Positions 1 through 64,000 of a stretch of 64,000 bases of DNA are shown here, one piece after another. Made by a program: the position numbers and the translations under genes. Where the stretch lies: contig JAHRYN010000003.1 in NCBI GenBank assembly GCA_020621405.1, forward strand, positions 62,001 to 126,000. Direction: 5' to 3'. The notes beneath the pieces are model-generated. The model was not told where the DNA came from. It worked only from the letters and a program-made list of their open reading frames with translations, and did no database searches. Positions within the stretch are counted from its first letter, which is position 1. Every line of letters begins with the position of its first letter. The DNA comes from Betaproteobacteria bacterium. GTDB lineage: Bacteria > Pseudomonadota > Gammaproteobacteria > Burkholderiales > Rhodocyclaceae.

Positions 1-597
1 GCTGTCGGCCGTACCGATGCCGAAGACGTGAGCGGTTTCATGCATCGCCACGGTATAGAAGTCGTACTTGCCGGCGAAGCTTTCGAGGGTGCGCACATCG
101 CTGTCGACATACCAGGCCATGGTCGAACTGAAAGTGATCGTACCGCCCCATGGCCCGAAGTCGGTCGGTACAGCCAGCAGGGCACCTGCCTCGCCGCGCG
201 ACACCGCATTGTTGATGAAGGCGGTGGAACCACTGACCGATTCGAAGCCGGGGCCACCGACCCCCAGCGTCTGTGTGCCGAATGCCGTCGAACCGACGAA
301 TATGCGTACCGTGTCGGCCGGCACGCTGAAATTGTTGATCGTGACCACGCTGTTGAGCGGATCGCGCGGATCGAACAGCTTCGCATCGAACACGTTGCCG
401 CCGGACGGCGTGATCGCGTTCAGCGTGTCGGTCAGGTTCCGGCCGAACACCTGGGCCACCTGGTTGAGCACGGCGCGCTTGTCGCTGGAGAAGAAGCCGG
501 TGTTGTCGTAGCTGTAGTCGAACACCACATTGACGGCGCCCGCCGGCGATGCAAGACCGGCGAGAAGGAGGGTGGCCAGACTGATCCGCAGTTTCAT
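1..597 (-). CDS. Secreted zinc metalloprotease, 3' end outside the window
   Basis: The frame opens at ATG 597 behind an AGGAG ribosome site and runs off the window edge after 199 residues. The first 20 or so residues (MKLRISLATLLLAGLASPAGA) are a Sec signal peptide, so the product is exported. Near the cut end is HETAHVFGIG, an HExxHxxGxG zinc-binding site of the metzincin/zincin type, in which two His and the Glu form the active centre. The start of the mature protein resembles secreted metalloproteases that often carry a C-terminal PEP-CTERM anchor, but that end is not visible here. Substrate unknown. The gene diverges from the diguanylate cyclase at 874. Seen: signal peptide and motif. Inferred: active secreted protease. 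Confidence 0.75.
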   Translation of the reverse strand, partial: MKLRISLATLLLAGLASPAGAVNVVFDYSYDNTGFFSSDKRAVLNQVAQVFGRNLTDTLNAITPSGGNVFDAKLFDPRDPLNSVVTINNFSVPADTVRIFVGSTAFGTQTLGVGGPGFESVSGSTAFINNAVSRGEAGALLAVPTDFGPWGGTITFSSTMAWYVDSDVRTLESFAGKYDFYTVAMHETAHVFGIGTADS

Positions 598-873
598 CGA
601 AAGACTCCTGTTTTGCTTTGCGTCATGGCGATGCGCATTCTGACGGCACACAGTATCCATGGCAGAGAGGCTGGCAAGCGACTTCGGGGCACGACCGTGG
701 AATGCGCCCTGCCGGACGGCATGAAAACGGTTTTGTGTGACATTTGGTGCCCCGGATGGGTAAGCCGTCAAGTTTGACAGCCAGTGGTCGAAACTACGTC
801 GCCCGGTCGGAAAGTGCCGACAGACCGGTAGCGATTCCCCCGAAAGAGCGTTGCCCGGCACAGGAACACTGCG

Positions 874-2064
874 ATGGAAACTATCCAGGGCAGTTGCGCG
901 GCCGTGCCCGCCAGCCCACCCGACGACGACCCGACCACGCCGACGGCGCAACAGCCATCCGCGAAGCGGCAATCTGCGGCCGGCCGCCTGCTGCTCGGTA
1001 CGGATGCGAATCAGCGCCTGCGGGTCAGCCGCGCGCTGACATCGATGCTCGTGTTCGTCGTCTGCATCGGACTGGCCGAATACGCCGTGCAATTCAGGAT
1101 GGCCAGCCTGGCCGCCACGCGTCTGCTGCAGGCCGGAGTGGGCGTGTGGATGATCATCGTCTATGCGGCGCTGCGCAGCGGCTGGAACCTGCGGCTCGCC
1201 GACCCTTCCATGACGCTGCCGCAGATCTTGGGTGCGGAAGCATGGGTCACCGTCTCCTACCTGATGTTTGCACCGGTGCGCGGTGCGCTGCTGATGCTGC
1301 TGTCGCTGACGCTGGTGTTCGGCATCTTCAACCTCGACGCCCGCGGCCGGCGCATCTGCAACAGCTTCGCCCTGGGCGCCATCGGTCTCGGCATGGCAAT
1401 CATGGCGACGCTGCATCCGAACAGCTATCCGCCGCACATCGAGTTGATCCATTTCGTGCTGGTTGCCACCATCCTGCCGGTGGTGTCGATGCTCGGCGCC
1501 CAGCTCGGCAACATCCGCCAGCGGTTGCGCAGGCAGCGCAACGAACTGGAACTGGCGCTCGAACGCATCCAGGAACTGGCCACGCGCGATGACCTGACCG
1601 GGCTGTACAACCGGCGCTACATGCAGGAAAGGCTGACGCAGCAGATCAGCCAGGTGGAACGGTCCGGCGGCCGTTTCAGCCTCGGCCTTGCCGACCTGGA
1701 CCACTTCAAGCGGATCAACGACACCCACGGGCACGGCATCGGCGACCAGGTGTTGCGGCAATTCGCCGACATCGCGCAAATCTGCCTGCGCGAATCCGAC
1801 ACGCTGGCGCGCTGGGGAGGCGAGGAGTTTCTGGTGCTCCTGCCGGACACCGGCCCGGACCAGGCCGCGTTGAGCATGGAGCGCCTGCGCGCGGCAGTCG
1901 CCGACCTGTGTACGCTGCGCGAGGTACGCGGCCTGACGGTCACCATTTCGGCTGGCGTGACCGAGTACCGGCCGGGCGAAACAGCCGAGCAGGCGGTGGA
2001 ACGCGCCGATCAGGCGCTCTATCGCGCCAAGGCCGAAGGACGCAACCGCATCGTCACCGACTGA
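874..2064 (+). CDS. Membrane-anchored GGDEF diguanylate cyclase
   Basis: A 396-aa protein predicted to make the second messenger c-di-GMP from two GTP. Residues about 52-212 form five to six hydrophobic segments, a membrane sensor without a family I can name. A basic, helical linker (about 212-235) leads to the GGDEF domain (about 236-396). The active-site loop is GGEEF at 315-319, which is catalytically competent in the family. RESD at 306-309 lies exactly five residues upstream and matches the RxxD inhibitory I-site, so product feedback is likely. The first 50 residues are Pro/Thr/Gln rich and probably disordered. It is transcribed alone, divergent from the metalloprotease. The input signal cannot be read from sequence. 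Confidence 0.9.
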   Translation: METIQGSCAAVPASPPDDDPTTPTAQQPSAKRQSAAGRLLLGTDANQRLRVSRALTSMLVFVVCIGLAEYAVQFRMASLAATRLLQAGVGVWMIIVYAALRSGWNLRLADPSMTLPQILGAEAWVTVSYLMFAPVRGALLMLLSLTLVFGIFNLDARGRRICNSFALGAIGLGMAIMATLHPNSYPPHIELIHFVLVATILPVVSMLGAQLGNIRQRLRRQRNELELALERIQELATRDDLTGLYNRRYMQERLTQQISQVERSGGRFSLGLADLDHFKRINDTHGHGIGDQVLRQFADIAQICLRESDTLARWGGEEFLVLLPDTGPDQAALSMERLRAAVADLCTLREVRGLTVTISAGVTEYRPGETAEQAVERADQALYRAKAEGRNRIVTD

Positions 2065-2195
2065 GACAGCCGCACGACAACCGGGAATGGCATACCTGCG
2101 CTCGATCCGCATCGCAGCCGCACCTTGTCGCCATTTTTTACAGCGCACCCCGCAAATGCACGGCGCACTTCAGGAAATCAGCCACTTGGCACGCG

Positions 2196-2212
2196 AGGCA
2201 CGCGTATTGCTT
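2196..2212 (+). promoter_or_regulatory. Candidate sigma-54 (-24/-12) promoter for the PEP-CTERM gene
   Basis: AGGCACGCGTATTGCTT fits the sigma-54 consensus TGGCACG-N4-TTGCW with one mismatch, and GG (2197-2198) and GC (2209-2210) are exactly 10 bases apart. A start about 12 bases further would give a 5' leader of roughly 125 bases before ATG 2347. PEP-CTERM genes in betaproteobacteria are known to be under sigma-54/PrsR control, which makes this position plausible. Confidence 0.5.
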
Positions 2213-2346
2213 GACGCCCGCGAGGAGAAATCCCTTCTCCGCAACGACGATCAGAGCACAACGAAAACATGAAAAATCCTGACGAGCTTTTCACCACGCC
2301 ATCCGACACATCAGCCCGGTTGCCCGGCCGCCGACCGACCTGTTCC

Positions 2347-2922
2347 ATGAAACGGGTGAAAACATTGGTGGCCGGTCTTGCCGCGAGCGTCTCGGTTGGC
2401 GCATCAGCCGCCACGACCTTCGGTTTCGAGGACGTCACGGTTCCATTCCACACCGCGGTGACTGTTCCAGACGGTTACGCCAACGCCAGCTTCGACGGCT
2501 TCATCCTCCGGCGGGTGAGCGAGATCAACGGCACCGGACTCAACAGCAACGACGTCAGCCAGATACTCGCGATCGCTGTTCAGGCCACGTCGTCCATCAA
2601 CTTCGCCACCGCGACAAACTTCGACGGCGCCTTCCTGATCAATCCGTCGGGCACGATGTCCTTCGATCTGTTCCTTGGGACCTCGCTGGTCGCCAGCAGC
2701 GCGCCGATCGGGGTCAACGCCTCTTTCGTCCCAAGCGGATATGGCTATGCCATCGACCGGATCGTCTTCCACCAGGCGGAAGGCAAGAACTTCAGCCTCG
2801 ACGACCTGACCGTATCACCGGCCACGTTCGCCGCCGCGGTACCGGAACCGCAGACCTACGCGTTGATGATCGCCGGCATGTCACTGCTGTCCGTCGCGGT
2901 CCGCGCCCGCAAGGGACGCTGA
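2347..2922 (+). CDS. PEP-CTERM sorting domain protein
   Basis: An exported protein of 191 aa. The start at 2347 is chosen because MKRVKTLVAGLAASVSVGASA is a classic signal peptide. An in-frame ATG at 2269 would put a useless 26-residue extension ahead of it. The mature part is a small beta-rich domain of unknown role (about 25-160). The C-terminus reads VPEPQTYALMIAGMSLLS followed by a basic tail: the PEP motif, hydrophobic helix and Arg cluster recognised by exosortase. The protein is therefore probably cleaved and retained at the envelope or released into an exopolysaccharide matrix. No exosortase gene lies in this window. A sigma-54-like promoter precedes it and a hairpin follows. Confidence 0.85.
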   Translation: MKRVKTLVAGLAASVSVGASAATTFGFEDVTVPFHTAVTVPDGYANASFDGFILRRVSEINGTGLNSNDVSQILAIAVQATSSINFATATNFDGAFLINPSGTMSFDLFLGTSLVASSAPIGVNASFVPSGYGYAIDRIVFHQAEGKNFSLDDLTVSPATFAAAVPEPQTYALMIAGMSLLSVAVRARKGR

Positions 2923-2940
2923 TCGGCTGCACCCCGACCC

Positions 2941-2981
2941 GCTTCCTGTTTCCGGCGCCATCGGCGGCGAGCACAGGAAGC
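2941..2981. terminator. Hairpin between convergent genes
   Basis: GCTTCCTGT (2941-2949) pairs perfectly with ACAGGAAGC (2973-2981), and flanking ACCC/GGGT bases can extend the stem past a one-base bulge. It sits between the convergent PEP-CTERM gene and ettA. There is no T-run, so intrinsic termination is uncertain. Confidence 0.45.
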
Positions 2982-2997
2982 CGGGTTGCCCGGTTCG

Positions 2998-4662
<1,665 letters not shown>

Positions 4663-4896
4663 TTTCTGCTGCAGGTATGACTGAAGAAGGCCGAAGTATG
4701 CCGCAAGCGGGTGGAAGCCGGTCCTGCCGGCTGCGACGACAGGTCAAGCCGGCCGGTCCGCGCGTCGATATGGGCAATGTGCGGGCGGGAAATCCTGTTG
4801 TATCGCCCACACGACCGCTCCCGGCAGAAGCGACAGCGGATAGGATGGCACGGTGGCCATGCGGTGGGGTGGCTGCCCAAACTACAACTCGCACAA

Positions 4897-6882
4897 ATGG
4901 GCATTCCGATGGCGGAAACGAGTCCGGTGGAGGCACCCCGAAGCGCGCCCGAGCGCACGGCCTGGATGGTCGCGCTTCCCGTACTGCTCGCCACGCTGGG
5001 CGTTGCCGTCGCGGTGGTCATGGTGTGGAACGAGATCGGACGGCGACACCGCGAGCGCGTCGAGGAACATCTGGCGTTCCAGGCGCGTGAAATCACCGAG
5101 CACATCGACCAGCGCATGCGCGCCTACCGTCAGGTGCTGCGCGGTGCCCGCGCGCTGTTCGATGCGTCGGACAACGTCACCGCCAGCGACTGGAAAGCCT
5201 ATGTCGAAGCGCTGGCGCTGCCCCGGGACTTTTCCGGCATCCAGGGCGTCGGCTTCGTGCGCTACGTCCGTGCCGGGGAGTTGGCCGAGCACCTCCGCGA
5301 AATGCGCGCTGCCGGTCATCCCGACTACGCCATCCGGCCGCCCGGCGAGCGCGCGGAATACAGCAGCGTGATCTACCTCGAGCCGTCCACCTGGCGCAAC
5401 CAGCGTGCCCTGGCCTACGACGGGCTGTCGGAACCGGTGCGGCGCGAGGCGATGGATCGCGCCCGGCGCAGCGGCGAGGCCACGCTCAGCGGCAAGGTCA
5501 TCCTGAAGCAGGAAACCGATCAGGATGTCCAGTCCGGCGTCGTACTCGTCCTGCCCACCTACCGCCACGGCATGCCCACCGGCAGCGAGGATGAACGCCT
5601 GGCTGCGCTGAGCGGCTGGGTATTCAGCCCCTTCCGTACACATGACCTGATCACAGGCACGCTCGGCCAGATGCCGAATCTCGTGCGCGTACGCATCTAC
5701 GACGGCGACGCAGCCAGTCCCGACACCCTGCTGTTCGACAGCCACCCCGACGACAGGAGCCGCTACGACCTGGCCGCGCGTTCGCTCAGCCGCAAAATCG
5801 AAGGACGCACATGGCTGCTGGTGTTCGAAGCGCGTCAGGAAACCGCCGCCGACATCAGTCGATGGCGGGCCGAACTGGGCGTCGTCGTCACATTCGGCGT
5901 ACTGCTGGTCGCGTTGACAGCGACCCTCTCGCTTGCCGCGCGCCGCTCCCGGCGACTGGCCAAAATGGGCGATTCGCTGGCACACAGTGAAGCGATGTAC
6001 TCGACACTGGTCAACCTGTCGGGCGAAATCATCCTGCTGCTCGACGGGCGGGGCCACATCGAATTCGGCAATCCGCGCCTGTACCGGACACTCGGACTGG
6101 AACCGGGCTGCCTGAGCGGCAAGCCGCTGGAGGTGCTGAGCGACGACGCCGGCCGCCACGCGCTGCAGTCGATGTCGTCGGCCTTGCTGGACGGCGTCAC
6201 GGTGCGCATGGAACTGACGCTGCAGGGCACCGGCTCGCCGGTTTCGGTACTGGCTTCCGGCGTACCCAGGCAGGATGCCGGCGGACGCGTGACCGGCGCC
6301 ATCGTGGTCATGTCCGACATCAGCGAACGCAAGGCCGACGAGGCGCGCATCGCCTGGCTGGCCACGCACGACGGCCTGACCGGACTGCCCAACCGTTCGC
6401 TGCTGACCGATCGCCTGAGCCGTGCGCTGAACACGGAGCAGCGCTATCAGCGGCGCTTCTGCCTGCTGTTCATCGACCTGGATCACTTCAAGGACATCAA
6501 CGACCGCATGGGTCACCATGCCGGTGACAGCGTGCTGATCGAAGCCAGCCGCCGCATGCTGGCCTGCCTGCGCGCGGCCGATACGCTGGCACGGCATGGC
6601 GGAGACGAATTCGTCGCCCTGCTGCCCGAAGTAACATCCATCGATGGCGCCTTCGCCGTGGCCGAGAAGATACGCGCGCGTCTGTGCGAACCTTTCGTCA
6701 TCGAGGAAGGGCAGGCACAGATATCGGCGAGCGTCGGCATCGTCATGTGCCCCGACCAGGGCAACGACCTCGATACGCTGCTGGCGCGGGCCGACGAAGC
6801 CATGTACGAGGCAAAGGCGGAAGGACGCAATACCATTGCGGTGTGGCGCCCCAAACAAAACGGACAGGACAACACTACATGA
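4897..6882 (+). CDS. CHASE-PAS-GGDEF diguanylate cyclase
   Basis: A 661-aa transmembrane c-di-GMP synthase. The start ATG 4897 (or 4909) is preferred over an upstream ATG at 4711 because the first membrane helix (about 19-42) follows directly. Residues about 60-300 form a periplasmic CHASE sensor domain, with characteristic segments such as SGIQGVGFVRYV and the STWRNQRALAYD region. A second helix (about 323-350) returns the chain to the cytoplasm, followed by a PAS domain (about 365-480) and a GGDEF domain. The catalytic loop GGDEF is at 568-572 and the I-site RAAD at 559-562, so activity and product inhibition are both expected. The ligand of the CHASE domain is unknown. Its stop overlaps the start of the next small gene. 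Confidence 0.9.
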   Translation: MGIPMAETSPVEAPRSAPERTAWMVALPVLLATLGVAVAVVMVWNEIGRRHRERVEEHLAFQAREITEHIDQRMRAYRQVLRGARALFDASDNVTASDWKAYVEALALPRDFSGIQGVGFVRYVRAGELAEHLREMRAAGHPDYAIRPPGERAEYSSVIYLEPSTWRNQRALAYDGLSEPVRREAMDRARRSGEATLSGKVILKQETDQDVQSGVVLVLPTYRHGMPTGSEDERLAALSGWVFSPFRTHDLITGTLGQMPNLVRVRIYDGDAASPDTLLFDSHPDDRSRYDLAARSLSRKIEGRTWLLVFEARQETAADISRWRAELGVVVTFGVLLVALTATLSLAARRSRRLAKMGDSLAHSEAMYSTLVNLSGEIILLLDGRGHIEFGNPRLYRTLGLEPGCLSGKPLEVLSDDAGRHALQSMSSALLDGVTVRMELTLQGTGSPVSVLASGVPRQDAGGRVTGAIVVMSDISERKADEARIAWLATHDGLTGLPNRSLLTDRLSRALNTEQRYQRRFCLLFIDLDHFKDINDRMGHHAGDSVLIEASRRMLACLRAADTLARHGGDEFVALLPEVTSIDGAFAVAEKIRARLCEPFVIEEGQAQISASVGIVMCPDQGNDLDTLLARADEAMYEAKAEGRNTIAVWRPKQNGQDNTT

Positions 6883-7034
6883 TCGGCTCGATCGGCCTCA
6901 TCCTCATCGGCGCAGTACTGCTGGCGTCGAATCTGGATCTTTTCTCGCTGCGCGACCTGGGCCAGGTGCTCGGCACCTGGTGGCCGGCCGTGCTGATCGC
7001 GATCGGCGTGGCCGGGATGATCAAGCGGAAGTAG
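6879..7034 (+). CDS. Small LiaI/LiaF-like membrane protein
   Basis: A 51-aa protein whose ATG overlaps the stop of the cyclase gene (ATGA), so translation is probably coupled. It has two hydrophobic helices, about residues 2-18 (GSIGLILIGAVLLASNLDLF) and 29-47, joined by a short loop with a GTWWPAVLI motif and ending in the basic IKRK. This is the pattern of the LiaI-LiaF-like transmembrane domain (DUF5668) found in short phage-shock or stress-associated membrane proteins. Its pairing with a diguanylate cyclase suggests a membrane accessory role, but that is inference from position only. Confidence 0.7.
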   Translation: MIGSIGLILIGAVLLASNLDLFSLRDLGQVLGTWWPAVLIAIGVAGMIKRK

Positions 7035-7046
7035 GCCGCCGCCGCA

Positions 7047-8480
7047 TCACTTGCGGCCGTAGGTGTCCTCGAAGCGCACGATGTCGTCCTCGCCCAGATA
7101 GCTGCCCGACTGCACCTCGATCATCTCGAGCGGCAGCTTGCCCGGGTTTTCGAGGCGGTGCGTGGTGCCGAGCGGAATGTAGGTCGATTCGTTTTCCGAC
7201 AGCAGCAGCACATCATCGCCGCAGGTCACGCGTGCGGTGCCGCTGACCACGATCCAGTGCTCGGCGCGATGGTGATGCATCTGCAACGACAGCGATGCGC
7301 CCGGATTGACCACGATGCGCTTGACCTGGAAACGCGGGCCGGCATCGATCGAATCGTAATAGCCCCACGGACGATAGACCTTGCGGTGGTTCTCGGCTTC
7401 CGGACGCTTGCGCGCCTTCAGCTCGGTCACGATGCGCTTGACGTCCTGCGTGCGGTCCTTCGCGGCAACCATCACCGCGTCACTGGTTTCCACTACCACC
7501 ACGTCCTTCAGGCCGAGGCAGCTGACCATGCGGGTTTCGGCGAACACCAGGCTGTCCGAGGTATCGAGCAGCATCACGTCGCCGCGCGCCACATTGCCGC
7601 GCTCATCCTTCTCGGCCACCTGCCACAGCGCGTCCCAGGCACCGACATCGGACCAGCCGGCATCCAGCGGCACGACCACGGCCGGCGCAAGGCGCGGGTT
7701 GCCGCTGGCCAGCGGCTCCATGATCGCGTAGTCGATCGAGTCCGACGGACAGGCGGAAAAGGCCGCCTTGTCCACCCGGTAGAAATCGCTGTCGGCGGCA
7801 CCGGCGGCATGGGCGGTACGGCAGGCGGCTTCGATGTCCGGACGGAATCGTTTGAGCAGATCGAGCGCGACGCTGGCCTTCATCATGAATATGCCGGCGT
7901 TCCACAGGTAGTCGCCACTGTCCAGATAGGTCTGCGCGGTCGCCGCGTCGGGCTTCTCGACGAAACGGTCCAGCGTGCGCGCCGGACCATCCTTCAGCGC
8001 GACACCTGTCCGGATGTAGCCGTAGCCGGTCTCCGGCTTGTCCGGCGTGATGCCGAAGGTCACCACGGCGCCGGCCTGCGCATGCGCCGCACCGACCGCC
8101 ACCGCTTCGCGGAAGGCCGCGGTGTCGCGAATCACGTGGTCGGACGGCATCACCAGCAGTACCGGATCGGCGTCACCCGCCGCCAGCGCTGCCAGCGCCA
8201 GCGCCGGCGCGGTATTGCGCCCGACCGGTTCGAGCAGCAGCGAGGCTGGCTGCACGCCGATCTGGCGCAGCTGTTCGGCCGTCAGGAAGCGGTATTCCTC
8301 ATTGCAGACCACCAGCGGCGGCGCAATCGTCAGGCCCTGCGCTCCGGCGCGCAGCGCGGTGTCCTGCAGCAGCGTCCGCTCGCCGTCGAGCGGCAGCAGC
8401 TGCTTCGGATAGCGTTCGCGCGACAGCGGCCACAGGCGGGTGCCGGAGCCTCCACAAAGGATGACGGGTTGCAGGGTCAT
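7047..8480 (-). CDS. manC: Mannose-1-phosphate guanylyltransferase / mannose-6-phosphate isomerase
   Basis: A 477-aa bifunctional enzyme of the ManC/AlgA/CpsB type that makes GDP-mannose, the donor for exopolysaccharide and LPS. The N-terminal nucleotidyltransferase (about 1-285) starts with CGGSGTRLWPLSRERYPKQ, the GTP-binding pyrophosphorylase signature. The C-terminal cupin (about 350-470) carries the isomerase metal site, visible as LSLQMHHHRAEHWIVVSGTA. Length is normal for the family. It is convergent with the small LiaI-like gene (12 bases apart) and is not in a sugar operon here. Nearby c-di-GMP enzymes and PEP-CTERM proteins fit an exopolysaccharide lifestyle. Confidence 0.95.
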   Translation of the reverse strand: MTLQPVILCGGSGTRLWPLSRERYPKQLLPLDGERTLLQDTALRAGAQGLTIAPPLVVCNEEYRFLTAEQLRQIGVQPASLLLEPVGRNTAPALALAALAAGDADPVLLVMPSDHVIRDTAAFREAVAVGAAHAQAGAVVTFGITPDKPETGYGYIRTGVALKDGPARTLDRFVEKPDAATAQTYLDSGDYLWNAGIFMMKASVALDLLKRFRPDIEAACRTAHAAGAADSDFYRVDKAAFSACPSDSIDYAIMEPLASGNPRLAPAVVVPLDAGWSDVGAWDALWQVAEKDERGNVARGDVMLLDTSDSLVFAETRMVSCLGLKDVVVVETSDAVMVAAKDRTQDVKRIVTELKARKRPEAENHRKVYRPWGYYDSIDAGPRFQVKRIVVNPGASLSLQMHHHRAEHWIVVSGTARVTCGDDVLLLSENESTYIPLGTTHRLENPGKLPLEMIEVQSGSYLGEDDIVRFEDTYGRK

Positions 8481-8552
8481 GACGGAAACCGGGGGCGATG
8501 ACGGAAGAAAACGAGTTTACGCCATGCCCTACCCCGCTCTGCGATAAATCCG

Positions 8553-9920
8553 TTACATCGCAGTCGTATGTCTTTGCGGCAGTTGCAGTGTGAAAGTAGT
8601 ACCCAGTCCTGGCGTACTGGCCACGCTGATGCTTCCCTGATGGCGGCCAATGATGCTTTGCGTGACCGACAGACCCAGTCCCGTCCCCTTACCCACCGGC
8701 TTGGTCGTATAGAACGGATCGAAGATGCGCTTCATGACCTCGGGCGTCATGCCCGCGCCTGTATCCTCTATTTCGATGCACACATGGTCATCCTCGGTAC
8801 GGGTACGCAGCGTGATCGTGCCCCGCTCCCTGATCGACTGCGCGGCGTTTACCAGCAGGTTGAGAAATACCTGGTTGAGCTGGAAGGGCATGCACTCGAT
8901 TTCCGGCAGATCACCGTATGCCTTGACGACCTTGGCCTTGTACTTGATCTCGTTCATCACGACGTTGAGCGTGCTGTCGAGACAGGCATGGACATTCGCC
9001 CATTGCCAATCGGTCTCTCCCACGCGCGAAAAGTCGCGCAGGTCGGACACGATGCGTTTCACCCTCTCAAGACCGTCGCGGCTCTCGGCAACAAGCGCAC
9101 GCACGTCATTCGCGACGAATTCATAGTCCATGTCTTGCTTGAGTCGCGCCACCTGCGCACGCGCTTCGGCGGGCAGAACATCAATATGGCGGTCAAACAA
9201 CTCGATCAGCGTGAAAGCCCCTTCCACATAGTGTTCGAGCGAACGGAAATTCGACATCACGAAGCCGACCGGATTGTTGATCTCATGTGCCACACCGGCC
9301 GCAAGCTGACCGATGGCCGCCAGCTTTTCGGACTGTATGAGCTGCTCCTGAGTTTCGGCAAGCCGTGCAATGAGCTGCTGCTGCTCCTGCCGCTCTTCTT
9401 CCAGTACCTGTATGGTTTCCGCCAGGCGATGGTGCAGCAGCACCGCGTCGGTGACATCGAACAGGCAGACCAGCACCTGCACGACACGGCCCAGTTCGTC
9501 CTTGATGGGCAAGAGGCGCGTGTCCTGCTGCATCGACTCGACTCCGCCGTTGATAGGGCAGTTGTGCGGGAAGCTGAACAGATAGCGACGCTGCTCCCAT
9601 GAGGTGAAGGACGGGACGCCAAGATCGAACACCCGGTCGAATCTCTCCTTCAGCCAGTCTTGCGGCAGTTCGGGGAACAGTTCGAACAGTGGCCGGCCGA
9701 TCACCTCGCGGCTGCCGTAGCCACTGTGTGCAGCCATGAAGGCGTTCCAGCTCCGTATGCAGAGGGTGCGATCGACGGCGCAGATACCGACGTCGATCAC
9801 ATCGAGCAGTTGTGCATAGTCGGTCAGATCATTTTCCGGGCGCTCCGTGATGCGGCATCCCGCCTGCGCGACTTCAGGGACTTGCCGGAAATTGCCGACG
9901 ACAGGTACGGACATCGACAT
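8553..9920 (-). CDS. PAS-domain sensor histidine kinase
   Basis: A 455-aa cytoplasmic kinase with no membrane helix. A PAS domain (about 33-165) is followed by a Glu/Gln-rich coiled coil (about 165-205) and a dimerisation domain whose H-box reads GVAHEINNPVGF with the phosphorylatable His at 212. The ATPase domain follows, with N-box NQVFLNLLVNAAQSI and the DTGAGM and GTGLGLS glycine boxes. It is last in a five-gene operon, three bases after the HD-GYP response regulator, so the two probably form a phosphorelay acting on c-di-GMP. Its N-terminal Cys residues and PAS fold suggest a cytosolic signal such as redox or a small molecule, which is inference. Confidence 0.9.
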   Translation of the reverse strand: MSMSVPVVGNFRQVPEVAQAGCRITERPENDLTDYAQLLDVIDVGICAVDRTLCIRSWNAFMAAHSGYGSREVIGRPLFELFPELPQDWLKERFDRVFDLGVPSFTSWEQRRYLFSFPHNCPINGGVESMQQDTRLLPIKDELGRVVQVLVCLFDVTDAVLLHHRLAETIQVLEEERQEQQQLIARLAETQEQLIQSEKLAAIGQLAAGVAHEINNPVGFVMSNFRSLEHYVEGAFTLIELFDRHIDVLPAEARAQVARLKQDMDYEFVANDVRALVAESRDGLERVKRIVSDLRDFSRVGETDWQWANVHACLDSTLNVVMNEIKYKAKVVKAYGDLPEIECMPFQLNQVFLNLLVNAAQSIRERGTITLRTRTEDDHVCIEIEDTGAGMTPEVMKRIFDPFYTTKPVGKGTGLGLSVTQSIIGRHQGSISVASTPGLGTTFTLQLPQRHTTAM

Positions 9921-9923
9921 GGA

Positions 9924-11261
9924 TCAATTCCTTTGCAGGGGTGCCACCGGATGCACGTGCAGCAGCATCGCCGGGTTCTCGCGCGATGCATACTCGCGCA
10001 GCTTCCTGATGACCACCGGCTCGATCACGAACTCTGCTGCCAGCAGCAGCCTGCCCTCGCCATCGAGCAGATCGCGTGACAGCACCATGCCGGGCACCAG
10101 CTTCTCGACCGCTACAGCCGTATCCTGCCTGCGATTTTCGGCGGTCTCCTTGAGCGCGAGAACAAGCGCTTCGATCGCTGCCGGGTCGTAGCGCGTCCGT
10201 CGTCCTTCGAAGATGTAGGAAAGCGATTCCTCTTCGCTGTAGCGGCGGCCGCTGATCAGACCATTCCTGTAACTGTCGTAATCATCCGCCACTGCGAGAA
10301 TGCGGGCACCGACAGGAATGTCATCGCCGGCCAGCCCGTTCGGCAGGCCATTTCCGTCATAGCGTTCGTGGTGATGACGGATGATGCGGGCAGAGGCGCG
10401 CAGCGCGTCGATTGCCAGCAACGCCGACTCGCCGAGAACCGCGTGGTTGCGCCAGTCCTTCAGCGCCTGGCCACTCAGGCGGTCGATCGGCTGCACAAGC
10501 ACCTCGTCCGACAGGCCGATCTTGCCGATGTCGTGCAGCAGGGCTGCGGCATAAAGTTCGTTGATGTCGTTCTGCGGCATTTTCATGCAGGCCGCCATGC
10601 TGCGCGCAAGCTCCGATACGCGCCGTGCATGCCCCTTCAGCACCGGGTGACGCATTTCGATCAGATTGGCAAACACCTTGATCGAGGTGAAGAAATTCCG
10701 CTTCAGCGAGTCGTTTGCGCCAGCCAGCTCGGCAGTGCGCGCCTCGACCTTCTCCTCGAGCAGCACATTGAGCTGCAGCAGTTCCTGGTTCTGCTCCTGG
10801 ATGCGCATGCGCAGTTGCTCGCGCTCGCGCTCAAGCACGCGCCGCGAAAGTCCCTCGCGCACGATGTCGAGCAACTGCTCGTCATTCCACGGCTTGGAAA
10901 TGAATCGGTGAATCTCGCCACGGTTGATCGCGTTAATGGTGGAGGACATGTCCGAATAGCCGGTCAGCAGCATTCGTACGGGCTCGGGCCAATTGGCACG
11001 CACCTGCGACAGGAACTCCACGCCATCGATTTCGGGCATGCGCATGTCTGAAATGATCAGGTCGACAGAGGTAGAGGACAGAATCTCGAGCGCCTCGGCC
11101 GCGCTGCCAGCAACGAGCACGGCATACCCCTGTGGCCGGAGCAAGCGACGCAACGACGCAAGAATGTTGTGTTCGTCATCGACGCACAGCACGGTCAATG
11201 ACCCCTGCTCGAGCATCACGCCGGATGCCGGAAACCGGATTTCGGGAGCATTCATATCCAT
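9924..11261 (-). CDS. REC/HD-GYP response regulator (c-di-GMP phosphodiesterase type)
   Basis: A 445-aa RpfG-like protein. The receiver domain (about 22-140) has the acidic pocket CVDDE and phosphoacceptor Asp72 (ISDMRMPE). A long coiled coil (about 145-195) leads to an HD-GYP domain (about 205-400) with LLHDIGK metal ligands and HHHERYDGNGLP. The family motif is normally HHExxDGxGYP. Here Tyr is Leu, a tolerated variant whose effect on activity is unclear. ATG 11261 is chosen over an in-frame start at 11330, which adds a Cys-rich, non-homologous 23-residue leader. It lies between the HDOD gene and the kinase in the same operon. Confidence 0.9.
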   Translation of the reverse strand: MDMNAPEIRFPASGVMLEQGSLTVLCVDDEHNILASLRRLLRPQGYAVLVAGSAAEALEILSSTSVDLIISDMRMPEIDGVEFLSQVRANWPEPVRMLLTGYSDMSSTINAINRGEIHRFISKPWNDEQLLDIVREGLSRRVLEREREQLRMRIQEQNQELLQLNVLLEEKVEARTAELAGANDSLKRNFFTSIKVFANLIEMRHPVLKGHARRVSELARSMAACMKMPQNDINELYAAALLHDIGKIGLSDEVLVQPIDRLSGQALKDWRNHAVLGESALLAIDALRASARIIRHHHERYDGNGLPNGLAGDDIPVGARILAVADDYDSYRNGLISGRRYSEEESLSYIFEGRRTRYDPAAIEALVLALKETAENRRQDTAVAVEKLVPGMVLSRDLLDGEGRLLLAAEFVIEPVVIRKLREYASRENPAMLLHVHPVAPLQRN

Positions 11262-11333
11262 GGTCCGTAGAAGGTTGCTCGATCGTGCTGCCGCGTCCGG
11301 CTTCGACCGGATGCAGCAGCACGAAGTCATGTT

Positions 11334-12176
11334 TCAGCTCGCCGCCAGCACGGCACGCCACTCGCTGGCCCTGCTACTCAGTTTGCGCACGGCAAGCAGC
11401 GCGTTCTCAATATCTTCCTCGGTCGGCGATATGCGCTGCCAGCTATGGGCAGCGAGCCTCGGCGCGACTTCATCCGGCGTATCAAGACAGTGCGCCATGT
11501 GCACCAGCATGTTTGCCAGATGCACGATATGAACAAGCAGGCAGTCGTCGGGGACCGGGTTGTGATGGCGACTCATCACCGCAACCAGTTCGTCCGGAAG
11601 TTGCCAGCTCGTGCCCAGCGCTGCGCCGGCCGCCTCATGCCCCGGCAGTCCGAGCGCGATCTCGGCATCGGTCCAGTCACACGCTTCGGTGCGCATCCGC
11701 TCAGCGATGCGCATAAGCGCATCCGGCTCGACACATGCGATCGACAATTTGCCCAGGTCATGAAGCAGACCTGCCAGAAAGGCTTGGTCACGGCTGACCG
11801 GATGGGAACGCGTCAGCGCACGAGCGGCGACTGCGGTTCCAAGCGCATGCATCCAGAAGCCGTAGGTGTCGAAAACCCGGGACTCCGGTCTCAGTGCATT
11901 GCGCACGCCAAGAACGAGGAGCATGTTGCTCACCGCCTTGACACCGATCAGCGTGATCGCGTCCTGTATGTTCGATATGCGTCCGGTCAGCCCGAAGAAG
12001 GACGAGTTCGCGAGCTTGAGCATCGCACTGGCCAGAGCCGGATCACGCGCCACCAGCCTGGCAATTTCGCCTCCATGTATGGCGTCGGTACCCAGCATCG
12101 AGATCAGCTCCACCACTACTTCGGGCAGCGGCGGCAGCGTACGCGGCAAATTATGAGCGGCGCGAACTTCAGTCAT
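11334..12176 (-). CDS. HDOD domain signalling protein
   Basis: A 280-aa protein dominated by an HDOD domain (about 10-215), a catalytically dead relative of HD phosphohydrolases. It starts with LPPLPEVVVELISMLG and contains SSFFGLTGRISNIQDAI, typical of the family. HDOD proteins act as output or scaffold modules in c-di-GMP and chemotaxis pathways. Its start overlaps the end of the upstream 63-aa gene by 8 bases, so translation is probably coupled. It lies between the REC-PAS regulator and the REC/HD-GYP protein, which argues that it acts in the same relay. The exact partner cannot be read from sequence. Confidence 0.85.
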   Translation of the reverse strand: MTEVRAAHNLPRTLPPLPEVVVELISMLGTDAIHGGEIARLVARDPALASAMLKLANSSFFGLTGRISNIQDAITLIGVKAVSNMLLVLGVRNALRPESRVFDTYGFWMHALGTAVAARALTRSHPVSRDQAFLAGLLHDLGKLSIACVEPDALMRIAERMRTEACDWTDAEIALGLPGHEAAGAALGTSWQLPDELVAVMSRHHNPVPDDCLLVHIVHLANMLVHMAHCLDTPDEVAPRLAAHSWQRISPTEEDIENALLAVRKLSSRASEWRAVLAAS

Positions 12177-12360
12177 CCGAAGTCTCTCCGAGCAGCACGC
12201 GGCACGTCACGGCGGCAATCATGCCGATGCGCACATCGCTCCGGTCATTCATCCGCAGCACGAGATCGACCAGCGCCGCGACGCGCTCGCGTTCGATCGC
12301 GTCCGGCCTGGATTCGGGCGTCGATTCGGGTGTCGACTCGGGCAGCACTTCAGTGTTCAT
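12169..12360 (-). CDS. 63-aa acidic protein coupled to the signalling operon
   Basis: A small frame that overlaps the upstream REC-PAS gene by 11 bases and the downstream HDOD gene by 8 bases, an arrangement that strongly suggests it is translated. The N-terminus has a PEST-like repeat (LPESTPESTPES) from a short direct repeat in DNA. The rest (about 22-63) is a predicted helical segment, ERVAALVDLVLRMNDRSD, followed by IGMIAAVTCRVLLGE. I recognise no family. A helical adaptor in the relay is possible, but that is speculation from position. Confidence 0.55.
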   Translation of the reverse strand: MNTEVLPESTPESTPESRPDAIERERVAALVDLVLRMNDRSDVRIGMIAAVTCRVLLGETSDD

Positions 12361-13441
12361 TCGAAGCCTCGGGTATCAGTGCCAGAACCCTGCCGCTGCC
12401 GTTCGCCAGTTCACCGATGCCCAGCGTCCAGAGACGCCCGGCAAAGGCAATGCCGGAGCGGCAGCCCGGACCCTGGCCAGCCGCAAGTTCCGCCAGGCTG
12501 ACGCCCGGTGTGCGTGTCGCCAGACACAGCGCAGCAGCCCGGTTCGCCGTCACGACCTCGCCATCGGAATCCAGGCCGATTACCGGAAACGGCAAGGCAT
12601 CGTTCATGTCATGGGCGAACGTCAAGGCATAGTCGCCCAGCGTCAGCTTGTGGTCCTGCTCGCAAAGGATCTTCGTCAGACGCCGGTTTGAGTCGGCCAG
12701 CTCCGCGTTGGCTGTGGCTACAGCCAGCTGCAACTGTCGCGTCTTCATCCGCGTGCGGTGCAATTCGGCCGCCTCGTTCAACGCCAGCAGAAGCTGCTGA
12801 TCTTCCCAGGGCTTGGCAACGAACTTGTACACCGCGCCTTCGTTGATCGCATCGGTGATCGACTGCGCGTCGCTGTAGCCGGACAGGATGATGCGAACGG
12901 TATCGGGCATGTGATCGCGCACATGCGACAGCAGCTGTACCCCGGTCATTCCAGGCATGCGCTGATCCGACAGAATGATGTCGACCGGCTCCACAAGCAG
13001 CATTTCACAGGCTTCCTCGGCGCTGCCCGCGGTACGCAGATCGAACTGCGTACGACGCAACAGCCGGCGCAGGGAATTCAGAATGAAAGGCTCGTCGTCG
13101 ACGGCCAGCACCGAACATCGAAGAAGGTCTTCCGACCGTGACGGGAAGTTTTCCGCATGCAGGCGGACCATGCAGCCCTGCAGGCTGCCACCGAGCGATT
13201 CGGCCGACAGGCGCCAGACTGCGTCGACCCAACCGATCGACCGCAGCCGCATGACGCCAGCCCCATGGGCAACCTGCTGCACCCAGTGATCCAGATGCTC
13301 CAGCGCACCGGTCCGGGAGGTGTCTGCCGGTTCCCAGCTGGCACCGGCCGCCGCGGCCGATCGCCACAATTCATTGGACCAGAGCGTCGCGCCATCCTTG
13401 TAGAGCGACAGTGCATCAGCAAAAAGGGAGTATCTCGGCAT
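12350..13441 (-). CDS. Response regulator with central REC and C-terminal PAS-like domain
   Basis: A 363-aa protein, first in the five-gene operon. Residues 1-105 are a variable N-terminal domain of no known family. A receiver domain (about 109-225) has LAVDDE and phosphoacceptor Asp159 (ILSDQRMPGM), and its alpha4-beta5 region GYSDAQSITDAINEGAVYKFVAKPW is closely similar to the REC of the HD-GYP protein in the same operon. A coiled coil (about 228-255) follows, then a PAS-like domain (about 265-355). There is no DNA-binding or enzymatic output, so it probably works by protein contact with the HDOD, kinase or HD-GYP partners. Confidence 0.8.
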   Translation of the reverse strand: MPRYSLFADALSLYKDGATLWSNELWRSAAAAGASWEPADTSRTGALEHLDHWVQQVAHGAGVMRLRSIGWVDAVWRLSAESLGGSLQGCMVRLHAENFPSRSEDLLRCSVLAVDDEPFILNSLRRLLRRTQFDLRTAGSAEEACEMLLVEPVDIILSDQRMPGMTGVQLLSHVRDHMPDTVRIILSGYSDAQSITDAINEGAVYKFVAKPWEDQQLLLALNEAAELHRTRMKTRQLQLAVATANAELADSNRRLTKILCEQDHKLTLGDYALTFAHDMNDALPFPVIGLDSDGEVVTANRAAALCLATRTPGVSLAELAAGQGPGCRSGIAFAGRLWTLGIGELANGSGRVLALIPEASNEH

Positions 13442-13828
13442 CAGCCTGCCCTCCCGGCAGCATGGCTACGCCAATCGACGCAGCGATTCGCTGCACTGCC
13501 CGCACCACACTGCGCCAAGACCCACTTCACCGGAATCTCCGTCCGCTCCTGCACATCGCCTGTCATTTGCGCGGCTGGAGAGCGGGCACGTGGATCGCAC
13601 CTTGACCGGCCTTACGTCAGACAGGATTCATCGTGATTTTTCTCACGATTCCGTCAGGTGTTACGACAGCCCGGCATGTGCCTTGAGGGTCGGAGACAGT
13701 ATTTAAGAATCGTTGTGGAAGTGTGTCTGGCGACACGCCACGGATCGGTCCGGAACCGCCCGTGACGCACGTGATCCACCGCGTCCACGACTTCGCGCGG
13801 CCGGTGGACGCGATGGAACGGACTGCCG
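13442..13828. other. Gene-free interval upstream of the signalling operon
   Basis: About 390 bases between the chemoreceptor stop and the REC-PAS start. It holds a chemoreceptor-side hairpin (listed separately) and a perfect 7-bp inverted repeat, ATCGTGA-TTTTTC-TCACGAT, at 13630-13649, about 190 bases upstream of the REC-PAS start. That repeat could be an operator or a weak terminator. Open frames here lack family features. Confidence 0.5.
13780..13812 (-). terminator. Hairpin after the chemoreceptor gene
   Basis: CGCGTCCAC (13780-13788) pairs with GTGGACGCG (13804-13812), extendable by CCA/TGG beyond one mismatch, 17 bases downstream of the chemoreceptor stop. There is no T-run on the minus strand, so it may be a stabilising or Rho-assisted structure. 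Confidence 0.4.
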
Positions 13829-15463
13829 TCAGCCAGCGACGCGGAACCGCCGCACCGTGCCATCAAGCTCCGAGGACAGCAGCGACAGGTCGCGTGCCGA
13901 GTCGGCGACCGAGCCGGATGCGCCGGCATTCTGTTCGACCATCTGCACGATCATTTCGACGCGCTGTGCCAGATCATGACTGGCCGTGGCCTGTTCGTTC
14001 AGACCGCCCGAGACTTCGGCGATGGTCTTCACCACCTGCTGCGTACGGCCATCGATGTCCTGCACCTTGCCGCCGGCCACCTCGGCCATGTGCAGTCCGT
14101 CGCGCATCTGGACGACCGTGCTGCGCATCTGCGACGACACGTCCGCCGCCCCGGCCTGGATGCGCTGGACCATCTGCGTGATTTCGCTGGCCGAGCGCCC
14201 GGACTGCTCCGCCAGCTTGCGCACCTCGTCGGCCACCACCGCAAAACCGCGGCCCGCCTCACCCGCCCGTGCAGCCTCGATCGCCGCATTGAGCGCCAGC
14301 AGATTGGTCTGGTCGGCCACTTCGCGGATCACATGCACGATGCTGGTAATGCGCGACACCTCTTCACCCAGCGCATTCGCACGCTCGGCGCTGCTTTCGA
14401 TGCCTTCGGTCACGTCCTTGATCTGCGCCACCATGACGCTGATGTCGCTGGCGCCGGCGGACGCATGCTCGCCGGTCTGCAGCGACACCTTGCTCGCCTC
14501 GACGCTCAGTTCGCTGACGTGCGTGATCGATGTCGACAACTGCTCGATCGATGCCGCCATCGCGGAGGCCAGTTCGGCCTGGGAGTCGGATGCATTCTTG
14601 ACCTGTTCGGTCGCACCGGTCAGCTGCAGGGCGGAATCGCTGAGCCGGCCATTGGCGTCGCTGATCGTGCTCACCATCTGGCGCAGCGACAGCTGCATCG
14701 TCTGCACTTCGGCCTGCAGGCTGGACAGTTCGCTGCGCCCTTCGGGCACCAGGTCGCGCGTCAGATCACCCTCGGCAATGCGCTTGACCGCACCCAGAAT
14801 GGTTCCGAGCGGTGCCACGATGCTGCCACTGATCCAGATCGACGTCGCGACGCTGGCTAGGATGAACAGCGCCGCCGACACGTAGATCGAGGTGAGCAAC
14901 TGGCTGGCACTGGATCTGAGTTCGGCCGTCACCTTGCCGTTGTCAGCGAGGATCAGTTTCTTGATCGCCTCGGTGGCATCGTGCAGCGCCTGCGTCGTCG
15001 GCGTGACTTCACGCAGCTTCGCGCCCGCTTCGGCCTTTTGTCCGGACAGCGCCAGGCGCGTCACCTCGCCCGACACACGCTCGAAGATCTTGAGGTCATC
15101 GACGACGATCGTCACCGCCGCAATCTCGGCCTGGTCGGTACCCGGCAGGGCCGCCAGCTTCTGCAGCACGGCTGCGTTGGCACTGGCGATCCGCAGGTCT
15201 TCGGCCAGCCTGTCCCTGAAACCCTGGGCCTTGGCTTCGTCGGTTTCGATGATGGCGTCCCGCACAGTGACCCGCACCAACTGGATGCGCTCATTCAATT
15301 CCGCAATGGCATCGACCTTGGGCTGCGACCGCTCGGAAATGCTCTCGGCAATCCGCTCGATGCCCTTCGAATTGAGTACGTTGATCGCGGCAACGCCGGA
15401 AAATATCAGTGCAATCAGGCCGAAACCAAGTGCGATGCGGAATGCGATGGACAGGTTCTTCAA
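13829..15463 (-). CDS. Methyl-accepting chemotaxis protein with periplasmic four-helix sensor
   Basis: A 544-aa transmembrane chemoreceptor. Membrane helix 1 is about residues 8-30 and helix 2 about 188-212, enclosing a helical 4HB-type ligand domain. A HAMP domain (about 213-265) follows, then the MA signalling domain with the conserved hairpin tip [35 protein letters not shown]. There is no C-terminal NWETF-like pentapeptide, so methylation enzymes are probably recruited without a tether. It lies 111 bases downstream of the triple-CheW gene and is probably in the same transcription unit. The ligand is unknown. Confidence 0.95.
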
Positions 15464-15574
15464 AGTGCTCTCCTCTTGCGGCAGGTACTCGACCCGGATC
15501 GACTGCGGGTGCAGTTGTCCTGCTGTAACGGCATCCGCGGCGAAAGGCTTAGCACTCGCGGCGTCTGCGACGCT

Positions 15575-17059
15575 TCAGGCACACACTTTCTGCGCCATCC
15601 GCTTGAGGTCCAGCAGGCTGAGCAGCCGCTCCTGCTGTCCGGTGCCGACCGACATGTGCTCGAGATGCCGGATCGACGCCGGATCGGCGTCATTGCAGCC
15701 ATCCGGCGCGGGCACGCCGAGCACGCGTCCTTCGTCGATGGTCATCAGCCGGGATACGGTGAAACCGACATGGCGGCCGTCGGTCTCGACCACCAGGACG
15801 CTCGCCGACGGCGACAGCGGCGGCGGCTCGCGCCCGATCAGCGCACTCAGGCAGAAAGTCGGGATCGCCCGGCCCCGATTCATGATGAGTGCGCCCTGCC
15901 GGCCCTCGCCGCCCAGCGCCGACCGCGGCTGCCACGGAATGATTTCCGCGATCTGCGACACCGGCGTCGCGATCTCGCCGCCCAGGTCATAGGTCAGCAG
16001 CTGCTGCGCGGCGGTCCCGGCACGCTGCTCGCACGCCGACGTCTCGACCAGCACCGGGTCATGGCCGTCGACGAAGGTGTTCAGGCTGGCCAATGCGCGC
16101 AGGTCCGGACAGGCCTGCAACGCCGGTTCGTCGAGCACCAGATAGAAACCGGTCAGTGCGGTGGCCGGCCGCACACTGTGCGGCGGCAGTCCGGACAGCG
16201 GGAACAGCCCGGAAAACAGCTCCGGCCGCGCCAGCGCCTGCGCGGGCAACGGCACGACGCCATTCATGCAGGCAACCAGCACATCGACGATCTCGTCGAC
16301 CACGAAGGCGACCAGCCCGCTGCCGACACGCACGATGAAAGCCTGTTCCGCCCGACGCCCGGTACGCTCGCCACAGCCGAAGAACAGCAGCGGATCCAGC
16401 GCCGGCACCTTTACGCCGGAATGCTCGATCACGCCCAGGCAGAAGCCACCGGTGAGCGGGGACTCATGTATCTGCGGATGCAGCAGTGTGGTGTGCACCG
16501 ATGCGGTCGGCAGCGCGAAAGAAGCGGTGCCGCATCGCGACAGCATCACGTTCGTGCTTGTCCCGGCCGGATCGGCAGACGCACCGAGGTCCGCCGCCAG
16601 CGGGTCAGCGACCATCGGCACGCCGGGAATCGCCGCGATGGCGGCCGCCGACAGCACGCTGACCAGCGAGCCGTCGGCCGGATGCGGGAAGCCGCCGCAG
16701 ACGATGTCGAGATCCGGGTTGTGACTTTCCAGATGGCTCAGGCGTTCGGCCGGGCACTCGAGGATGTCCGCCACGCCGTCGGCGAGCAGCCCGATCAGGC
16801 GACCTCCGGCAAGCATGACGACCACGGTCGGCGTCGCACTGGTGGCCGAAGTTTCCTGCCCGAGCAGGCGACGCAGGTCGACCACCGGCAGCACCGTGCC
16901 GCGCAGATCGATGGCACCGACCACGCTCGCCACCGCACAGGGGAAGGGCTGCAGCCGGTCGCACGGCACCACCTCGCGCAATGCGTCGAGCGGCAGTGCG
17001 AGCTGCATCGACGCGATGCGGAACGCGCCGAACCGCTGGTCGCAGGCGCCTTCCGTCAT
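15575..17059 (-). CDS. Protein with three tandem CheW-like domains
   Basis: A 494-aa protein built of three CheW-type SH3-like modules. Module 1 (about 10-150) contains [11 protein letters not shown]...[18 protein letters not shown], the classic CheW core. Module 2 (about 165-325) and module 3 (about 345-490) show weaker copies of the same pattern, such as [20 protein letters not shown]. CheW links chemoreceptors to CheA. Triple fusions could nucleate receptor arrays or insulate a dedicated pathway. Its start overlaps the stop of the PAS chemoreceptor gene (ATGA), so they are co-translated. No cheA, cheB or cheR lies in the window, so it must use kinases encoded elsewhere. Confidence 0.85.
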
Positions 17060-19182
17060 CGTGCGGCAGAACCGTTCAGCGCATCGATCAGCTGCGACAC
17101 GCGCGCCGCGGTCTCGCGCTGCTGTTCGGTCGCACTGGCGATCTGCGACACGCTGGCTTCGGTCGCCTTGACGCTGGACATGATGCCTTCGAAGCTGTGG
17201 GCAGCCGACCGGCTGACTTCGGCCCCCTGCTTCACCTGCTCAACCGAGGTCACGATCAGCGCCGAGATCTCCTTCGCCGCTTCGGAGCTGCGCTCCGCCA
17301 GCTTGCGCACCTCGGCCGCCACCACCGAAAAGCCGACGCCATGCTGTCCGGCGCGCGCCGCCTCGATGGCCGCGTTGAAGGCCAGCAGGTTGGTCTGGTT
17401 GGCGATGTCGCCGATGACGCCGACGATTTCCGACACCTTGTCCGAACTGGCCTGTATGCGTTCGATCGCCTCGATCGACTTGTGTACCGCGTCGTGGCCG
17501 GCGTGCGCGGCCTGCGACGATTCCTCGGCCATGTCGTGCGCCGTGCCGGAACTGGCAGCGATGGCGCCGATGCTGTCGACCAGGCAGCGCACGCTGACCG
17601 TCATGTCGGCCGCCTTTTCGCTGATGCGCCGTTCGAGTTCGACCTCCTTGGTCACGTCATAGGCGTACTTGACGACCTTGGTGACCTGCCCGTTGAGGTC
17701 GAAGATCGGGTTGTAGGTAGCCTGGATCCAGACGTCGCGGTTGAACTTGCCGACCCGGTGGAAGCGCCCGCTGATGAACTGCCCCTCGTTCAGCCGCAGC
17801 CAGAAATCACGATATTCAGCGCTCTGCCGGTAGTCCTCGCTGCAGAACATGCTGTGGTGCTGGCCCTGGATTTCACGCAGGGTGTAGCCCATCGCAGCCA
17901 GGAAGTTGCGGTTGGCGCTGGTCACCCGGCCTTCCAGATCGAATTCGATCACCGCCTGCCCCAGATCCATCGCCGCCACCTTGGCCTCGAATTCGGCATT
18001 GCGCAGCTTGGCCGAGGTCACGTCGGTCGCGAACTTGACGATCTTCACGACCCGGCCGCGCGGGTCGAACACCGGGTTGTAGGTCGCCTGGATCCACACT
18101 TCACGGCCACCGCGGCCGATGCGCTTGTATTCGCCGGAACTGTATTCGCCGCGCGCCAGTCGCTCCCAGAACATCTGGTAGTCGGCCGACGACGCGTATG
18201 ACGGATCGACGAAGGTGCGATGGTGCTGGCCTCTGATTTCTTCCAGCCGGTAGCCCATCAGGTCGAGGAAGTTCTCGTTGGCCGCCAGTACCCGCCCGGT
18301 GAGATCGAATTCGATCACCGCCTGCGCCCGGTCGATGGCACCCAGCTTGCCCTGCGCATCCAGCTGTTCGAGCTTGGCCTGCGTGATGTCGCGGCCGATC
18401 AGGAACACCTTCGCGAGCTGACCGTCCAGTCCCATCACCGGACTCATCGTCACGTTGAACCACAGTTCGCAGCCACCGGCACCGCGACGGCGGACTTCGC
18501 CGCTCACCGGCTGCCCCGCCCGCAGTGCATTCCAGCGTTCGCGGTAGGCCGTGTCGGAGCGGTCCTCTTCGAACATGATGAAGCTGTCGGGCTGCCCGGC
18601 CACTTCGGCGCGCGTGTAGCCGAGCGCGTCCAGCATCAGTTCGTTCATGTTGGTCACGCGTGCGTCGGCACCGTATTCGATCATGCAGTTGCTGCTCGAC
18701 ACCGCCGCCATGCGCACTTCGTTTTCCAGGCTGGAGAGCTTGGCGGCCGTGATGTCGGTCGCGAACTTCACCACCTTGAACGGCCTGCCCTGCGGATCGA
18801 GGATGGGGTTGTAGCTGGCCTGTATCCACACTTTCCTGCCGCCACGGCCCAGACGAAGGAATTCCCCGGTCTGGTACTCGCCGAGCGCGAGTTTCTGCCA
18901 GAAGGCACGGTACTCGTCCGCACTGGCTTCGGCCTGCGGCACGAAGATGCGGTGATGACGCCCGCAGATCTCGTCCAGCGAGTACCCCATCACCGAGAGA
19001 AAATTATCGTTCGCATTCAATATGTTGCCATCGAGATCGAATTCGATCACGCCATGACTGCGATGGATGGCGGCCAGCATGCCTGCCACGTCGCCACCTT
19101 CCGCCGCCCCTGCATCGTTCATTTCCAGCAGCTGATTTGCCATTGCAACCTGCTGGCTCGTTGCCACATTCCGGTTCGCCAT
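17056..19182 (-). CDS. Soluble chemoreceptor with four tandem PAS domains
   Basis: A 708-aa cytoplasmic chemotaxis transducer with no membrane helix. Four PAS repeats (each about 120 aa, roughly residues 40-530) share lines such as [22 protein letters not shown], and three carry the RHHR/QHHR-F motif. Repeat 2 is divergent. An MA signalling domain follows (about 530-708) with [21 protein letters not shown]. The architecture resembles BdlA and Aer-type redox/energy sensors. The start at ATG 19182 has an AAGGGA ribosome site. An in-frame start at 19266 would add a basic tail without homology. It is first in an operon with the triple-CheW gene. Confidence 0.9.
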
Positions 19183-19415
19183 GCTGTTGTTTTCCCTTGC
19201 CGTTTTGCGTCGAAGCCTCGTCATCCGGATATCGCGTCCTGCCGCCAGCGACCGGCTGCCGCTCATGCATTACGCAGGCGCGGGCGTCGGTGGAGTCCGG
19301 AACGCGATACGACAAAGGTGATAACGACGGGAAAAGCCGGGGGTGAAGGGTGAGAAACAGTTTTCAACGGGGAAGTTGATCCGACGTACTGCGCGGCGCC
19401 GGCCATCACGGCGGA

Positions 19416-20552
19416 TCAGTCGCTGCCCGGGTCCATGTCGGCCGGCACCGGCAGGTCGTCCGGTGCATGCGGCGCCTCGACACCGCGGGAGAACGCCTCG
19501 TTCAGCTGGTAAACGTAGGCGAGCACTTCGGCTACGGCACGGAACAGCCGTGCCGGCACTTCCTGCTCCAGCTCCACGTGCTTGTGCAGCGCACGCGCCA
19601 GCGGCGGCGCCTCGACCAGCGGTACGCCGTGCTCGGCCGCCAGCGTCCGGATGCGCAGCGCCACCTCGCCGGCACCCTTCGCCACCACGCGCGGCGCCCC
19701 GCCCTTGGCGGATTCGTAGCGCAACGCGACCGAGTAGTGGGTCGGGTTGGTCACCACCACGTCGGCCTTGGGCACGTTCGACATCATCCGGCCGCGCGCC
19801 ATCTCGCGCTGCTGCTGGCGAATGCGGCCCTTGACGTGCGGATCGCCCTCCTGCTCCTTGAACTCCTGGCGCGCCTCTTCCTTCGTCATCTTGAGTTCGG
19901 AGTGGTAGTGCCAGAGCTGGAACGGCACATCGATCGCGACGATCAGCCCCATGCCGGCCACCAGCGCCAGCGTCGCGGTGATCACCACATCGCCGGTGGC
20001 GGCCAGCGCCACATCGATCGGTGCGCCGAACAGCGCGAACAGCTTTTCATGGTCGCGCATGACTACCCAGACGGCCACGCTGCCGACCAGGGTGGCCTTG
20101 CCTATGCCCTTGGTCAGTTCGATCAGCGCGGTCGACGACACCATGCGCTTGAGCCCGGCCATCGGATTGAGCTTGCCGAACTTCGGGGTGAGCGCCTTCG
20201 GCGCAAAGCTGATGCCGCCCATCAGGAAAGGGGCGGCCACCGCGGATACGAGCAGCGCCAGCATCAGCGGCGCCAGCAGCAGCAGGCCGTCGGTGACGCG
20301 CTCGATCAGGATGGAGAACATCGCGGACGGATCGAAGATGGCCCGCCGGTCCACGGTCAGGCCGTCGCGCAGCAGCTGTGCACTGCGCGGCCACATCCAG
20401 CCCGCCATGGCATACATGCCGGCGACGCCGGTCATGGTCACCAGAAAGGTCGCCAGCTCGCGCGAACTGGGAACCTGCCCTTCCTCGCGGGCCTGCTCCA
20501 GCCGTCGCTGTGACGCTGGTTCTGTTTTTTCGAGATCGCTATCTTCTGCCAC
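19416..20552 (-). CDS. flhB: Flagellar export protein FlhB
   Basis: A 378-aa component of the flagellar type III export gate that switches substrate class after autocleavage. It has four hydrophobic segments in the first 215 residues, then a cytoplasmic domain with the autocleavage site NPTH at 269-272 (VVVTNPTHYSVALRYE), which is intact. The extreme C-terminus is a Pro/Asp-rich tail of about 20 residues. The start codon is GTG at 20552. The gene stands alone here, without flhA or fliPQR neighbours, between the autotransporter and the chemoreceptor operon. Lone flhB copies usually complete a flagellar set elsewhere. A fragmentary FhlB-like paralogue is ruled out by the full transmembrane part. 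Confidence 0.95.
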   Translation of the reverse strand: MAEDSDLEKTEPASQRRLEQAREEGQVPSSRELATFLVTMTGVAGMYAMAGWMWPRSAQLLRDGLTVDRRAIFDPSAMFSILIERVTDGLLLLAPLMLALLVSAVAAPFLMGGISFAPKALTPKFGKLNPMAGLKRMVSSTALIELTKGIGKATLVGSVAVWVVMRDHEKLFALFGAPIDVALAATGDVVITATLALVAGMGLIVAIDVPFQLWHYHSELKMTKEEARQEFKEQEGDPHVKGRIRQQQREMARGRMMSNVPKADVVVTNPTHYSVALRYESAKGGAPRVVAKGAGEVALRIRTLAAEHGVPLVEAPPLARALHKHVELEQEVPARLFRAVAEVLAYVYQLNEAFSRGVEAPHAPDDLPVPADMDPGSD

Positions 20553-20675
20553 GTGCGCAGATCAGCCCTGTATGTTCAGGATGCCGATTCTGCCCATCGC
20601 CCCCCCCGCTTCATCGCCGGAAAAGACGGCAAACGCGGCCGCTCATCCGCGCAGCGGGGAGCATGGCAGGCAGGC

Positions 20676-20707
20676 GGCGGCACGACTCCGACCGGAGTCG
20701 TGCCGCC
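20676..20707 (-). terminator. Long perfect hairpin after the autotransporter gene
   Basis: A 14-bp perfect stem, GGCGGCACGACTCC pairing with GGAGTCGTGCCGCC around a four-base loop, lies 12 bases downstream of the autotransporter stop. There is no T-run, but the stem strength and position favour a transcript 3' end. Confidence 0.55.
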
Positions 20708-20718
20708 GCACCGCTGCG

Positions 20719-23700
20719 TCAGAAGGACATGCGGATGCCCACGTCGCCGCCGTATTCCGACTGACCCGAGCGGATTTCACCGGTCACCCGGGCGTAGCCA
20801 TAGGTCTGCGGCGCCAGTCTGACGGTGCCGGAGGCCCCGATCTCAGCGAAGGTGCGTCCGACGTCAGGTGCCTTGATGCGAGTCTCCACGCCGGCGAGCG
20901 AGGCATGGACATTCGAGTGCAGCAGATTGCCCATCGACTGCCCGACACCTGCTTCGAGCTTCCAGGTCAGCGTGTCCGCCAGCGGATTGGTGACCACCGA
21001 GTTGGTGGCGACACCAACGGTGGTCTGGATGCCCGAGGCCGAGTAGCGCTCCAGCTCCAGCGCTGCCGCGGAAACCGTGCCCTCGCTGGCCGAACCGCGC
21101 GCCACGTGCTGGTACAGCGTACGAACAAACGGTTCTACCGGAACCCCTCCGATGTCGGTCAGGCGACGTACGCCTGCGCCGGCCATCACGCTGTGACCGC
21201 TCTGGTCGGTCCCGAGCGAACCCGCGATGCCTATCGGATCCCTGCGCGAGCTCTTCCACGTGCTGTGACCATACCCGGCAATACCGTCGATCGCATATCC
21301 GGCGACCCGGTACTGACCATAGGCGAACACGATGTTCTCATTGACCGAGCCGGAACCTCGACGGCCGAGCAGGTCGGAATCCGCGTGCGAGAAGCCGATG
21401 CCCAGACGGGCATCCGCCGAGCTTGCCAGATCGCCACCGACGGCGAACTGCGTACGCCTCGAGTTGAAACCGCTGGACGTACCGTCGCTGTCCCAATGGC
21501 CACGGTTGTTGCCCATCTCGAACCAGAAGGCACGATCGGCAGCGATTCTGGACGGATCGTCGGCATTGCCCGCCGCCGAACCGCCACCGGAAAGCTGACC
21601 GCCGACCACACGCTGCACCCATTGCCCGGCCGCCGGCGCCATCGTTGCCAGTCCCGCGTGCACCTCGCCTGACAGTGCTGTCATCGCATCGGGCAGCTGC
21701 GCCTGGCTCAGTCCGGCCAGCTGATAGAACACCTCGTCCTGCCGGCGCGTGGCCGTACCCTGTTCCGATGCGGCCAGGATCGTATCGAGCGCCCGGCCAG
21801 CCGAGCGCGCGTTGCGGTTGGCGTCCTGCAGGAAAGCGGCGTACGAGGTCGGCACCACGCGCAGATCGACGCTGTTGCTGCCAAACACATCGTAGAACAC
21901 CGCCATGCGCGTACCGGCAGCCATGCCGTCCGGTTGCGCCAGCGGCGCGAAGCGGCCGACGATGCCGCCATCGGCCGTGATGATGCGGAAGGCATCACCC
22001 ATCTTCGGCACATAAGGCGTGTAGACATCCGCACCGGTAATGGCAGTCAGGTTCGGCGCCAGGGTCGCGCCGCCGGCGATGAACTGGTTGCCGACGCCCT
22101 GGACAAGCAGGCGCGAGTAGTTGCCCGGCCCGGTACCAGTGCCCAGACCGTTGATATCGACCTGGAAGGTGGCGCCGCCCAGCATGGTCACGGTACCCAC
22201 CTGAATCAGGGTGCCCGGCGAGTTGCCCGGGGCCAGTCTGCCGGCGACGGTCATCGCTCCAACTACCGTTCCCGTGCCGCGCAGCGTGCCGGCGGCGTCA
22301 ACCGTGACCATGCTGTCCAGTTCGCCATTGACGCGCAGTTCGCCCTGCTGCACGCAGGTTCCATTGCTCTGCGTCATCGTGCCGGCGATCCGGAGCATGC
22401 CCTGGCCACTCTTGACGAAACAGCCCGAACCACCGCCGTCGGTGATGGTGCCGGTCAGGGTGGTGCTGGTGCCCGGATCGACGTTGACCACCGTACTTCC
22501 GGCAAGGCTGATCGTCTGATTTGTCTCTATGTTGACCGTCGTATTGACCTCGCCGCCACGGACGACGACATCGCCCCAGCCCAGCCCGTACGCGTTGGTG
22601 ACCAGAACGAGGCCGCTCTCGACCGTCATGCCGCCGGTCCAGCCCGTGCCCTCGACATGCGCCACACCCGCATTTTCGCCATCGAGCACCAGCGTGCCCG
22701 TGCCGGTCTTGTTGAGCTTGCCGCTACCGGACAGCGCACCGGTCAGCGTTACCGTGGTGCCGGCATCCGTACCGACAGTGCTGTCGCTCGAGGCAACGAT
22801 GTCGCGCGCCGAGGTGAAGCTCGACGTCGCCTGTAGCGTACCGCCGTTCAGCGTGACGCCGCCGCCCGCGTTGCCGAGGTTGGCATCGGATGCGACCCTG
22901 AGCGTGCCGCCATTGACGGTCGTACCGCCGCTGTAGGTATTGCTGCCGGACAGTTCGAGCACACCGCCATTGACCACAGTGCCGCCGCTGTGCGACAGCA
23001 CCCCGCCCAGTTCCACCGTACCCGCGCCATTCTTGATCAGCGCACCGGTACCCGATACCGCGCCCGAATTGGTCAGCGTGGTGCCAGTATTGGCGTGCAC
23101 CGTACCGTTGCCGGTCACTGAGATGTCGCGCGCCATGTCGATGCTGGCCGTGGTCTGCAGCGTGCCACCATTGAGGGTCACGCTGCCACCTGCAGCGCCG
23201 AGATTCGCGTCGCCTGACACGCGGACAGTGGCACCCGTACCGATCACGGTACCGCCGCTGTAGGTACTGCTGCCCGACAGCGTCGCGATACCACCGCTGA
23301 CGTTCAGGCCGCCGGTGCCGGCGATGCTGCCGCTGTACGTGCCGCTGGCGTTCGACAGCGTGAGCGTGCGGCTGCCGAGCGCCACATTGCCGCTGCCCAC
23401 CAGCGCGGCCAGTTCGGCGCCGCCGGTGGTGCCGGAAATGTCGAAGCTGCCGTCATTGACCATGGTGCTCGATGTTCCGGCCGTTCCCGACCCCGTCAGC
23501 GCCAGCGTGGCGCCGCTCGAAATGCTGGTCGCACCGGTGTAGGTGTTGGCGCCACTCAGCGTCTGCGTGCCGCCGGTCACTTCCAGGCCGCCGCTGCCGC
23601 CGATGACCCCGCCGAAATCGCCGCTGGCGTCGCTCAGCGTCAGGTTGCGCGTGCCCAGATTGACGCTGCCGCTGCCGGACAGCGTGCGTACCGTGGCGCC

Positions 23701-26700
23701 AAGGGTCGTACCCGAAATGTCGAAAGTGCCGTCGCTGGTCAGGCTGCTGGCCGACGCGATGCTGGTGGCACCGGTCAGCGCCAGCGTCGCCCCGCTCGCC
23801 ACATTGACCGCACCGGTACCGCTGTAGGTGCCGCAAAGATCGAGGCGCCCTGCGGTGACCTGGGTGCCACCGCTGTGGCTCACGTCACCGCACAGCTGCA
23901 GCGTGCCGGCTCCGAGCTTGTCGAGTGCGCCGGTACCGCTGACCGCGCCATTGCCGGTCAGCGTGGTGCCGGTCGCGGTGTCGATGCTGCCGGTGCCGGT
24001 CAGCGTGAAATCGCGTGCCGTGGTGAAACTTGCCGTAGTGTGCAGCGCGCCATCGTCCAGCACGACTGCACCGCTGGCCGCACCCAGTCCGGCATCGGCG
24101 GCAACTTCCACGGTGGCACCGTTGCGTATCGAGGTACCGCCGGCGTAGGTATTGCTGCCGCCGAGCACCTGCGTGCCGCCGGTGACAGCCAGCCCGCCAT
24201 TGCCGCTGATGACGCCGTCAAAGCTGCCGCTGGCGTTGGTCAGCGTCAGTGTGTTCGCGCCAAGCACGACGGCGCCGCTGCCGGTCAGCGCTCGCACGCC
24301 GACACCGCCCGAAGCCGCCGAAATGCTGAACGTGCCGTTGCTGACTACGCCACTCGACGAACCGATGGCGCCACTGCCCGAAAGTGCCAGCGTTGCGCCG
24401 CTGTCGATGGTGGTCGCACCACTGTATGTGTTGGCACCGGTCAGCGTCTGGCTGCCGCCCGCAACGGTCAGACCGCCTGTGCCCGAAATGACGCCTCCGA
24501 CCGTGCCGCTGGCGTTGCTCAGCGTCAGCGTCCGGCTGCCCAGCAGGATGTCACCGTTGCCGGACACGGTCTGCGCCGTCGTGCCCGCTGTCGTACCCGA
24601 AATGTCGAGGGTGCCCGCATTGTTCACGCCGCTGGAGGAGTTCAGCGAGGTCGTGCCCGTCACTGCGAGCGTGGCGCCTGCAGTCACGCCGATGGCACCG
24701 GTTGATGTGTTATTGCCGCACAGTTCGAGACGTCCGGCCGACACCGTCGTTCCGCCGGTATGGCTCACACTGCCGCACAGTTGCAGCGTGCCGGCGCCGT
24801 CCTTCACCAGCGCGCCCGTTCCGCTGACGGCACCGTTGTCGATCAGCGTCGTGCCGGTCGCGGTATTGAAGGTGCCGGTGCCGGCCAGGAGGGTGGCACG
24901 CGCCGTGGTGAAGCTGCCCGTACTGCCCAGCGTACCGCCGTTCATCGTGATGCCGCCGGCCGCGTTGCCGAGATTGGCATCGGCCGATACGGCCAGCACA
25001 CCGCCATTGATGGTGGTGCCGCCCGCATAGGTGTTGGTGCCCGACAGCGTCAGCGTGCCGGCATTCGCCTTGGTCAGCGCGCCGGTGCCGCCGATGGCAC
25101 CGGAGAACGTGCCCTGCGTAACCGTCAGCGTATTGCTGCCCAAACCCACCGTGCCGCTGCCGCCGAGCTGGTGGATCGTCTCGTTGGCACCCAGCGTGAA
25201 CGTGCCGTTGGCGGTGACATCCGCGCTGCTGCTCAGGCCGCCGTTGCCGTCGTTCAGCGTCGCACCGCTGGCGATCGTGATGCTGGTCGATGCCAGACTG
25301 CCGCCGCCGCTCAGCGCCAGCGTGCCAGCATTGATGCTGGTCGCACCGGTATAGGTATTCGCGCCGGTCAGCGTGAGCGTTCCGGCATTCGCCTTGGTCA
25401 GCGCGCCACTGCCGCCGATGGCACCGGAGAACGTGCCCTGCGTAACCGTCAGCGTATTGCTGCCCAAACCCACCGTGCCGCTGCCGCCGAGCTGGTGGAT
25501 CGTCTCGTTGGCACCCAGCGTGAACGTGCCGTTGGCGGTGACATCCGCGCTGCTGCTCAGGCCGCCGTTGCCGTCGTTCAGCGTCGCACCGCTGGCGATC
25601 GTGATGCTGGTCGATGCCAGACTGCCGCCGCCGCTCAGCGCCAGCGTGCCAGCATTGATGCTGGTCGCACCGGTATAGGTATTCGCGCCGGTCAGCGTGA
25701 GCGTGCCGGATCCGGTCTTGGTCAGCGCACCCGGACTGCCGCCGTTGTCACTGATGACACCGCTGAAGGTGGCCAAGTAGGCCGCGGTGTCTATCGTGCC
25801 GCCTGTCGCCTTGATCGACAGGTCCTGCGAATAGGTGCCGGAGGCGTCGATCAGCAGCGTGCCGCCGTCGAACACCGGATGCACGGTCGAATTGCCCAGT
25901 TCGGTCGTGGTATAGCTGCCCTTCGCCGTGTCGATGTCGGGCGTCGTGACGCCGACGGTGACGACCGATGACCCGGCCGGCACCGAGCCGATATCGACGA
26001 ACGAGAACTTGAGTACGCCACCGGCACCGAAAGCCTCGCCGTTGCCGTTCGGGGTGATCACGACCGACGAGAAACTGTTGCTGTCGTCGATGGCCGCGAC
26101 GAAATGATTGTCGTCAACGTCCGTATCGCCGCGCGCAGCGGAGTCGGTGATGTTGCCGATCAGGTTTGTGCTTTGCGCCCCGTCCGGATCGAACACGCTG
26201 TAGATCGCCGAACCGGCCGCGGCACTGCCGTCGGGGATGACGTTGGAACCGGTACAGCAGGTACCCCAGTCATTCACCGTGATGCCGACTGCGTTGACGA
26301 AGAACGGATTGAGATAGGACGCATCGCTGTAGAAGTCGAGCCGGAAACCGCCGCTGACGGCGTTCTGCCAACCCGCCCCGGTACTGGTACTGACGCTCCA
26401 GTTATTCAAACCATTGGCATCGAAGGAAATCGGCGAGCCGCCACGGCTTGCCTGAACGTACACCGTCGTGCCACCCGACGTGACCGTAAAGTTCGAACCC
26501 GAGTTGGCGAAGTCGTAGGTGAAGATATTCACCGTCCGGCCGGAAATGGTGTTCGCCGTTGTCACGACGTTTTCGAAGTTCGTGATGCCGGAAGTGACAA
26601 CACCGTCGAAGAACACCGCCGGAACGGCGAAAGCGGGGCCCGCCGCGAGCAGTGCCAGCGCGGCGATCGCAGCGCCGTTGCCACGCGATGCGCTGCGGCG

Positions 26701-26796
26701 CGTCGAACGGACCCGTCCGCGTCCGCGTGCCGATTCGGCGACGACCTGCCAGATACCGAAAGCGTGATTCCAGACCACTCTGTAAATCTTGTTCAT
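20719..26796 (-). CDS. Giant autotransporter adhesin-like protein
   Basis: A 2025-aa type Va secreted protein. Residues 1-25 (MNKIYRVVWNHAFGIWQVVA) are an ESPR, the extended signal peptide of large autotransporters, and cleavage is expected near residue 58 (GPAFA). Residues about 60-350 form a unique N-terminal domain. About 350-1500 is a beta-helix of autotransporter-associated repeats built on GTLTLTGANTYTGATSINAGT. A linker follows and then the C-terminal 12-strand outer-membrane barrel (about 1750-2025), ending in Phe as the BAM signal requires (GIRMSF). Two adjacent 108-aa repeats are nearly identical. Likely role: surface adhesion or autoaggregation. No protease triad is evident. Confidence 0.92.
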   Translation of the reverse strand: MNKIYRVVWNHAFGIWQVVAESARGRGRVRSTRRSASRGNGAAIAALALLAAGPAFAVPAVFFDGVVTSGITNFENVVTTANTISGRTVNIFTYDFANSGSNFTVTSGGTTVYVQASRGGSPISFDANGLNNWSVSTSTGAGWQNAVSGGFRLDFYSDASYLNPFFVNAVGITVNDWGTCCTGSNVIPDGSAAAGSAIYSVFDPDGAQSTNLIGNITDSAARGDTDVDDNHFVAAIDDSNSFSSVVITPNGNGEAFGAGGVLKFSFVDIGSVPAGSSVVTVGVTTPDIDTAKGSYTTTELGNSTVHPVFDGGTLLIDASGTYSQDLSIKATGGTIDTAAYLATFSGVISDNGGSPGALTKTGSGTLTLTGANTYTGATSINAGTLALSGGGSLASTSITIASGATLNDGNGGLSSSADVTANGTFTLGANETIHQLGGSGTVGLGSNTLTVTQGTFSGAIGGSGALTKANAGTLTLTGANTYTGATSINAGTLALSGGGSLASTSITIASGATLNDGNGGLSSSADVTANGTFTLGANETIHQLGGSGTVGLGSNTLTVTQGTFSGAIGGTGALTKANAGTLTLSGTNTYAGGTTINGGVLAVSADANLGNAAGGITMNGGTLGSTGSFTTARATLLAGTGTFNTATGTTLIDNGAVSGTGALVKDGAGTLQLCGSVSHTGGTTVSAGRLELCGNNTSTGAIGVTAGATLAVTGTTSLNSSSGVNNAGTLDISGTTAGTTAQTVSGNGDILLGSRTLTLSNASGTVGGVISGTGGLTVAGGSQTLTGANTYSGATTIDSGATLALSGSGAIGSSSGVVSNGTFSISAASGGVGVRALTGSGAVVLGANTLTLTNASGSFDGVISGNGGLAVTGGTQVLGGSNTYAGGTSIRNGATVEVAADAGLGAASGAVVLDDGALHTTASFTTARDFTLTGTGSIDTATGTTLTGNGAVSGTGALDKLGAGTLQLCGDVSHSGGTQVTAGRLDLCGTYSGTGAVNVASGATLALTGATSIASASSLTSDGTFDISGTTLGATVRTLSGSGSVNLGTRNLTLSDASGDFGGVIGGSGGLEVTGGTQTLSGANTYTGATSISSGATLALTGSGTAGTSSTMVNDGSFDISGTTGGAELAALVGSGNVALGSRTLTLSNASGTYSGSIAGTGGLNVSGGIATLSGSSTYSGGTVIGTGATVRVSGDANLGAAGGSVTLNGGTLQTTASIDMARDISVTGNGTVHANTGTTLTNSGAVSGTGALIKNGAGTVELGGVLSHSGGTVVNGGVLELSGSNTYSGGTTVNGGTLRVASDANLGNAGGGVTLNGGTLQATSSFTSARDIVASSDSTVGTDAGTTVTLTGALSGSGKLNKTGTGTLVLDGENAGVAHVEGTGWTGGMTVESGLVLVTNAYGLGWGDVVVRGGEVNTTVNIETNQTISLAGSTVVNVDPGTSTTLTGTITDGGGSGCFVKSGQGMLRIAGTMTQSNGTCVQQGELRVNGELDSMVTVDAAGTLRGTGTVVGAMTVAGRLAPGNSPGTLIQVGTVTMLGGATFQVDINGLGTGTGPGNYSRLLVQGVGNQFIAGGATLAPNLTAITGADVYTPYVPKMGDAFRIITADGGIVGRFAPLAQPDGMAAGTRMAVFYDVFGSNSVDLRVVPTSYAAFLQDANRNARSAGRALDTILAASEQGTATRRQDEVFYQLAGLSQAQLPDAMTALSGEVHAGLATMAPAAGQWVQRVVGGQLSGGGSAAGNADDPSRIAADRAFWFEMGNNRGHWDSDGTSSGFNSRRTQFAVGGDLASSADARLGIGFSHADSDLLGRRGSGSVNENIVFAYGQYRVAGYAIDGIAGYGHSTWKSSRRDPIGIAGSLGTDQSGHSVMAGAGVRRLTDIGGVPVEPFVRTLYQHVARGSASEGTVSAAALELERYSASGIQTTVGVATNSVVTNPLADTLTWKLEAGVGQSMGNLLHSNVHASLAGVETRIKAPDVGRTFAEIGASGTVRLAPQTYGYARVTGEIRSGQSEYGGDVGIRMSF
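25057..25704 (-). repeat. Tandem 324-bp duplication inside the autotransporter gene
   Basis: Two units with a period of 324 bases (108 codons) are almost identical at DNA level, including synonymous positions. Differences I saw are confined to a few bases near 25057 and around 25080/25404. It encodes two copies of the GTFSGAIGG...SSADVTANGTF segment of the passenger. The near-identity implies recent duplication or ongoing gene conversion. Confidence 0.9.
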
Positions 26797-27210
26797 TAAT
26801 CTCTCTGTCTATGGGTTCTGCCGTTTTCAGAACGAATCCGCCCGGCGCACGTCATTCAGTGCGGGCCCGATACACGCGGTCATTTCGGTGACCACACCCC
26901 GGCCAACGACCGGTGCGGCGCGTCCTTGACCGGCAAATGCGGATTCCTTGATTCGTGTCAGGCTTCACGCACACGTATCAATTTTTTGCGAATGCACATG
27001 GAAATACGTGCGCAGCCGTGACGTGCGCCGCGCTTTATCGACAGAGGCCGAAACGCTCTTGATAGCCCGGACAGCGGCCTAACCTTTGTTGTCAGACGTG
27101 AAAATCCGTTACATCTTTTGACTCGATTTCGCAGGCGGAAGCGAGCGTATTTTTTGCACCGCATCACGACCGCAATGGCGTCGTCGGATAACGGCTAGCG
27201 CGAATTCAAC
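26797..27210. other. Gene-free leader region of the autotransporter
   Basis: About 410 bases upstream of the autotransporter start with no credible frame. It includes an A/T-rich stretch around 26975-27000 (ATCAATTTTTTGCG) unlike the surrounding GC-rich DNA. The autotransporter promoter is probably here, but I could not assign -35/-10 boxes with confidence. Confidence 0.4.
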
Positions 27211-27471
27211 GTGGGGTTATCGCGAGCATGGCTCGCTCCTACAGGGGGATGCTGCGTCACGGCCTTTGCAGGAGCGACCCATGGTCGCGATGCAGGCATC
27301 GATCAACGGCAGGTGCGAATTTGGCGTGGGGTTATCGCGAGCATGGCTCGCTCCTACGGGGATGCGGCGTCACGGTTTTTGTAGGAGCGACCCATGGTCG
27401 CGATGCGGGCGTCGAACAACGGCAGGCGCCGATTTGGCGTGGGGTTATCGCGACCATGGCTCGCTCCTACG
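27211..27471. repeat. REP palindrome array 1
   Basis: Five palindromic cores of the type CGCGAGCATGGCTCGCTCC, alternately oriented. Three read TATCGCGA(G/C)CATGGCTCGCTCCTAC and two read GGAGCGACCCATGGTCGCGA. The period is about 114 bases, with near-identical linkers (GATTTGGCGTGGGG). This is the organisation of a BIME/REP cluster, between the autotransporter leader and ssuE. Confidence 0.85.
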
Positions 27472-27553
27472 AAAAGCGTCGGGGCGGCGCGCTTCGCCCC
27501 TCTTTCCGCTCATAAGCTTTGCAGCGGCACCGAGCAAAGCAACGCACTTTTAA

Positions 27554-27586
27554 TTGGTTCGTGCCGGCCGGAGCGACACCTACAGT
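27554..27586 (+). promoter_or_regulatory. Sulfur-type promoter of ssuED
   Basis: TTGGTT (27554-27559), exactly 21 bases, then TACAGT (27581-27586). It lies about 105 bases before the ssuE start. The same spaced pair occurs at six other sites in the window, mostly before sulfonate genes. The long spacing suggests an activator-bound element overlapping a poor -35, as with CysB/SsuR-type LysR activators. The activator is inferred. Confidence 0.65.
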
Positions 27587-27691
27587 GCGCGGCACTCACT
27601 CCCGGATTTGCCAGATGCGCCATATCCCCTGCCCCGCCGACGGCGGGATCTTCAACCGGATCAGCCAACGCTGACCTGCCCGCAAAAAACC

Positions 27692-28291
27692 ATGTCCATC
27701 CTGTTCATCCAGGGCAGTCCGGTCGAGCCTTCGCGCTCGGCCGCCCTGCTCGGCTTCGTGGCGGCCGAAACAGGCCGCCGCGGCATCGAAAGCAGCCGTC
27801 TGAGGCTGACCGACCTGCCCGCACATGCGCTGCTGCACGCGCGTTTCGCCGACCCGCAGATCAAGGTCGCCACCAACCGCGTGCTCGACGCCACCGCCAT
27901 CGTCATCGCGACGCCGGTCTACAAGGCGGCCTACAGCGGCCTGCTGAAGACCTTTCTCGACCTGCTGCCGCAGACCGCACTCGACGGCAAGGTCGTGCTG
28001 CCTCTGGCCACCGCCGGCAGTCCGCATCACGCCCTGGCGCTGGACTACGCGCTGCGCCCGGTGCTGCAGTCGATGCAGCCGGCGCTGGTGCTGCCCGGCG
28101 TGCATGCGACGGATGCCACGGTCACGCGCAGCGACAGCGGCGAATACACGCTGACCGATGAAATCGTCGAACGGCTGACCCGCTCGACCGAGCGGCTGAT
28201 CGACGAATACCTCGTGCTGCAGCGCCGCCAGACCGGACAGACCGGCAGCTTCGATCCGGTGCCCTTCGACCAGGTGCGATGCAGCATCTGA
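27692..28291 (+). CDS. ssuE: NAD(P)H-dependent FMN reductase SsuE
   Basis: A 199-aa flavodoxin-fold reductase that supplies FMNH2 to the SsuD monooxygenase. The start ATG 27692 (MSILFIQGSPVEPSRSA) puts the FMN-phosphate loop GSPxxxSRS at residues 8-16, as in SsuE. The YKAAYSGLLKTFLDLLP segment (about 75-92) is the SsuE flavin/dimer region. A 46-codon upstream extension is open but lacks homology and crosses the promoter. The gene is first of the ssuED unit, about 110 bases before ssuD, with a TTGGTT-N21-TACAGT promoter in front. Confidence 0.93.
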   Translation: MSILFIQGSPVEPSRSAALLGFVAAETGRRGIESSRLRLTDLPAHALLHARFADPQIKVATNRVLDATAIVIATPVYKAAYSGLLKTFLDLLPQTALDGKVVLPLATAGSPHHALALDYALRPVLQSMQPALVLPGVHATDATVTRSDSGEYTLTDEIVERLTRSTERLIDEYLVLQRRQTGQTGSFDPVPFDQVRCSI

Positions 28292-28402
28292 CCCGCCGCG
28301 CTCGACGAATCCAAGACAACCAACACCACGGAGACCCGGCATGACCCGCCGCACCGAAACAAGCCCGGCCGCCGCGCCGGCGACAGCGCGAAGGCAAGCC
28401 CT

Positions 28403-29554
28403 ATGAATGTGTTCTGGTTCATTCCGACCCACGGCGACAGCCGCTACCTCGGCACGGCCGACGGCGGTCGCGCGGTCAGTCTCGACTACATGAAGCAGGT
28501 CGCCATCGCCGCCGACACATTGGGCTACGACGGCGTGCTGCTGCCGACCGGGCGTTCGTGCGAAGACGCGTGGGTAACCGCGTCGGCGCTGCTCAGCTTC
28601 ACGCAACGCCTGAAGTTCCTGATCGCGATCCGCCCCGGGCTGACCGCACCGTCGCTGTCCGCCCGCATGGCCGCCACCTTCGACCGCCTGTCCGGCGGCC
28701 GGCTGCTGATCAACGTGGTCACCGGCGGCGACCCGACCGAGCTCGACGGCGACGGCGTCTTCAACACCCACGACGAGCGCTACGAGATCACCGACGAATT
28801 CCTGCGCATCTGGCGCGGCATCCTGGCCGGCTCGCACGACGGCAAGAGCTTCGACTTCGAAGGCCGGCACCTGAAGGTGAAGGGTGGCAAGCAACTGTTC
28901 CCGACCATACAGCGGCCGCATCCGCCGCTGTGGTTCGGCGGATCGTCGCCGGCTGCACACGAACTGGCCGCCGAACAGGTCGACGTCTACCTGACCTGGG
29001 GCGAGCCGCCGGCCGCCGTGGCCGAAAAGATCCGCGACATGCGCGAACGCGCGGCACGCCACGGCCGCACGCTGCGCTTCGGCATCCGTCTGCACGTGAT
29101 CGCCCGCGACACCACGGCCAGGGCCTGGCAGGCGGCGGAAGACCTGATCAGCCATCTCGACGACGCCACGATAGAGGCGGCGCAGAAGAAATTCGCGCAG
29201 ATGGATTCGGAAGGCCAGCGGCGCATGGCCGCGCTGCACGGCGGCCGGCGCGACAGGCTGGAAGTCAGCCCCAATCTGTGGGCCGGCGTCGGTCTGGTGC
29301 GCGGTGGCGCCGGCACCGCGCTGGTCGGCGACGGACCAACCATCGCCGAACGCATGAAGGAATACGCCGAACTCGGCATCGACACTTTCATCCTGTCCGG
29401 CTACCCGCATCTGGAAGAGGCCTACAACTTCGCCGAGCAGGTGTTCCCGCACCTGCCGCGCGCGCAGCAGCAGGGGCTGCCCGGATTCACGCTGTCCGGC
29501 CCGTTCGGCGAGATCGTCGCCAACCACTACACGCCGCGCGTCGCCGCCAGCTGA
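28403..29554 (+). CDS. ssuD: FMNH2-dependent alkanesulfonate monooxygenase SsuD
   Basis: A 383-aa bacterial luciferase-like TIM-barrel enzyme that cleaves the C-S bond of alkanesulfonates with O2 and FMNH2, releasing sulfite and an aldehyde. The start [17 protein letters not shown], the core [15 protein letters not shown] and the [17 protein letters not shown] region are those of SsuD, and length matches the family. The terminal [17 protein letters not shown] is typical too. Preceded by ssuE and followed 22 bases later by a strong terminator, so ssuED is a two-gene transcript separate from the transporter operon. Confidence 0.96.
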
Positions 29555-29575
29555 CCGCCCGTTTCCTTGGTCTCG

Positions 29576-29603
29576 CCGCAGCCTCCGCGCTGCGGTTTTT
29601 TTT
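29576..29603 (+). terminator. Intrinsic terminator of ssuED
   Basis: CCGCAGC (29576-29582) pairs with GCTGCGG (29589-29595) around a six-base loop, immediately followed by eight T (29596-29603). Confidence 0.9.
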
Positions 29604-29692
29604 GCCCGCGTTTCGCCGGATGCAGGGCGACAGGCTTATCACCCGTTTGCATATGAAACGCAGCCGCAAGTGCATATGCAGCGCATTTTTTC

Positions 29693-29725
29693 TTGGTTCC
29701 GGCCGTGTTTCCGGCTCCCTACCAT
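29693..29725 (+). promoter_or_regulatory. Sulfur-type promoter of the large ssu operon
   Basis: TTGGTT (29693-29698), 21 bases, TACCAT (29720-29725), about 80 bases before the first ssuA-like gene. Upstream are two TGCATATG copies (29648-29655 and 29671-29678) 23 bases apart, which could be additional activator contacts. Confidence 0.65.
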
Positions 29726-29806
29726 GGCTCACCGATATAGCCCGGCCACGCGACCGGCCATCACACCAGAACGCCTGCAAAGGCACTCGACACAGGGACT
29801 GAAAAC

Positions 29807-30811
29807 ATGAAGAACCGGAACATTTCAATTCTGCGCCGTGCGCTCACCGGCGCCCTGATTGGCGGACTGCTTGCCGTCACGTTGCCGGGCGCAGCCAACG
29901 CAGCCGACACACCGAAGGAAATCCGACTCGACTACGCCTACTACTCGCCGACCAGCCTGGTGCTCAAGCGCTTCGGCTGGCTGGAAGAAGCCGTCAAGCC
30001 GGCCGGCATCGAAGTGAAATGGACGCAGAGCCTGGGCAGCAACCGCGCGCTGGAATTCCTGAACAGCGGCTCGATCGACTTCGGCAGCACGGCCGGGCTG
30101 GCCGCGGTGCTGAGCCGCGCCAATGGCAATCCCATCCGTGCCGTCTATGTCTACTCGAGGCCGGAATGGACTGCGCTGGCCGTACCCAAGAATTCACCGA
30201 TCCGCAGCGTGGCCGAACTGAAGGGCAAGCGCATTGCCGCCACCAAGGGTACCGACCCCTACCTGTTCCTGCTGCGTTCGCTGCAGGAAGCGGGTCTGTC
30301 GCGCAGTGACGTCGAGATCGTCCATCTGCAGCACCCGGACGGCCGCGTCGCGCTGGAACAGAAGCGCGTCGACGCCTGGGCCGGACTCGATCCGCATCTG
30401 GCGGCGAGCGAGCTGGAAGCCGGTTCGAAGCTGATCTACCGCAACGTGAACTTCAATACCTACGGCTTCCTCAACGTGTCGGAGAGCTTTGCCAAACGCC
30501 ATCCGGAACAGGTCAGGACCGTGATCGCCGCCTACGAGCGCGCACGCCGCTGGGTGCTGGCCAATCCGGACGAGGCGGCAAAGATACTGGCCGAAGAGGC
30601 GAAGCTGAACCTCGCAGTCGCACAGCTCCAGCTCAAGCGCACCGACTTCTCCAACCCGCGCATCGGTCGCGAGCACCACGACGCGCTGCGCGCCGCCGCG
30701 CCCATCCTGGTGGAAGAGGAACTGGTGCGTAAAGGCACCGACGTGTCGAAGGTCGTGACCGAACTGATCGAACCGACCTTCGCCGCCGCCGTGCTCGCGT
30801 CGAAGAACTGA
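29807..30811 (+). CDS. ssuA: Aliphatic sulfonate ABC transporter substrate-binding protein (copy 1)
   Basis: A 334-aa periplasmic binding protein. A Sec signal peptide (about 1-31, ending AANAAD) precedes the SsuA/NMT1-like two-lobed fold with KEIRLDYAYYSPTSLVLKRFGWLEEAVKPAGIEVKW and the typical SVAELKGKRIAATKG hinge region. It captures sulfonates and delivers them to the permease encoded next (3 bases downstream). It differs clearly from the two other SsuA-type proteins in the window, and ligand preference cannot be read from sequence. It is first in a nine-gene operon. Confidence 0.9.
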   Translation: MKNRNISILRRALTGALIGGLLAVTLPGAANAADTPKEIRLDYAYYSPTSLVLKRFGWLEEAVKPAGIEVKWTQSLGSNRALEFLNSGSIDFGSTAGLAAVLSRANGNPIRAVYVYSRPEWTALAVPKNSPIRSVAELKGKRIAATKGTDPYLFLLRSLQEAGLSRSDVEIVHLQHPDGRVALEQKRVDAWAGLDPHLAASELEAGSKLIYRNVNFNTYGFLNVSESFAKRHPEQVRTVIAAYERARRWVLANPDEAAKILAEEAKLNLAVAQLQLKRTDFSNPRIGREHHDALRAAAPILVEEELVRKGTDVSKVVTELIEPTFAAAVLASKN

Positions 30812-30814
30812 GCC

Positions 30815-31708
30815 ATGAGCAGCTTCGTCCGCCCCTCGCCGCTCGAAACGGCACCTGCATTGACGCCGGAACTGAAGGCCGCACCGGCGACGCCGGCCAC
30901 GCACGCTGCGGCCGGTTCGCCGCCAGCCCCGACCGGCCGCGCGCGCAGCCGACCGAACCCGGCACTCGGCTGGGTGCTGCCGGCAGTCGCCCTGCTGCTG
31001 CTCGAAGCGCTGGTACGCACCGACGTGCTGCAGGCCCACCTGTTCCCGGCACCGAGCGAAATCGTGCGCACGCTGTTCGATCTGGGCAGCGGGCTGGCCG
31101 GACACATCGGTATCAGCCTGGCGCGCGTCGCCGCCGGCTTTGCCATCGGCGCCTCGCTCGCCGTAGTGGCCGCGGTCGTGGTCGGACTGGACCGCCGGGC
31201 CGAAGCGCTGCTCGATCCGAGTTTCCAGGCGCTGCGCGCCGTGCCCAGCCTGGCCTGGGTGCCGTTGCTGCTGCTGTGGCTGGGCATAGACGAGACGCCG
31301 AAGATCACGCTGATCGCCATCGGCGCCTTCTTCCCGGTCTATCTGAACCTGCTGTCCGGCCTGCGCAACGTCGACCGCAAGCTGGTCGAGCTGGGCGAAA
31401 TCTACCGTCTGGACCGCCTCGCACTGGTGCGCCGCATCCTGCTGCCCGCCTCGCTGCCCAGCCTGTACACCGGCCTGCGCGTCGGCCTGAGCCTGTCGTG
31501 GATGTTCCTGGTCGCCGCGGAACTGATCGCCGCCACGCGCGGCCTGGGCTATCTGCTGACCGACGGCCGCGAAACCTCGCGCCCCGACATCGTGCTGGCG
31601 GCCATCCTGCTTCTCGCGCTGCTGGGCAAACTGTCCGACAGCGTGCTCAAGTCGCTCGAGACGCGCGCGCTGGTGTGGCGCGATGCGTTCGACACCCGGC
31701 TGGCCTGA
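30815..31708 (+). CDS. ssuC: Sulfonate ABC transporter permease (copy 1)
   Basis: A 297-aa inner-membrane permease of the SsuC/TauC family. A Pro/Ala-rich cytoplasmic N-terminus of about 45 residues is followed by six membrane helices. The EAA loop is visible as GEIYRLDRLALVRRILLPASLPSLYTGL (about 190-220), which contacts the ATPase. It sits between the SsuA-like and SsuB-like genes with 1- to 3-base gaps, so the three form one importer. The long N-terminal extension is unusual but lacks recognisable motifs. Confidence 0.92.
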   Translation: MSSFVRPSPLETAPALTPELKAAPATPATHAAAGSPPAPTGRARSRPNPALGWVLPAVALLLLEALVRTDVLQAHLFPAPSEIVRTLFDLGSGLAGHIGISLARVAAGFAIGASLAVVAAVVVGLDRRAEALLDPSFQALRAVPSLAWVPLLLLWLGIDETPKITLIAIGAFFPVYLNLLSGLRNVDRKLVELGEIYRLDRLALVRRILLPASLPSLYTGLRVGLSLSWMFLVAAELIAATRGLGYLLTDGRETSRPDIVLAAILLLALLGKLSDSVLKSLETRALVWRDAFDTRLA

Positions 31709-31709
31709 C

Positions 31710-32447
31710 ATGAACGCGAACTCCGCACTGCTCGACGTCCATGTTCCGGCGAAGCACTTCGCCGGCCGCCGCGTGCTGCACGACTTTTCGCTGACGCTGC
31801 TGCCGGGCGAGATCGTCAGCCTGGTCGGCGCCAGCGGCTGCGGCAAGAGCACGCTGCTGCGCATCGTCGCCGGCCTCGACCGCGAACACGACGGCCGGGT
31901 GCTGCTCGACGGCAGCGTGCAGCACGGCGTCAGCCGCGACATCGGCGTCATCTTCCAGGAGGCGCGCCTGCTGCCCTGGCTCACCGTCGCGCAGAACGTC
32001 GGCTTCGATGCCGATCCGCAGCGCGCCCATGACCCGCACGTGTTCACGCTGCTGGAAGAGGTCGGCCTGGCCCAGGTGGCCGACGCGCTACCGAAGTCGC
32101 TGTCGGGCGGCATGGCGCAGCGCGTGGCCATCGCGCGCGGGCTGTTCAACCGGCCGCGTCTGCTGCTGCTCGACGAGCCGTTCAGCGCGGTGGACGCCTT
32201 CACCCGCATCCGCTTGCAGGAACTGCTGCTGACGGTCGCACGCGAACACGGCACCACCATCCTGCTGGTCACGCATGACGTCGACGAAGCCGCCTGGCTG
32301 TCCGACCGCGTGCTGGTGATGGGCGACGGTCGCGTGATCGGCGACGTGGCCGTCGGCGAGCAGCGGCCGCGCAACCGCCGGTCGGCCGGCATGACGAACG
32401 CACGCAACGCGATTCTCGAAATCCTCGAAGGCGCGCACGTCGTCTGA
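31710..32447 (+). CDS. ssuB: Sulfonate ABC transporter ATPase (copy 1)
   Basis: A 245-aa ATPase of the SsuB/TauB type that energises the adjacent permease. Walker A GASGCGKST, Q-loop FQEARLLPWL, signature LSGGMAQR and Walker B LLLLDEPFSAVD are all intact, as is the switch His (LVTHDVDEA). The start ATG 31710 lies one base after the permease stop. An in-frame ATG at 31683 would overlap the permease. It completes the first of two SsuABC sets in this operon. Confidence 0.93.
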   Translation: MNANSALLDVHVPAKHFAGRRVLHDFSLTLLPGEIVSLVGASGCGKSTLLRIVAGLDREHDGRVLLDGSVQHGVSRDIGVIFQEARLLPWLTVAQNVGFDADPQRAHDPHVFTLLEEVGLAQVADALPKSLSGGMAQRVAIARGLFNRPRLLLLDEPFSAVDAFTRIRLQELLLTVAREHGTTILLVTHDVDEAAWLSDRVLVMGDGRVIGDVAVGEQRPRNRRSAGMTNARNAILEILEGAHVV

Positions 32448-32478
32448 CGGTGCGTCCGGCTCATCGAACATCGAAAAC

Positions 32479-33465
32479 ATGGAAACGACAACAATGAAAC
32501 GACATTCACCGGCGCGCCGCAGCGCGCTCAAGACACTGGCCGCCCTGCTGCCGGTGCTGGCGATCGCCCCTGCACGGGCGCAGGACAAATCGGCCACCGT
32601 GCGCATCGGCTACCAGAAGTCGTCGACACTGATCACGATACTGAAGACCAACGGTGCGCTGGAACAGCAGCTGGCGCCGCTCGGCGTCCGCGTCAGCTGG
32701 CACGAATTCACCAGCGGCCTGCCGCTGCTCGAAACACTCAACACCGGCAGCATCGACGTGTCGGCCGACGTGGCCGACACCGTGCCGGTGTTCGCGCTGG
32801 CTGCCGGCGCCAGCCTGACCTATATCGCGCAGGAAGCGCCGTCGCCGGGCGCCCAGGCCATCGTGGTCAAGACCGACTCGCCGATCCGCAGCGTGGCCGA
32901 TCTCAAGGGCAAGCGCGTCGCGTTCGCCAAGGCCGCGGGTGCGCACTATCTGCTGATCGCGGCGCTGGACAAGGCCGGCCTCGCCTTCCGCGACATCACG
33001 CCGGCCTACCTCGCACCGGCCGACGGCCGCGCCGCTTTCGAGCGCGACAGCGTCGACGCCTGGGCGGTGTGGGACCCCTTCCTGTCGGCGGTGCAGCGGC
33101 AAACCAAGGTACGCATCCTGGCCGACGGCACCAACCTGGCCGAGTACCAGCGCTACTACCTCGCCTCGACGCCGTTCGCGCAGTCGCGCCCGGACGTCAT
33201 CCGCGTCATCTACGACGCGCTGGCGCAGACCGGCCGCTGGGTCAAGCAGAGTCCGAAGGACGCCGCCGCGCTGCTGGCACCGGTCTGGGGTCTGGACGAA
33301 GCCACGGTGGAACAGGCCAACAGCCGGCGCAGCTACGAGGTGCGCGCCGTGCTGCCCGAGCGCCTGCGCGAGCAGCAGGCCATCGCCGACGCCTTCACCG
33401 GCGAGGGGCTGCTGCCGCGCAAGGTGAACGCCACCGCGGTGGCGATCTGGAAGCCCGCGCTGTGA
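32479..33465 (+). CDS. ssuA: Sulfonate ABC transporter substrate-binding protein (copy 2)
   Basis: A 328-aa periplasmic protein. The N-terminus carries a twin-arginine-like stretch (PARRSALKTL) before the hydrophobic core, so export may be by Tat. A second ATG at 32494 is equally possible. The mature protein begins with VRIGYQKSSTLITILKTNGALEQQL, the canonical SsuA pattern, and continues with SVADLKGKRVAFAKAAGAHYLL and YLAPADGRAAF, nearly identical in layout to the SsuA at 47123. Its stop overlaps the GTG start of the oxidoreductase gene. It probably pairs with the second permease/ATPase set downstream. Confidence 0.92.
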   Translation: METTTMKRHSPARRSALKTLAALLPVLAIAPARAQDKSATVRIGYQKSSTLITILKTNGALEQQLAPLGVRVSWHEFTSGLPLLETLNTGSIDVSADVADTVPVFALAAGASLTYIAQEAPSPGAQAIVVKTDSPIRSVADLKGKRVAFAKAAGAHYLLIAALDKAGLAFRDITPAYLAPADGRAAFERDSVDAWAVWDPFLSAVQRQTKVRILADGTNLAEYQRYYLASTPFAQSRPDVIRVIYDALAQTGRWVKQSPKDAAALLAPVWGLDEATVEQANSRRSYEVRAVLPERLREQQAIADAFTGEGLLPRKVNATAVAIWKPAL

Positions 33466-34691
33466 ACGCGCCGCACGACGTACACGACATCGCGCGCCGC
33501 GAGCCGGCCCACCTGCCCGGTCGCGACTTCGGCCGCCATACCGACACGGTCGAGCATGTCGCCGGCCGGCTGGAAGCCAGCGCCGTCGAACGCGACCGCG
33601 CCGGCGGCACCGCCTGGGCGGAGCGCCAGCTGCTGCGCGACAGCGGTCTGCTGACGCTGGCCGTACCGACCGGATTCGGTGGCGCCGGACTGTCCTGGCC
33701 CGAGCTGTACGCCATCATCCGGCGCTTTGCCGAAGCCGACAGCTCGCTCGCCCACCTGTTCGGTTTCCAGCACCTGCAGGTGGCCAGCGTTCACCTGTTC
33801 GCGAACCCGGCGCAGCAGGCCCGCCTGCTCGGCGGCACGGTCAGCGAAGGCTGGTTCTGGGGCAACGCCACCAACGGCCTGGACACCCGGATCAGCCTGA
33901 CCGCCGAGGGCGACCACTTCGTGCTCGACGGCATCAAGTCCTTCTGCTCCGGCGCCACCGGTTCCGACATGCTCAACGTCACCGCGCCGCGCGGCAACGA
34001 TCCGGCCGACCGCGTGTTCATCAGCCTGCCGACCGCGCGGGCCGGCATCACGGTGCATGACGACTGGGACAATATGGGCCAACGCCAGACCGACAGCGGC
34101 AGCGTCACCTTCGACAGGGTGCGCGTCGAGGCAGACGAGATACTCGGCCCGCCGGGCACGCGCGGCACGCCGCGGGCGACGCTGCGCACGCTGGTGTCGC
34201 AGCTGATCCTGACCGAAATCTATCTGGGCAACACCCAGGGCGCATTGAACAGCGCCTGGCGCTATGTCCAGCACGAGGCGCGCCCGTGGTTCGCCAGCGG
34301 CGTCGCACGCGCCGCCGACGACCCGTTCGCGCAGATCCGCTTCGGCGACCTGTGGATCGCCTTCCGCGGCGCGCAGGCACTGGCCGAGCAGGCGGAGCAC
34401 GCGTTGCAGCGCGCCTGGGACAGGGGCGACGCGCTGAGCGAGCGCGAACGCGGCGAGGTGGCGCTGCTGATTTGGCAGGCCAAGATCGCATCCGGCCGCG
34501 CCGCGCTGGACATCAGTTCGCGCGTGTTCGAACTGATGGGCGCACGCGCCACCGCCGCGCGCTACGGACACGACCGCTTCTGGCGCAACGTGCGCGTGCA
34601 TACCCTGCACGACAACCTCGACTACAAGCTGCAGGACATCGGCCGCTGGGTGCTGGACGACCGCGTGCCCGAACCGTCCATCTATTCCTGA
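33462..34691 (+). CDS. SfnB-family sulfur acquisition oxidoreductase
   Basis: A 409-aa acyl-CoA-dehydrogenase-fold flavoprotein of the SfnB/DszC-like group, which oxidises organosulfur compounds during sulfur starvation. GTG 33462 overlaps the previous stop (GTGA), so translation is coupled. An open extension upstream lies wholly inside the ssuA-like gene. Visible features are the N-terminal helical domain, the flavin-binding middle with GIKSFCSGATGSDMLNVTA, and the C-terminal helical bundle with HDNLDYKLQDIGRW, where acyl-CoA dehydrogenases would have their catalytic Glu region. The likely substrate is a sulfone or aromatic sulfur compound needing FMNH2. The specific reaction is inferred. 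Confidence 0.85.
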   Translation: MNAPHDVHDIARREPAHLPGRDFGRHTDTVEHVAGRLEASAVERDRAGGTAWAERQLLRDSGLLTLAVPTGFGGAGLSWPELYAIIRRFAEADSSLAHLFGFQHLQVASVHLFANPAQQARLLGGTVSEGWFWGNATNGLDTRISLTAEGDHFVLDGIKSFCSGATGSDMLNVTAPRGNDPADRVFISLPTARAGITVHDDWDNMGQRQTDSGSVTFDRVRVEADEILGPPGTRGTPRATLRTLVSQLILTEIYLGNTQGALNSAWRYVQHEARPWFASGVARAADDPFAQIRFGDLWIAFRGAQALAEQAEHALQRAWDRGDALSERERGEVALLIWQAKIASGRAALDISSRVFELMGARATAARYGHDRFWRNVRVHTLHDNLDYKLQDIGRWVLDDRVPEPSIYS

Positions 34692-34701
34692 GCGCCAAGC
34701 C

Positions 34702-35505
34702 ATGACCCACGCAATCCCATCCCCGCAGGCCGGCGCCGCCGCCAGGGCGGCAAAACGCCTGCTGCCGTGGAGCCTGCCCATCGTGCTGATCATCGTGTGG
34801 CAGCTGGCCGCGCAGAGCGGCTGGCTGTCCAGCCGCGTGCTGCCGGCGCCGCTCGACGTCGTCAAGGCGTTCTGGACGCTGACCGCCAGCGGCGAGCTGT
34901 TCCGCCACGTCGCGGTCAGCGCCCGGCGCGCGCTGGCCGGCTTCGCCATCGGCGGTGCCCTTGGCCTGCTGCTCGGGCTGGCGACCGGCTCGTGGCGCCG
35001 GGCCGAGCTGCTGCTCGACACCACGGTGCAGATGATCCGCAACATCCCGCCACTGGCGCTGATTCCGCTGGTCATCCTGTGGTTCGGCATCGACGAGACG
35101 GCCAAGCTGTTCCTGGTCGCGCTCGGCGTGTTCTTCCCGGTCTACATCAACACCTTCCACGGCATCCGCTCGGTCGATGCCGGCCTGATCGAGATGGGCC
35201 GCTCCTACGGCCTGCGCGGCTGGTCGCTGTACCGCGACATCATCCTGCCGGGCGCGCTGCCGTCCATTCTGGTCGGCGTGCGTTTCTCGCTCGGTTTCAT
35301 GTGGGTGATCCTGATCGTCGCCGAAACGATTTCGGCGCAGGAAGGCATCGGCTACATGACCATGAATGCGCGCGAATTCCTGATGACCGACGTGGTGCTG
35401 GTCGGCATCCTGCTCTACGCCCTGCTCGGCAAGCTGGCCGACCAGCTGGCCCGCGGGCTGGAACGGCGCTGGCTGTCCTGGCATCCGAACTACTCATCGC
35501 GCTGA
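34702..35505 (+). CDS. ssuC: Sulfonate ABC transporter permease (copy 2)
   Basis: A 267-aa SsuC-type permease with six predicted helices. The EAA loop [30 protein letters not shown] (about 170-200) and the helix [33 protein letters not shown] are characteristic. It follows the oxidoreductase gene by 10 bases and precedes the ATPase gene by a few bases. It is closer to canonical SsuC than copy 1, which has a long N-terminal extension. It probably forms the importer using the SsuA encoded at 32479. Confidence 0.95.
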
Positions 35506-35516
35506 GGATGATGAAC

Positions 35517-36344
35517 ATGTACTTCTCGCCCGAAGAATCGTCGCAGGTCAGCGAAGCCGCGGCCCGCTCGTCGAATGGCGCCGCACTGAAGCTGCGCGGC
35601 CTGGAAAAGTCCTTCGGTGCGCGCCGCGTGCTGCGCGACATCGACCTCGACATCAGGCCCGGCCAGTTCGTGGCCATCGTCGGCCGCAGCGGCTGCGGCA
35701 AGAGCACGCTGCTGCGGCTGCTCGCATCGCTCGACGAAGCCAGCGGCGGCAGCATGCAGATAGACGGCCAGCGCGGGGACATCCGCATGATGTTCCAGGA
35801 TTCCCGCCTGCTGCCGTGGAAGCACGTGATCGACAACGTGACCCTGGGTCTGGCGCCGGCGCACCGCCGGCACGCGCAGGAGGTGCTGGACCGCGTCGGA
35901 CTGGGCGACCGCGCCCGCGACTGGCCGTCCCGGCTGTCCGGCGGCCAGCGCCAGCGCATCGCACTGGCGCGTGCGCTGGTGCATTCGCCGCGCCTGCTGC
36001 TGCTCGACGAACCGCTGGGCGCGCTCGACGCGCTGACCCGCATCGAAATGCAGCAGCTGATCGAATCGCTGTGGCTGGAACAGGGCTTCACCGCCATCCT
36101 GGTCACGCATGACGTGCAGGAGGCGGTGGCGCTGGCCGACCGCGTACTGCTGATCGAGGACGGCGCCATCGCGCTCGACCTCGACATCCGGCTGGCCCGG
36201 CCGCGCGAGCGGGCGAGCACCGGCTTTTCCGCCTGCGAGGCCCGCATCCTGTCGCGCGTGCTCAGCTCACCGGCGCGCGACGACGAGGCAGCTGTCCCCG
36301 AACCCGTTTTTTCCAACTTCACCCGCATTTCGTGGGCCATCTGA
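35517..36344 (+). CDS. ssuB: Sulfonate ABC transporter ATPase (copy 2)
   Basis: A 275-aa SsuB ATPase. Three ATG codons lie close together (35508, 35511, 35517). The last is best placed for the GAGG ribosome site at 35504-35507. Walker [11 protein letters not shown]-loop [10 protein letters not shown], signature LSGGQRQR, Walker [13 protein letters not shown] and the switch LVTHDVQEA are intact. The C-terminal 35 residues after the ABC fold are typical of SsuB. It couples ATP hydrolysis to the copy 2 permease. Confidence 0.94.
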
Positions 36345-36357
36345 AAGGCAAGGCATC

Positions 36358-36579
36358 ATGGCAATCACCGCAATCAACGTACGCAACCAGTTCAAGGGCC
36401 GGATCAAGGAGATCGTCCGCGGCGACGTGGTCAGCGAGGTCGACGTCGACACGCCGGCCGGCATCGTCACCTCGGTCATCACCACCCGTTCGGTCGACGA
36501 ACTCGGCCTGAAGCCCGGCGTCGAGGTCGTGGCACTGGTCAAATCGACCGAAGTGTCCATCGCGCGCATCGGCGGCTGA
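36358..36579 (+). CDS. ssuF: Mop/TOBE-domain molybdopterin-binding-like protein (SsuF type)
   Basis: A 73-aa single Mop domain: MAITAINVRNQFKGRIKEIVRGDVVSE with the core VSEVDVDTPAG, then a second strand set ending LVKSTEVSIAR. Such proteins bind oxyanions such as molybdate as hexamers. The last gene of ssu operons in Pseudomonas (ssuF) encodes this type of protein, which is required for growth on sulfonates by an unclear mechanism. It follows ssuB by 13 bases, so context supports the same role. Confidence 0.9.
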   Translation: MAITAINVRNQFKGRIKEIVRGDVVSEVDVDTPAGIVTSVITTRSVDELGLKPGVEVVALVKSTEVSIARIGG

Positions 36580-36600
36580 GTGGCGCACGGGGAGCACATC

Positions 36601-37266
36601 GTGGCAAACACACTGGTGGTGCCCGGACTGGGCGGCGCCGGCCCCGAACACTGGCTGTCCTGGCTGGAAAGCCAAGTGCCGGGCGCGTCGCGCATCGACC
36701 ACGACGAGTGGGACGATCCGGTGCTGGCCCGCTGGGCCGGCCGCGTCAAGCAGGCGATCGACCGCAGCAGCCGTCCGGTCTGGCTGGTCGGACACGGCTT
36801 CGGCTGCCTGGCCGCCATCATGGCGGCGGCCGACCGTGCCGATCACGTGGCCGGCGCGCTGCTGGTCGCGCCAGCCGACCCGGAGCGCTTCAGCGCCGAC
36901 GGCGTGCGCGTCAGTCAGGACGACAGCCGGATGCGCTATCCGTCGATCTCCGCGGTGTTGCCGCAATCGCCGCTCGACTTCACGACGCTGGTCGTCGCAC
37001 GCACCGACGACCCGTGGATGCGCCTGACCACGGCCAGCCTGTGGGCAGAACGCTGGGGCAGCGGTCTGGTGCTCGCCGGCAAGCTCGGCAATGTCGATCC
37101 GGACACGCTGCACGGTCCGTGGCCGCAATGCCTGCGCCTGCTGCGCGTGCTGCAGAATGCCCAGGGCGATCTGCCGCTCGGCGAGATGGTGGGTCAGCAG
37201 GAACCGGTCAAGCGCCGGCACGGCCTGCTGGCGAAACTGCGCCGGCAGTCGCGCGCCACCCTCTGA
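36601..37266 (+). CDS. RBBP9/YdeN-type alpha/beta hydrolase lacking the nucleophile Ser
   Basis: A 221-aa protein of the RBBP9/YdeN family, recognised by the start TLVVPGLGGAGPEHWLSWLE. The start is GTG 36601 with GGGGAG seven bases upstream. A GTG at 36580 abuts the ssuF stop but lacks such a site. The nucleophile elbow, normally GHSxG, reads GHGFG here (about residue 63), so Ser is Gly. The downstream Asp and His of the triad are not obvious. Classical serine hydrolase activity is therefore unlikely. A binding or chaperone-like role in sulfonate metabolism is possible. It is last in the operon, 30 bases before the terminator. Confidence 0.8.
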   Translation: MANTLVVPGLGGAGPEHWLSWLESQVPGASRIDHDEWDDPVLARWAGRVKQAIDRSSRPVWLVGHGFGCLAAIMAAADRADHVAGALLVAPADPERFSADGVRVSQDDSRMRYPSISAVLPQSPLDFTTLVVARTDDPWMRLTTASLWAERWGSGLVLAGKLGNVDPDTLHGPWPQCLRLLRVLQNAQGDLPLGEMVGQQEPVKRRHGLLAKLRRQSRATL

Positions 37267-37296
37267 CACGCCCTGATCGGCCAGGCAGTGCCCCCG

Positions 37297-37323
37297 GAAC
37301 GGGAGCTTCGGCTCCCGTTCTTC
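37297..37323 (+). terminator. Terminator of the ssu operon
   Basis: GAACGGGAGC pairs perfectly with GCTCCCGTTC around a TTCG tetraloop (37297-37320), then TTC. Very stable, with a short U tract. Confidence 0.8.
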
Positions 37324-37415
37324 ATGGTCCCGCGCAGGCAGTCAGCGCCGTGGTTCATAAGTGGAAATGCCGCTTCGGCGCATATCAGCACGGACACATA
37401 GCTCAGCAGAATAAA

Positions 37416-37448
37416 ACGGTTTGCCGCCGCCTTCCCGGCCCTTAGTCT
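37416..37448 (+). promoter_or_regulatory. Sulfur-type promoter of the DUF2325 gene
   Basis: ACGGTT (37416-37421), 21 bases, TAGTCT (37443-37448), about 30 bases before the start. It is a weaker copy of the TTGGTT-N21-TANNNT arrangement, two mismatches in the first hexamer. Confidence 0.5.
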
Positions 37449-37475
37449 GAACACATCGACTATCGGGAGCTTGCA

Positions 37476-37757
37476 ATGGGAATACTCATCGTGGGTGGCG
37501 ACCACCTCAACCAGTTTGCCGATTCGGCGCGCGAAGCCGGCGTCGAACGCCTTCACCACTGGAACGGCCGGCGCGCGGCCGATCACCACCAGCCGCTGCC
37601 GCGCGACCTGCGCGGCATCGTGCTGCTGATCGACCACGTCAATCACGGCCTCGCCGCGCGCGTGCGCCGGCTGGCCTCGCAGAGCGGCCTGCCGGTGGTC
37701 TACAGCGCACGCAGCCGCTCGCAGTTGCGCAACGCGATGTCGCAGCTGGCGGCCTGA
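37476..37757 (+). CDS. DUF2325 domain protein
   Basis: A 93-aa protein forming one DUF2325 domain: MGILIVGGDHLNQFADSARE at the N-terminus, a middle DLRGIVLLIDHVNHGLA and the end GLPVVYSARSRSQLRNAMSQL. The pattern is a small Rossmann-like alpha/beta fold of unknown biochemical function. It is preceded by CGGGAG as ribosome site. The sulfur-type promoter in front and the position between the ssu operon and a GntR remnant suggest expression during sulfur limitation. No catalytic residues can be proposed. Confidence 0.8.
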   Translation: MGILIVGGDHLNQFADSAREAGVERLHHWNGRRAADHHQPLPRDLRGIVLLIDHVNHGLAARVRRLASQSGLPVVYSARSRSQLRNAMSQLAA

Positions 37758-37809
37758 GCCGCGGCACTCGCCGCCCGACCGTCACGGCGGCAATTTTTCC
37801 AGCCGGCGG

Positions 37810-38240
37810 CCGAACGGCTTGGGTAGCCAGCTAAGTCCGGCGACACCGGCTCGCGGTTGAGCAGACGCACGCGGCCGATGTTCGCCGCTGCGTCGCCCTC
37901 ACGCAGGCCCAGCCCCGACGCGGTTCAGTACCACGCGCGATATCGCCTCGCCGACGCCTGCGAGCGACGCCACGTTCTGGAAGGCCGTGGGCCGCGACAC
38001 GAAAGTGCCCTTGCCATGGATGCGGAAGATCAGCCCCGCCTTCTGCAGATAGCCCAGCGCCTGCCGCACCATGATGCGGCTGACCCCGAACATCGCACCC
38101 AGCTCGCTTTCCGACGGCATCTGGCTGTGCGGCGCCCAGGTGCCGTCGAGAATGCGCGAACGCAGATGCCCGGTCAGCTGCGCATAGAGCGGCGACGGTG
38201 CATCGGGCAGCAGGACGGGCAGGAGATCGGTTTTCGGCAT
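37810..38240 (-). pseudogene. GntR/HutC-type regulator with frameshifted, truncated UTRA domain
   Basis: The intact frame (37899-38240, 113 aa) encodes a GntR winged-helix domain (about 14-85: PLYAQLTGHLRSRILDG, MPSESELGAMFGVSRIMVRQAL) and the first strand of a ligand-binding UTRA domain, then stops. In the next frame the text resumes as LREGDAAANIGRVRLLNREPVSPDL, a recognisable UTRA piece, before homology ends near 37810. Full family members are about 240 aa. So a frameshift plus a 3' deletion removed the effector domain. The DNA-binding part could still act as a constitutive repressor. A perfect palindromic operator lies 9 bases upstream of its start. Confidence 0.7.
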
Positions 38241-38248
38241 CGGGCAAG

Positions 38249-38264
38249 ACTTGTCATGACAAGT
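38249..38264. promoter_or_regulatory. Perfect 16-bp palindrome, GntR-type operator
   Basis: ACTTGTCATGACAAGT, perfectly palindromic, just upstream of the GntR start and downstream of its -10 element. The identical 16-mer occurs at 49320-49335 before tauD. GntR/HutC regulators bind such palindromes, and autoregulation is likely. Confidence 0.8.
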
Positions 38265-38270
38265 GCGCCG

Positions 38271-38303
38271 AGCGTAAGGGCAGCGTCACGCTCGCCGAAC
38301 CAA
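38271..38303 (-). promoter_or_regulatory. Sulfur-type promoter of the GntR gene
   Basis: On the minus strand TTGGTT (complement of 38298-38303), 21 bases, TACGCT (complement of 38271-38276). The surrounding GCGGAATTTCTTGGTT text is shared with the tauD promoter. Confidence 0.65.
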
Positions 38304-38774
38304 GAAATTCCGCGAAGGTTTGCGTGACGAATGCTTAGTGGGTTGGGTCAGGGGCGACTGGCGTCACATGGGCGCCGGGGGACACCGACTGGAGGGGGAG
38401 TCGATCCGAATGAAGCCGCTGGGTTGCGGGGCGAGGATCCGAACGGACATCCATCGGCGAAACCAGCGCTTAAGCCGGCAGCCGTGCACGTAATGCGAAA
38501 CAGGTATAGTCAGGCAGCCGTCTTATTCACGCATCCGTCACCCCTGTCTCACCGGGACGCGGAGCTAGGCACGGCCTGGAAGATGATGGTTGATGCGTGC
38601 GGTTCAATCACGTAGCACGGAAGCGTCGATAAAACGGTAGATCAGGCAAATCGGCTACTGGCGTAATTTAGCCGCTGATGACTTTTTCGCAATACACCGC
38701 AGCCGATGCAATACACCGCATCGCTTCGGTCTAGAGCACGTTGGGCCACTGCAGCAGCCACTAGGGATTGAGCG
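38304..38774. other. Gene-free region before the GIY-YIG/SLATT cassette
   Basis: About 470 bases with no convincing coding frame. It marks the passage from GC-rich sulfur genes to lower-GC accessory DNA. It contains a direct repeat (listed separately) about 55-85 bases before the cassette. No tRNA or integrase remnant was seen. Confidence 0.5.
38689..38720. repeat. Direct repeat GCAATACACCGCA x2 upstream of the cassette
   Basis: GCAATACACCGCA occurs at 38689-38701 and 38708-38720, 19 bases apart, close to two helical turns. The position 55-85 bases before the GIY-YIG start fits an operator or promoter element. The binder is unknown. Confidence 0.55.
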
Positions 38775-39356
38775 ATGTCAGTTGATTCTTCGTACTACGT
38801 CTATGCCCTAAAAGATCCCCGCAGCTCACCCGCATTGCCGTTTTACATCGGCAAAGGCACTGGCACTCGCTCCTTCGATCACTTGGTCAAACCCGATAGC
38901 ACACGCAAAGGGCTTCGGATTAAAGAGATCGAAGCATCTGGCGCAAAGGTTCTCGTTTCTCGCCTGGTCGATTCACTCACCGAACACCAGGCAATGCGGC
39001 TTGAGGCCGAACTGATCGCCTCCTTTGGAACAATTGACACTGGTGGCCTACTCACAAATTCTGTTCTTCCATCTGGCCTTGGAAAGAAATCAAGAACTAC
39101 AGTGGTGCTGCCCTCGGGCACAAAAGAAAAGGCTCAACTTGGGCTCGCTCTGCTCAAGGAGGCAGTACTAGAACTCGCGAAGGCAAATCCGAAGGGAATA
39201 TCAAACTCCGATGCCGCAAGTCTCTTGGGACTTCGGAGCGACTATGGTGGTGGGTCGAAGGACTATCTTTCCTACAGCGTTATCGGGCTACTCATGCGGG
39301 AAGGGAAGCTTGAGCGTGATAAATCATCAAGGAGGCACATTGCTCGTGTCGAGTAG
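38775..39356 (+). CDS. GIY-YIG (LEM-3-like) nuclease with C-terminal winged-helix-like domain
   Basis: A 193-aa protein. The N-terminal domain (about 5-100) reads YYVYALKDPRSSP...PFYIGKGTGTRSFDHL, the LEM-3-like GIY-YIG fold: YVYAL is the GIY-equivalent, FYIGKG the YIG-equivalent, and EAELIASFG supplies the metal-binding Glu. The C-terminal part (about 120-193) with ISNSDAASLLGL...SYSVIGLLMREGKLERD looks like a winged helix as found beside some restriction nucleases. Lower GC and different codon use than neighbours point to transfer. Its stop overlaps the SLATT start, so both are co-translated. Nucleic-acid cleavage is the family expectation; a defence role is inference. Confidence 0.75.
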   Translation: MSVDSSYYVYALKDPRSSPALPFYIGKGTGTRSFDHLVKPDSTRKGLRIKEIEASGAKVLVSRLVDSLTEHQAMRLEAELIASFGTIDTGGLLTNSVLPSGLGKKSRTTVVLPSGTKEKAQLGLALLKEAVLELAKANPKGISNSDAASLLGLRSDYGGGSKDYLSYSVIGLLMREGKLERDKSSRRHIARVE

Positions 39357-39906
39357 TGGCCCAACTCATCATTCGAGCGGACCTGCGCGAAAAGCCGCGC
39401 AGGCCGCTCAATTCGACCTTAGACATATGGTTACGCCATCTGACAGAACAGCCGTTTGGGACGCATGGCTTGAGTGCGAGTATCAGCGACGTTATTGGCA
39501 TTCGAAAGCCGCCAAATTTTCGAAAAGAGAGCGTTGGCTTCAAATTGGACTTGCGCTTTTGTCATCTTCGGCAGTCCTATCTGCGCTTGGGGACATACGG
39601 CAGCTTTGGGTGTGGAAGGTTTTGTCGTTTCTCACTGCAGCAGTTGCAACGATCCAGCCGTTCCTGAACTACACCCGGGAGTCGGTAAAAATGTGTGACG
39701 TTGGGTCGAAATGGCACTTGCTAGAGGTCGAATGCGAAGCAATGTGGCGAGCAGTTGAAAACGGTTCGTTCTCCGAAGAAAGGCTCCAAGAGCTTCGGAA
39801 AAAATCTGTAGAGATTTCCAAGAGCGCTGCAGACCTGCCATTTGACGACCAGGCTCTTCAAAAGCAATGCCAAGACCAGGTACTGATTTCACGAGGATTA
39901 AAGTAA
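39346..39906 (+). CDS. SLATT (DUF4231-like) two-helix membrane protein
   Basis: A 186-aa protein with the SLATT layout: an N-terminal helical region (WDAWLECEYQRRYWHSKAAKFSKRERW), two closely spaced membrane helices (about 67-87 and 94-113) and a cytosolic helical tail (SKWHLLEVECEAMWRAVENG). SLATT proteins are predicted membrane-perturbing effectors in nucleotide-driven antiviral conflict systems. The start is GTG 39346 or TTG 39340, behind the strong site AAGGAGG at 39328-39334, inside the end of the nuclease gene. Its stop overlaps the next start (TAATG). Here there is no nucleotide cyclase or SLOG partner, only the GIY-YIG protein. Confidence 0.75.
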   Translation: MSSSGPTHHSSGPARKAAQAAQFDLRHMVTPSDRTAVWDAWLECEYQRRYWHSKAAKFSKRERWLQIGLALLSSSAVLSALGDIRQLWVWKVLSFLTAAVATIQPFLNYTRESVKMCDVGSKWHLLEVECEAMWRAVENGSFSEERLQELRKKSVEISKSAADLPFDDQALQKQCQDQVLISRGLK

Positions 39907-39992
39907 TGAGCCACTACGATAGGAAAGGACAGGTTCCAAAACCTGCCCCTTGGCCGGCCCCACCGCCGCCCACTCCGAACAAACCAAGCTGA
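39906..39992 (+). CDS. 28-aa proline-rich micropeptide
   Basis: ATG 39906 overlaps the SLATT stop as TAATG, so termination-reinitiation would translate it. The product is MSHYDRKGQVPKPAPWPAPP followed by PPTPNKPS. Nine of the last 18 residues are Pro, which suggests an extended ligand for an SH3-like or WW-like surface, or a structural tail. No family is recognised. Overlap, direction and an intact short frame support it as the third member of the cassette. It might instead be a fortuitous frame. Confidence 0.5.
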   Translation: MSHYDRKGQVPKPAPWPAPPPPTPNKPS

Positions 39993-40475
39993 GCCGCTAC
40001 GGACGCTCGTCGCGGCGAACATCGAGCAGAAATTGCAAGTGGGCGATGTCGGCGCTGTTGATTGGGACTTCTAGACTGACGCACAAGATGGCGCTCCTTC
40101 CCCCAACTACTACAAGGGCTTCCCCGGAAATCAAGGCAAACCGCGCCCTGATGATTCGCAGCGCGAATCATCTTCTGCCTTTGCCTTCAAACTCCCCTGC
40201 CTGCGTTGCGGACTGTTCGGGCTGCATGACAAATGCGGACTGGCGAAACTACAAACGGTCATTGATGCAGCACTGTGAGCTGCGGACCCGGATGAAAGAC
40301 GCGCGTGGGCGACCCAATCGTTAGTCGGGAACAACGTTCATCCCCTTGAGTTGATCGGTCACTGCCCACGCGGGTCCAACCCTTTGTCATCCCTGCAAGC
40401 CGTCACGCGGTGGTGGGGTCAAACCGGTGAATCGATCTCCTGCTGATGCGAGCGATGAGGTTCCGGTGCGCCTGC
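39993..40475. other. Degenerate tail between the cassette and the IS element
   Basis: About 480 bases. One frame ending at 40277 reads like real protein (LPCLRCGLFGLHDKCGLAKL) but is interrupted by a TAG near 40070 and has no start, so it looks like gene debris. The last 100-150 bases probably form the non-coding end of the IS110 element. Confidence 0.45.
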
Positions 40476-41611
40476 TCAGGCAGGCAACTTGAACGCGTCA
40501 CCCCGGGCGAGTACCGCCCAGGCCATGCGCGCGTTCTTCGCCGCGATGGCCACGACAGCCTTCCAGTAGCCGCGCCGCTCAGCCACCGATCGGGCCCAGC
40601 GGCTCAGGCGGTCGGTCTTCTCGCCCGCTGCGGCGAGCACGGCACGCGCGCCCATGATCAACAGCGATCTCAGATAGCTGTCGCCTGCCTTGGTGATGCG
40701 CCCCAGGCGTGCCTTGCCGCCCGAACTGTACTGACCGGGCACCAGGCCGAGCCAGGCGGCGAACTGGCGTCCGCAGCGAAACTCGTGTCCGTTGCCCACG
40801 GTGGCGCTCAGCGCCGTGGCAGTGGTCTCACCGACCCCGGACAGGCGCATGAGTGCGCGCGCCCGTGCATCCTCCCGGGCCATCTGAGCGAGATGACGGT
40901 CGTACTGACTGATGCGCTCGTCGAGCCGGTGCACCTCGCTGAGCAAATCCCCGATGGACAGATTCGCCCAACTGGGCAGATCCTCGAGGCAGGCCGCGGC
41001 CTGGCGGCGCACGGTATCCGCCTTCAGGGGCAGTACGAGGCCGAACTCCGAGAGCAGGCCGCGGATGCGGTTGATCGTGGCGGTGCGCTGTTCGATGAAA
41101 CCCTGGCGGGTGCGGTGCAGTGTCAGCCGCGCCTGCTGGTCGGCGCTCTTGACCGGAACGAAACGCATGGCCGGCCGCTGCACCGCTTCGCAGATGGCGG
41201 CCGCATCGGCTGCATCGTTCTTGCCACGCTTGCCGCTCATGCGATAGGGGGTGACGAACTTGGGCGCGATCAGACGCACGGTGTGACCAAGGGCGGCGAA
41301 CTGCCGCGCCCAGTGGTGGGCGCCCGAGCAGGCTTCCATCGCGAGAGTGCAGGCAGGCAACTGAGCGACGACATCCATCAGTCGGGCACGGGCGACTTTC
41401 GGCTGGATGAGCACGGGCTTGCCGAGCTCATTGACACCGTGCAAGGCGAATACATTCTTGGCAAGATCGATGCCGACGAAGACAATGCTCATGGACTTCC
41501 CCCTTCGAGTGAAATTGATGAGATTCGCAACCCCATCGTGGCACTGCCGTGCCTGCCGCTGCAATCCGCTGCTGCGTTTCAGTCGGGACGGGGAAGTCCC
41601 TTTCATTCGTT
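40330..41611 (-). mobile_element. IS110-family insertion sequence, ends approximate
   Basis: One transposase gene flanked by about 120 and 145 bases of non-coding DNA. The right edge is placed at 41611 because recognisable host protein coding begins at 41612. The left edge is not defined by sequence I can see. IS110 elements lack ordinary terminal repeats, and no target duplication was found. Confidence 0.5.
40476..41492 (-). CDS. IS110-family transposase
   Basis: A 338-aa DEDD recombinase. The N-terminal RuvC-like domain shows the acidic residues in GIDLAKNVFALHG (Asp), MEACSGAHHWAR (Glu) and KNDAADA (two Asp). The C-terminal transposase-20 domain (about 195-285) has LMRLSGVGETTATAL and FAAWLGLVPGQYSSGGKARLGR, including the conserved catalytic Ser region. 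ATG 41492 follows AAGGGGGAA; an upstream in-frame extension to 41606 is not homologous. The gene looks intact. Elements of this family use a structured non-coding RNA from their own end to choose targets. Confidence 0.92.
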   Translation of the reverse strand: MSIVFVGIDLAKNVFALHGVNELGKPVLIQPKVARARLMDVVAQLPACTLAMEACSGAHHWARQFAALGHTVRLIAPKFVTPYRMSGKRGKNDAADAAAICEAVQRPAMRFVPVKSADQQARLTLHRTRQGFIEQRTATINRIRGLLSEFGLVLPLKADTVRRQAAACLEDLPSWANLSIGDLLSEVHRLDERISQYDRHLAQMAREDARARALMRLSGVGETTATALSATVGNGHEFRCGRQFAAWLGLVPGQYSSGGKARLGRITKAGDSYLRSLLIMGARAVLAAAGEKTDRLSRWARSVAERRGYWKAVVAIAAKNARMAWAVLARGDAFKLPA

Positions 41612-41815
41612 AAGGCCGTACTGGCCAATCGACGCGGGGCCAAAGCTGTAGTCCGGCTTCAGTACCAATTCCGCTTGGCGCCCGAGAGTCCGCCGCGTTT
41701 GAAGGTCGCCGATGTCTATCTCGTCCGCTCTGGCTCCGGCTGTTGGTTGGTTGATGACCTCCGGCGCAATGGGAAGTCCTTGAGTTCGATCCTTCAACGG
41801 GGCAAGCGCTGACCC
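41612..41815 (+). pseudogene. 5'-truncated hypothetical gene interrupted by the IS
   Basis: A frame encoding KAVLANRRGAKAVVRLQYQF through WLVDDLRRNGKSLSSILQRGKR and a stop reads like the end of an NTF2-like or DUF3828-type small exported protein. No start or N-terminal half is present, and the homologous text begins right at the edge of the IS110 element. The IS insertion probably destroyed the gene. The missing half is not recognisable on the other side, so a deletion may have accompanied it. Confidence 0.55.
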
Positions 41816-41926
41816 ACGGAAATCCAATTGATGGCGTTTCCCCGGAATCGCCTATCCCCATGATCCCGCAGCACTTGATCGTGCTCCCCGATATCCCCAC
41901 ATGGGAGGAAATCGAGGACACAGACC

Positions 41927-43371
41927 ATGACGAACCTACGCCCCGCTGCCGTGGCGGGAAGCTTCTACCCGGCTGATCCGCAGGACCTGCGCCAGGCGCT
42001 GGCCGGCCATCTGGCGGCGGCGGAAGACGGCGCGCACGCCGACACCGGCCGGCCGCCGAAGATGCTGGTGCTGCCGCATGCCGGCTATATCTATTCGGGC
42101 GACGTCGCCGGGCTGGGCTATGCGCCGCTCGCGCGCTGGCGCGGGTGCATCACGCGGGTCGTGCTTCTGGGCCCGGTGCATCGGGTGCCGGTGCGCGGGC
42201 TGGCGGCGCCCACGGTCGGCGCGTTCGAAACGCCGCTCGGGCGCGTGCCGCTCGACACTGCCGCACTCGACTCGCTGCGCAATCTGCGCCAGATGGTGTG
42301 GTCGGACCTGCCGCACGCGCATGAACATTCGCTGGAGGTGCACCTGCCCTTCCTGCAGGCCGTGCTCGGCACGGGTTTCTCGCTGGTACCGCTGGCGGTC
42401 GGCGATGCCGGTCCGGCCGCGGTGGCCGAGGTGCTGGAGCGGCTGTGGGGCGGTGACGAAACGCTGATCGTGATCAGTTCCGACCTGTCGCATTTCCTGC
42501 CCTACGCACGGGCGCAGGCGCGCGACCACGCGACGGTGCAGCGCATCCTGCATTTCGCATCTGACCTGCAGGGCGACGAGGCCTGCGGTGCGGCACCGCT
42601 GAATGGCGCGCTGCGGGTGGCGCAGCGGCACGGGCTGACGCCGCGGCTGCTGGGCCTGCGCAACTCCGGCGATTCAACGGGAGACCGCGAGCGCGTGGTC
42701 GGCTACGGCGCGATCGCCTTCGACCCGGCACCGGCAGCCGGGGACGACACTCATGATGAGGACGAAGCTGCAACGGATGACGCCTCCGACGCCGCACTCG
42801 GCCCCCTGCTGGTGGACACGGCGCGCCGGACCATCGCCGACGCGCTGGGCCTGCCGGCCGCGGACGCAGCCTCCCTGCCCGACCATCCGGCGCTGCACCA
42901 GCCGGGCGCGACCTTCGTGACGCTGCACGACGCCGCCGGCGGGCTGCGCGGCTGCATCGGCCAGCTCGAAGCCTGCCAGCCGCTGGGCGAGGACGTGCGC
43001 GCCAACGCGCTCGCGGCGGCCTTCAGCGACCCGCGCTTCACCCCGCTGCGTGCCAGGGAGTGGCCCGGCACGCAGCTGGAAGTCTCGCTGCTCGACGCCC
43101 CCGAAGAACTGGATGTGCACAGCGAAGCCGATGCCCTGGCCGCGCTGCGACCGGGCATCGACGGCGTGATACTTGAATGGCGCGGCCGGCGCGCGACCTT
43201 CCTGCCGCAGGTGTGGGCGCAATTGCCCGACCCGGCACGCTTCCTCGCGGCGCTCCGGCACAAGGCCGGGCTGCCGGCCGGCTTGTGGGACGACGACGTG
43301 CGGCTGTCGCGCTACCGGGTGCGCAGCTTCAGCGACCACGACGGCACCGGGCACGGCCGGAGGAGACCATC

Positions 43372-43375
<4 letters not shown>
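41927..43375 (+). CDS. Fused AmmeMemoRadiSam system proteins B and A
   Basis: A 482-aa fusion. The N-terminal Memo-like domain (about 1-265) has RPAAVAGSFYPADPQDLRQAL, VLPHAGYIYSG and the His/Asp metal site regions SDLSHFLPY. An acidic linker (about 268-285) leads to an AMMECR1 domain (about 290-475) with GATFVTLHDAAGGLRGCIGQLEACQPL. Memo and AMMECR1 proteins co-occur with a radical SAM enzyme in bacteria and archaea; the substrate is unknown and an RNA or protein modification is suspected. Its stop overlaps the radical SAM start (ATGA), which fits a complex. Confidence 0.92.
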
Positions 43376-44478
<1,103 letters not shown>

Positions 44479-44500
44479 ATGCGGCGGCGCCGCGTCCGGG

Positions 44501-45478
44501 TCAGCCGGCGCAGCGCCTGCGCGCGATCAGGCCGGTCAGGCCGAGACCGGCCAGCAGCATCGCCCAGCTCGACGGCTCCGGTACCGGCAGCGTCGGACCT
44601 GCGGCAATCCGGCCACCCACGCCGCCGGTCAGCGTGACCCCGGCCTGCGGCGTCCAGGTCGAGTGGAAGGAATTCAGCGAATCGACGAACTGGGTGTCCG
44701 GACTCCCATAAACGTAGGCGGACATGGACAGCTCTTCCTTCAGGTCGACGCCCTGCGTGTAGGTGGTGAAGCTCAGGTCGTACGCGAAGTTGTAGATGCC
44801 GTCGTGATTGGCGTCGTCCCACACCAGATTGAACAACGGATTGAAGACCGTGTTGCCCGACGCGTCCCGGCTGGTCATGTCTTCGACCGTCATTTTTCCG
44901 GTCACGAGGTTTTCGGTGGAAAACCAGCCGTAAGGGCGCAGCGGGCCTTCGCCCTGCTCCACCGCGAAGTGGAACTGGTAGAACGTGGTTGTACTCCAGA
45001 GCGAATAGAAAACCCGGAAATTCGCGGAGCCCTCGGTGAAGCTGCCATCCTGACGCAGCCGGACATCGAGGCTGGTCGCCAGAGGCACGGCGGTGCCGCA
45101 CGCGTCGCCGCCGCAGACGAAGCCGTCATCGCGATAGGACACATCGGAATGGACGATTCCTCGCACCGGCGAGCGGGCGCTGACGCCGATCTTCACGTCC
45201 AGACTGCCGCTGCTGCCGAAGCCGATCGACGACGAGGCGAAGTTGTTCTCGTCGTACCGGACCGAACTGCTCGACTGCCAGAGCGACGGGTCGTCCACCG
45301 GGGAATGGCCGTCCATCAGATAACCGCCTTCGGGCAGCGGGACATAGCTCCAGCTGCGGAAGGTATCGGCGGCAGCGGCCGTATGCCCGAACGTCACGAG
45401 GGCGGCAGCCAGCAAGGCCGACGCCAGACGCGGCAGGCCGGAGGACGCGTTGATCGAAGCGCGGTTTCTGGTTTTCAT
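44501..45478 (-). CDS. PEP-CTERM sorting domain protein
   Basis: A 325-aa exported protein. The start ATG 45478 (GGAG seven bases upstream) gives a signal peptide ending AAAAD near residue 37. An in-frame start at 45571 would bury it. The mature domain (about 40-295) is beta-rich, Ser/Asp/Gly-rich and contains a CGGDACG pair of Cys. No named family. The C-terminus VPEPSSWAMLLAGLGLTGLI followed by ARRRC is a clear PEP-CTERM exosortase signal. It is convergent with the radical SAM gene. Likely an extracellular matrix or surface protein. Confidence 0.85.
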   Translation of the reverse strand: MKTRNRASINASSGLPRLASALLAAALVTFGHTAAAADTFRSWSYVPLPEGGYLMDGHSPVDDPSLWQSSSSVRYDENNFASSSIGFGSSGSLDVKIGVSARSPVRGIVHSDVSYRDDGFVCGGDACGTAVPLATSLDVRLRQDGSFTEGSANFRVFYSLWSTTTFYQFHFAVEQGEGPLRPYGWFSTENLVTGKMTVEDMTSRDASGNTVFNPLFNLVWDDANHDGIYNFAYDLSFTTYTQGVDLKEELSMSAYVYGSPDTQFVDSLNSFHSTWTPQAGVTLTGGVGGRIAAGPTLPVPEPSSWAMLLAGLGLTGLIARRRCAG

Positions 45479-45722
45479 GTCGAAGCTCCAAGGAGGTTTG
45501 CCGCCCGACGCCTCATGCAGGAGAGCATGAGGCGCAGCCGTACGAGCGCGACGGCCGGAAGGGCGGAGCACTGAAGGGCTGCATCAATGAAGCGCCGATT
45601 CCGGGCACGGCACTTTGAGCAACATCAAATGGAACGTTCGTCCAAGTCCGGCGCAGGTGAGCGACGCCGATGATTGCCGTGACGTACCTGCCGACAGCGA
45701 TGAGTGCTGAGCGACCCGTGCT

Positions 45723-46139
45723 TCGCGAGCATGGCTCGCTCCTACAAAAAACGTCGCGACGTGTCGAAAAACGTCGCGGTGCGCCCCCTGTAGGAGCGAG
45801 CCATGCTCGCGATCCGGCCGTCGAGCAACGGCCGGCGATGATCAGCGCGTGCTTCGCGAGCGGTGCTCGCTCCTACGAAAAACGTCGCGGCATTTTAAAA
45901 CCGTCGCGGTGCCCCCTCTGTAGGAGCGAGCCATGCTTGCGATCCGGCCGTCGAACAACGGCAGGCGATGATCAGCGCGCGCTTCGCGAGCGGTGCTCGC
46001 TCCTGCGAAAAACGTCGCGACGTATCGAAAAACGTCGCGGTGCGCCCCCTGTAGGAGCGAGCCATGCTCGCGATCCGGTCGTCGAACAACGCCGGGCGAT
46101 GATCAGCGCGCGCTGTCGCGAGCATGGTTCGCTGCTACG
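45723..46139. repeat. REP palindrome array 2
   Basis: Seven cores alternate in orientation: three TAGGAGCGAGCCATGC(T)TGCGA type (45791, 45921, 46052) and four TCGCGAGC(A/G)(T/G)G(C)TCGCTCCT type (about 45723, 45853, 45983, 46116). The period is about 130 bases. Linkers contain AAAACGTCGCG(A/G) repeats. The array ends 15 bases before the amidohydrolase-like stop, so it could act as its transcript end. Confidence 0.85.
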
Positions 46140-46154
46140 CCATGCACTCGGCAT

Positions 46155-47015
46155 TCACGACAGCTTCAGCAGCCGCCGCGCGTTTTCGTGCAGCACCTTC
46201 GTGCGCACGCCGGCCTTCCACGCCAGCTTGTCGAAGTCTTCGACCGTCTGCTTCATCGCGCGGAAGGGATAGGACGTGCCGAACAGGAACTGGTCCTGCA
46301 GCACGCTGTTGACCGCCTCCACGTAAGCGCTGCCGCCCGGCGCGAACAGGTACATGTCGGGGCACAGGAACACGTTCTCGTAGCGGAAGGCGACGCCGAT
46401 GATTTCGGCGACGCGCGGCCAGAAGCCGTGATAGCAGACGATCTTCAGCCGGGGGAAGGCGCGGGCGACGCGGCCGACCGCGGCCGGGTCGTTGTAGGCG
46501 AGGTCGGGCGTGGTCGGACCGGACATCAGGCAGACCGGCACGTCGAGCGACTGGCAGGCGTCGTACACCGGCTGGAATAGCGGATCGTCGGCGTGCAGCG
46601 CGGGCGCGCCGAAGCCGGGTTCGAGATTGATCGCCTTCTGGCCCAGCACGGTGATCGAACGCTCGATTTCGGCCAGCGTGGCGGCGGTGCCGCGGGTCTG
46701 CGGATCGACCGAGCCCAGACCGATCAGTTCGGCATGACCCCGCGTCAGTTCGGCGATGCGGTCGTTGGAAACGGTGAGGCCCGGCGTATCGCGGCCGACC
46801 ACCACGGCGTGCGAGATGCCGCTGTGCCGGATTTCGTCGAGATAGCCGTCCACCGTGAAGGACGCGCGGAAGTGATCGTCGATGCGCGAACCGGTGCGGC
46901 GGTTGAGCCATTTCGCGGTTTCGTAACCGGCGGTGCCGGGCGTGGAGCCGTAGAACTCTGCGAGCAATGCAGGGCGGCTGCGGAAGTCGATGATTTTCTG
47001 GCGGTCGTCGCCCAT
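46155..47015 (-). CDS. Amidohydrolase-2-family protein without the HxH metal motif
   Basis: A 286-aa TIM-barrel protein of the amidohydrolase-2 family. The start ATG 47015 (MGDDRQKIIDFRSRPALL) is preferred; an in-frame extension to 47099 crosses the upstream terminator. Where active members have DxHxH after the first strand, this one has DFRSRP. Later barrel elements remain: VCLMSGP, KIVCYHGFWPRV with His, and FGTSYPF near the C-terminus. It may bind metal differently or be non-hydrolytic. It lies downstream of the ssuA-tauD terminator, so links to sulfur metabolism are positional only. Confidence 0.75.
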   Translation of the reverse strand: MGDDRQKIIDFRSRPALLAEFYGSTPGTAGYETAKWLNRRTGSRIDDHFRASFTVDGYLDEIRHSGISHAVVVGRDTPGLTVSNDRIAELTRGHAELIGLGSVDPQTRGTAATLAEIERSITVLGQKAINLEPGFGAPALHADDPLFQPVYDACQSLDVPVCLMSGPTTPDLAYNDPAAVGRVARAFPRLKIVCYHGFWPRVAEIIGVAFRYENVFLCPDMYLFAPGGSAYVEAVNSVLQDQFLFGTSYPFRAMKQTVEDFDKLAWKAGVRTKVLHENARRLLKLS

Positions 47016-47061
47016 GGAGTGTCCGATCAGTTCAGTGCTGCGGGTATAAAATGCGGGCGAT

Positions 47062-47105
47062 AAAAAACCCCGCTCCGGTCCGGACCGGGCCGAACCCAAG
47101 CGGGG
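47062..47105 (-). terminator. Terminator of the tauD-ssuA operon
   Basis: On the minus strand AGCCCCGCT-side stem (complement of 47099-47105) pairs with 47068-47074 (CCCCGCT), followed by six T (complement of 47062-47067). It lies 18 bases after the ssuA stop. Confidence 0.85.
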
Positions 47106-47122
47106 CTGTCACGGGCGCTGCG

Positions 47123-48127
47123 TCAGTTCTTTTTCGCTTCCTTCGGCAGCGCGTCCAGCACGCGTACCTGCCTGGGCACGAGCTTCAGTTCGAAGAACTT
47201 GTCGGCGATGTTCTGCTGCGATTCGAGCACCTTGGGCGTCACCGGCCTGATGCCGTAGCCGAGACGGCCGGCGGCCAGTTCGGCGATCGGCAGATCGACG
47301 CCGATCAGCGGCGCAATGGCCTTGGCGACTTCCTTGTTGTTCTGCAGGCCCCACTGGTCGACCCTGTCGATCTCTTCCAGCAGGATCTTCACGATCTCCG
47401 GGTACTTTTCGGCGTAGGGACGCGACGACAGATAGAACTGGTAGTTCGACACCGCACCCTTGCCGTCGGCCAGCACGCGGACGTTGAGCTGCTTTTCGGC
47501 AGCGGCGTAGAACGGGTCCCAGATCGCCCATGCATCGACCCGGCCACTCTCGAAGGCGGCACGGCCATCGGCCGGCGCGAGGTAGGACACCTCGACGTCG
47601 GTGAACTTCAGGCCGGCGTTCTCGATCAGCTTGACCAGCAGGTAGTTCGCGTTGGAGCCCTTGGCGACCGCGATGCGCTTGCCCTTGAGATCGGCCACCG
47701 TCTTGACCGGCGAATCCTTCAGCACCAGCAGCGCTTCGCCACCCGATGCCGGCGGTTCGTTGCCGATGTAGACCAGGTCGGCGCCGGCTGCCTGCGCGAA
47801 GATCGGCGGCGCTTCGCCGGTGGTACCGACGTCGATGCTGCCGACGTTGATCGCTTCGAGCAGCGGCGGGCCGAACGGGAATTCGGTCCATTTGACCTCG
47901 ATGCCCTTTTCCGCGAGCCGCTTGTCGAGCGTGCCGCGTGCCTTGAGGATGACCAGCGTGCCGTACTTCTGGTAGCCGATGCGCAGTTCCTTCGGCGTGC
48001 CGGCGGTCTGTGCCGACACCGGACCGGTCAGCAGCGCGCTCGCGGCGACCGTCAGGGCCACCAGGCCGGCGGCCTTGCGCAGGCCCTGCTTCAGCCATCC
48101 GGCGGCGTTAGATGTTCTGTAGTTCAT
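47123..48127 (-). CDS. ssuA: Aliphatic sulfonate ABC transporter substrate-binding protein (copy 3)
   Basis: A 334-aa periplasmic protein of the canonical SsuA type. A signal peptide with a basic N-region (about 1-40, ending VSAQ) precedes ELRIGYQKYGTLVILKARGTLDKRLAEKG. Conserved SsuA blocks include EFPFGPPLLEAINVGSIDVG, TVADLKGKRIAVAKGSNANYLL and YLAPADGRAAFESGRVDAWAIWDP. It follows tauD by 12 bases and has no permease or ATPase of its own here, so it probably feeds one of the two SsuBC pairs encoded at 31-36 kb. Ends in a strong terminator. Confidence 0.93.
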   Translation of the reverse strand: MNYRTSNAAGWLKQGLRKAAGLVALTVAASALLTGPVSAQTAGTPKELRIGYQKYGTLVILKARGTLDKRLAEKGIEVKWTEFPFGPPLLEAINVGSIDVGTTGEAPPIFAQAAGADLVYIGNEPPASGGEALLVLKDSPVKTVADLKGKRIAVAKGSNANYLLVKLIENAGLKFTDVEVSYLAPADGRAAFESGRVDAWAIWDPFYAAAEKQLNVRVLADGKGAVSNYQFYLSSRPYAEKYPEIVKILLEEIDRVDQWGLQNNKEVAKAIAPLIGVDLPIAELAAGRLGYGIRPVTPKVLESQQNIADKFFELKLVPRQVRVLDALPKEAKKN

Positions 48128-48139
48128 GTATTCGATTCC

Positions 48140-49012
48140 TCAGAAAGATCGGTCTTCGCCGAAGGTCACCCGGTGCAGCAGGCGCGGCTGGTAGTCGTAG
48201 TCATTGACGGCGTAATGCACGGTGGCGCGGTTGTCCCAGATTGCGACCGTGCCCTCCTCCCAGCGCAGCCGGGCCTGGAATTCCGGCTTCTGGAACTGCG
48301 AGAACAGGAAGGTCAGCAGCGCGTCGCTCTGCTGCCGTGACAGGCCCTTGATCCGGTCGGTGAAGTTGGGGCTGATGAACAGGATCTTCCTGCCGGTGAC
48401 CGGGTGCGTGCGCACGACCGGGTGCACGACCGGCAGGTAGTCGGCGCGCGCCTTGCGGTACACCGCCTCGCCGTCTTCCAGCTGCGAGAAGTAGTTCGGC
48501 CAGCCGCTGTTCTCGAAGCTGTGCACCGCTTCGAGTTCTTCCAGATAGATCTGCAGCGAACGGGGCAGCGACTCGAACACGGCCGTGGCACTGGCCCACA
48601 GCGTGTCGCCGCCGGAGGCAGGAACGATCTTCGAGTAGAGCACCGTGCCGGTCGGCGGATTGGCCGAGAAGCTGATGTCGGAATGCCACTGGTCGACACC
48701 GTAGCGGTGGCCGGCCGGCTGCGTCTCGATCAGTTCGATGACCTTGTGTTTGTCGTGGCGCGGGAAGAAGGCCTTCGCCTTGTCGGGATCGCCGAACACC
48801 CGGGCGAGCGCGATCTGCTGTTCCGGCGTCAGCGTCTGCCGGCGGAAGAACAGCACCTGGAATTCGGCCAGCGCCTTGCGCAGTTCGGCGCGCAGCCCTT
48901 CGTCACCGAGGTCCGCCAGATCGACGTTGTTGATCGTGGCACCGATGTTCGGGGTATAGGGCTCGACGCCCAGACGGGTGTAGCCCGGTACTGCAGATTC
49001 AAGCTTGGACAT
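48140..49012 (-). CDS. tauD: TauD-family 2-oxoglutarate/Fe(II) dioxygenase
   Basis: A 290-aa dioxygenase that oxidises taurine or another alkyl sulfonate/sulfate to release sulfite or sulfate. The Fe(II) facial triad is His110 and Asp112 (WHSDISF) with His266 (NRATVHYAV). Arg277 in RLLHRVTF holds 2-oxoglutarate. Length and the start YTRLGVEPYTPNIGATI match the family. Alkylsulfatase AtsK is a close relative, so the exact substrate is open. It is first of a two-gene operon with ssuA, under a TTGGTT-N21-TAGGCT promoter and a GntR-type palindrome. Confidence 0.92.
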   Translation of the reverse strand: MSKLESAVPGYTRLGVEPYTPNIGATINNVDLADLGDEGLRAELRKALAEFQVLFFRRQTLTPEQQIALARVFGDPDKAKAFFPRHDKHKVIELIETQPAGHRYGVDQWHSDISFSANPPTGTVLYSKIVPASGGDTLWASATAVFESLPRSLQIYLEELEAVHSFENSGWPNYFSQLEDGEAVYRKARADYLPVVHPVVRTHPVTGRKILFISPNFTDRIKGLSRQQSDALLTFLFSQFQKPEFQARLRWEEGTVAIWDNRATVHYAVNDYDYQPRLLHRVTFGEDRSF

Positions 49013-49319
49013 GAGAATGCGGCTCCTTGCGTATGGACCGGCAGCGGCCGGTCTGATTGAAAGCTAAATGGATTCCGGAACGGAACGAACCAATGGTTTC
49101 TGCTTTGCTTATCGACAAGCGGGTGCCCCGTCGGCAAGCGCGGCACCGGAGTGCACGCAGCCGTCCGTGCCAGGCGCTGGCCATGCACAGGGCATCGCCG
49201 CGCCCTCGTCGGCAGCTGCGGCCGGCGGCGGAAAGCGCAGCGCGGACGCATTCCGCAGAAGGATCGGTGCCGGCATCGGCACCGCGATGGTTGCAACAGG
49301 TGAGCAGGGCATCAGCATG

Positions 49320-49335
49320 ACTTGTCATGACAAGT
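49320..49335. promoter_or_regulatory. GntR-type operator before tauD
   Basis: ACTTGTCATGACAAGT, identical to 38249-38264. In both loci the palindrome lies exactly 49 bases from the TTGGTT box (start to start on the plus strand) and downstream of the predicted transcription start, a repressor-like position. Confidence 0.8.
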
Positions 49336-49341
49336 TCGACG

Positions 49342-49374
49342 AGCCTAAGCGTGCGCAGACGGCCGCAGAACCAA
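49342..49374 (-). promoter_or_regulatory. Sulfur-type promoter of tauD-ssuA
   Basis: Minus strand TTGGTT (complement of 49369-49374), 21 bases, TAGGCT (complement of 49342-49347). The leader to the tauD start is long, about 320 bases, and contains no evident riboswitch. Confidence 0.65.
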
Positions 49375-49506
49375 GAAATTCCGCAAACCTTTGCCGCCCG
49401 AATGATTTGTGGTGATGCGCACCGGAAGAGGAAAAGGCGGTGCTGCGGGCGAAGGCTTGCCCGGGGATGGGCTTATCAGAGTGCGTGGTTAGCAGCGCAA
49501 CAATTC

Positions 49507-49539
49507 TTGGTTCCGACCGGGCGGCTCAGCCGCTAGGCT
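49507..49539 (+). promoter_or_regulatory. Orphan sulfur-type promoter, divergent from tauD
   Basis: TTGGTT (49507-49512), 21 bases, TAGGCT (49534-49539), one of the best copies of the motif. It points away from tauD towards a short open frame and a terminator, then into the antisense of an ABC transporter gene. Confidence 0.65.
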
Positions 49540-49570
49540 GCTCACCGCTCCCCCAGCAAGGAAGCGCGTC

Positions 49571-49699
49571 ATGTCCGTCGGCCGGTCGACCCGCAGTAGC
49601 GGTGCCGCGAGTCGACACCTCACCCCGGGGGGTCGGCGGCTGACGCGCAACCTGATCCTCCAGCAGTGGTGTCACTCCTCCATCTGCTTGCAGACGGTT
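49571..49699 (+). other. Short open frame or small RNA between orphan promoter and terminator
   Basis: ATG 49571 sits behind AAGGA at good spacing. The frame reads MSVGRSTRSSGAASRHLTPG and continues LTRNLILQQWCHSSICLQTVGG up to the hairpin, with Cys codons at 49670-49672 and 49685-49687 just ahead of the stem. That is the anatomy of a cysteine-sensing attenuator leader, but no structural gene follows on this strand. Against a true leader peptide, there is no stop codon before the terminator. It could instead be a sulfur-regulated small RNA of about 190 bases. Confidence 0.45.
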
Positions 49700-49733
49700 G
49701 GGGGAACCGGGAAACCGGTTCCCCCTCTTTTCT
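49700..49733 (+). terminator. Strong intrinsic terminator of the orphan unit
   Basis: GGGGGAACCGG pairs perfectly with CCGGTTCCCCC around a GAAA tetraloop (49700-49725), followed by TCTTTTCT. The T-rich side is on the plus strand only, so it ends plus-strand transcripts, not those of the convergent ABC gene. Confidence 0.9.
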
Positions 49734-49765
49734 ATGTACGTCGCGTGCGGGCGCCCGCACGGAGG

Positions 49766-51535
49766 TCAGGCTGGCGAGCGTTCGCCGGTCTGCAGCCGCC
49801 ACAACGACGCATAGCTGTCGTTGCGCAGCACCAGTTCGTCGTGCGAACCGGATTCGACCACCTTGCCGCCATCGATGACGTGGATGGTGTCGGCATGGCG
49901 CACCGTCGACAGCCGGTGTGCGACGATCAATGTGGTGCGGCCGACCACCAGCCGGTCCAGCGAGCGCTGGATGGCGGCTTCGGTTTCGTTGTCCACCGCC
50001 GACGTCGCCTCATCCAGCACCAGTATCGGCGGGTCTTTCAGGATGGCACGCGCCAAGGCCAGTCGCTGGCGCTGGCCACCGGACAGCTTCATGCCGCGCT
50101 CGCCAACCTGGGTGTCGTAGCCCATCGGCAGCGCCATGATGAAGTCGTGCGCCTCGGCCGACTGTGCCGCACGCACGATGTCCGGCCGCGCGGTGTCCGG
50201 CATGCCGTAGGCGATGTTGTCGGCGACCGAGGCGTCGGCCAGGAAGGTGTCCTGCGCGACATAGCCGATGGCGCGGCGCAGGTCCTGCAGATTGAACGAC
50301 GCGATCGGCTGGCCGTCGAGCGTGACCCTGCCCTGCTGTGGCTCGTAGAAACGCAGCAGCAGCTTGATCAGCGTGCTCTTGCCGCCGCCGGTACCGCCGA
50401 CGAAGGCCACTGTGCGGCCGGCGCCTATGTGCAGGTCGATGTCGTCGAGCGCACGCGTGCCGGTGCCGTCGTAGGCGAAGATGACGTGCTCGAAGGCCAG
50501 TTCGCCGCGCACGCTGGAGCGAGGCAGCGGCCGGCCCTCGTAGGAAATGATCACCGGCGTCTGCAGCAGATCAAGCACACGCTGTATCGACGACATCGAG
50601 CGCTGGTACAGGTCGGTCATTTCGGCCAGCCGGGTCAGCGGCCACAGCAGGCGCTGCGTCAGATACACCAGCACCGAATAGCTGCCGACGCCGATGTCGC
50701 CATTCAGCGCCAGAAAGCCGCCATACAGCAGCGTCACCGTGAAGCCGGCCAGAATGGCCATGCGGATCACCGGCGTGATGGCGGCCGACCAGCGGATCGC
50801 CTCGCCGTTGCGCCGGCGGTAGTCGTCGGACCCCTCGCGTATGTGTTCCGCCTCGAAGTCCTCGGCGGCATAGGCCTTCACCGTCGCGATGCCCTGCAGA
50901 TTGTTGTTCAGCCGTGTGGCCAGCGCACCGGCCGATTCGCGCACCGCGGTGTAGCGCGGCGCCAGCCGGCGCTGGAACCAGAAGGCGCCGTACAGGATCA
51001 GCGGCACCGGCACCAGCGCGAGGAAGGCCAGCTGGCTGGTCAGCGCGAAGAACACGCCGCCCACCATCAGCGAACCGACGAAAACCTGGATCAGATCATT
51101 CGCGCCGCCGTTCAGGAAGCGCTCCATCTGGTTGATGTCCTCGTTCAGCACCGCCAGCAGGTTGCCGCTGCGGTTGCGCTCGAAGTAGGCCATGTCCAGC
51201 CGCTGCACGTGGCGGTAGGCCTCCATGCGCAGGTCGTGCTGCAGGTTCTGCGCAAGCGAACGCCAGCGCACGTCGTACAGATACTGGAAGGCCGACTCGC
51301 CAACCCAGATCAGCACGGTGAGGATCGCGAGCAGCACGAGCTGCTCCTTCGGATCGACGACGCCGGCACGCGCAAGGAAGGACGCCTTCTGGTTGACCAC
51401 GACATCCACCGCGACGCCGATCAGGATTTCCGGCAGCACATCGAAGAATTTGTTGAATACCGAATACAGCGACGCGATGCGCACATCGTGGCGGTACTGG
51501 CGGGCGTAATCGAACAGGCGGGAAAGCGGGTGCAT
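49766..51535 (-). CDS. ABC exporter half-transporter (MsbA/lipid or drug type)
   Basis: A 589-aa fusion of a six-helix type I exporter domain (about 1-320) and an ATPase domain (about 345-580). Walker A GGTGGGKST, Q-loop YVAQDTFLADASV, signature LSGGQRQR, Walker B ILVLDEATSAVD and switch IVAHRLSTV are intact, so a homodimer should be active. The start MHPLSRLFDYARQYR at 51535 is chosen; an upstream in-frame ATG at 51616 adds a non-homologous tail. The substrate is unknown. It stands alone, ending 32 bases from the convergent orphan terminator and starting beside REP array 3. Confidence 0.9.
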   Translation of the reverse strand: MHPLSRLFDYARQYRHDVRIASLYSVFNKFFDVLPEILIGVAVDVVVNQKASFLARAGVVDPKEQLVLLAILTVLIWVGESAFQYLYDVRWRSLAQNLQHDLRMEAYRHVQRLDMAYFERNRSGNLLAVLNEDINQMERFLNGGANDLIQVFVGSLMVGGVFFALTSQLAFLALVPVPLILYGAFWFQRRLAPRYTAVRESAGALATRLNNNLQGIATVKAYAAEDFEAEHIREGSDDYRRRNGEAIRWSAAITPVIRMAILAGFTVTLLYGGFLALNGDIGVGSYSVLVYLTQRLLWPLTRLAEMTDLYQRSMSSIQRVLDLLQTPVIISYEGRPLPRSSVRGELAFEHVIFAYDGTGTRALDDIDLHIGAGRTVAFVGGTGGGKSTLIKLLLRFYEPQQGRVTLDGQPIASFNLQDLRRAIGYVAQDTFLADASVADNIAYGMPDTARPDIVRAAQSAEAHDFIMALPMGYDTQVGERGMKLSGGQRQRLALARAILKDPPILVLDEATSAVDNETEAAIQRSLDRLVVGRTTLIVAHRLSTVRHADTIHVIDGGKVVESGSHDELVLRNDSYASLWRLQTGERSPA

Positions 51536-51645
51536 GGGTGGCTCGGAAATTCCGGAAATTGAAGGGACGACTATGCCAGTTTGCAGCGCCAGCGCGCGCG
51601 CACACGGCATCGCCATGCCTGCTTAATCCCGTCGTGGCGTCCCTA

Positions 51646-52273
51646 TAGGAGCGAGCCATGCTCGCGATCCGGTCGTCAAACAACGCCTGCCGACGATCAA
51701 CGCGAGCGGTGCTCGCTCCTACGAAAAAAAACGCCGCCGTGCCTGGTGATCACGATCCAGTCGTGCCCCCCTGTAGGAGCGAGCCATGCTCGCGATGCGG
51801 TCGCCAAACAACGCCTGCCGACGATCCACGCGCGCATCGCGAGCGGTGCTCGCTCCTACAACAGAACCATCGCCGTACCTGGTGGTCACGATCCAGTCGT
51901 ACCGTCCTTGTAGGAGCGAGCCATGCTCGCGATACGGTCGTCAAACAGCGGCTACCGACGATCAACGCACGCATCGCGAGCGGTGCTCGCTCCTACGAAA
52001 AAACCGTCGCCGTGCCTGGTGGTCACAATCCAGTCGTGCTCCCCCCTGTAGGAGCGAGCCATGCTCGCGATCCGGTCTTCAAACAACGCCTGCCGACGAT
52101 CAACGCGTGCATCGCGAGCGGTGCTCGCTCCTACAAAAGAACCGTCGCCGTGCCCGGTGATCACGATCCAATCGTGCCTCCCCTGTAGGAGCGAGCCATG
52201 CTCGCGATCCGGTCTTCAAACAACGCCTGTCGACGATCGACGCGCGAATCGCGAGCATGACTCGCTCCTACAA
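51646..52273. repeat. REP palindrome array 3
   Basis: Five tandem units start with TAGGAGCGAGCCATGCTCGC at 51646, 51774, 51911, 52049 and 52186 (periods 128, 137, 138, 137). Each unit also contains the inverted core GCGAGCGGTGCTCGCTCC, so it is a BIME. Linkers are conserved (AACAACGCCTGCCGACGATC and CACGATCCAGTCGTGC). It separates the ABC exporter start from prc and has no coding content I trust. Confidence 0.9.
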
Positions 52274-52517
52274 AAAAACAGCGTCGCGCCAGCGCCATCG
52301 CGCTCGAAGATGTCCCGGGTGCAACACGCGGAAACATGCCGAGACAAGACTGCAACAGGAATGCGTGCTACTGCGGGGCAACTCCGGTGCAGAATCGCTG
52401 TCCATGGCGACTTATGCCCTTATTCCGTGTCGTCGCCGACCCCAATATGCCTGATCCCGCACCGGACGCCGCTTTCGCCGCCTTCCACGTTCACGCAACC
52501 CTTACCGGAGACCGGAA

Positions 52518-54638
52518 ATGAACCGCCGTCTTGTCACGCCTCTGCTTCTGGCGCTCGCCTGCTGCCTGCAGCCGGCCCTGGCGCAGTCCGCTCCCGTACC
52601 GCGGCTGGCGCCGCTGGCAGAGCAGGCACAGGCTGCCACGCTGAGTGCCGCGGTGCTCAGCCGCTATCACTACAAGGCCACGCCGCTGGATGACGCGCTG
52701 TCGGTCAAGATTTTCGACCGCTACTTCAAGACACTCGATCCGGAACACATCTTCTTCACGCAGGCCGACATCGACCGCTTCTCCGGCGCACGCACGCTGC
52801 TTGACGACGCGCTCATCCAGGGCCGGCTCAACGTCGCCTTCGACATTTTCCAGCTCTACCAGCTGCGCATCGCCGAACGCATGCGCGACGCCAAGGGCCT
52901 GCTCGCCCAGGGTTTCGACTTCACGGTGGCGGAAACCTACGAATACGCGCGCGAAAAGGCGCCGTGGCCGAAGGACGACGCGGAGATGCACGAACTGTGG
53001 CGCAAGCGCGTCAAGTACGACTGGCTGCGACTCAGGCTGGGCGGCAAGGACGACGCGTCCATCGTGGCCATGCTGGACAAGCGCTACGAGAACAACCGGG
53101 CACGCGCCGAACGCAGCAAGAGCGAGGACGTGTTCCAGATCTTCATGAACGCCTACGCCATGTCGATCGAGCCGCACACCAACTACCTCGGCCCGAGTGC
53201 GGCCGACTCCTTCGACATTTCGATGCGGCTGTCGCTGGTCGGCATCGGCGCCGTACTGCAGGAGCGCGAGGAGTACGTCACCATCCGCGAACTGGTGGCC
53301 GGCGGCCCGGCCGCGCGCTCGGAACGGCTGGCCGTGGGCGACCGCATCGTCGGCGTCGGTCAGGGCGACAACGGTGCGCTGGTCGATGTGGTCGGCACGC
53401 GCGTGGACGACGTGGTCAAGCTGATCCGCGGCGAGAAGGACACCAAGGTGGTGCTGGACGTGCTGCCCGCCGACGCGCCGGACGGCACGCACAAGCGCGT
53501 GGTCATCGTGCGCGACAAGATCAAGCTGGACGATCAGGCGGCCAAGAAATCCATCATCAACGTCGGTGAAGGCAGCACTGCCCGCAAGGTCGGCGTGATC
53601 AACCTGCCGACCTTCTACGACGACTTCGAAGGGCGTCGCAAGGGCGACAAGGACTACCGCAGCACCAGCCGCGACGTGGCCCGCCTGATCGAGGAACTGA
53701 AGAAGGAGAAGGTCGACGGCCTGCTGATCGACCTGCGCAACAACGGCGGCGGTTCGCTGCGCGAGGCGGTCGATCTGACCGGGCTGTTCATCGACAAGGG
53801 TCCGGTCGTACTGCAGCGCCGCTCGGACGGCAAGATCGACGCCCAGAGCGACGACAACCCCGGTGTCGCGTGGGACGGCGCGATGGCGGTGCTGATCAAC
53901 CGCGGTTCGGCCTCGGCCTCGGAAATCTTCGCTGCCGCACTGCAGGATTACGGCCGCGCACCGATCATCGGCGACACCAGCTTCGGCAAGGGCACGGTGC
54001 AGACCATCATCGACCTGAACGACGTCGCGCGGAAGAAACAGCCTGCCTACGGCGAACTGAAGATGACCATCGCCCAGTTCTTCCGCGTCAACGGCGGCAC
54101 CACGCAGCTCAAGGGCGTGATTCCGGACATCCGGCTGCCGTCGGTGCTGGAGGACGATGACGGTGGCGAGGCCAGCTTCGACAATGCGCTGCCGTGGACC
54201 CGCATCGACCCGGCCGACTTCGCGCCGGCCGGCGACCTGCGCAGCCTGCTGCCGGCACTGCAGAGCCGCCACGACGCGCGGGTCGCCAACGATCGGGAAT
54301 ACGGCTACCTGCTCGAGGACGTCGCCGAAGCGAAGCGCCTGCGCGACAGCAAGACCGTGTCGCTGAACGAAGCCGAGCGGCGCAAGGACAAGGAGACACG
54401 CGAAGCCCGGCTGAAGGCGCGTGCGAACCAGGACGGCGCCGACAAGCTGAATGCGCTGAAGGACGACGGACTGCAGTCCGGCGAGCGCAGCCTGGCGGCG
54501 GAACTGGCGACCGAAAAGGCACTGAAGGAACGCAAGGACGTGCTGCTGCAGGAAGCCGCGCGCATCGTCGACGACGAAGCGCAGCTGCTCGCCGCGACGA
54601 AGCGGGTGGCGTCGAGGGAAGGCAAACGCACGCAGTGA
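52518..54638 (+). CDS. prc: Carboxy-terminal processing protease Prc/Tsp
   Basis: A 706-aa periplasmic S41A serine protease. A signal peptide (about 1-24, ending LAQ) is followed by the helical Tsp N-domain (about 40-220), a PDZ domain (about 235-330) that reads substrate C-termini, the protease core and a charged helical C-terminal domain (about 560-706, DUF3340 type). The catalytic Ser lies in NRGSASASEIFAAALQDYG and the Lys in DTSFGKGTVQT, both intact. It trims or degrades envelope proteins such as peptidoglycan hydrolases. It is monocistronic with a terminator-like hairpin just after the stop. Confidence 0.95.
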   Translation: MNRRLVTPLLLALACCLQPALAQSAPVPRLAPLAEQAQAATLSAAVLSRYHYKATPLDDALSVKIFDRYFKTLDPEHIFFTQADIDRFSGARTLLDDALIQGRLNVAFDIFQLYQLRIAERMRDAKGLLAQGFDFTVAETYEYAREKAPWPKDDAEMHELWRKRVKYDWLRLRLGGKDDASIVAMLDKRYENNRARAERSKSEDVFQIFMNAYAMSIEPHTNYLGPSAADSFDISMRLSLVGIGAVLQEREEYVTIRELVAGGPAARSERLAVGDRIVGVGQGDNGALVDVVGTRVDDVVKLIRGEKDTKVVLDVLPADAPDGTHKRVVIVRDKIKLDDQAAKKSIINVGEGSTARKVGVINLPTFYDDFEGRRKGDKDYRSTSRDVARLIEELKKEKVDGLLIDLRNNGGGSLREAVDLTGLFIDKGPVVLQRRSDGKIDAQSDDNPGVAWDGAMAVLINRGSASASEIFAAALQDYGRAPIIGDTSFGKGTVQTIIDLNDVARKKQPAYGELKMTIAQFFRVNGGTTQLKGVIPDIRLPSVLEDDDGGEASFDNALPWTRIDPADFAPAGDLRSLLPALQSRHDARVANDREYGYLLEDVAEAKRLRDSKTVSLNEAERRKDKETREARLKARANQDGADKLNALKDDGLQSGERSLAAELATEKALKERKDVLLQEAARIVDDEAQLLAATKRVASREGKRTQ

Positions 54639-54645
54639 TGCGAGA

Positions 54646-54670
54646 ACCGGAGGCGCGCGGCGCCTCCGGT
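54646..54670. terminator. Bidirectional hairpin between prc and a permease gene
   Basis: ACCGGAGGCGC (54646-54656) and GCGCCTCCGGT (54660-54670) form an 11-bp perfect stem with a three-base loop between convergent genes. No T-run. Confidence 0.55.
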
Positions 54671-54675
54671 CGCGG

Positions 54676-55422
54676 TCAGCGGTGCAGCCAGCGGGCGTGG
54701 GCCGCCCGCGCAAGGTGGTCAAGCGCGTAACCGAGCGCACCGACCAGCACGATGACCGCCATCAGCTCGGAATAGGCCAGCCGGTCGCGCGTATCGAGAA
54801 TGAAGTAGCCCAGCCCGGCCGACACGCCGAGCATTTCGGCCGGCACCAGCACGATCCAGATGATGCCGATGGCCAGACGCACACCGGTCAGGATGTGCGC
54901 CGTGATGCCCGGCAGCACGATGCGCAGCACCGTTTCCGTGCGCGTGGCCGACAGGCTGCGCGCCAACAGCAGCCAGTTCGGATCCAGCTGGGCCACGCCG
55001 GACGCGGTATTGAGCAGGATGGGCCAGACCGCGGCGAAGGCGAGCAGAAAATACACCGGCGCGTCGCCCACCCCGAGCACCATCACCGCCAGCGGCATCC
55101 AGGACAGCGGCGACACCATGCGCAGGAACTGGAACAGCGGCGCGGTCGCCTGCGTGAAGCGCCGCGACAGACCGGTCAGCACACCCAGCGGCACGCCGAT
55201 CAGGATGGCCAGCAGCAGCCCGACCGCGACCCGTTTCAGGCTCACCACCACGTGCGGCCACAGTTCGCCGGCGCTCACCAGCTGCCACAGCGAGGCCGCC
55301 GATTCGAGCGGCGCGAAGGCCGACGCGATCGGCATGCCATGCGCCAGCCACACCGCGCCCGCCGCCCACCCGAGCACGGCCAGCAGCAGGCCGGCCAGCG
55401 GAAGAAGCAGTCTGGATGCCAT
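54676..55422 (-). CDS. ABC permease of an SsuC/NrtB-type importer (copy 3)
   Basis: A 248-aa inner-membrane permease with six predicted helices. The EAA loop LARSLSATRTETVLRIVLPGITAHILTGVR (about 155-185) and WIVLVPAEMLGVSAGLGYFILDTRDR are diagnostic for the nitrate/sulfonate/bicarbonate family. ATG 55422 shares its A with the stop of the upstream binding-protein gene (TGATG), so translation is coupled. A much longer in-frame opening upstream is out of place because it lies in the binding-protein gene. It is last of a five-gene operon starting at 59139. Confidence 0.9.
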   Translation of the reverse strand: MASRLLLPLAGLLLAVLGWAAGAVWLAHGMPIASAFAPLESAASLWQLVSAGELWPHVVVSLKRVAVGLLLAILIGVPLGVLTGLSRRFTQATAPLFQFLRMVSPLSWMPLAVMVLGVGDAPVYFLLAFAAVWPILLNTASGVAQLDPNWLLLARSLSATRTETVLRIVLPGITAHILTGVRLAIGIIWIVLVPAEMLGVSAGLGYFILDTRDRLAYSELMAVIVLVGALGYALDHLARAAHARWLHR

Positions 55423-56663
55423 CAGCTCAGCACGACTTCCTTGCGCCGCAGGTCGGCCGGCAGGCCGAATACCGACGGTCCGCCGACTGCGTCGATCGCC
55501 TTGCGCACGAAGCGGTCGTCCACCAGATCGCCGGCGACGAACTTCGGATCCAGCGCCTCGAGGAACCTGGTGTCGCCTTCGACCTTGGTCTGGCGGATCG
55601 CGCGCACCAGTTCTTCGGTGTAGGACGGGAAGGGATAGGGCTGGAAGTCGATGCGCCGCTGGTACCAGCCCTTGTGCCTGACGACACCCGACGCCTCGTA
55701 GCCGGCGTAGTCGGTCGCGGCCAGCACCTTGGACAGCACCGGCAGCGCGTGCGGCGTGTACTTGCCGTCGCCGCCCGCCGACATCAGCTTGGCGGTGTCG
55801 AGCTGGTTGCTGCGCGTCCATAGCTGCGCGCGCACGATGGCCGTGGTGACGCGCTGCGCCCATTCGGGCCGATCCGCGATGTCGCGCTCCGACAGGGTGG
55901 TCACGCAGCAGGCATGGTTCTGCCAGAGGTCGCCGGAGAAGCGCAGCACCTTGCCCACGCCCTTGGTTTCGGCCAGCGCGTTGAACGGGTCGGCGACGAT
56001 GTAGCCGGCGATCGACTTGCCGGCCAGTGCCGACACCATTTCGGCCGGCGGCAGCACGACCAGGTTCACCTCGCTGGCGGCGATCGCGCCATCCTTCGGT
56101 TTGGTGACTGCAGTCAGGCCGTTGGCGCGCAGCAGTTGCTGCAGCAGGATGTTGTGGATGGAATACCAGAACGGAATCGCAACCGTGCGCCCGCCCAGTT
56201 CAGCCACCGAATTCACCGAAGGATCGACGGTCAGCGCCGAGCCATTGACATGGTTCCAGGCGACGATCCTGGCCGGAAACTTCGTGCCGTAACGCACCCA
56301 CAGCGCGGCAGGCGACAGCAGGTGGATGACGTTCACCTGACCGGCCACGAAAGCCTCGACGATCTGCGCCCAGCTGCGGAACAGCCGCGGCGCCTCGGTC
56401 TTCAGCCCTTCCTGCTCGAACAGCTTGCGCGCGTGCGCCACCAGCAGCGGCGTGGCGTCGGTGATCGGCAGATAGCCGATCTTCACCGGCTGGTCGTCGC
56501 CCCTGAAGGCCTGGGCACGCACATCGCCGGCGCGCAGCAGCGGTGCCGCCACGCCGGCCAGCGTCAGCACCCCCAGGCGCAGCATGTCGCGCCGGGTCAG
56601 GCCGCAGCCGCAGTCGGGGGATGCGCAAACGTGTACCGGACGGGCGTCGTGTTCGTTCTTCAT
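55422..56663 (-). CDS. Tat-exported ABC substrate-binding protein, NrtA/SsuA-like
   Basis: A 413-aa binding protein. A Cys-rich N-region (CASPDCGCG) is followed by LTRRDMLRLG, a twin-arginine motif, and a hydrophobic segment ending about residue 50. The mature part starts VKIGYLPITDATPLLVAHARKLFEQEGLKTE and contains GGRTVAIPFWYSIHNILLQQLL and LPPAEMVSAL, the NrtA/CmpA-like pattern. The Tat route suggests folding or cofactor insertion before export. The ligand could be a sulfonate, nitrate or other oxyanion; the sulfur-type promoter of the operon favours a sulfur compound. The Cys cluster is unusual before a Tat motif. Confidence 0.85.
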   Translation of the reverse strand: MKNEHDARPVHVCASPDCGCGLTRRDMLRLGVLTLAGVAAPLLRAGDVRAQAFRGDDQPVKIGYLPITDATPLLVAHARKLFEQEGLKTEAPRLFRSWAQIVEAFVAGQVNVIHLLSPAALWVRYGTKFPARIVAWNHVNGSALTVDPSVNSVAELGGRTVAIPFWYSIHNILLQQLLRANGLTAVTKPKDGAIAASEVNLVVLPPAEMVSALAGKSIAGYIVADPFNALAETKGVGKVLRFSGDLWQNHACCVTTLSERDIADRPEWAQRVTTAIVRAQLWTRSNQLDTAKLMSAGGDGKYTPHALPVLSKVLAATDYAGYEASGVVRHKGWYQRRIDFQPYPFPSYTEELVRAIRQTKVEGDTRFLEALDPKFVAGDLVDDRFVRKAIDAVGGPSVFGLPADLRRKEVVLS

Positions 56664-56699
56664 GTCGGTTCCTTGTTGGAGCGTGTTCGGTTGTCGGAA

Positions 56700-57491
56700 T
56701 CAGTGCGCGCGCAGTGCGTGCAGCGCGGACAGGATGTCGAGGCGCAGCGCGGTGACCGCCGCCGGGTCGGCCTGCTCGCGCGGACGCTCCAGGTCGACCA
56801 CCCATTCGCGCACGATGCGTCCGGGCGCCTCGCCCATCAGCAGGATGCGGTCGGCCACCAGGATGGCTTCGTCGATGTCGTGCGTGACCAGCAGCGCCGC
56901 CGTGTGCCATCGATGCACGACCTCGACCAGCAGCGCCTGCATTTCGGCGCGCGTGATCGCGTCGAGCGCGGAGAAGGGTTCGTCGGCGAACAGAAGCTGC
57001 GGCTCGCGTGCCAGCGCACGCGCCAGCGCCACGCGCTGCGCCATGCCGCCGGACAGTTGCGCCGGATAGCGGTGTGCATGTCCCGCCAGGCCGACTGCCG
57101 ACAGCGCCTGCTCGATGCGGGCGGCGCGTTCGACCGGCGTCAGTCGCGGCTGGTGCTCGAAATCGAGTCCGAAGCCGGCGTTGCCCGCTGCGTCCAGCCA
57201 GGGCAGCAGACCGGGCTGCTGGAACACCAGCGCGGCGCGCGGATGCGGCGCCTGCAGCGGTTCGCCGAGAAAGCGGATATCGCCGGACGCTGGCGCTTCC
57301 AGCCGGGCCAGCACGCGCAGCAGAGAGGATTTGCCGCAGCCGCTGCCGCCGAGCAGGCAGACGATTTCCCGGTGCCGCACGTCGAGCGACACATCGGCGA
57401 ACACCGCATGCCCGTCGGCATAGGAAAAGTTCAAGCCGCTCGCCTGCAGCGCCAGACCGGTTCCGCCGTCGCCGGACACGGCCGTGCTCAC
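56700..57491 (-). CDS. ABC ATPase of the third SsuB/NrtD-type importer
   Basis: A 263-aa ATPase. Walker A GGSGCGKSS, Q-loop FQQPGLLPWL, signature LSGGMAQR, Walker B LLFADEPFSALD and switch LVTHDIDEA are intact. Its start overlaps the stop of the acyl-CoA-dehydrogenase-like gene (ATGA) and it ends 36 bases before the binding-protein gene. Together with the permease at 54676 it forms the importer of this operon. Confidence 0.92.
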   Translation of the reverse strand: MSTAVSGDGGTGLALQASGLNFSYADGHAVFADVSLDVRHREIVCLLGGSGCGKSSLLRVLARLEAPASGDIRFLGEPLQAPHPRAALVFQQPGLLPWLDAAGNAGFGLDFEHQPRLTPVERAARIEQALSAVGLAGHAHRYPAQLSGGMAQRVALARALAREPQLLFADEPFSALDAITRAEMQALLVEVVHRWHTAALLVTHDIDEAILVADRILLMGEAPGRIVREWVVDLERPREQADPAAVTALRLDILSALHALRAH

Positions 57492-58576
57492 GCCGCCCTC
57501 GCCTGCGCTTCGGCCTGCCGCTGCAGTTCGACCTGCAGCTGGGTCACGCTGGGCGTAATCACCGGCACGAAGGCCGACTCCTGCAGGCGGCGCGCGAAAC
57601 CGAACTGCGCATCGACCAGATAGGCGCGGCCGCCGCTGGCCTGCAGCTCGAGCTGCACCGCGCGCTGCACCTGTTCGGCCAGCGCGATGCGCAGACGAAA
57701 CAGCTGGGCCGCATCGGCGACGAACACACCATCGCCCAGACCGTCGAGCAAAGCGCCGGTCAGCTGGCGCAGCGCGCCGGACACCGCATCGAGCTCATCC
57801 TGCAGCACGCCACGCGAACTGCTGCAGCGCGACTGCGCAGCAGCCAGCGCGGCACGCGCCAGCCCGATGGACATGCCGCACTGCATGCCGAGGAAGGCCG
57901 GCCGCACTCGCGGCAGCCAGGCGCGGGCATCGGCGGTGATCACGTCGCGCTCGTCGATCGCCACTGCATCGATGCACAGCGCAGCCGTGTTGCTGCCGCG
58001 CATGGCGATCAGGTCGAGATCGTCGCTGCGCGCGATGCCGTCGCGCTCGCTGTCGAGCGCAACGATGAAGGGTGCTCCGCCATCGGCCGCCGACACCGCG
58101 GCCGCGAACACGAAGCCCGACTTGCGCAGATTGGTGACCCAGGGCAGCTGGCCATCGAGCCGCCAGCCGCGGTCCGTGCGCGACGCGGCGATCTGCAGCG
58201 ACTCGATGCCGCACAGGTACTTCATCGCGTTGGACAGGCCGGTGGCACCGGCCTGGCGTCCGCGTATCAGCGGTTCGAGCAGGCGTTCGCGCAGCGCGCC
58301 GTTCGGGCTCTGCAGCAGGTATTCGATGAAGGTGCGATGGCCCCAGAACACGAAGGCGGCGGCCAGCGAATGTTCGGCGACGGCCGCGATGGCGTCGACC
58401 GCATCGCGCACATCGCCGCCCGAACCGCCGGACGCTGTGGCCACGCCGGCACCGAACAGTCCGGCATCAGCCAGCGCGGGCAGCAGTGCCTCGTCGTCGG
58501 CACTGCCGTCGTTGAGCGCCGGTGCGTTGTCGCGCAGCCAGTCCTGCAGCGCGGCCGGCAGCAGGCGCCCGCTCAT
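57488..58576 (-). CDS. Acyl-CoA-dehydrogenase-like flavoprotein
   Basis: A 362-aa member of the acyl-CoA dehydrogenase fold, related to SfnB/DszC-type monooxygenases by context. The helical N-domain (about 10-115), flavin/beta domain (about 120-220, with ATGLSNAMKYLCGIESL and WVTNLRKSGFVFAAAV) and C-terminal four-helix bundle are visible. No classical catalytic Glu can be assigned with confidence. ATG 58576 overlaps the AhpD-like stop (ATGA); a longer opening upstream is inside that gene. The probable task is oxidative attack on an imported organosulfur compound, inferred from the operon. Confidence 0.75.
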   Translation of the reverse strand: MSGRLLPAALQDWLRDNAPALNDGSADDEALLPALADAGLFGAGVATASGGSGGDVRDAVDAIAAVAEHSLAAAFVFWGHRTFIEYLLQSPNGALRERLLEPLIRGRQAGATGLSNAMKYLCGIESLQIAASRTDRGWRLDGQLPWVTNLRKSGFVFAAAVSAADGGAPFIVALDSERDGIARSDDLDLIAMRGSNTAALCIDAVAIDERDVITADARAWLPRVRPAFLGMQCGMSIGLARAALAAAQSRCSSSRGVLQDELDAVSGALRQLTGALLDGLGDGVFVADAAQLFRLRIALAEQVQRAVQLELQASGGRAYLVDAQFGFARRLQESAFVPVITPSVTQLQVELQRQAEAQARAA

Positions 58577-59139
58577 GGCTGCAGCACGCCCGGGCGGAAG
58601 GCTTCGAGTTGCGGATTGATCGGGCTCTGCGCCAGGCTGTTGGCGAAATTGCACAGCGTGGCCAGGCTTACGCCGAGGATCACTTCCAGCACCTGTGCAT
58701 CGGTGAAGCCCGCCGCCTTGAAGCTGGCGAGGTCGCTGTCGCTGACCGCACCGCGCGTCGCGATGACGGCGCGGGCAAAGGCGGCGATCGCATCGTGACG
58801 GGCATGGCCGGTCGGCTGTCCGCGCTGCAGCGCGACCACCGCCGCGCCATCGAAGCCGGCTTTCTTCAGCGCGATCGCGCTGTGCCCGGCGACGCAGAAG
58901 TCGCAGCCATGTACGGTCGCCGCCGTGATCTGGACCACTTCGCGTTCGGCCAGCGTCAGGCTCGCCCGGCTGTTGATCTCGGACACGGTGAGATAGGTTT
59001 CCAGCGCCACCGGTGCGTTCGACAGCGCCGCGATCAGATTGGGCAGGAAGCCGTTGTTGGCGATCACCCGCTCGATGAGCGGGCGGCTCGCCTCCGGTGC
59101 GCTGTCGGCGGTATGCAGGGTCAGTCGGGTCATACGCAT
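58573..59139 (-). CDS. AhpD/carboxymuconolactone decarboxylase-like protein
   Basis: A 188-aa all-helical protein of the CMD/AhpD family. The redox pair CDFC with a following His is seen in HGCDFCVAGHSAIALKKAG (about 85-100), the AhpD-type peroxidase/thiol active site. It probably removes peroxides or oxidised products formed by the neighbouring flavoenzyme. It is first of the operon to 54676, under a TTGGTT-N21-TAGAGT promoter, and its stop overlaps the next start. Confidence 0.88.
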   Translation of the reverse strand: MRMTRLTLHTADSAPEASRPLIERVIANNGFLPNLIAALSNAPVALETYLTVSEINSRASLTLAEREVVQITAATVHGCDFCVAGHSAIALKKAGFDGAAVVALQRGQPTGHARHDAIAAFARAVIATRGAVSDSDLASFKAAGFTDAQVLEVILGVSLATLCNFANSLAQSPINPQLEAFRPGVLQP

Positions 59140-59160
59140 CCCTCATTTGAAGATGCGCGC

Positions 59161-59193
59161 ACTCTAGCGAGGCACCGGATCCGTCCAAACCAA
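59161..59193 (-). promoter_or_regulatory. Sulfur-type promoter of the AhpD-ABC operon
   Basis: Minus strand TTGGTT (complement of 59188-59193), 21 bases, TAGAGT (complement of 59161-59166), about 20 bases before the first start codon. The short leader suggests a transcription start close to the gene. Confidence 0.65.
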
Positions 59194-59307
59194 TTAAATC
59201 AGCTGAGCTTTTGAAGGAAACCAATGCATGACGCGCGACGCGGCGCATCAGGCAGTTCGCATCGTGAGCAGGTTGCGACATCGCGAGCCCGCGATCCGTG
59301 AAGTTGA

Positions 59308-59345
59308 AAAAAGGGCGGAGCGCCTGCCGGCACACCGCCCTTTTT
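59308..59345. terminator. Bidirectional intrinsic terminator
   Basis: AAAAAGGGCGG (59308-59318) pairs with CCGCCCTTTTT (59335-59345), giving T-rich 3' ends on both strands. It ends the encapsulin operon on the minus strand, 18 bases after the desulfurase stop. Confidence 0.85.
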
Positions 59346-59362
59346 CATGCCACGACAGAAAG

Positions 59363-61289
<1,927 letters not shown>

Positions 61290-61318
<29 letters not shown>

Positions 61319-62222
61319 GGTACTTGCCGATCTCCACGTCATCGAGCACGGCCAGCGCGTCTTCGGTCAGCACGGCCAGGGAGCAGTACAGCGAAATCAG
61401 ATAGGACGCGATCGCGCTGCGGTTGATGCCCATGAAGCGGACCGACAGGCCCGGGCTCTGTTCGCCGGCGATGCCGGGCTGGAACAGGCCGACCACGCCC
61501 TGGCGCTTTTCGCCGGTACGCAACAGGATGATCTTGGTCTTGCCGTCCTCGACCGGCACCTTGTCCGACGGGATCAGCGGCAGGCCGCGCCAGGTCAGGA
61601 ACTGCGACCCGAACAGGCTGACCGTCGGCGGCGGCACGCCACGACGCGTGCATTCGCGGCCGAAGGCGGCGATCGCCAGCGGGTGGGTCAGGAAGAAACC
61701 GGGTTCCTTCCACACCTTGCCTATCAGGTCGTCGAGATCGTCCGGCGTCGGTGCGCCGGTCAGCGTCGAGATGCGCTGATCGTCGTGCACATTGGCCAGC
61801 AGGCCGTACTCGGGATTGTTGATCAGCTCGCTTTCCTGCCGCTCCTTGATGGTCTCTATGGTCAGGCGCAGCTGTTCCTTGATCTGGTCGTGCGGGCTGC
61901 TGTACAGGTCGGAAATGCGGGTATGCACGTCCAGCACGGTGGTGACCGCATTCAGGAAGTATTCGCGCGGCTGTTCGTCGTAATCGACGAAGATCTGCGG
62001 CAGTTCGGCCTCGTCGCGCTGCGAGCACGCGACGCGCACGTCCTGCGGATTCTTGACGCGGTTCACGCGATAGATGCCGGCCTCGACCGGCAGCCACTGC
62101 AGCAGATGCACCAGCCAGCGCGGCGTGATGGTCGACAGCTGGGGTACGGTCTTGGTGGCGTTGGCAAGCTGGCGGGCGGCGTGGTCGCCGAGCGCCAGCT
62201 GCGCGTCCTGATGGTCTGCCAT
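61290..62222 (-). CDS. Family 2A encapsulin shell protein (SrpI-like)
   Basis: A 310-aa HK97-fold shell subunit that assembles into a hollow icosahedral nanocompartment. ATG 62222 has AAGGAG eight bases upstream, the best ribosome site of the operon, fitting the high copy number a shell needs. Family hallmarks include PQLSTITPRWLVHLLQWLPVEAG near the N-terminus, INNPEYGLLANV, LIGKVWKEPGFFLTHP and the C-terminal GLSVRFMGINRSAIASYLISLYCS with VEIGKYHEY. Cyanobacterial SrpI, induced by sulfur starvation, is the reference member. The downstream desulfurase is its cargo. Confidence 0.94.
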
Positions 62223-62254
62223 GGAAAAACTCCTTGCGATGTGAGGAAACGGCT

Positions 62255-62290
62255 TATTCAAAAATTTGCTAAGTGAATATCTCTTTCTTC
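62255..62290 (-). promoter_or_regulatory. A/T-rich inverted repeat upstream of the shell gene
   Basis: TATTCA (62255-62260 complement region) and TGAATA (62274-62279) flank an A/T-rich core in the 108-base gap between the XRE gene and the shell. The base composition is unusual for this chromosome. It may be a separate promoter or a site for the XRE regulator. No firm boxes assigned. Confidence 0.35.
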
Positions 62291-62330
62291 TAAGCGGGCA
62301 TCAACCTGCTATAGCCGCCAAACAGCCGGG

Positions 62331-62651
62331 TCATCGACGGAATGCGTCGGACGTGGGCGCAGATGGCACGTCGTCACCCGAAGGTTCGCAGCGCGCCAGC
62401 AGCGATGACAGCGTCAGGCCCAGTGCCCGGGCCAGTTTGAAGATGGTCACCAGCGACGGCATTGCCCGGCCGCGCTCCACCTCGCCCAGATAGGAACGGT
62501 TCAGTTCCGCCCGCTCGGCCAGCGCTTCCTGCGACCAGCCGCGCTCCTCGCGCGACACCCGGACCGCCAGACCGAAGGCATCGCCTATCGATGCCGGCGT
62601 GCAGGCGGGTGCCGTGCCGTTACCGGCGACAAGGACGCAGGGCGTACTCAT
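62331..62651 (-). CDS. XRE-family helix-turn-helix regulator
   Basis: A 106-aa DNA-binding protein. The HTH_3 domain (about 24-87) reads FGLAVRVSREERGWSQEALAERAELNRSYLGEVERGRAMPSL, with the usual recognition-helix spacing. The first 20 residues contain two Cys (TPCVLV, APACTP) and a third follows the HTH (ARCEP), which could sense redox or sulfur state; that is speculation. ATG 62651 overlaps the serine acetyltransferase stop (ATGA). It sits between biosynthesis and shell genes, so it is the best candidate regulator of the encapsulin operon. Confidence 0.88.
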   Translation of the reverse strand: MSTPCVLVAGNGTAPACTPASIGDAFGLAVRVSREERGWSQEALAERAELNRSYLGEVERGRAMPSLVTIFKLARALGLTLSSLLARCEPSGDDVPSAPTSDAFRR

Positions 62652-63619
62652 ATCCGCACCTCCTCGGGCGATCCCTGTTCGTGCAGCGAACCGGCCTGGG
62701 TGACATGGCTGCCGGGCGGCACGCTGCGTGTCAGCCACACGTTGCCGCCTATGGTGGAGCCGCGGCCGATGGTGACGCGGCCGAGTATCGTTGCGCCGGC
62801 GTAGATGACGACGTCGTCCTCGACCAGCGGATGGCGCGGCAGGCCCTTCTGCAGCCCGCCGTCCTCGCCTGCCGGGAAACGCTTGGCGCCCAGCGTGACG
62901 GCCTGGTACAGGCGCACCCGTTCGCCGATGACCGCGGTTTCGCCGATCACCACGCCGGTGCCGTGGTCGATGAAGAAGCCGGCGCCAATCTGCGCCCCCG
63001 GATGGATGTCGATGCCGGTCAGCGAATGCGCCGCCTCGGCGATGATGCGGCCGACCAGCGGCACGCCGAGTGAATGCAGCTGGTGTGCAAGCCGGTGGTG
63101 GATGATCGCCAGCACACCCGGGTAGCACAGCAGCACCTCATCGACGCTGCGGGCGGCCGGATCGCCCTGGTAGGCGGCCAGCACGTCGCTGTCGAGCAGT
63201 CGGCGCAACGTCGGCAACGACAGCGCGAATGCCTCTACGATGCGTCTGGCCCGCACATCGACACCGTCGCCGCCGTCAGCCGCGTGACGTGCGTTGTAGT
63301 GCAGTTCAAGCCGGACCTGCTGCAGCAGCGACACCAGGGCCGCGTCCAGCGTGTGGCCTATGTAGAAGTCCTCGCTCTCCTGGTGCAGGTCCGATGGACC
63401 CAGCCGCATCGGAAACAGCACGCCGCACAGCGCCTCGGCGATTTCACGCAGCGCGTCGCGCGACGGGAATTCCCGAGCGCCGAATTCGCGTGTGCGCTGC
63501 TGCGCACCGCGCCACTGCGCGCGTACCGCACGCAGTTCGGACACGATGCGATCGAGCTGCCAGGGACCGCCGGCTTCGGTCTCGGCCTTCCATTTCCTGC
63601 CATCCACTTTCGCGTTCAT
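62648..63619 (-). CDS. cysE: Serine O-acetyltransferase (EpsC/CysE type)
   Basis: A 323-aa enzyme making O-acetylserine from serine and acetyl-CoA, the first step of cysteine synthesis. A helical N-domain (about 20-190) precedes a left-handed beta-helix of hexapeptide repeats (about 200-300). Active-site text is visible in DIHPGAQIGAGFFIDHGTGVVIGETA and GAKRFP. The long N-domain is typical of the EpsC subgroup. ATG 63619 with GAAGG upstream is used; a TTG six bases earlier is weaker. Pairing with an encapsulin cysteine desulfurase is a known family 2A context and matches SrpH in cyanobacteria. Confidence 0.94.
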   Translation of the reverse strand: MNAKVDGRKWKAETEAGGPWQLDRIVSELRAVRAQWRGAQQRTREFGAREFPSRDALREIAEALCGVLFPMRLGPSDLHQESEDFYIGHTLDAALVSLLQQVRLELHYNARHAADGGDGVDVRARRIVEAFALSLPTLRRLLDSDVLAAYQGDPAARSVDEVLLCYPGVLAIIHHRLAHQLHSLGVPLVGRIIAEAAHSLTGIDIHPGAQIGAGFFIDHGTGVVIGETAVIGERVRLYQAVTLGAKRFPAGEDGGLQKGLPRHPLVEDDVVIYAGATILGRVTIGRGSTIGGNVWLTRSVPPGSHVTQAGSLHEQGSPEEVRI

Positions 63620-63655
63620 GCGCAACCTTCGTGTTCTGTCATCGTGCCTTGACGC

Positions 63656-64000
63656 TCAGTCCTGCTGCCAGGGCAGGCCGGACACCACCCAGCCGCCGCT
63701 GTTGCGGCGCTGCTGGTCGGCGTTGAGTTCACCCTCGAAACCCTCGAGCACGTTGAAGACGTTCGTGAAACCGGCCTTGGCCGCGGCTTCGGCTGCCAGA
63801 GCCGAACGCTTGCCGCTGCGGCACAGCAGCAGCACGACCGCCCCCTTGCCTGCTTTGGTTTCGAGTTCCTTAACGAAGCGCGGATTGCGCGTCATCGAGG
63901 TGCCGGTCGCCCAGGCCACATGGAGGGCACCGGGTACATGGCCGACGAACTTGCGTTCTTCCGCGGTGCGCACGTCGACCAGCACGGCGTCGCCGGCGGA
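63656..64000 (-). CDS. Rhodanese-like sulfurtransferase, N-terminus outside the window
   Basis: At least 115 residues of a single rhodanese domain, open through the window edge. VLVDVRTAEERKFVGHVPGALHV is the CH2A region and LLLCRSGKRSALAAEA the active loop with persulfide Cys. It would accept sulfane sulfur, for example from the cysteine desulfurase. It lies 36 bases upstream of the serine acetyltransferase start and in the same direction, so it probably opens or belongs to the encapsulin operon. Start codon and possible signal peptide cannot be seen. Confidence 0.9.
   Translation of the reverse strand, partial: SAGDAVLVDVRTAEERKFVGHVPGALHVAWATGTSMTRNPRFVKELETKAGKGAVVLLLCRSGKRSALAAEAAAKAGFTNVFNVLEGFEGELNADQQRRNSGGWVVSGLPWQQD

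Follow-up and report, generated by a model that had tools for sequence, protein, structure and literature searches.

Genes and features of the locus

The window (the whole stretch of 64,000 nucleotides that was analysed) carries several genes of sulfonate and sulfate use, which encode an FMN-reductase-type (ssuE-like) protein, a luciferase-type monooxygenase, TauD, NMT1-type substrate-binding proteins and an ABC ATPase. An SrpI-type 2A encapsulin is encoded next to a class-V aminotransferase-type protein at 59363-62261 on the minus strand. The unit considered here occupies the plus strand of the gap between tauD (48140-49012, minus strand) and the gene of an ABC exporter (49766-51538, minus strand), and consists of a promoter, a predicted transcript and an intrinsic terminator (Table 1). 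The initial annotation had described it as an orphan sulfur-regulated unit resembling a cysteine attenuator.

Table 1. Features of the orphan unit and of the flanking intergenic DNA (window coordinates).
Feature	Position	Strand	Basis or remark
Regulon promoter of tauD	49061..49093	-	Pattern matches, matrix scan
78% copy of the gntR promoter/operator region (window 38236-38341), with divergent promoter 49374(-) and palindrome ACTTGTCATGACAAGT	49308..49412	-	Sequence match
GCAGCGCA, upstream element and putative activator site of the regulon promoter	49492..49499	+	Pattern GCANNGCA-N7-TTGGTTC
Regulon promoter core, TTCTTGGTTCC ... TAGGCT (TTGGTTC-N20-TASNNT)	49504..49539	+	Held-out matrix score 34.1
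Predicted transcript, about 190 nt	49546..49735	+	Start by the -10 position and end by the terminator, both inferred
AAGGA and ATG of the proposed frame; ATG within a predicted stem	49558..49573	+	Sequence, fold
Branched stem domain (predicted), with 18 outer pairs between 49564-49583 and 49631-49648	49564..49648	+	Fold -51.9 kcal/mol
Predicted central hairpin with ACTCCTCC and both Cys codons (49670, 49685)	49662..49688	+	Sequence, fold
Intrinsic terminator: 11-bp stem, GAAA loop, TCTTTTC tail	49700..49732	+	T tract on the plus-strand side only, none on the minus-strand side

The promoter and its regulon

A strong copy of the regulon promoter had been claimed for this gap, and the claim is borne out. 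The full core GCAGCGCA-N7-TTGGTTC-N20-TAGGCT is present, with TTCTTGGTTCC at 49504-49514 and a -10-like TAGGCT at 49534-49539 on direct inspection, and it fits the pattern GCANNGCA-N7-TTGGTTC-N20-TASNNT of the sulfur-regulon promoters of the genus. The first part of this pattern, GCANNGCA-N7-TTGGTTC, has six matches in the 3.8-Mb genome of the organism, all of them on contig C4 between 89.5 and 134.8 kb (reversed control, 0), and TTGGTT-N21-TASNHT has six as well, all on C4 between 91.7 and 126.3 kb (reversed control, 1). Over 13 genomes of the genus, TTGGTTC-N20-TASNNT is matched 26 times against 6 in the control; eight of the 26 belong to the genome under study, seven on C4 and one on C2. 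On a recount over 249 genomes of the family, GCANNGCA-N7-TTGGTTC gives 49 matches against 14 in the control, hence many of the foreign matches must be due to chance.

A promoter matrix, which permits one spacing only, was built from 16 other regulon promoters, with near-duplicates and the loci L005-L007, L055 and L064 left out. The held-out promoter of the unit scores 34.1, where the training sites score 35.4-73.1; as these sites were selected by the same core, agreement in the core is not independent, and it is the flanks that are. Over both strands of the whole window, eight positions score above 15 (27554+, 29693+, 37416+, 38303-, 49093-, 49374-, 49507+ and 59193-), and the ninth-best reaches -5.3. 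The stand-outs 59193(-), 49374(-) and 37416(+) were likewise outside the training set; the last is the weakest of the eight and lacks a TTGGTT core.

At 21 of 27 promoter loci the genes behind this promoter are sulfur-type genes or gntR, namely the gene of a sulfate-binding-type protein (ADITLLNVSYDPTREL...) at 15, gntR at three, and an ssuA-, an ssuE- and a tauD-type gene at one each, the names being read from the sequences, with Pfam support for the window genes. The remaining six are L005, the orphan unit itself (L006), L007, L055, L064 and L065. The unit's promoter is thereby shown to be a member of the regulon. The CysB, SsuR and Cbl sulfur regulons of proteobacteria likewise comprise promoters of sulfate- and sulfonate-uptake genes with one common upstream element.

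No sulfur gene follows the unit's promoter within about 150 nt. As the initial annotation had noted, almost 3 kb of the plus strand is free of coding sequence, and the first family-matched gene on it, that of a Tsp-type protease at 52518, comes 2.8 kb on.

The terminator and the predicted RNA fold

The perfect 11-bp, GAAA-loop terminator with a T tract reported earlier is indeed found, as a hairpin at 49700-49725 followed by TCTTTTC. No other hairpin in the window combines a stem of 11 bp or more with a T-rich tail, and none at all occurs in three one-strand Markov sequences of the window's length. The terminator lies on the same strand as the promoter. By its sequence, the unit has what is expected of a trans-acting small RNA, namely a promoter of its own and an intrinsic terminator between genes.

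The predicted 190-nt RNA folds with -94.7 kcal/mol (z -4.6), and none of 200 shuffled sequences folds as well. Without the terminator the fold is at -68.2 kcal/mol with z -1.9, a value equalled by 8 of 200 shuffles. The 85-nt stem domain, which was picked after folding, has z -3.0; 1% of 500 shuffles and 0.5% of 1066 plus-strand windows of 85 nt are equally stable. The greater stability over shuffles favours a stand-alone non-coding RNA, but the modest value without the terminator and the choice of the stem domain after folding weigh on the other side.

Among the 27 promoter loci, a terminator-like hairpin within 450 nt is found at two, which are the orphan unit and a locus (L055) where the hairpin is inside coding sequence. 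Among the 36 of the 49 family promoter matches that were examined, two (L202 and L220) show one, in neither case ahead of a recognisable sulfur gene.

Coding potential and the leader-peptide reading

Leader-peptide attenuators of amino-acid operons are of the trp and his type, and the unit shares with them an AAGGA, an ATG and key codons ahead of a terminator. All the signals on which the comparison had been founded are in place, no more than a few bases from where they had been put: AAGGA at 49558-49562, ATG at 49571, TGT at 49670 (Cys34) and TGC at 49685 (Cys39). The frame has no stop ahead of the hairpin, again as described; it is open through to 51562, and it is so only as the antisense of the exporter gene. 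It is nevertheless very improbable that the unit is a cysteine leader-peptide attenuator separated from its structural gene by loss or relocation of the latter. The short frame with its key codons does not end at or before the terminator, no biosynthesis or uptake gene lies downstream on the same strand, and the start codon falls within the predicted 18-pair stem. Over 43 codons the frame scores -0.15 bits per codon, which is below 99.4% of real-gene windows (0.6% of them are as low, and 24% of off-frame windows are as high). A CUCCCCCAG in the 5' part can pair with the 5' arm of the terminator before the 3' arm is made, as an attenuator would require. When the first 5 nt of the arm are considered, only 2% of 200 shuffles pair as well, which is in favour of attenuation, but for the whole 11-nt arm 69.5% do. 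Moreover, no recognised sulfur-gene promoter is followed by a terminator-like hairpin within 400-450 nt among the 27 loci and the 36 of 49 family matches.

The peptide of the 49571 frame has no credible relative in 149 other genomes. At E <= 1 there are matches in 105 of 150 genomes, its own included, and the best foreign one has E 7.9e-4 at 22 bits. The two best matches were inspected in six frames and judged to be chance, in agreement with a shuffle control. The best translated match, to L190, has E 2.8e-5 with the composition correction off; 1 of 50 shuffled peptides scores as well, and default statistics raise E to 0.46.

In pyrBI-type attenuation the leader frame overlaps the terminator, which the frame of the unit resembles by passing through the hairpin; it differs in having no downstream operon and no gene-like frame. 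A small regulated protein gene is the least probable of the readings considered and can hardly be upheld. One other promoter copy in the genome does precede a 46-aa ORF (L038 2442-2582), but codon scores are below zero in all three plus-strand frames of 49546-49699, the ATG frame runs into the terminator without a stop, and no credible homologue was found. This promoter copy (L038 2386-2582, plus strand) has, by eye, a spacing one base longer; the ORF behind it has a hydrophobic C-terminal stretch and is upstream of the gene of a sulfate-binding-type protein at 2756.

The content of the unit is un-gene-like as judged by its codons, and the reading as a leader-peptide attenuator is not supported. 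The best reading is rather a gene for a small RNA, or else debris from the shuffling of genes in the neighbourhood.

Distribution of the unit

Following the initial annotation, the segment was sought in related genomes, and no credible relative was found in 12 congeners or in several hundred further genomes. As far as searched, neither the hairpin nor the Cys codons are conserved, an outcome which the initial annotation had itself set against its proposal. At the DNA level, the 12 congeners and a further 48 relatives give no foreign match at E <= 0.001. A search of 398 other genomes of the order gave three, the best of 27 bp and 41 bits; E is counted per genome, and with this number of genomes matches of that kind are to be expected by chance. 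At E <= 0.1, 99 of 399 genomes, its own included, have a match. The longest foreign one (71 bp at 73%, in genome G370, E 0.008) is located in an open frame and was rejected. Plasmids and phages gave no match.

A structure model, made from the single sequence (two identical rows) and run with stricter filters, found no credible match in 249 other genomes; eight reach E <= 1, the best with 24 bits (nine of 250 genomes with its own). The best two foreign loci, read in part, appear by eye to be hairpins behind other protein genes. In 13 sources, which include the tauD locus of Rhodoblastus (L099) and that of L199, nothing beyond the unit and its opposite strand falls under E 0.2. Diverged copies can be missed by searches of this kind, with two candidates scored per genome in the order-wide DNA search and strict filters in the structure model.

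No Rfam family reaches its gathering score in the window. The Xanthomonas small RNA sX12 shows a weak match at 49679-49731 (E 0.012, 27.3 bits against a gathering score of 106), far too low for membership. In the literature, no title or abstract start among the matches listed concerns a sulfur-regulated small RNA of such kind, which is not proof of absence. Where PMC12581299 treats small RNAs of Pseudomonas under sulfur starvation, it deals with iron and virulence RNAs.

The absence of credible homologues by DNA and by structure model counts against a functional RNA. Conservation is not strictly required of small RNAs, many of which are lineage-specific. The congeners, in none of which the unit was found (0 of 12), lack tauD just as well, so that the missing unit says little against function.

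History of the neighbourhood

The exporter was proposed to have moved in and displaced an attenuated operon, and its distribution speaks against this. It is present in 9 of the 12 congeners at 83-88% identity, whereas none of the 12 yields a TauD match at E <= 0.001; hence it is the tauD block, with the unit at its edge, and not the exporter that looks like the newcomer. The 3' side of the exporter tells the same. The orthologue of the window gene at 44501-45571 is directly next to it in three of the nine congeners (G001, G007 and G010), so that the tauD and unit stretch lies between otherwise neighbouring genes; in the window the unit, tauD, ssuA and an amidohydrolase gene stand between the two, and this stretch (45600-49740) is likely an acquired block. 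In the other congeners a PhyH-like gene (named from its sequence) converges on the exporter in two (G004 and G006), an ssuA orthologue adjoins it in one (G005) and other sequence in three. The 5' side varies too: the Tsp protease adjoins the exporter, as in the window, in four of the nine (G002, G007, G011 and G012), and sulfonate-type transport genes precede it in three (G001, G004 and G010). The PhyH-like gene adjoins the exporter in G004 and G006, and gntR in G004 and G005. The idea that the unit is a relic of this gene was rejected, as no similarity was seen.

The nearest named relative of TauD is that of Rhodoblastus sphagnicola at 68%, where records very near the genome of the window may have been omitted from the listing, and a TauD-like gene stands behind the same promoter in a genome of another genus of the family (L199). 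The whole gap 49013-49765 has one other match in its own genome, through the 78% copy of the gntR promoter and operator. This copy is about 280 bp upstream of the tauD promoter, and no recognised gene starts right behind it. Seven other genomes, of which one is a congener, share eight matches of 25-52 bp with the gap, all within 49102-49250 and outside the unit.

The gntR-type regulator of the window (37899-38240, minus strand) is truncated to 113 aa, against 260 in congener G004. With its stop read through, it can be aligned with residues 1-166 of the G004 protein, and it has the look of a pseudogene. An IS110-type transposase gene (40476-41606, minus strand) lies between it and the tauD cluster. 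Two arrays, at 51629-52279 and 45708-46138, consist of GTAGGAGCGAGCC...GGCTCGCTCCTAC-type palindromes in units about 130-138 bp apart, and the second adjoins the acquired-looking tauD block.

A possible small RNA gene or inert remnant

Orphan intergenic transcription units are a well-known class, and nutrient-regulated intergenic small RNAs are a general class in bacteria. The unit resembles the latter in its own regulated promoter, a length of about 190 nt, a strong intrinsic terminator, the lack of a gene-like ORF and a pyrimidine-rich segment; it differs in being known here from its sequence, with neither a detected target nor conservation. At a probability of roughly one half, the unit is transcribed on its own, under sulfur control, into a non-coding RNA of about 190 nt, which may act in trans as a small RNA. 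The held-out promoter score, the confinement of the motif to one C4 region of the genome, the sulfur-type genes or gntR behind the same promoter at 21 of 27 loci, the terminator of a strength found nowhere else in the window, the fold, the un-gene-like codons, the ATG within a predicted stem and the lack of a credible peptide relative all favour this reading. This reading is weakened by a crude scan in which the central segment formed no notable duplex with any of 31 assumed translation starts of the window (best z -1.1), and by the location at the edge of a block that the congeners lack, where chance junctions are likely. Of the two suggestions of the initial annotation, the sulfur-responsive small RNA fits best, and it is the anatomy that carries it.

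A close rival, which is somewhat less probable, is a non-functional remnant in which a regulon promoter and an unrelated terminator came to stand side by side after insertion or rearrangement of the tauD block; it would perhaps be transcribed, its RNA being inert. The absence of both unit and tauD from all 12 congeners, the direct succession of exporter and 44501-45571 orthologue in three of nine, and the affinity of TauD to Rhodoblastus are consistent with it, and so are the decay and duplication nearby (the shortened gntR, the promoter copy and the IS110-type transposase). On the other hand, the unit has a strong, intact promoter and terminator, its predicted RNA has more structure than shuffled sequences, and comparison of 49481-49765 with the loci examined revealed no gene fragment, the L190 match being at E 0.46 with default statistics.

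If the unit is a stand-alone RNA gene, a putative activator of the sulfur regulon would act at GCAGCGCA...TTCTTGG when sulfate or cysteine is short, as judged from the genes with the same promoter. RNA polymerase would start near 49546, as the -10 suggests, and transcription would presumably stop at the hairpin 49700-49725. Three elements are predicted in the folded RNA of about 190 nt: the branched stem domain, a central hairpin in which lies the pyrimidine-rich CACUCCUCC, and the terminator. If the RNA is active at all, it would most likely act in trans as a small RNA, by pairing with purine-rich ribosome-binding sites, although any such action is conjecture.

Another reading is a conditional antisense RNA, in which read-through of the terminator into the exporter gene would lower its expression under sulfur limitation. 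The convergent layout, with about 30 bp from the predicted RNA end to the stop codon of the exporter, and the strong promoter would suit it. It is quite improbable, as the terminator looks strong, the pairing that would open it is equalled in 69.5% (11-nt arm) or 2% (5-nt arm) of shuffles, and the unit was not found in the nine congeners with the exporter. A more specific proposal, which is unlikely, joins these possibilities: the sulfur-starvation regulon might include a structured RNA specific to this lineage, perhaps gained with tauD, which represses targets in trans through CACUCCUCC under the activator of sulfonate scavenging, or else a conditionally terminated antisense RNA might silence the adjoining exporter when sulfur is short.

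If the unit is inert, it is a clean case of a promoter-terminator pair that mimics an attenuator, and a caution for attenuator prediction. If it is transcribed and functional, it would link small-RNA control to organosulfur scavenging in this lineage, and would show a recently acquired or rearranged promoter founding a new RNA gene.
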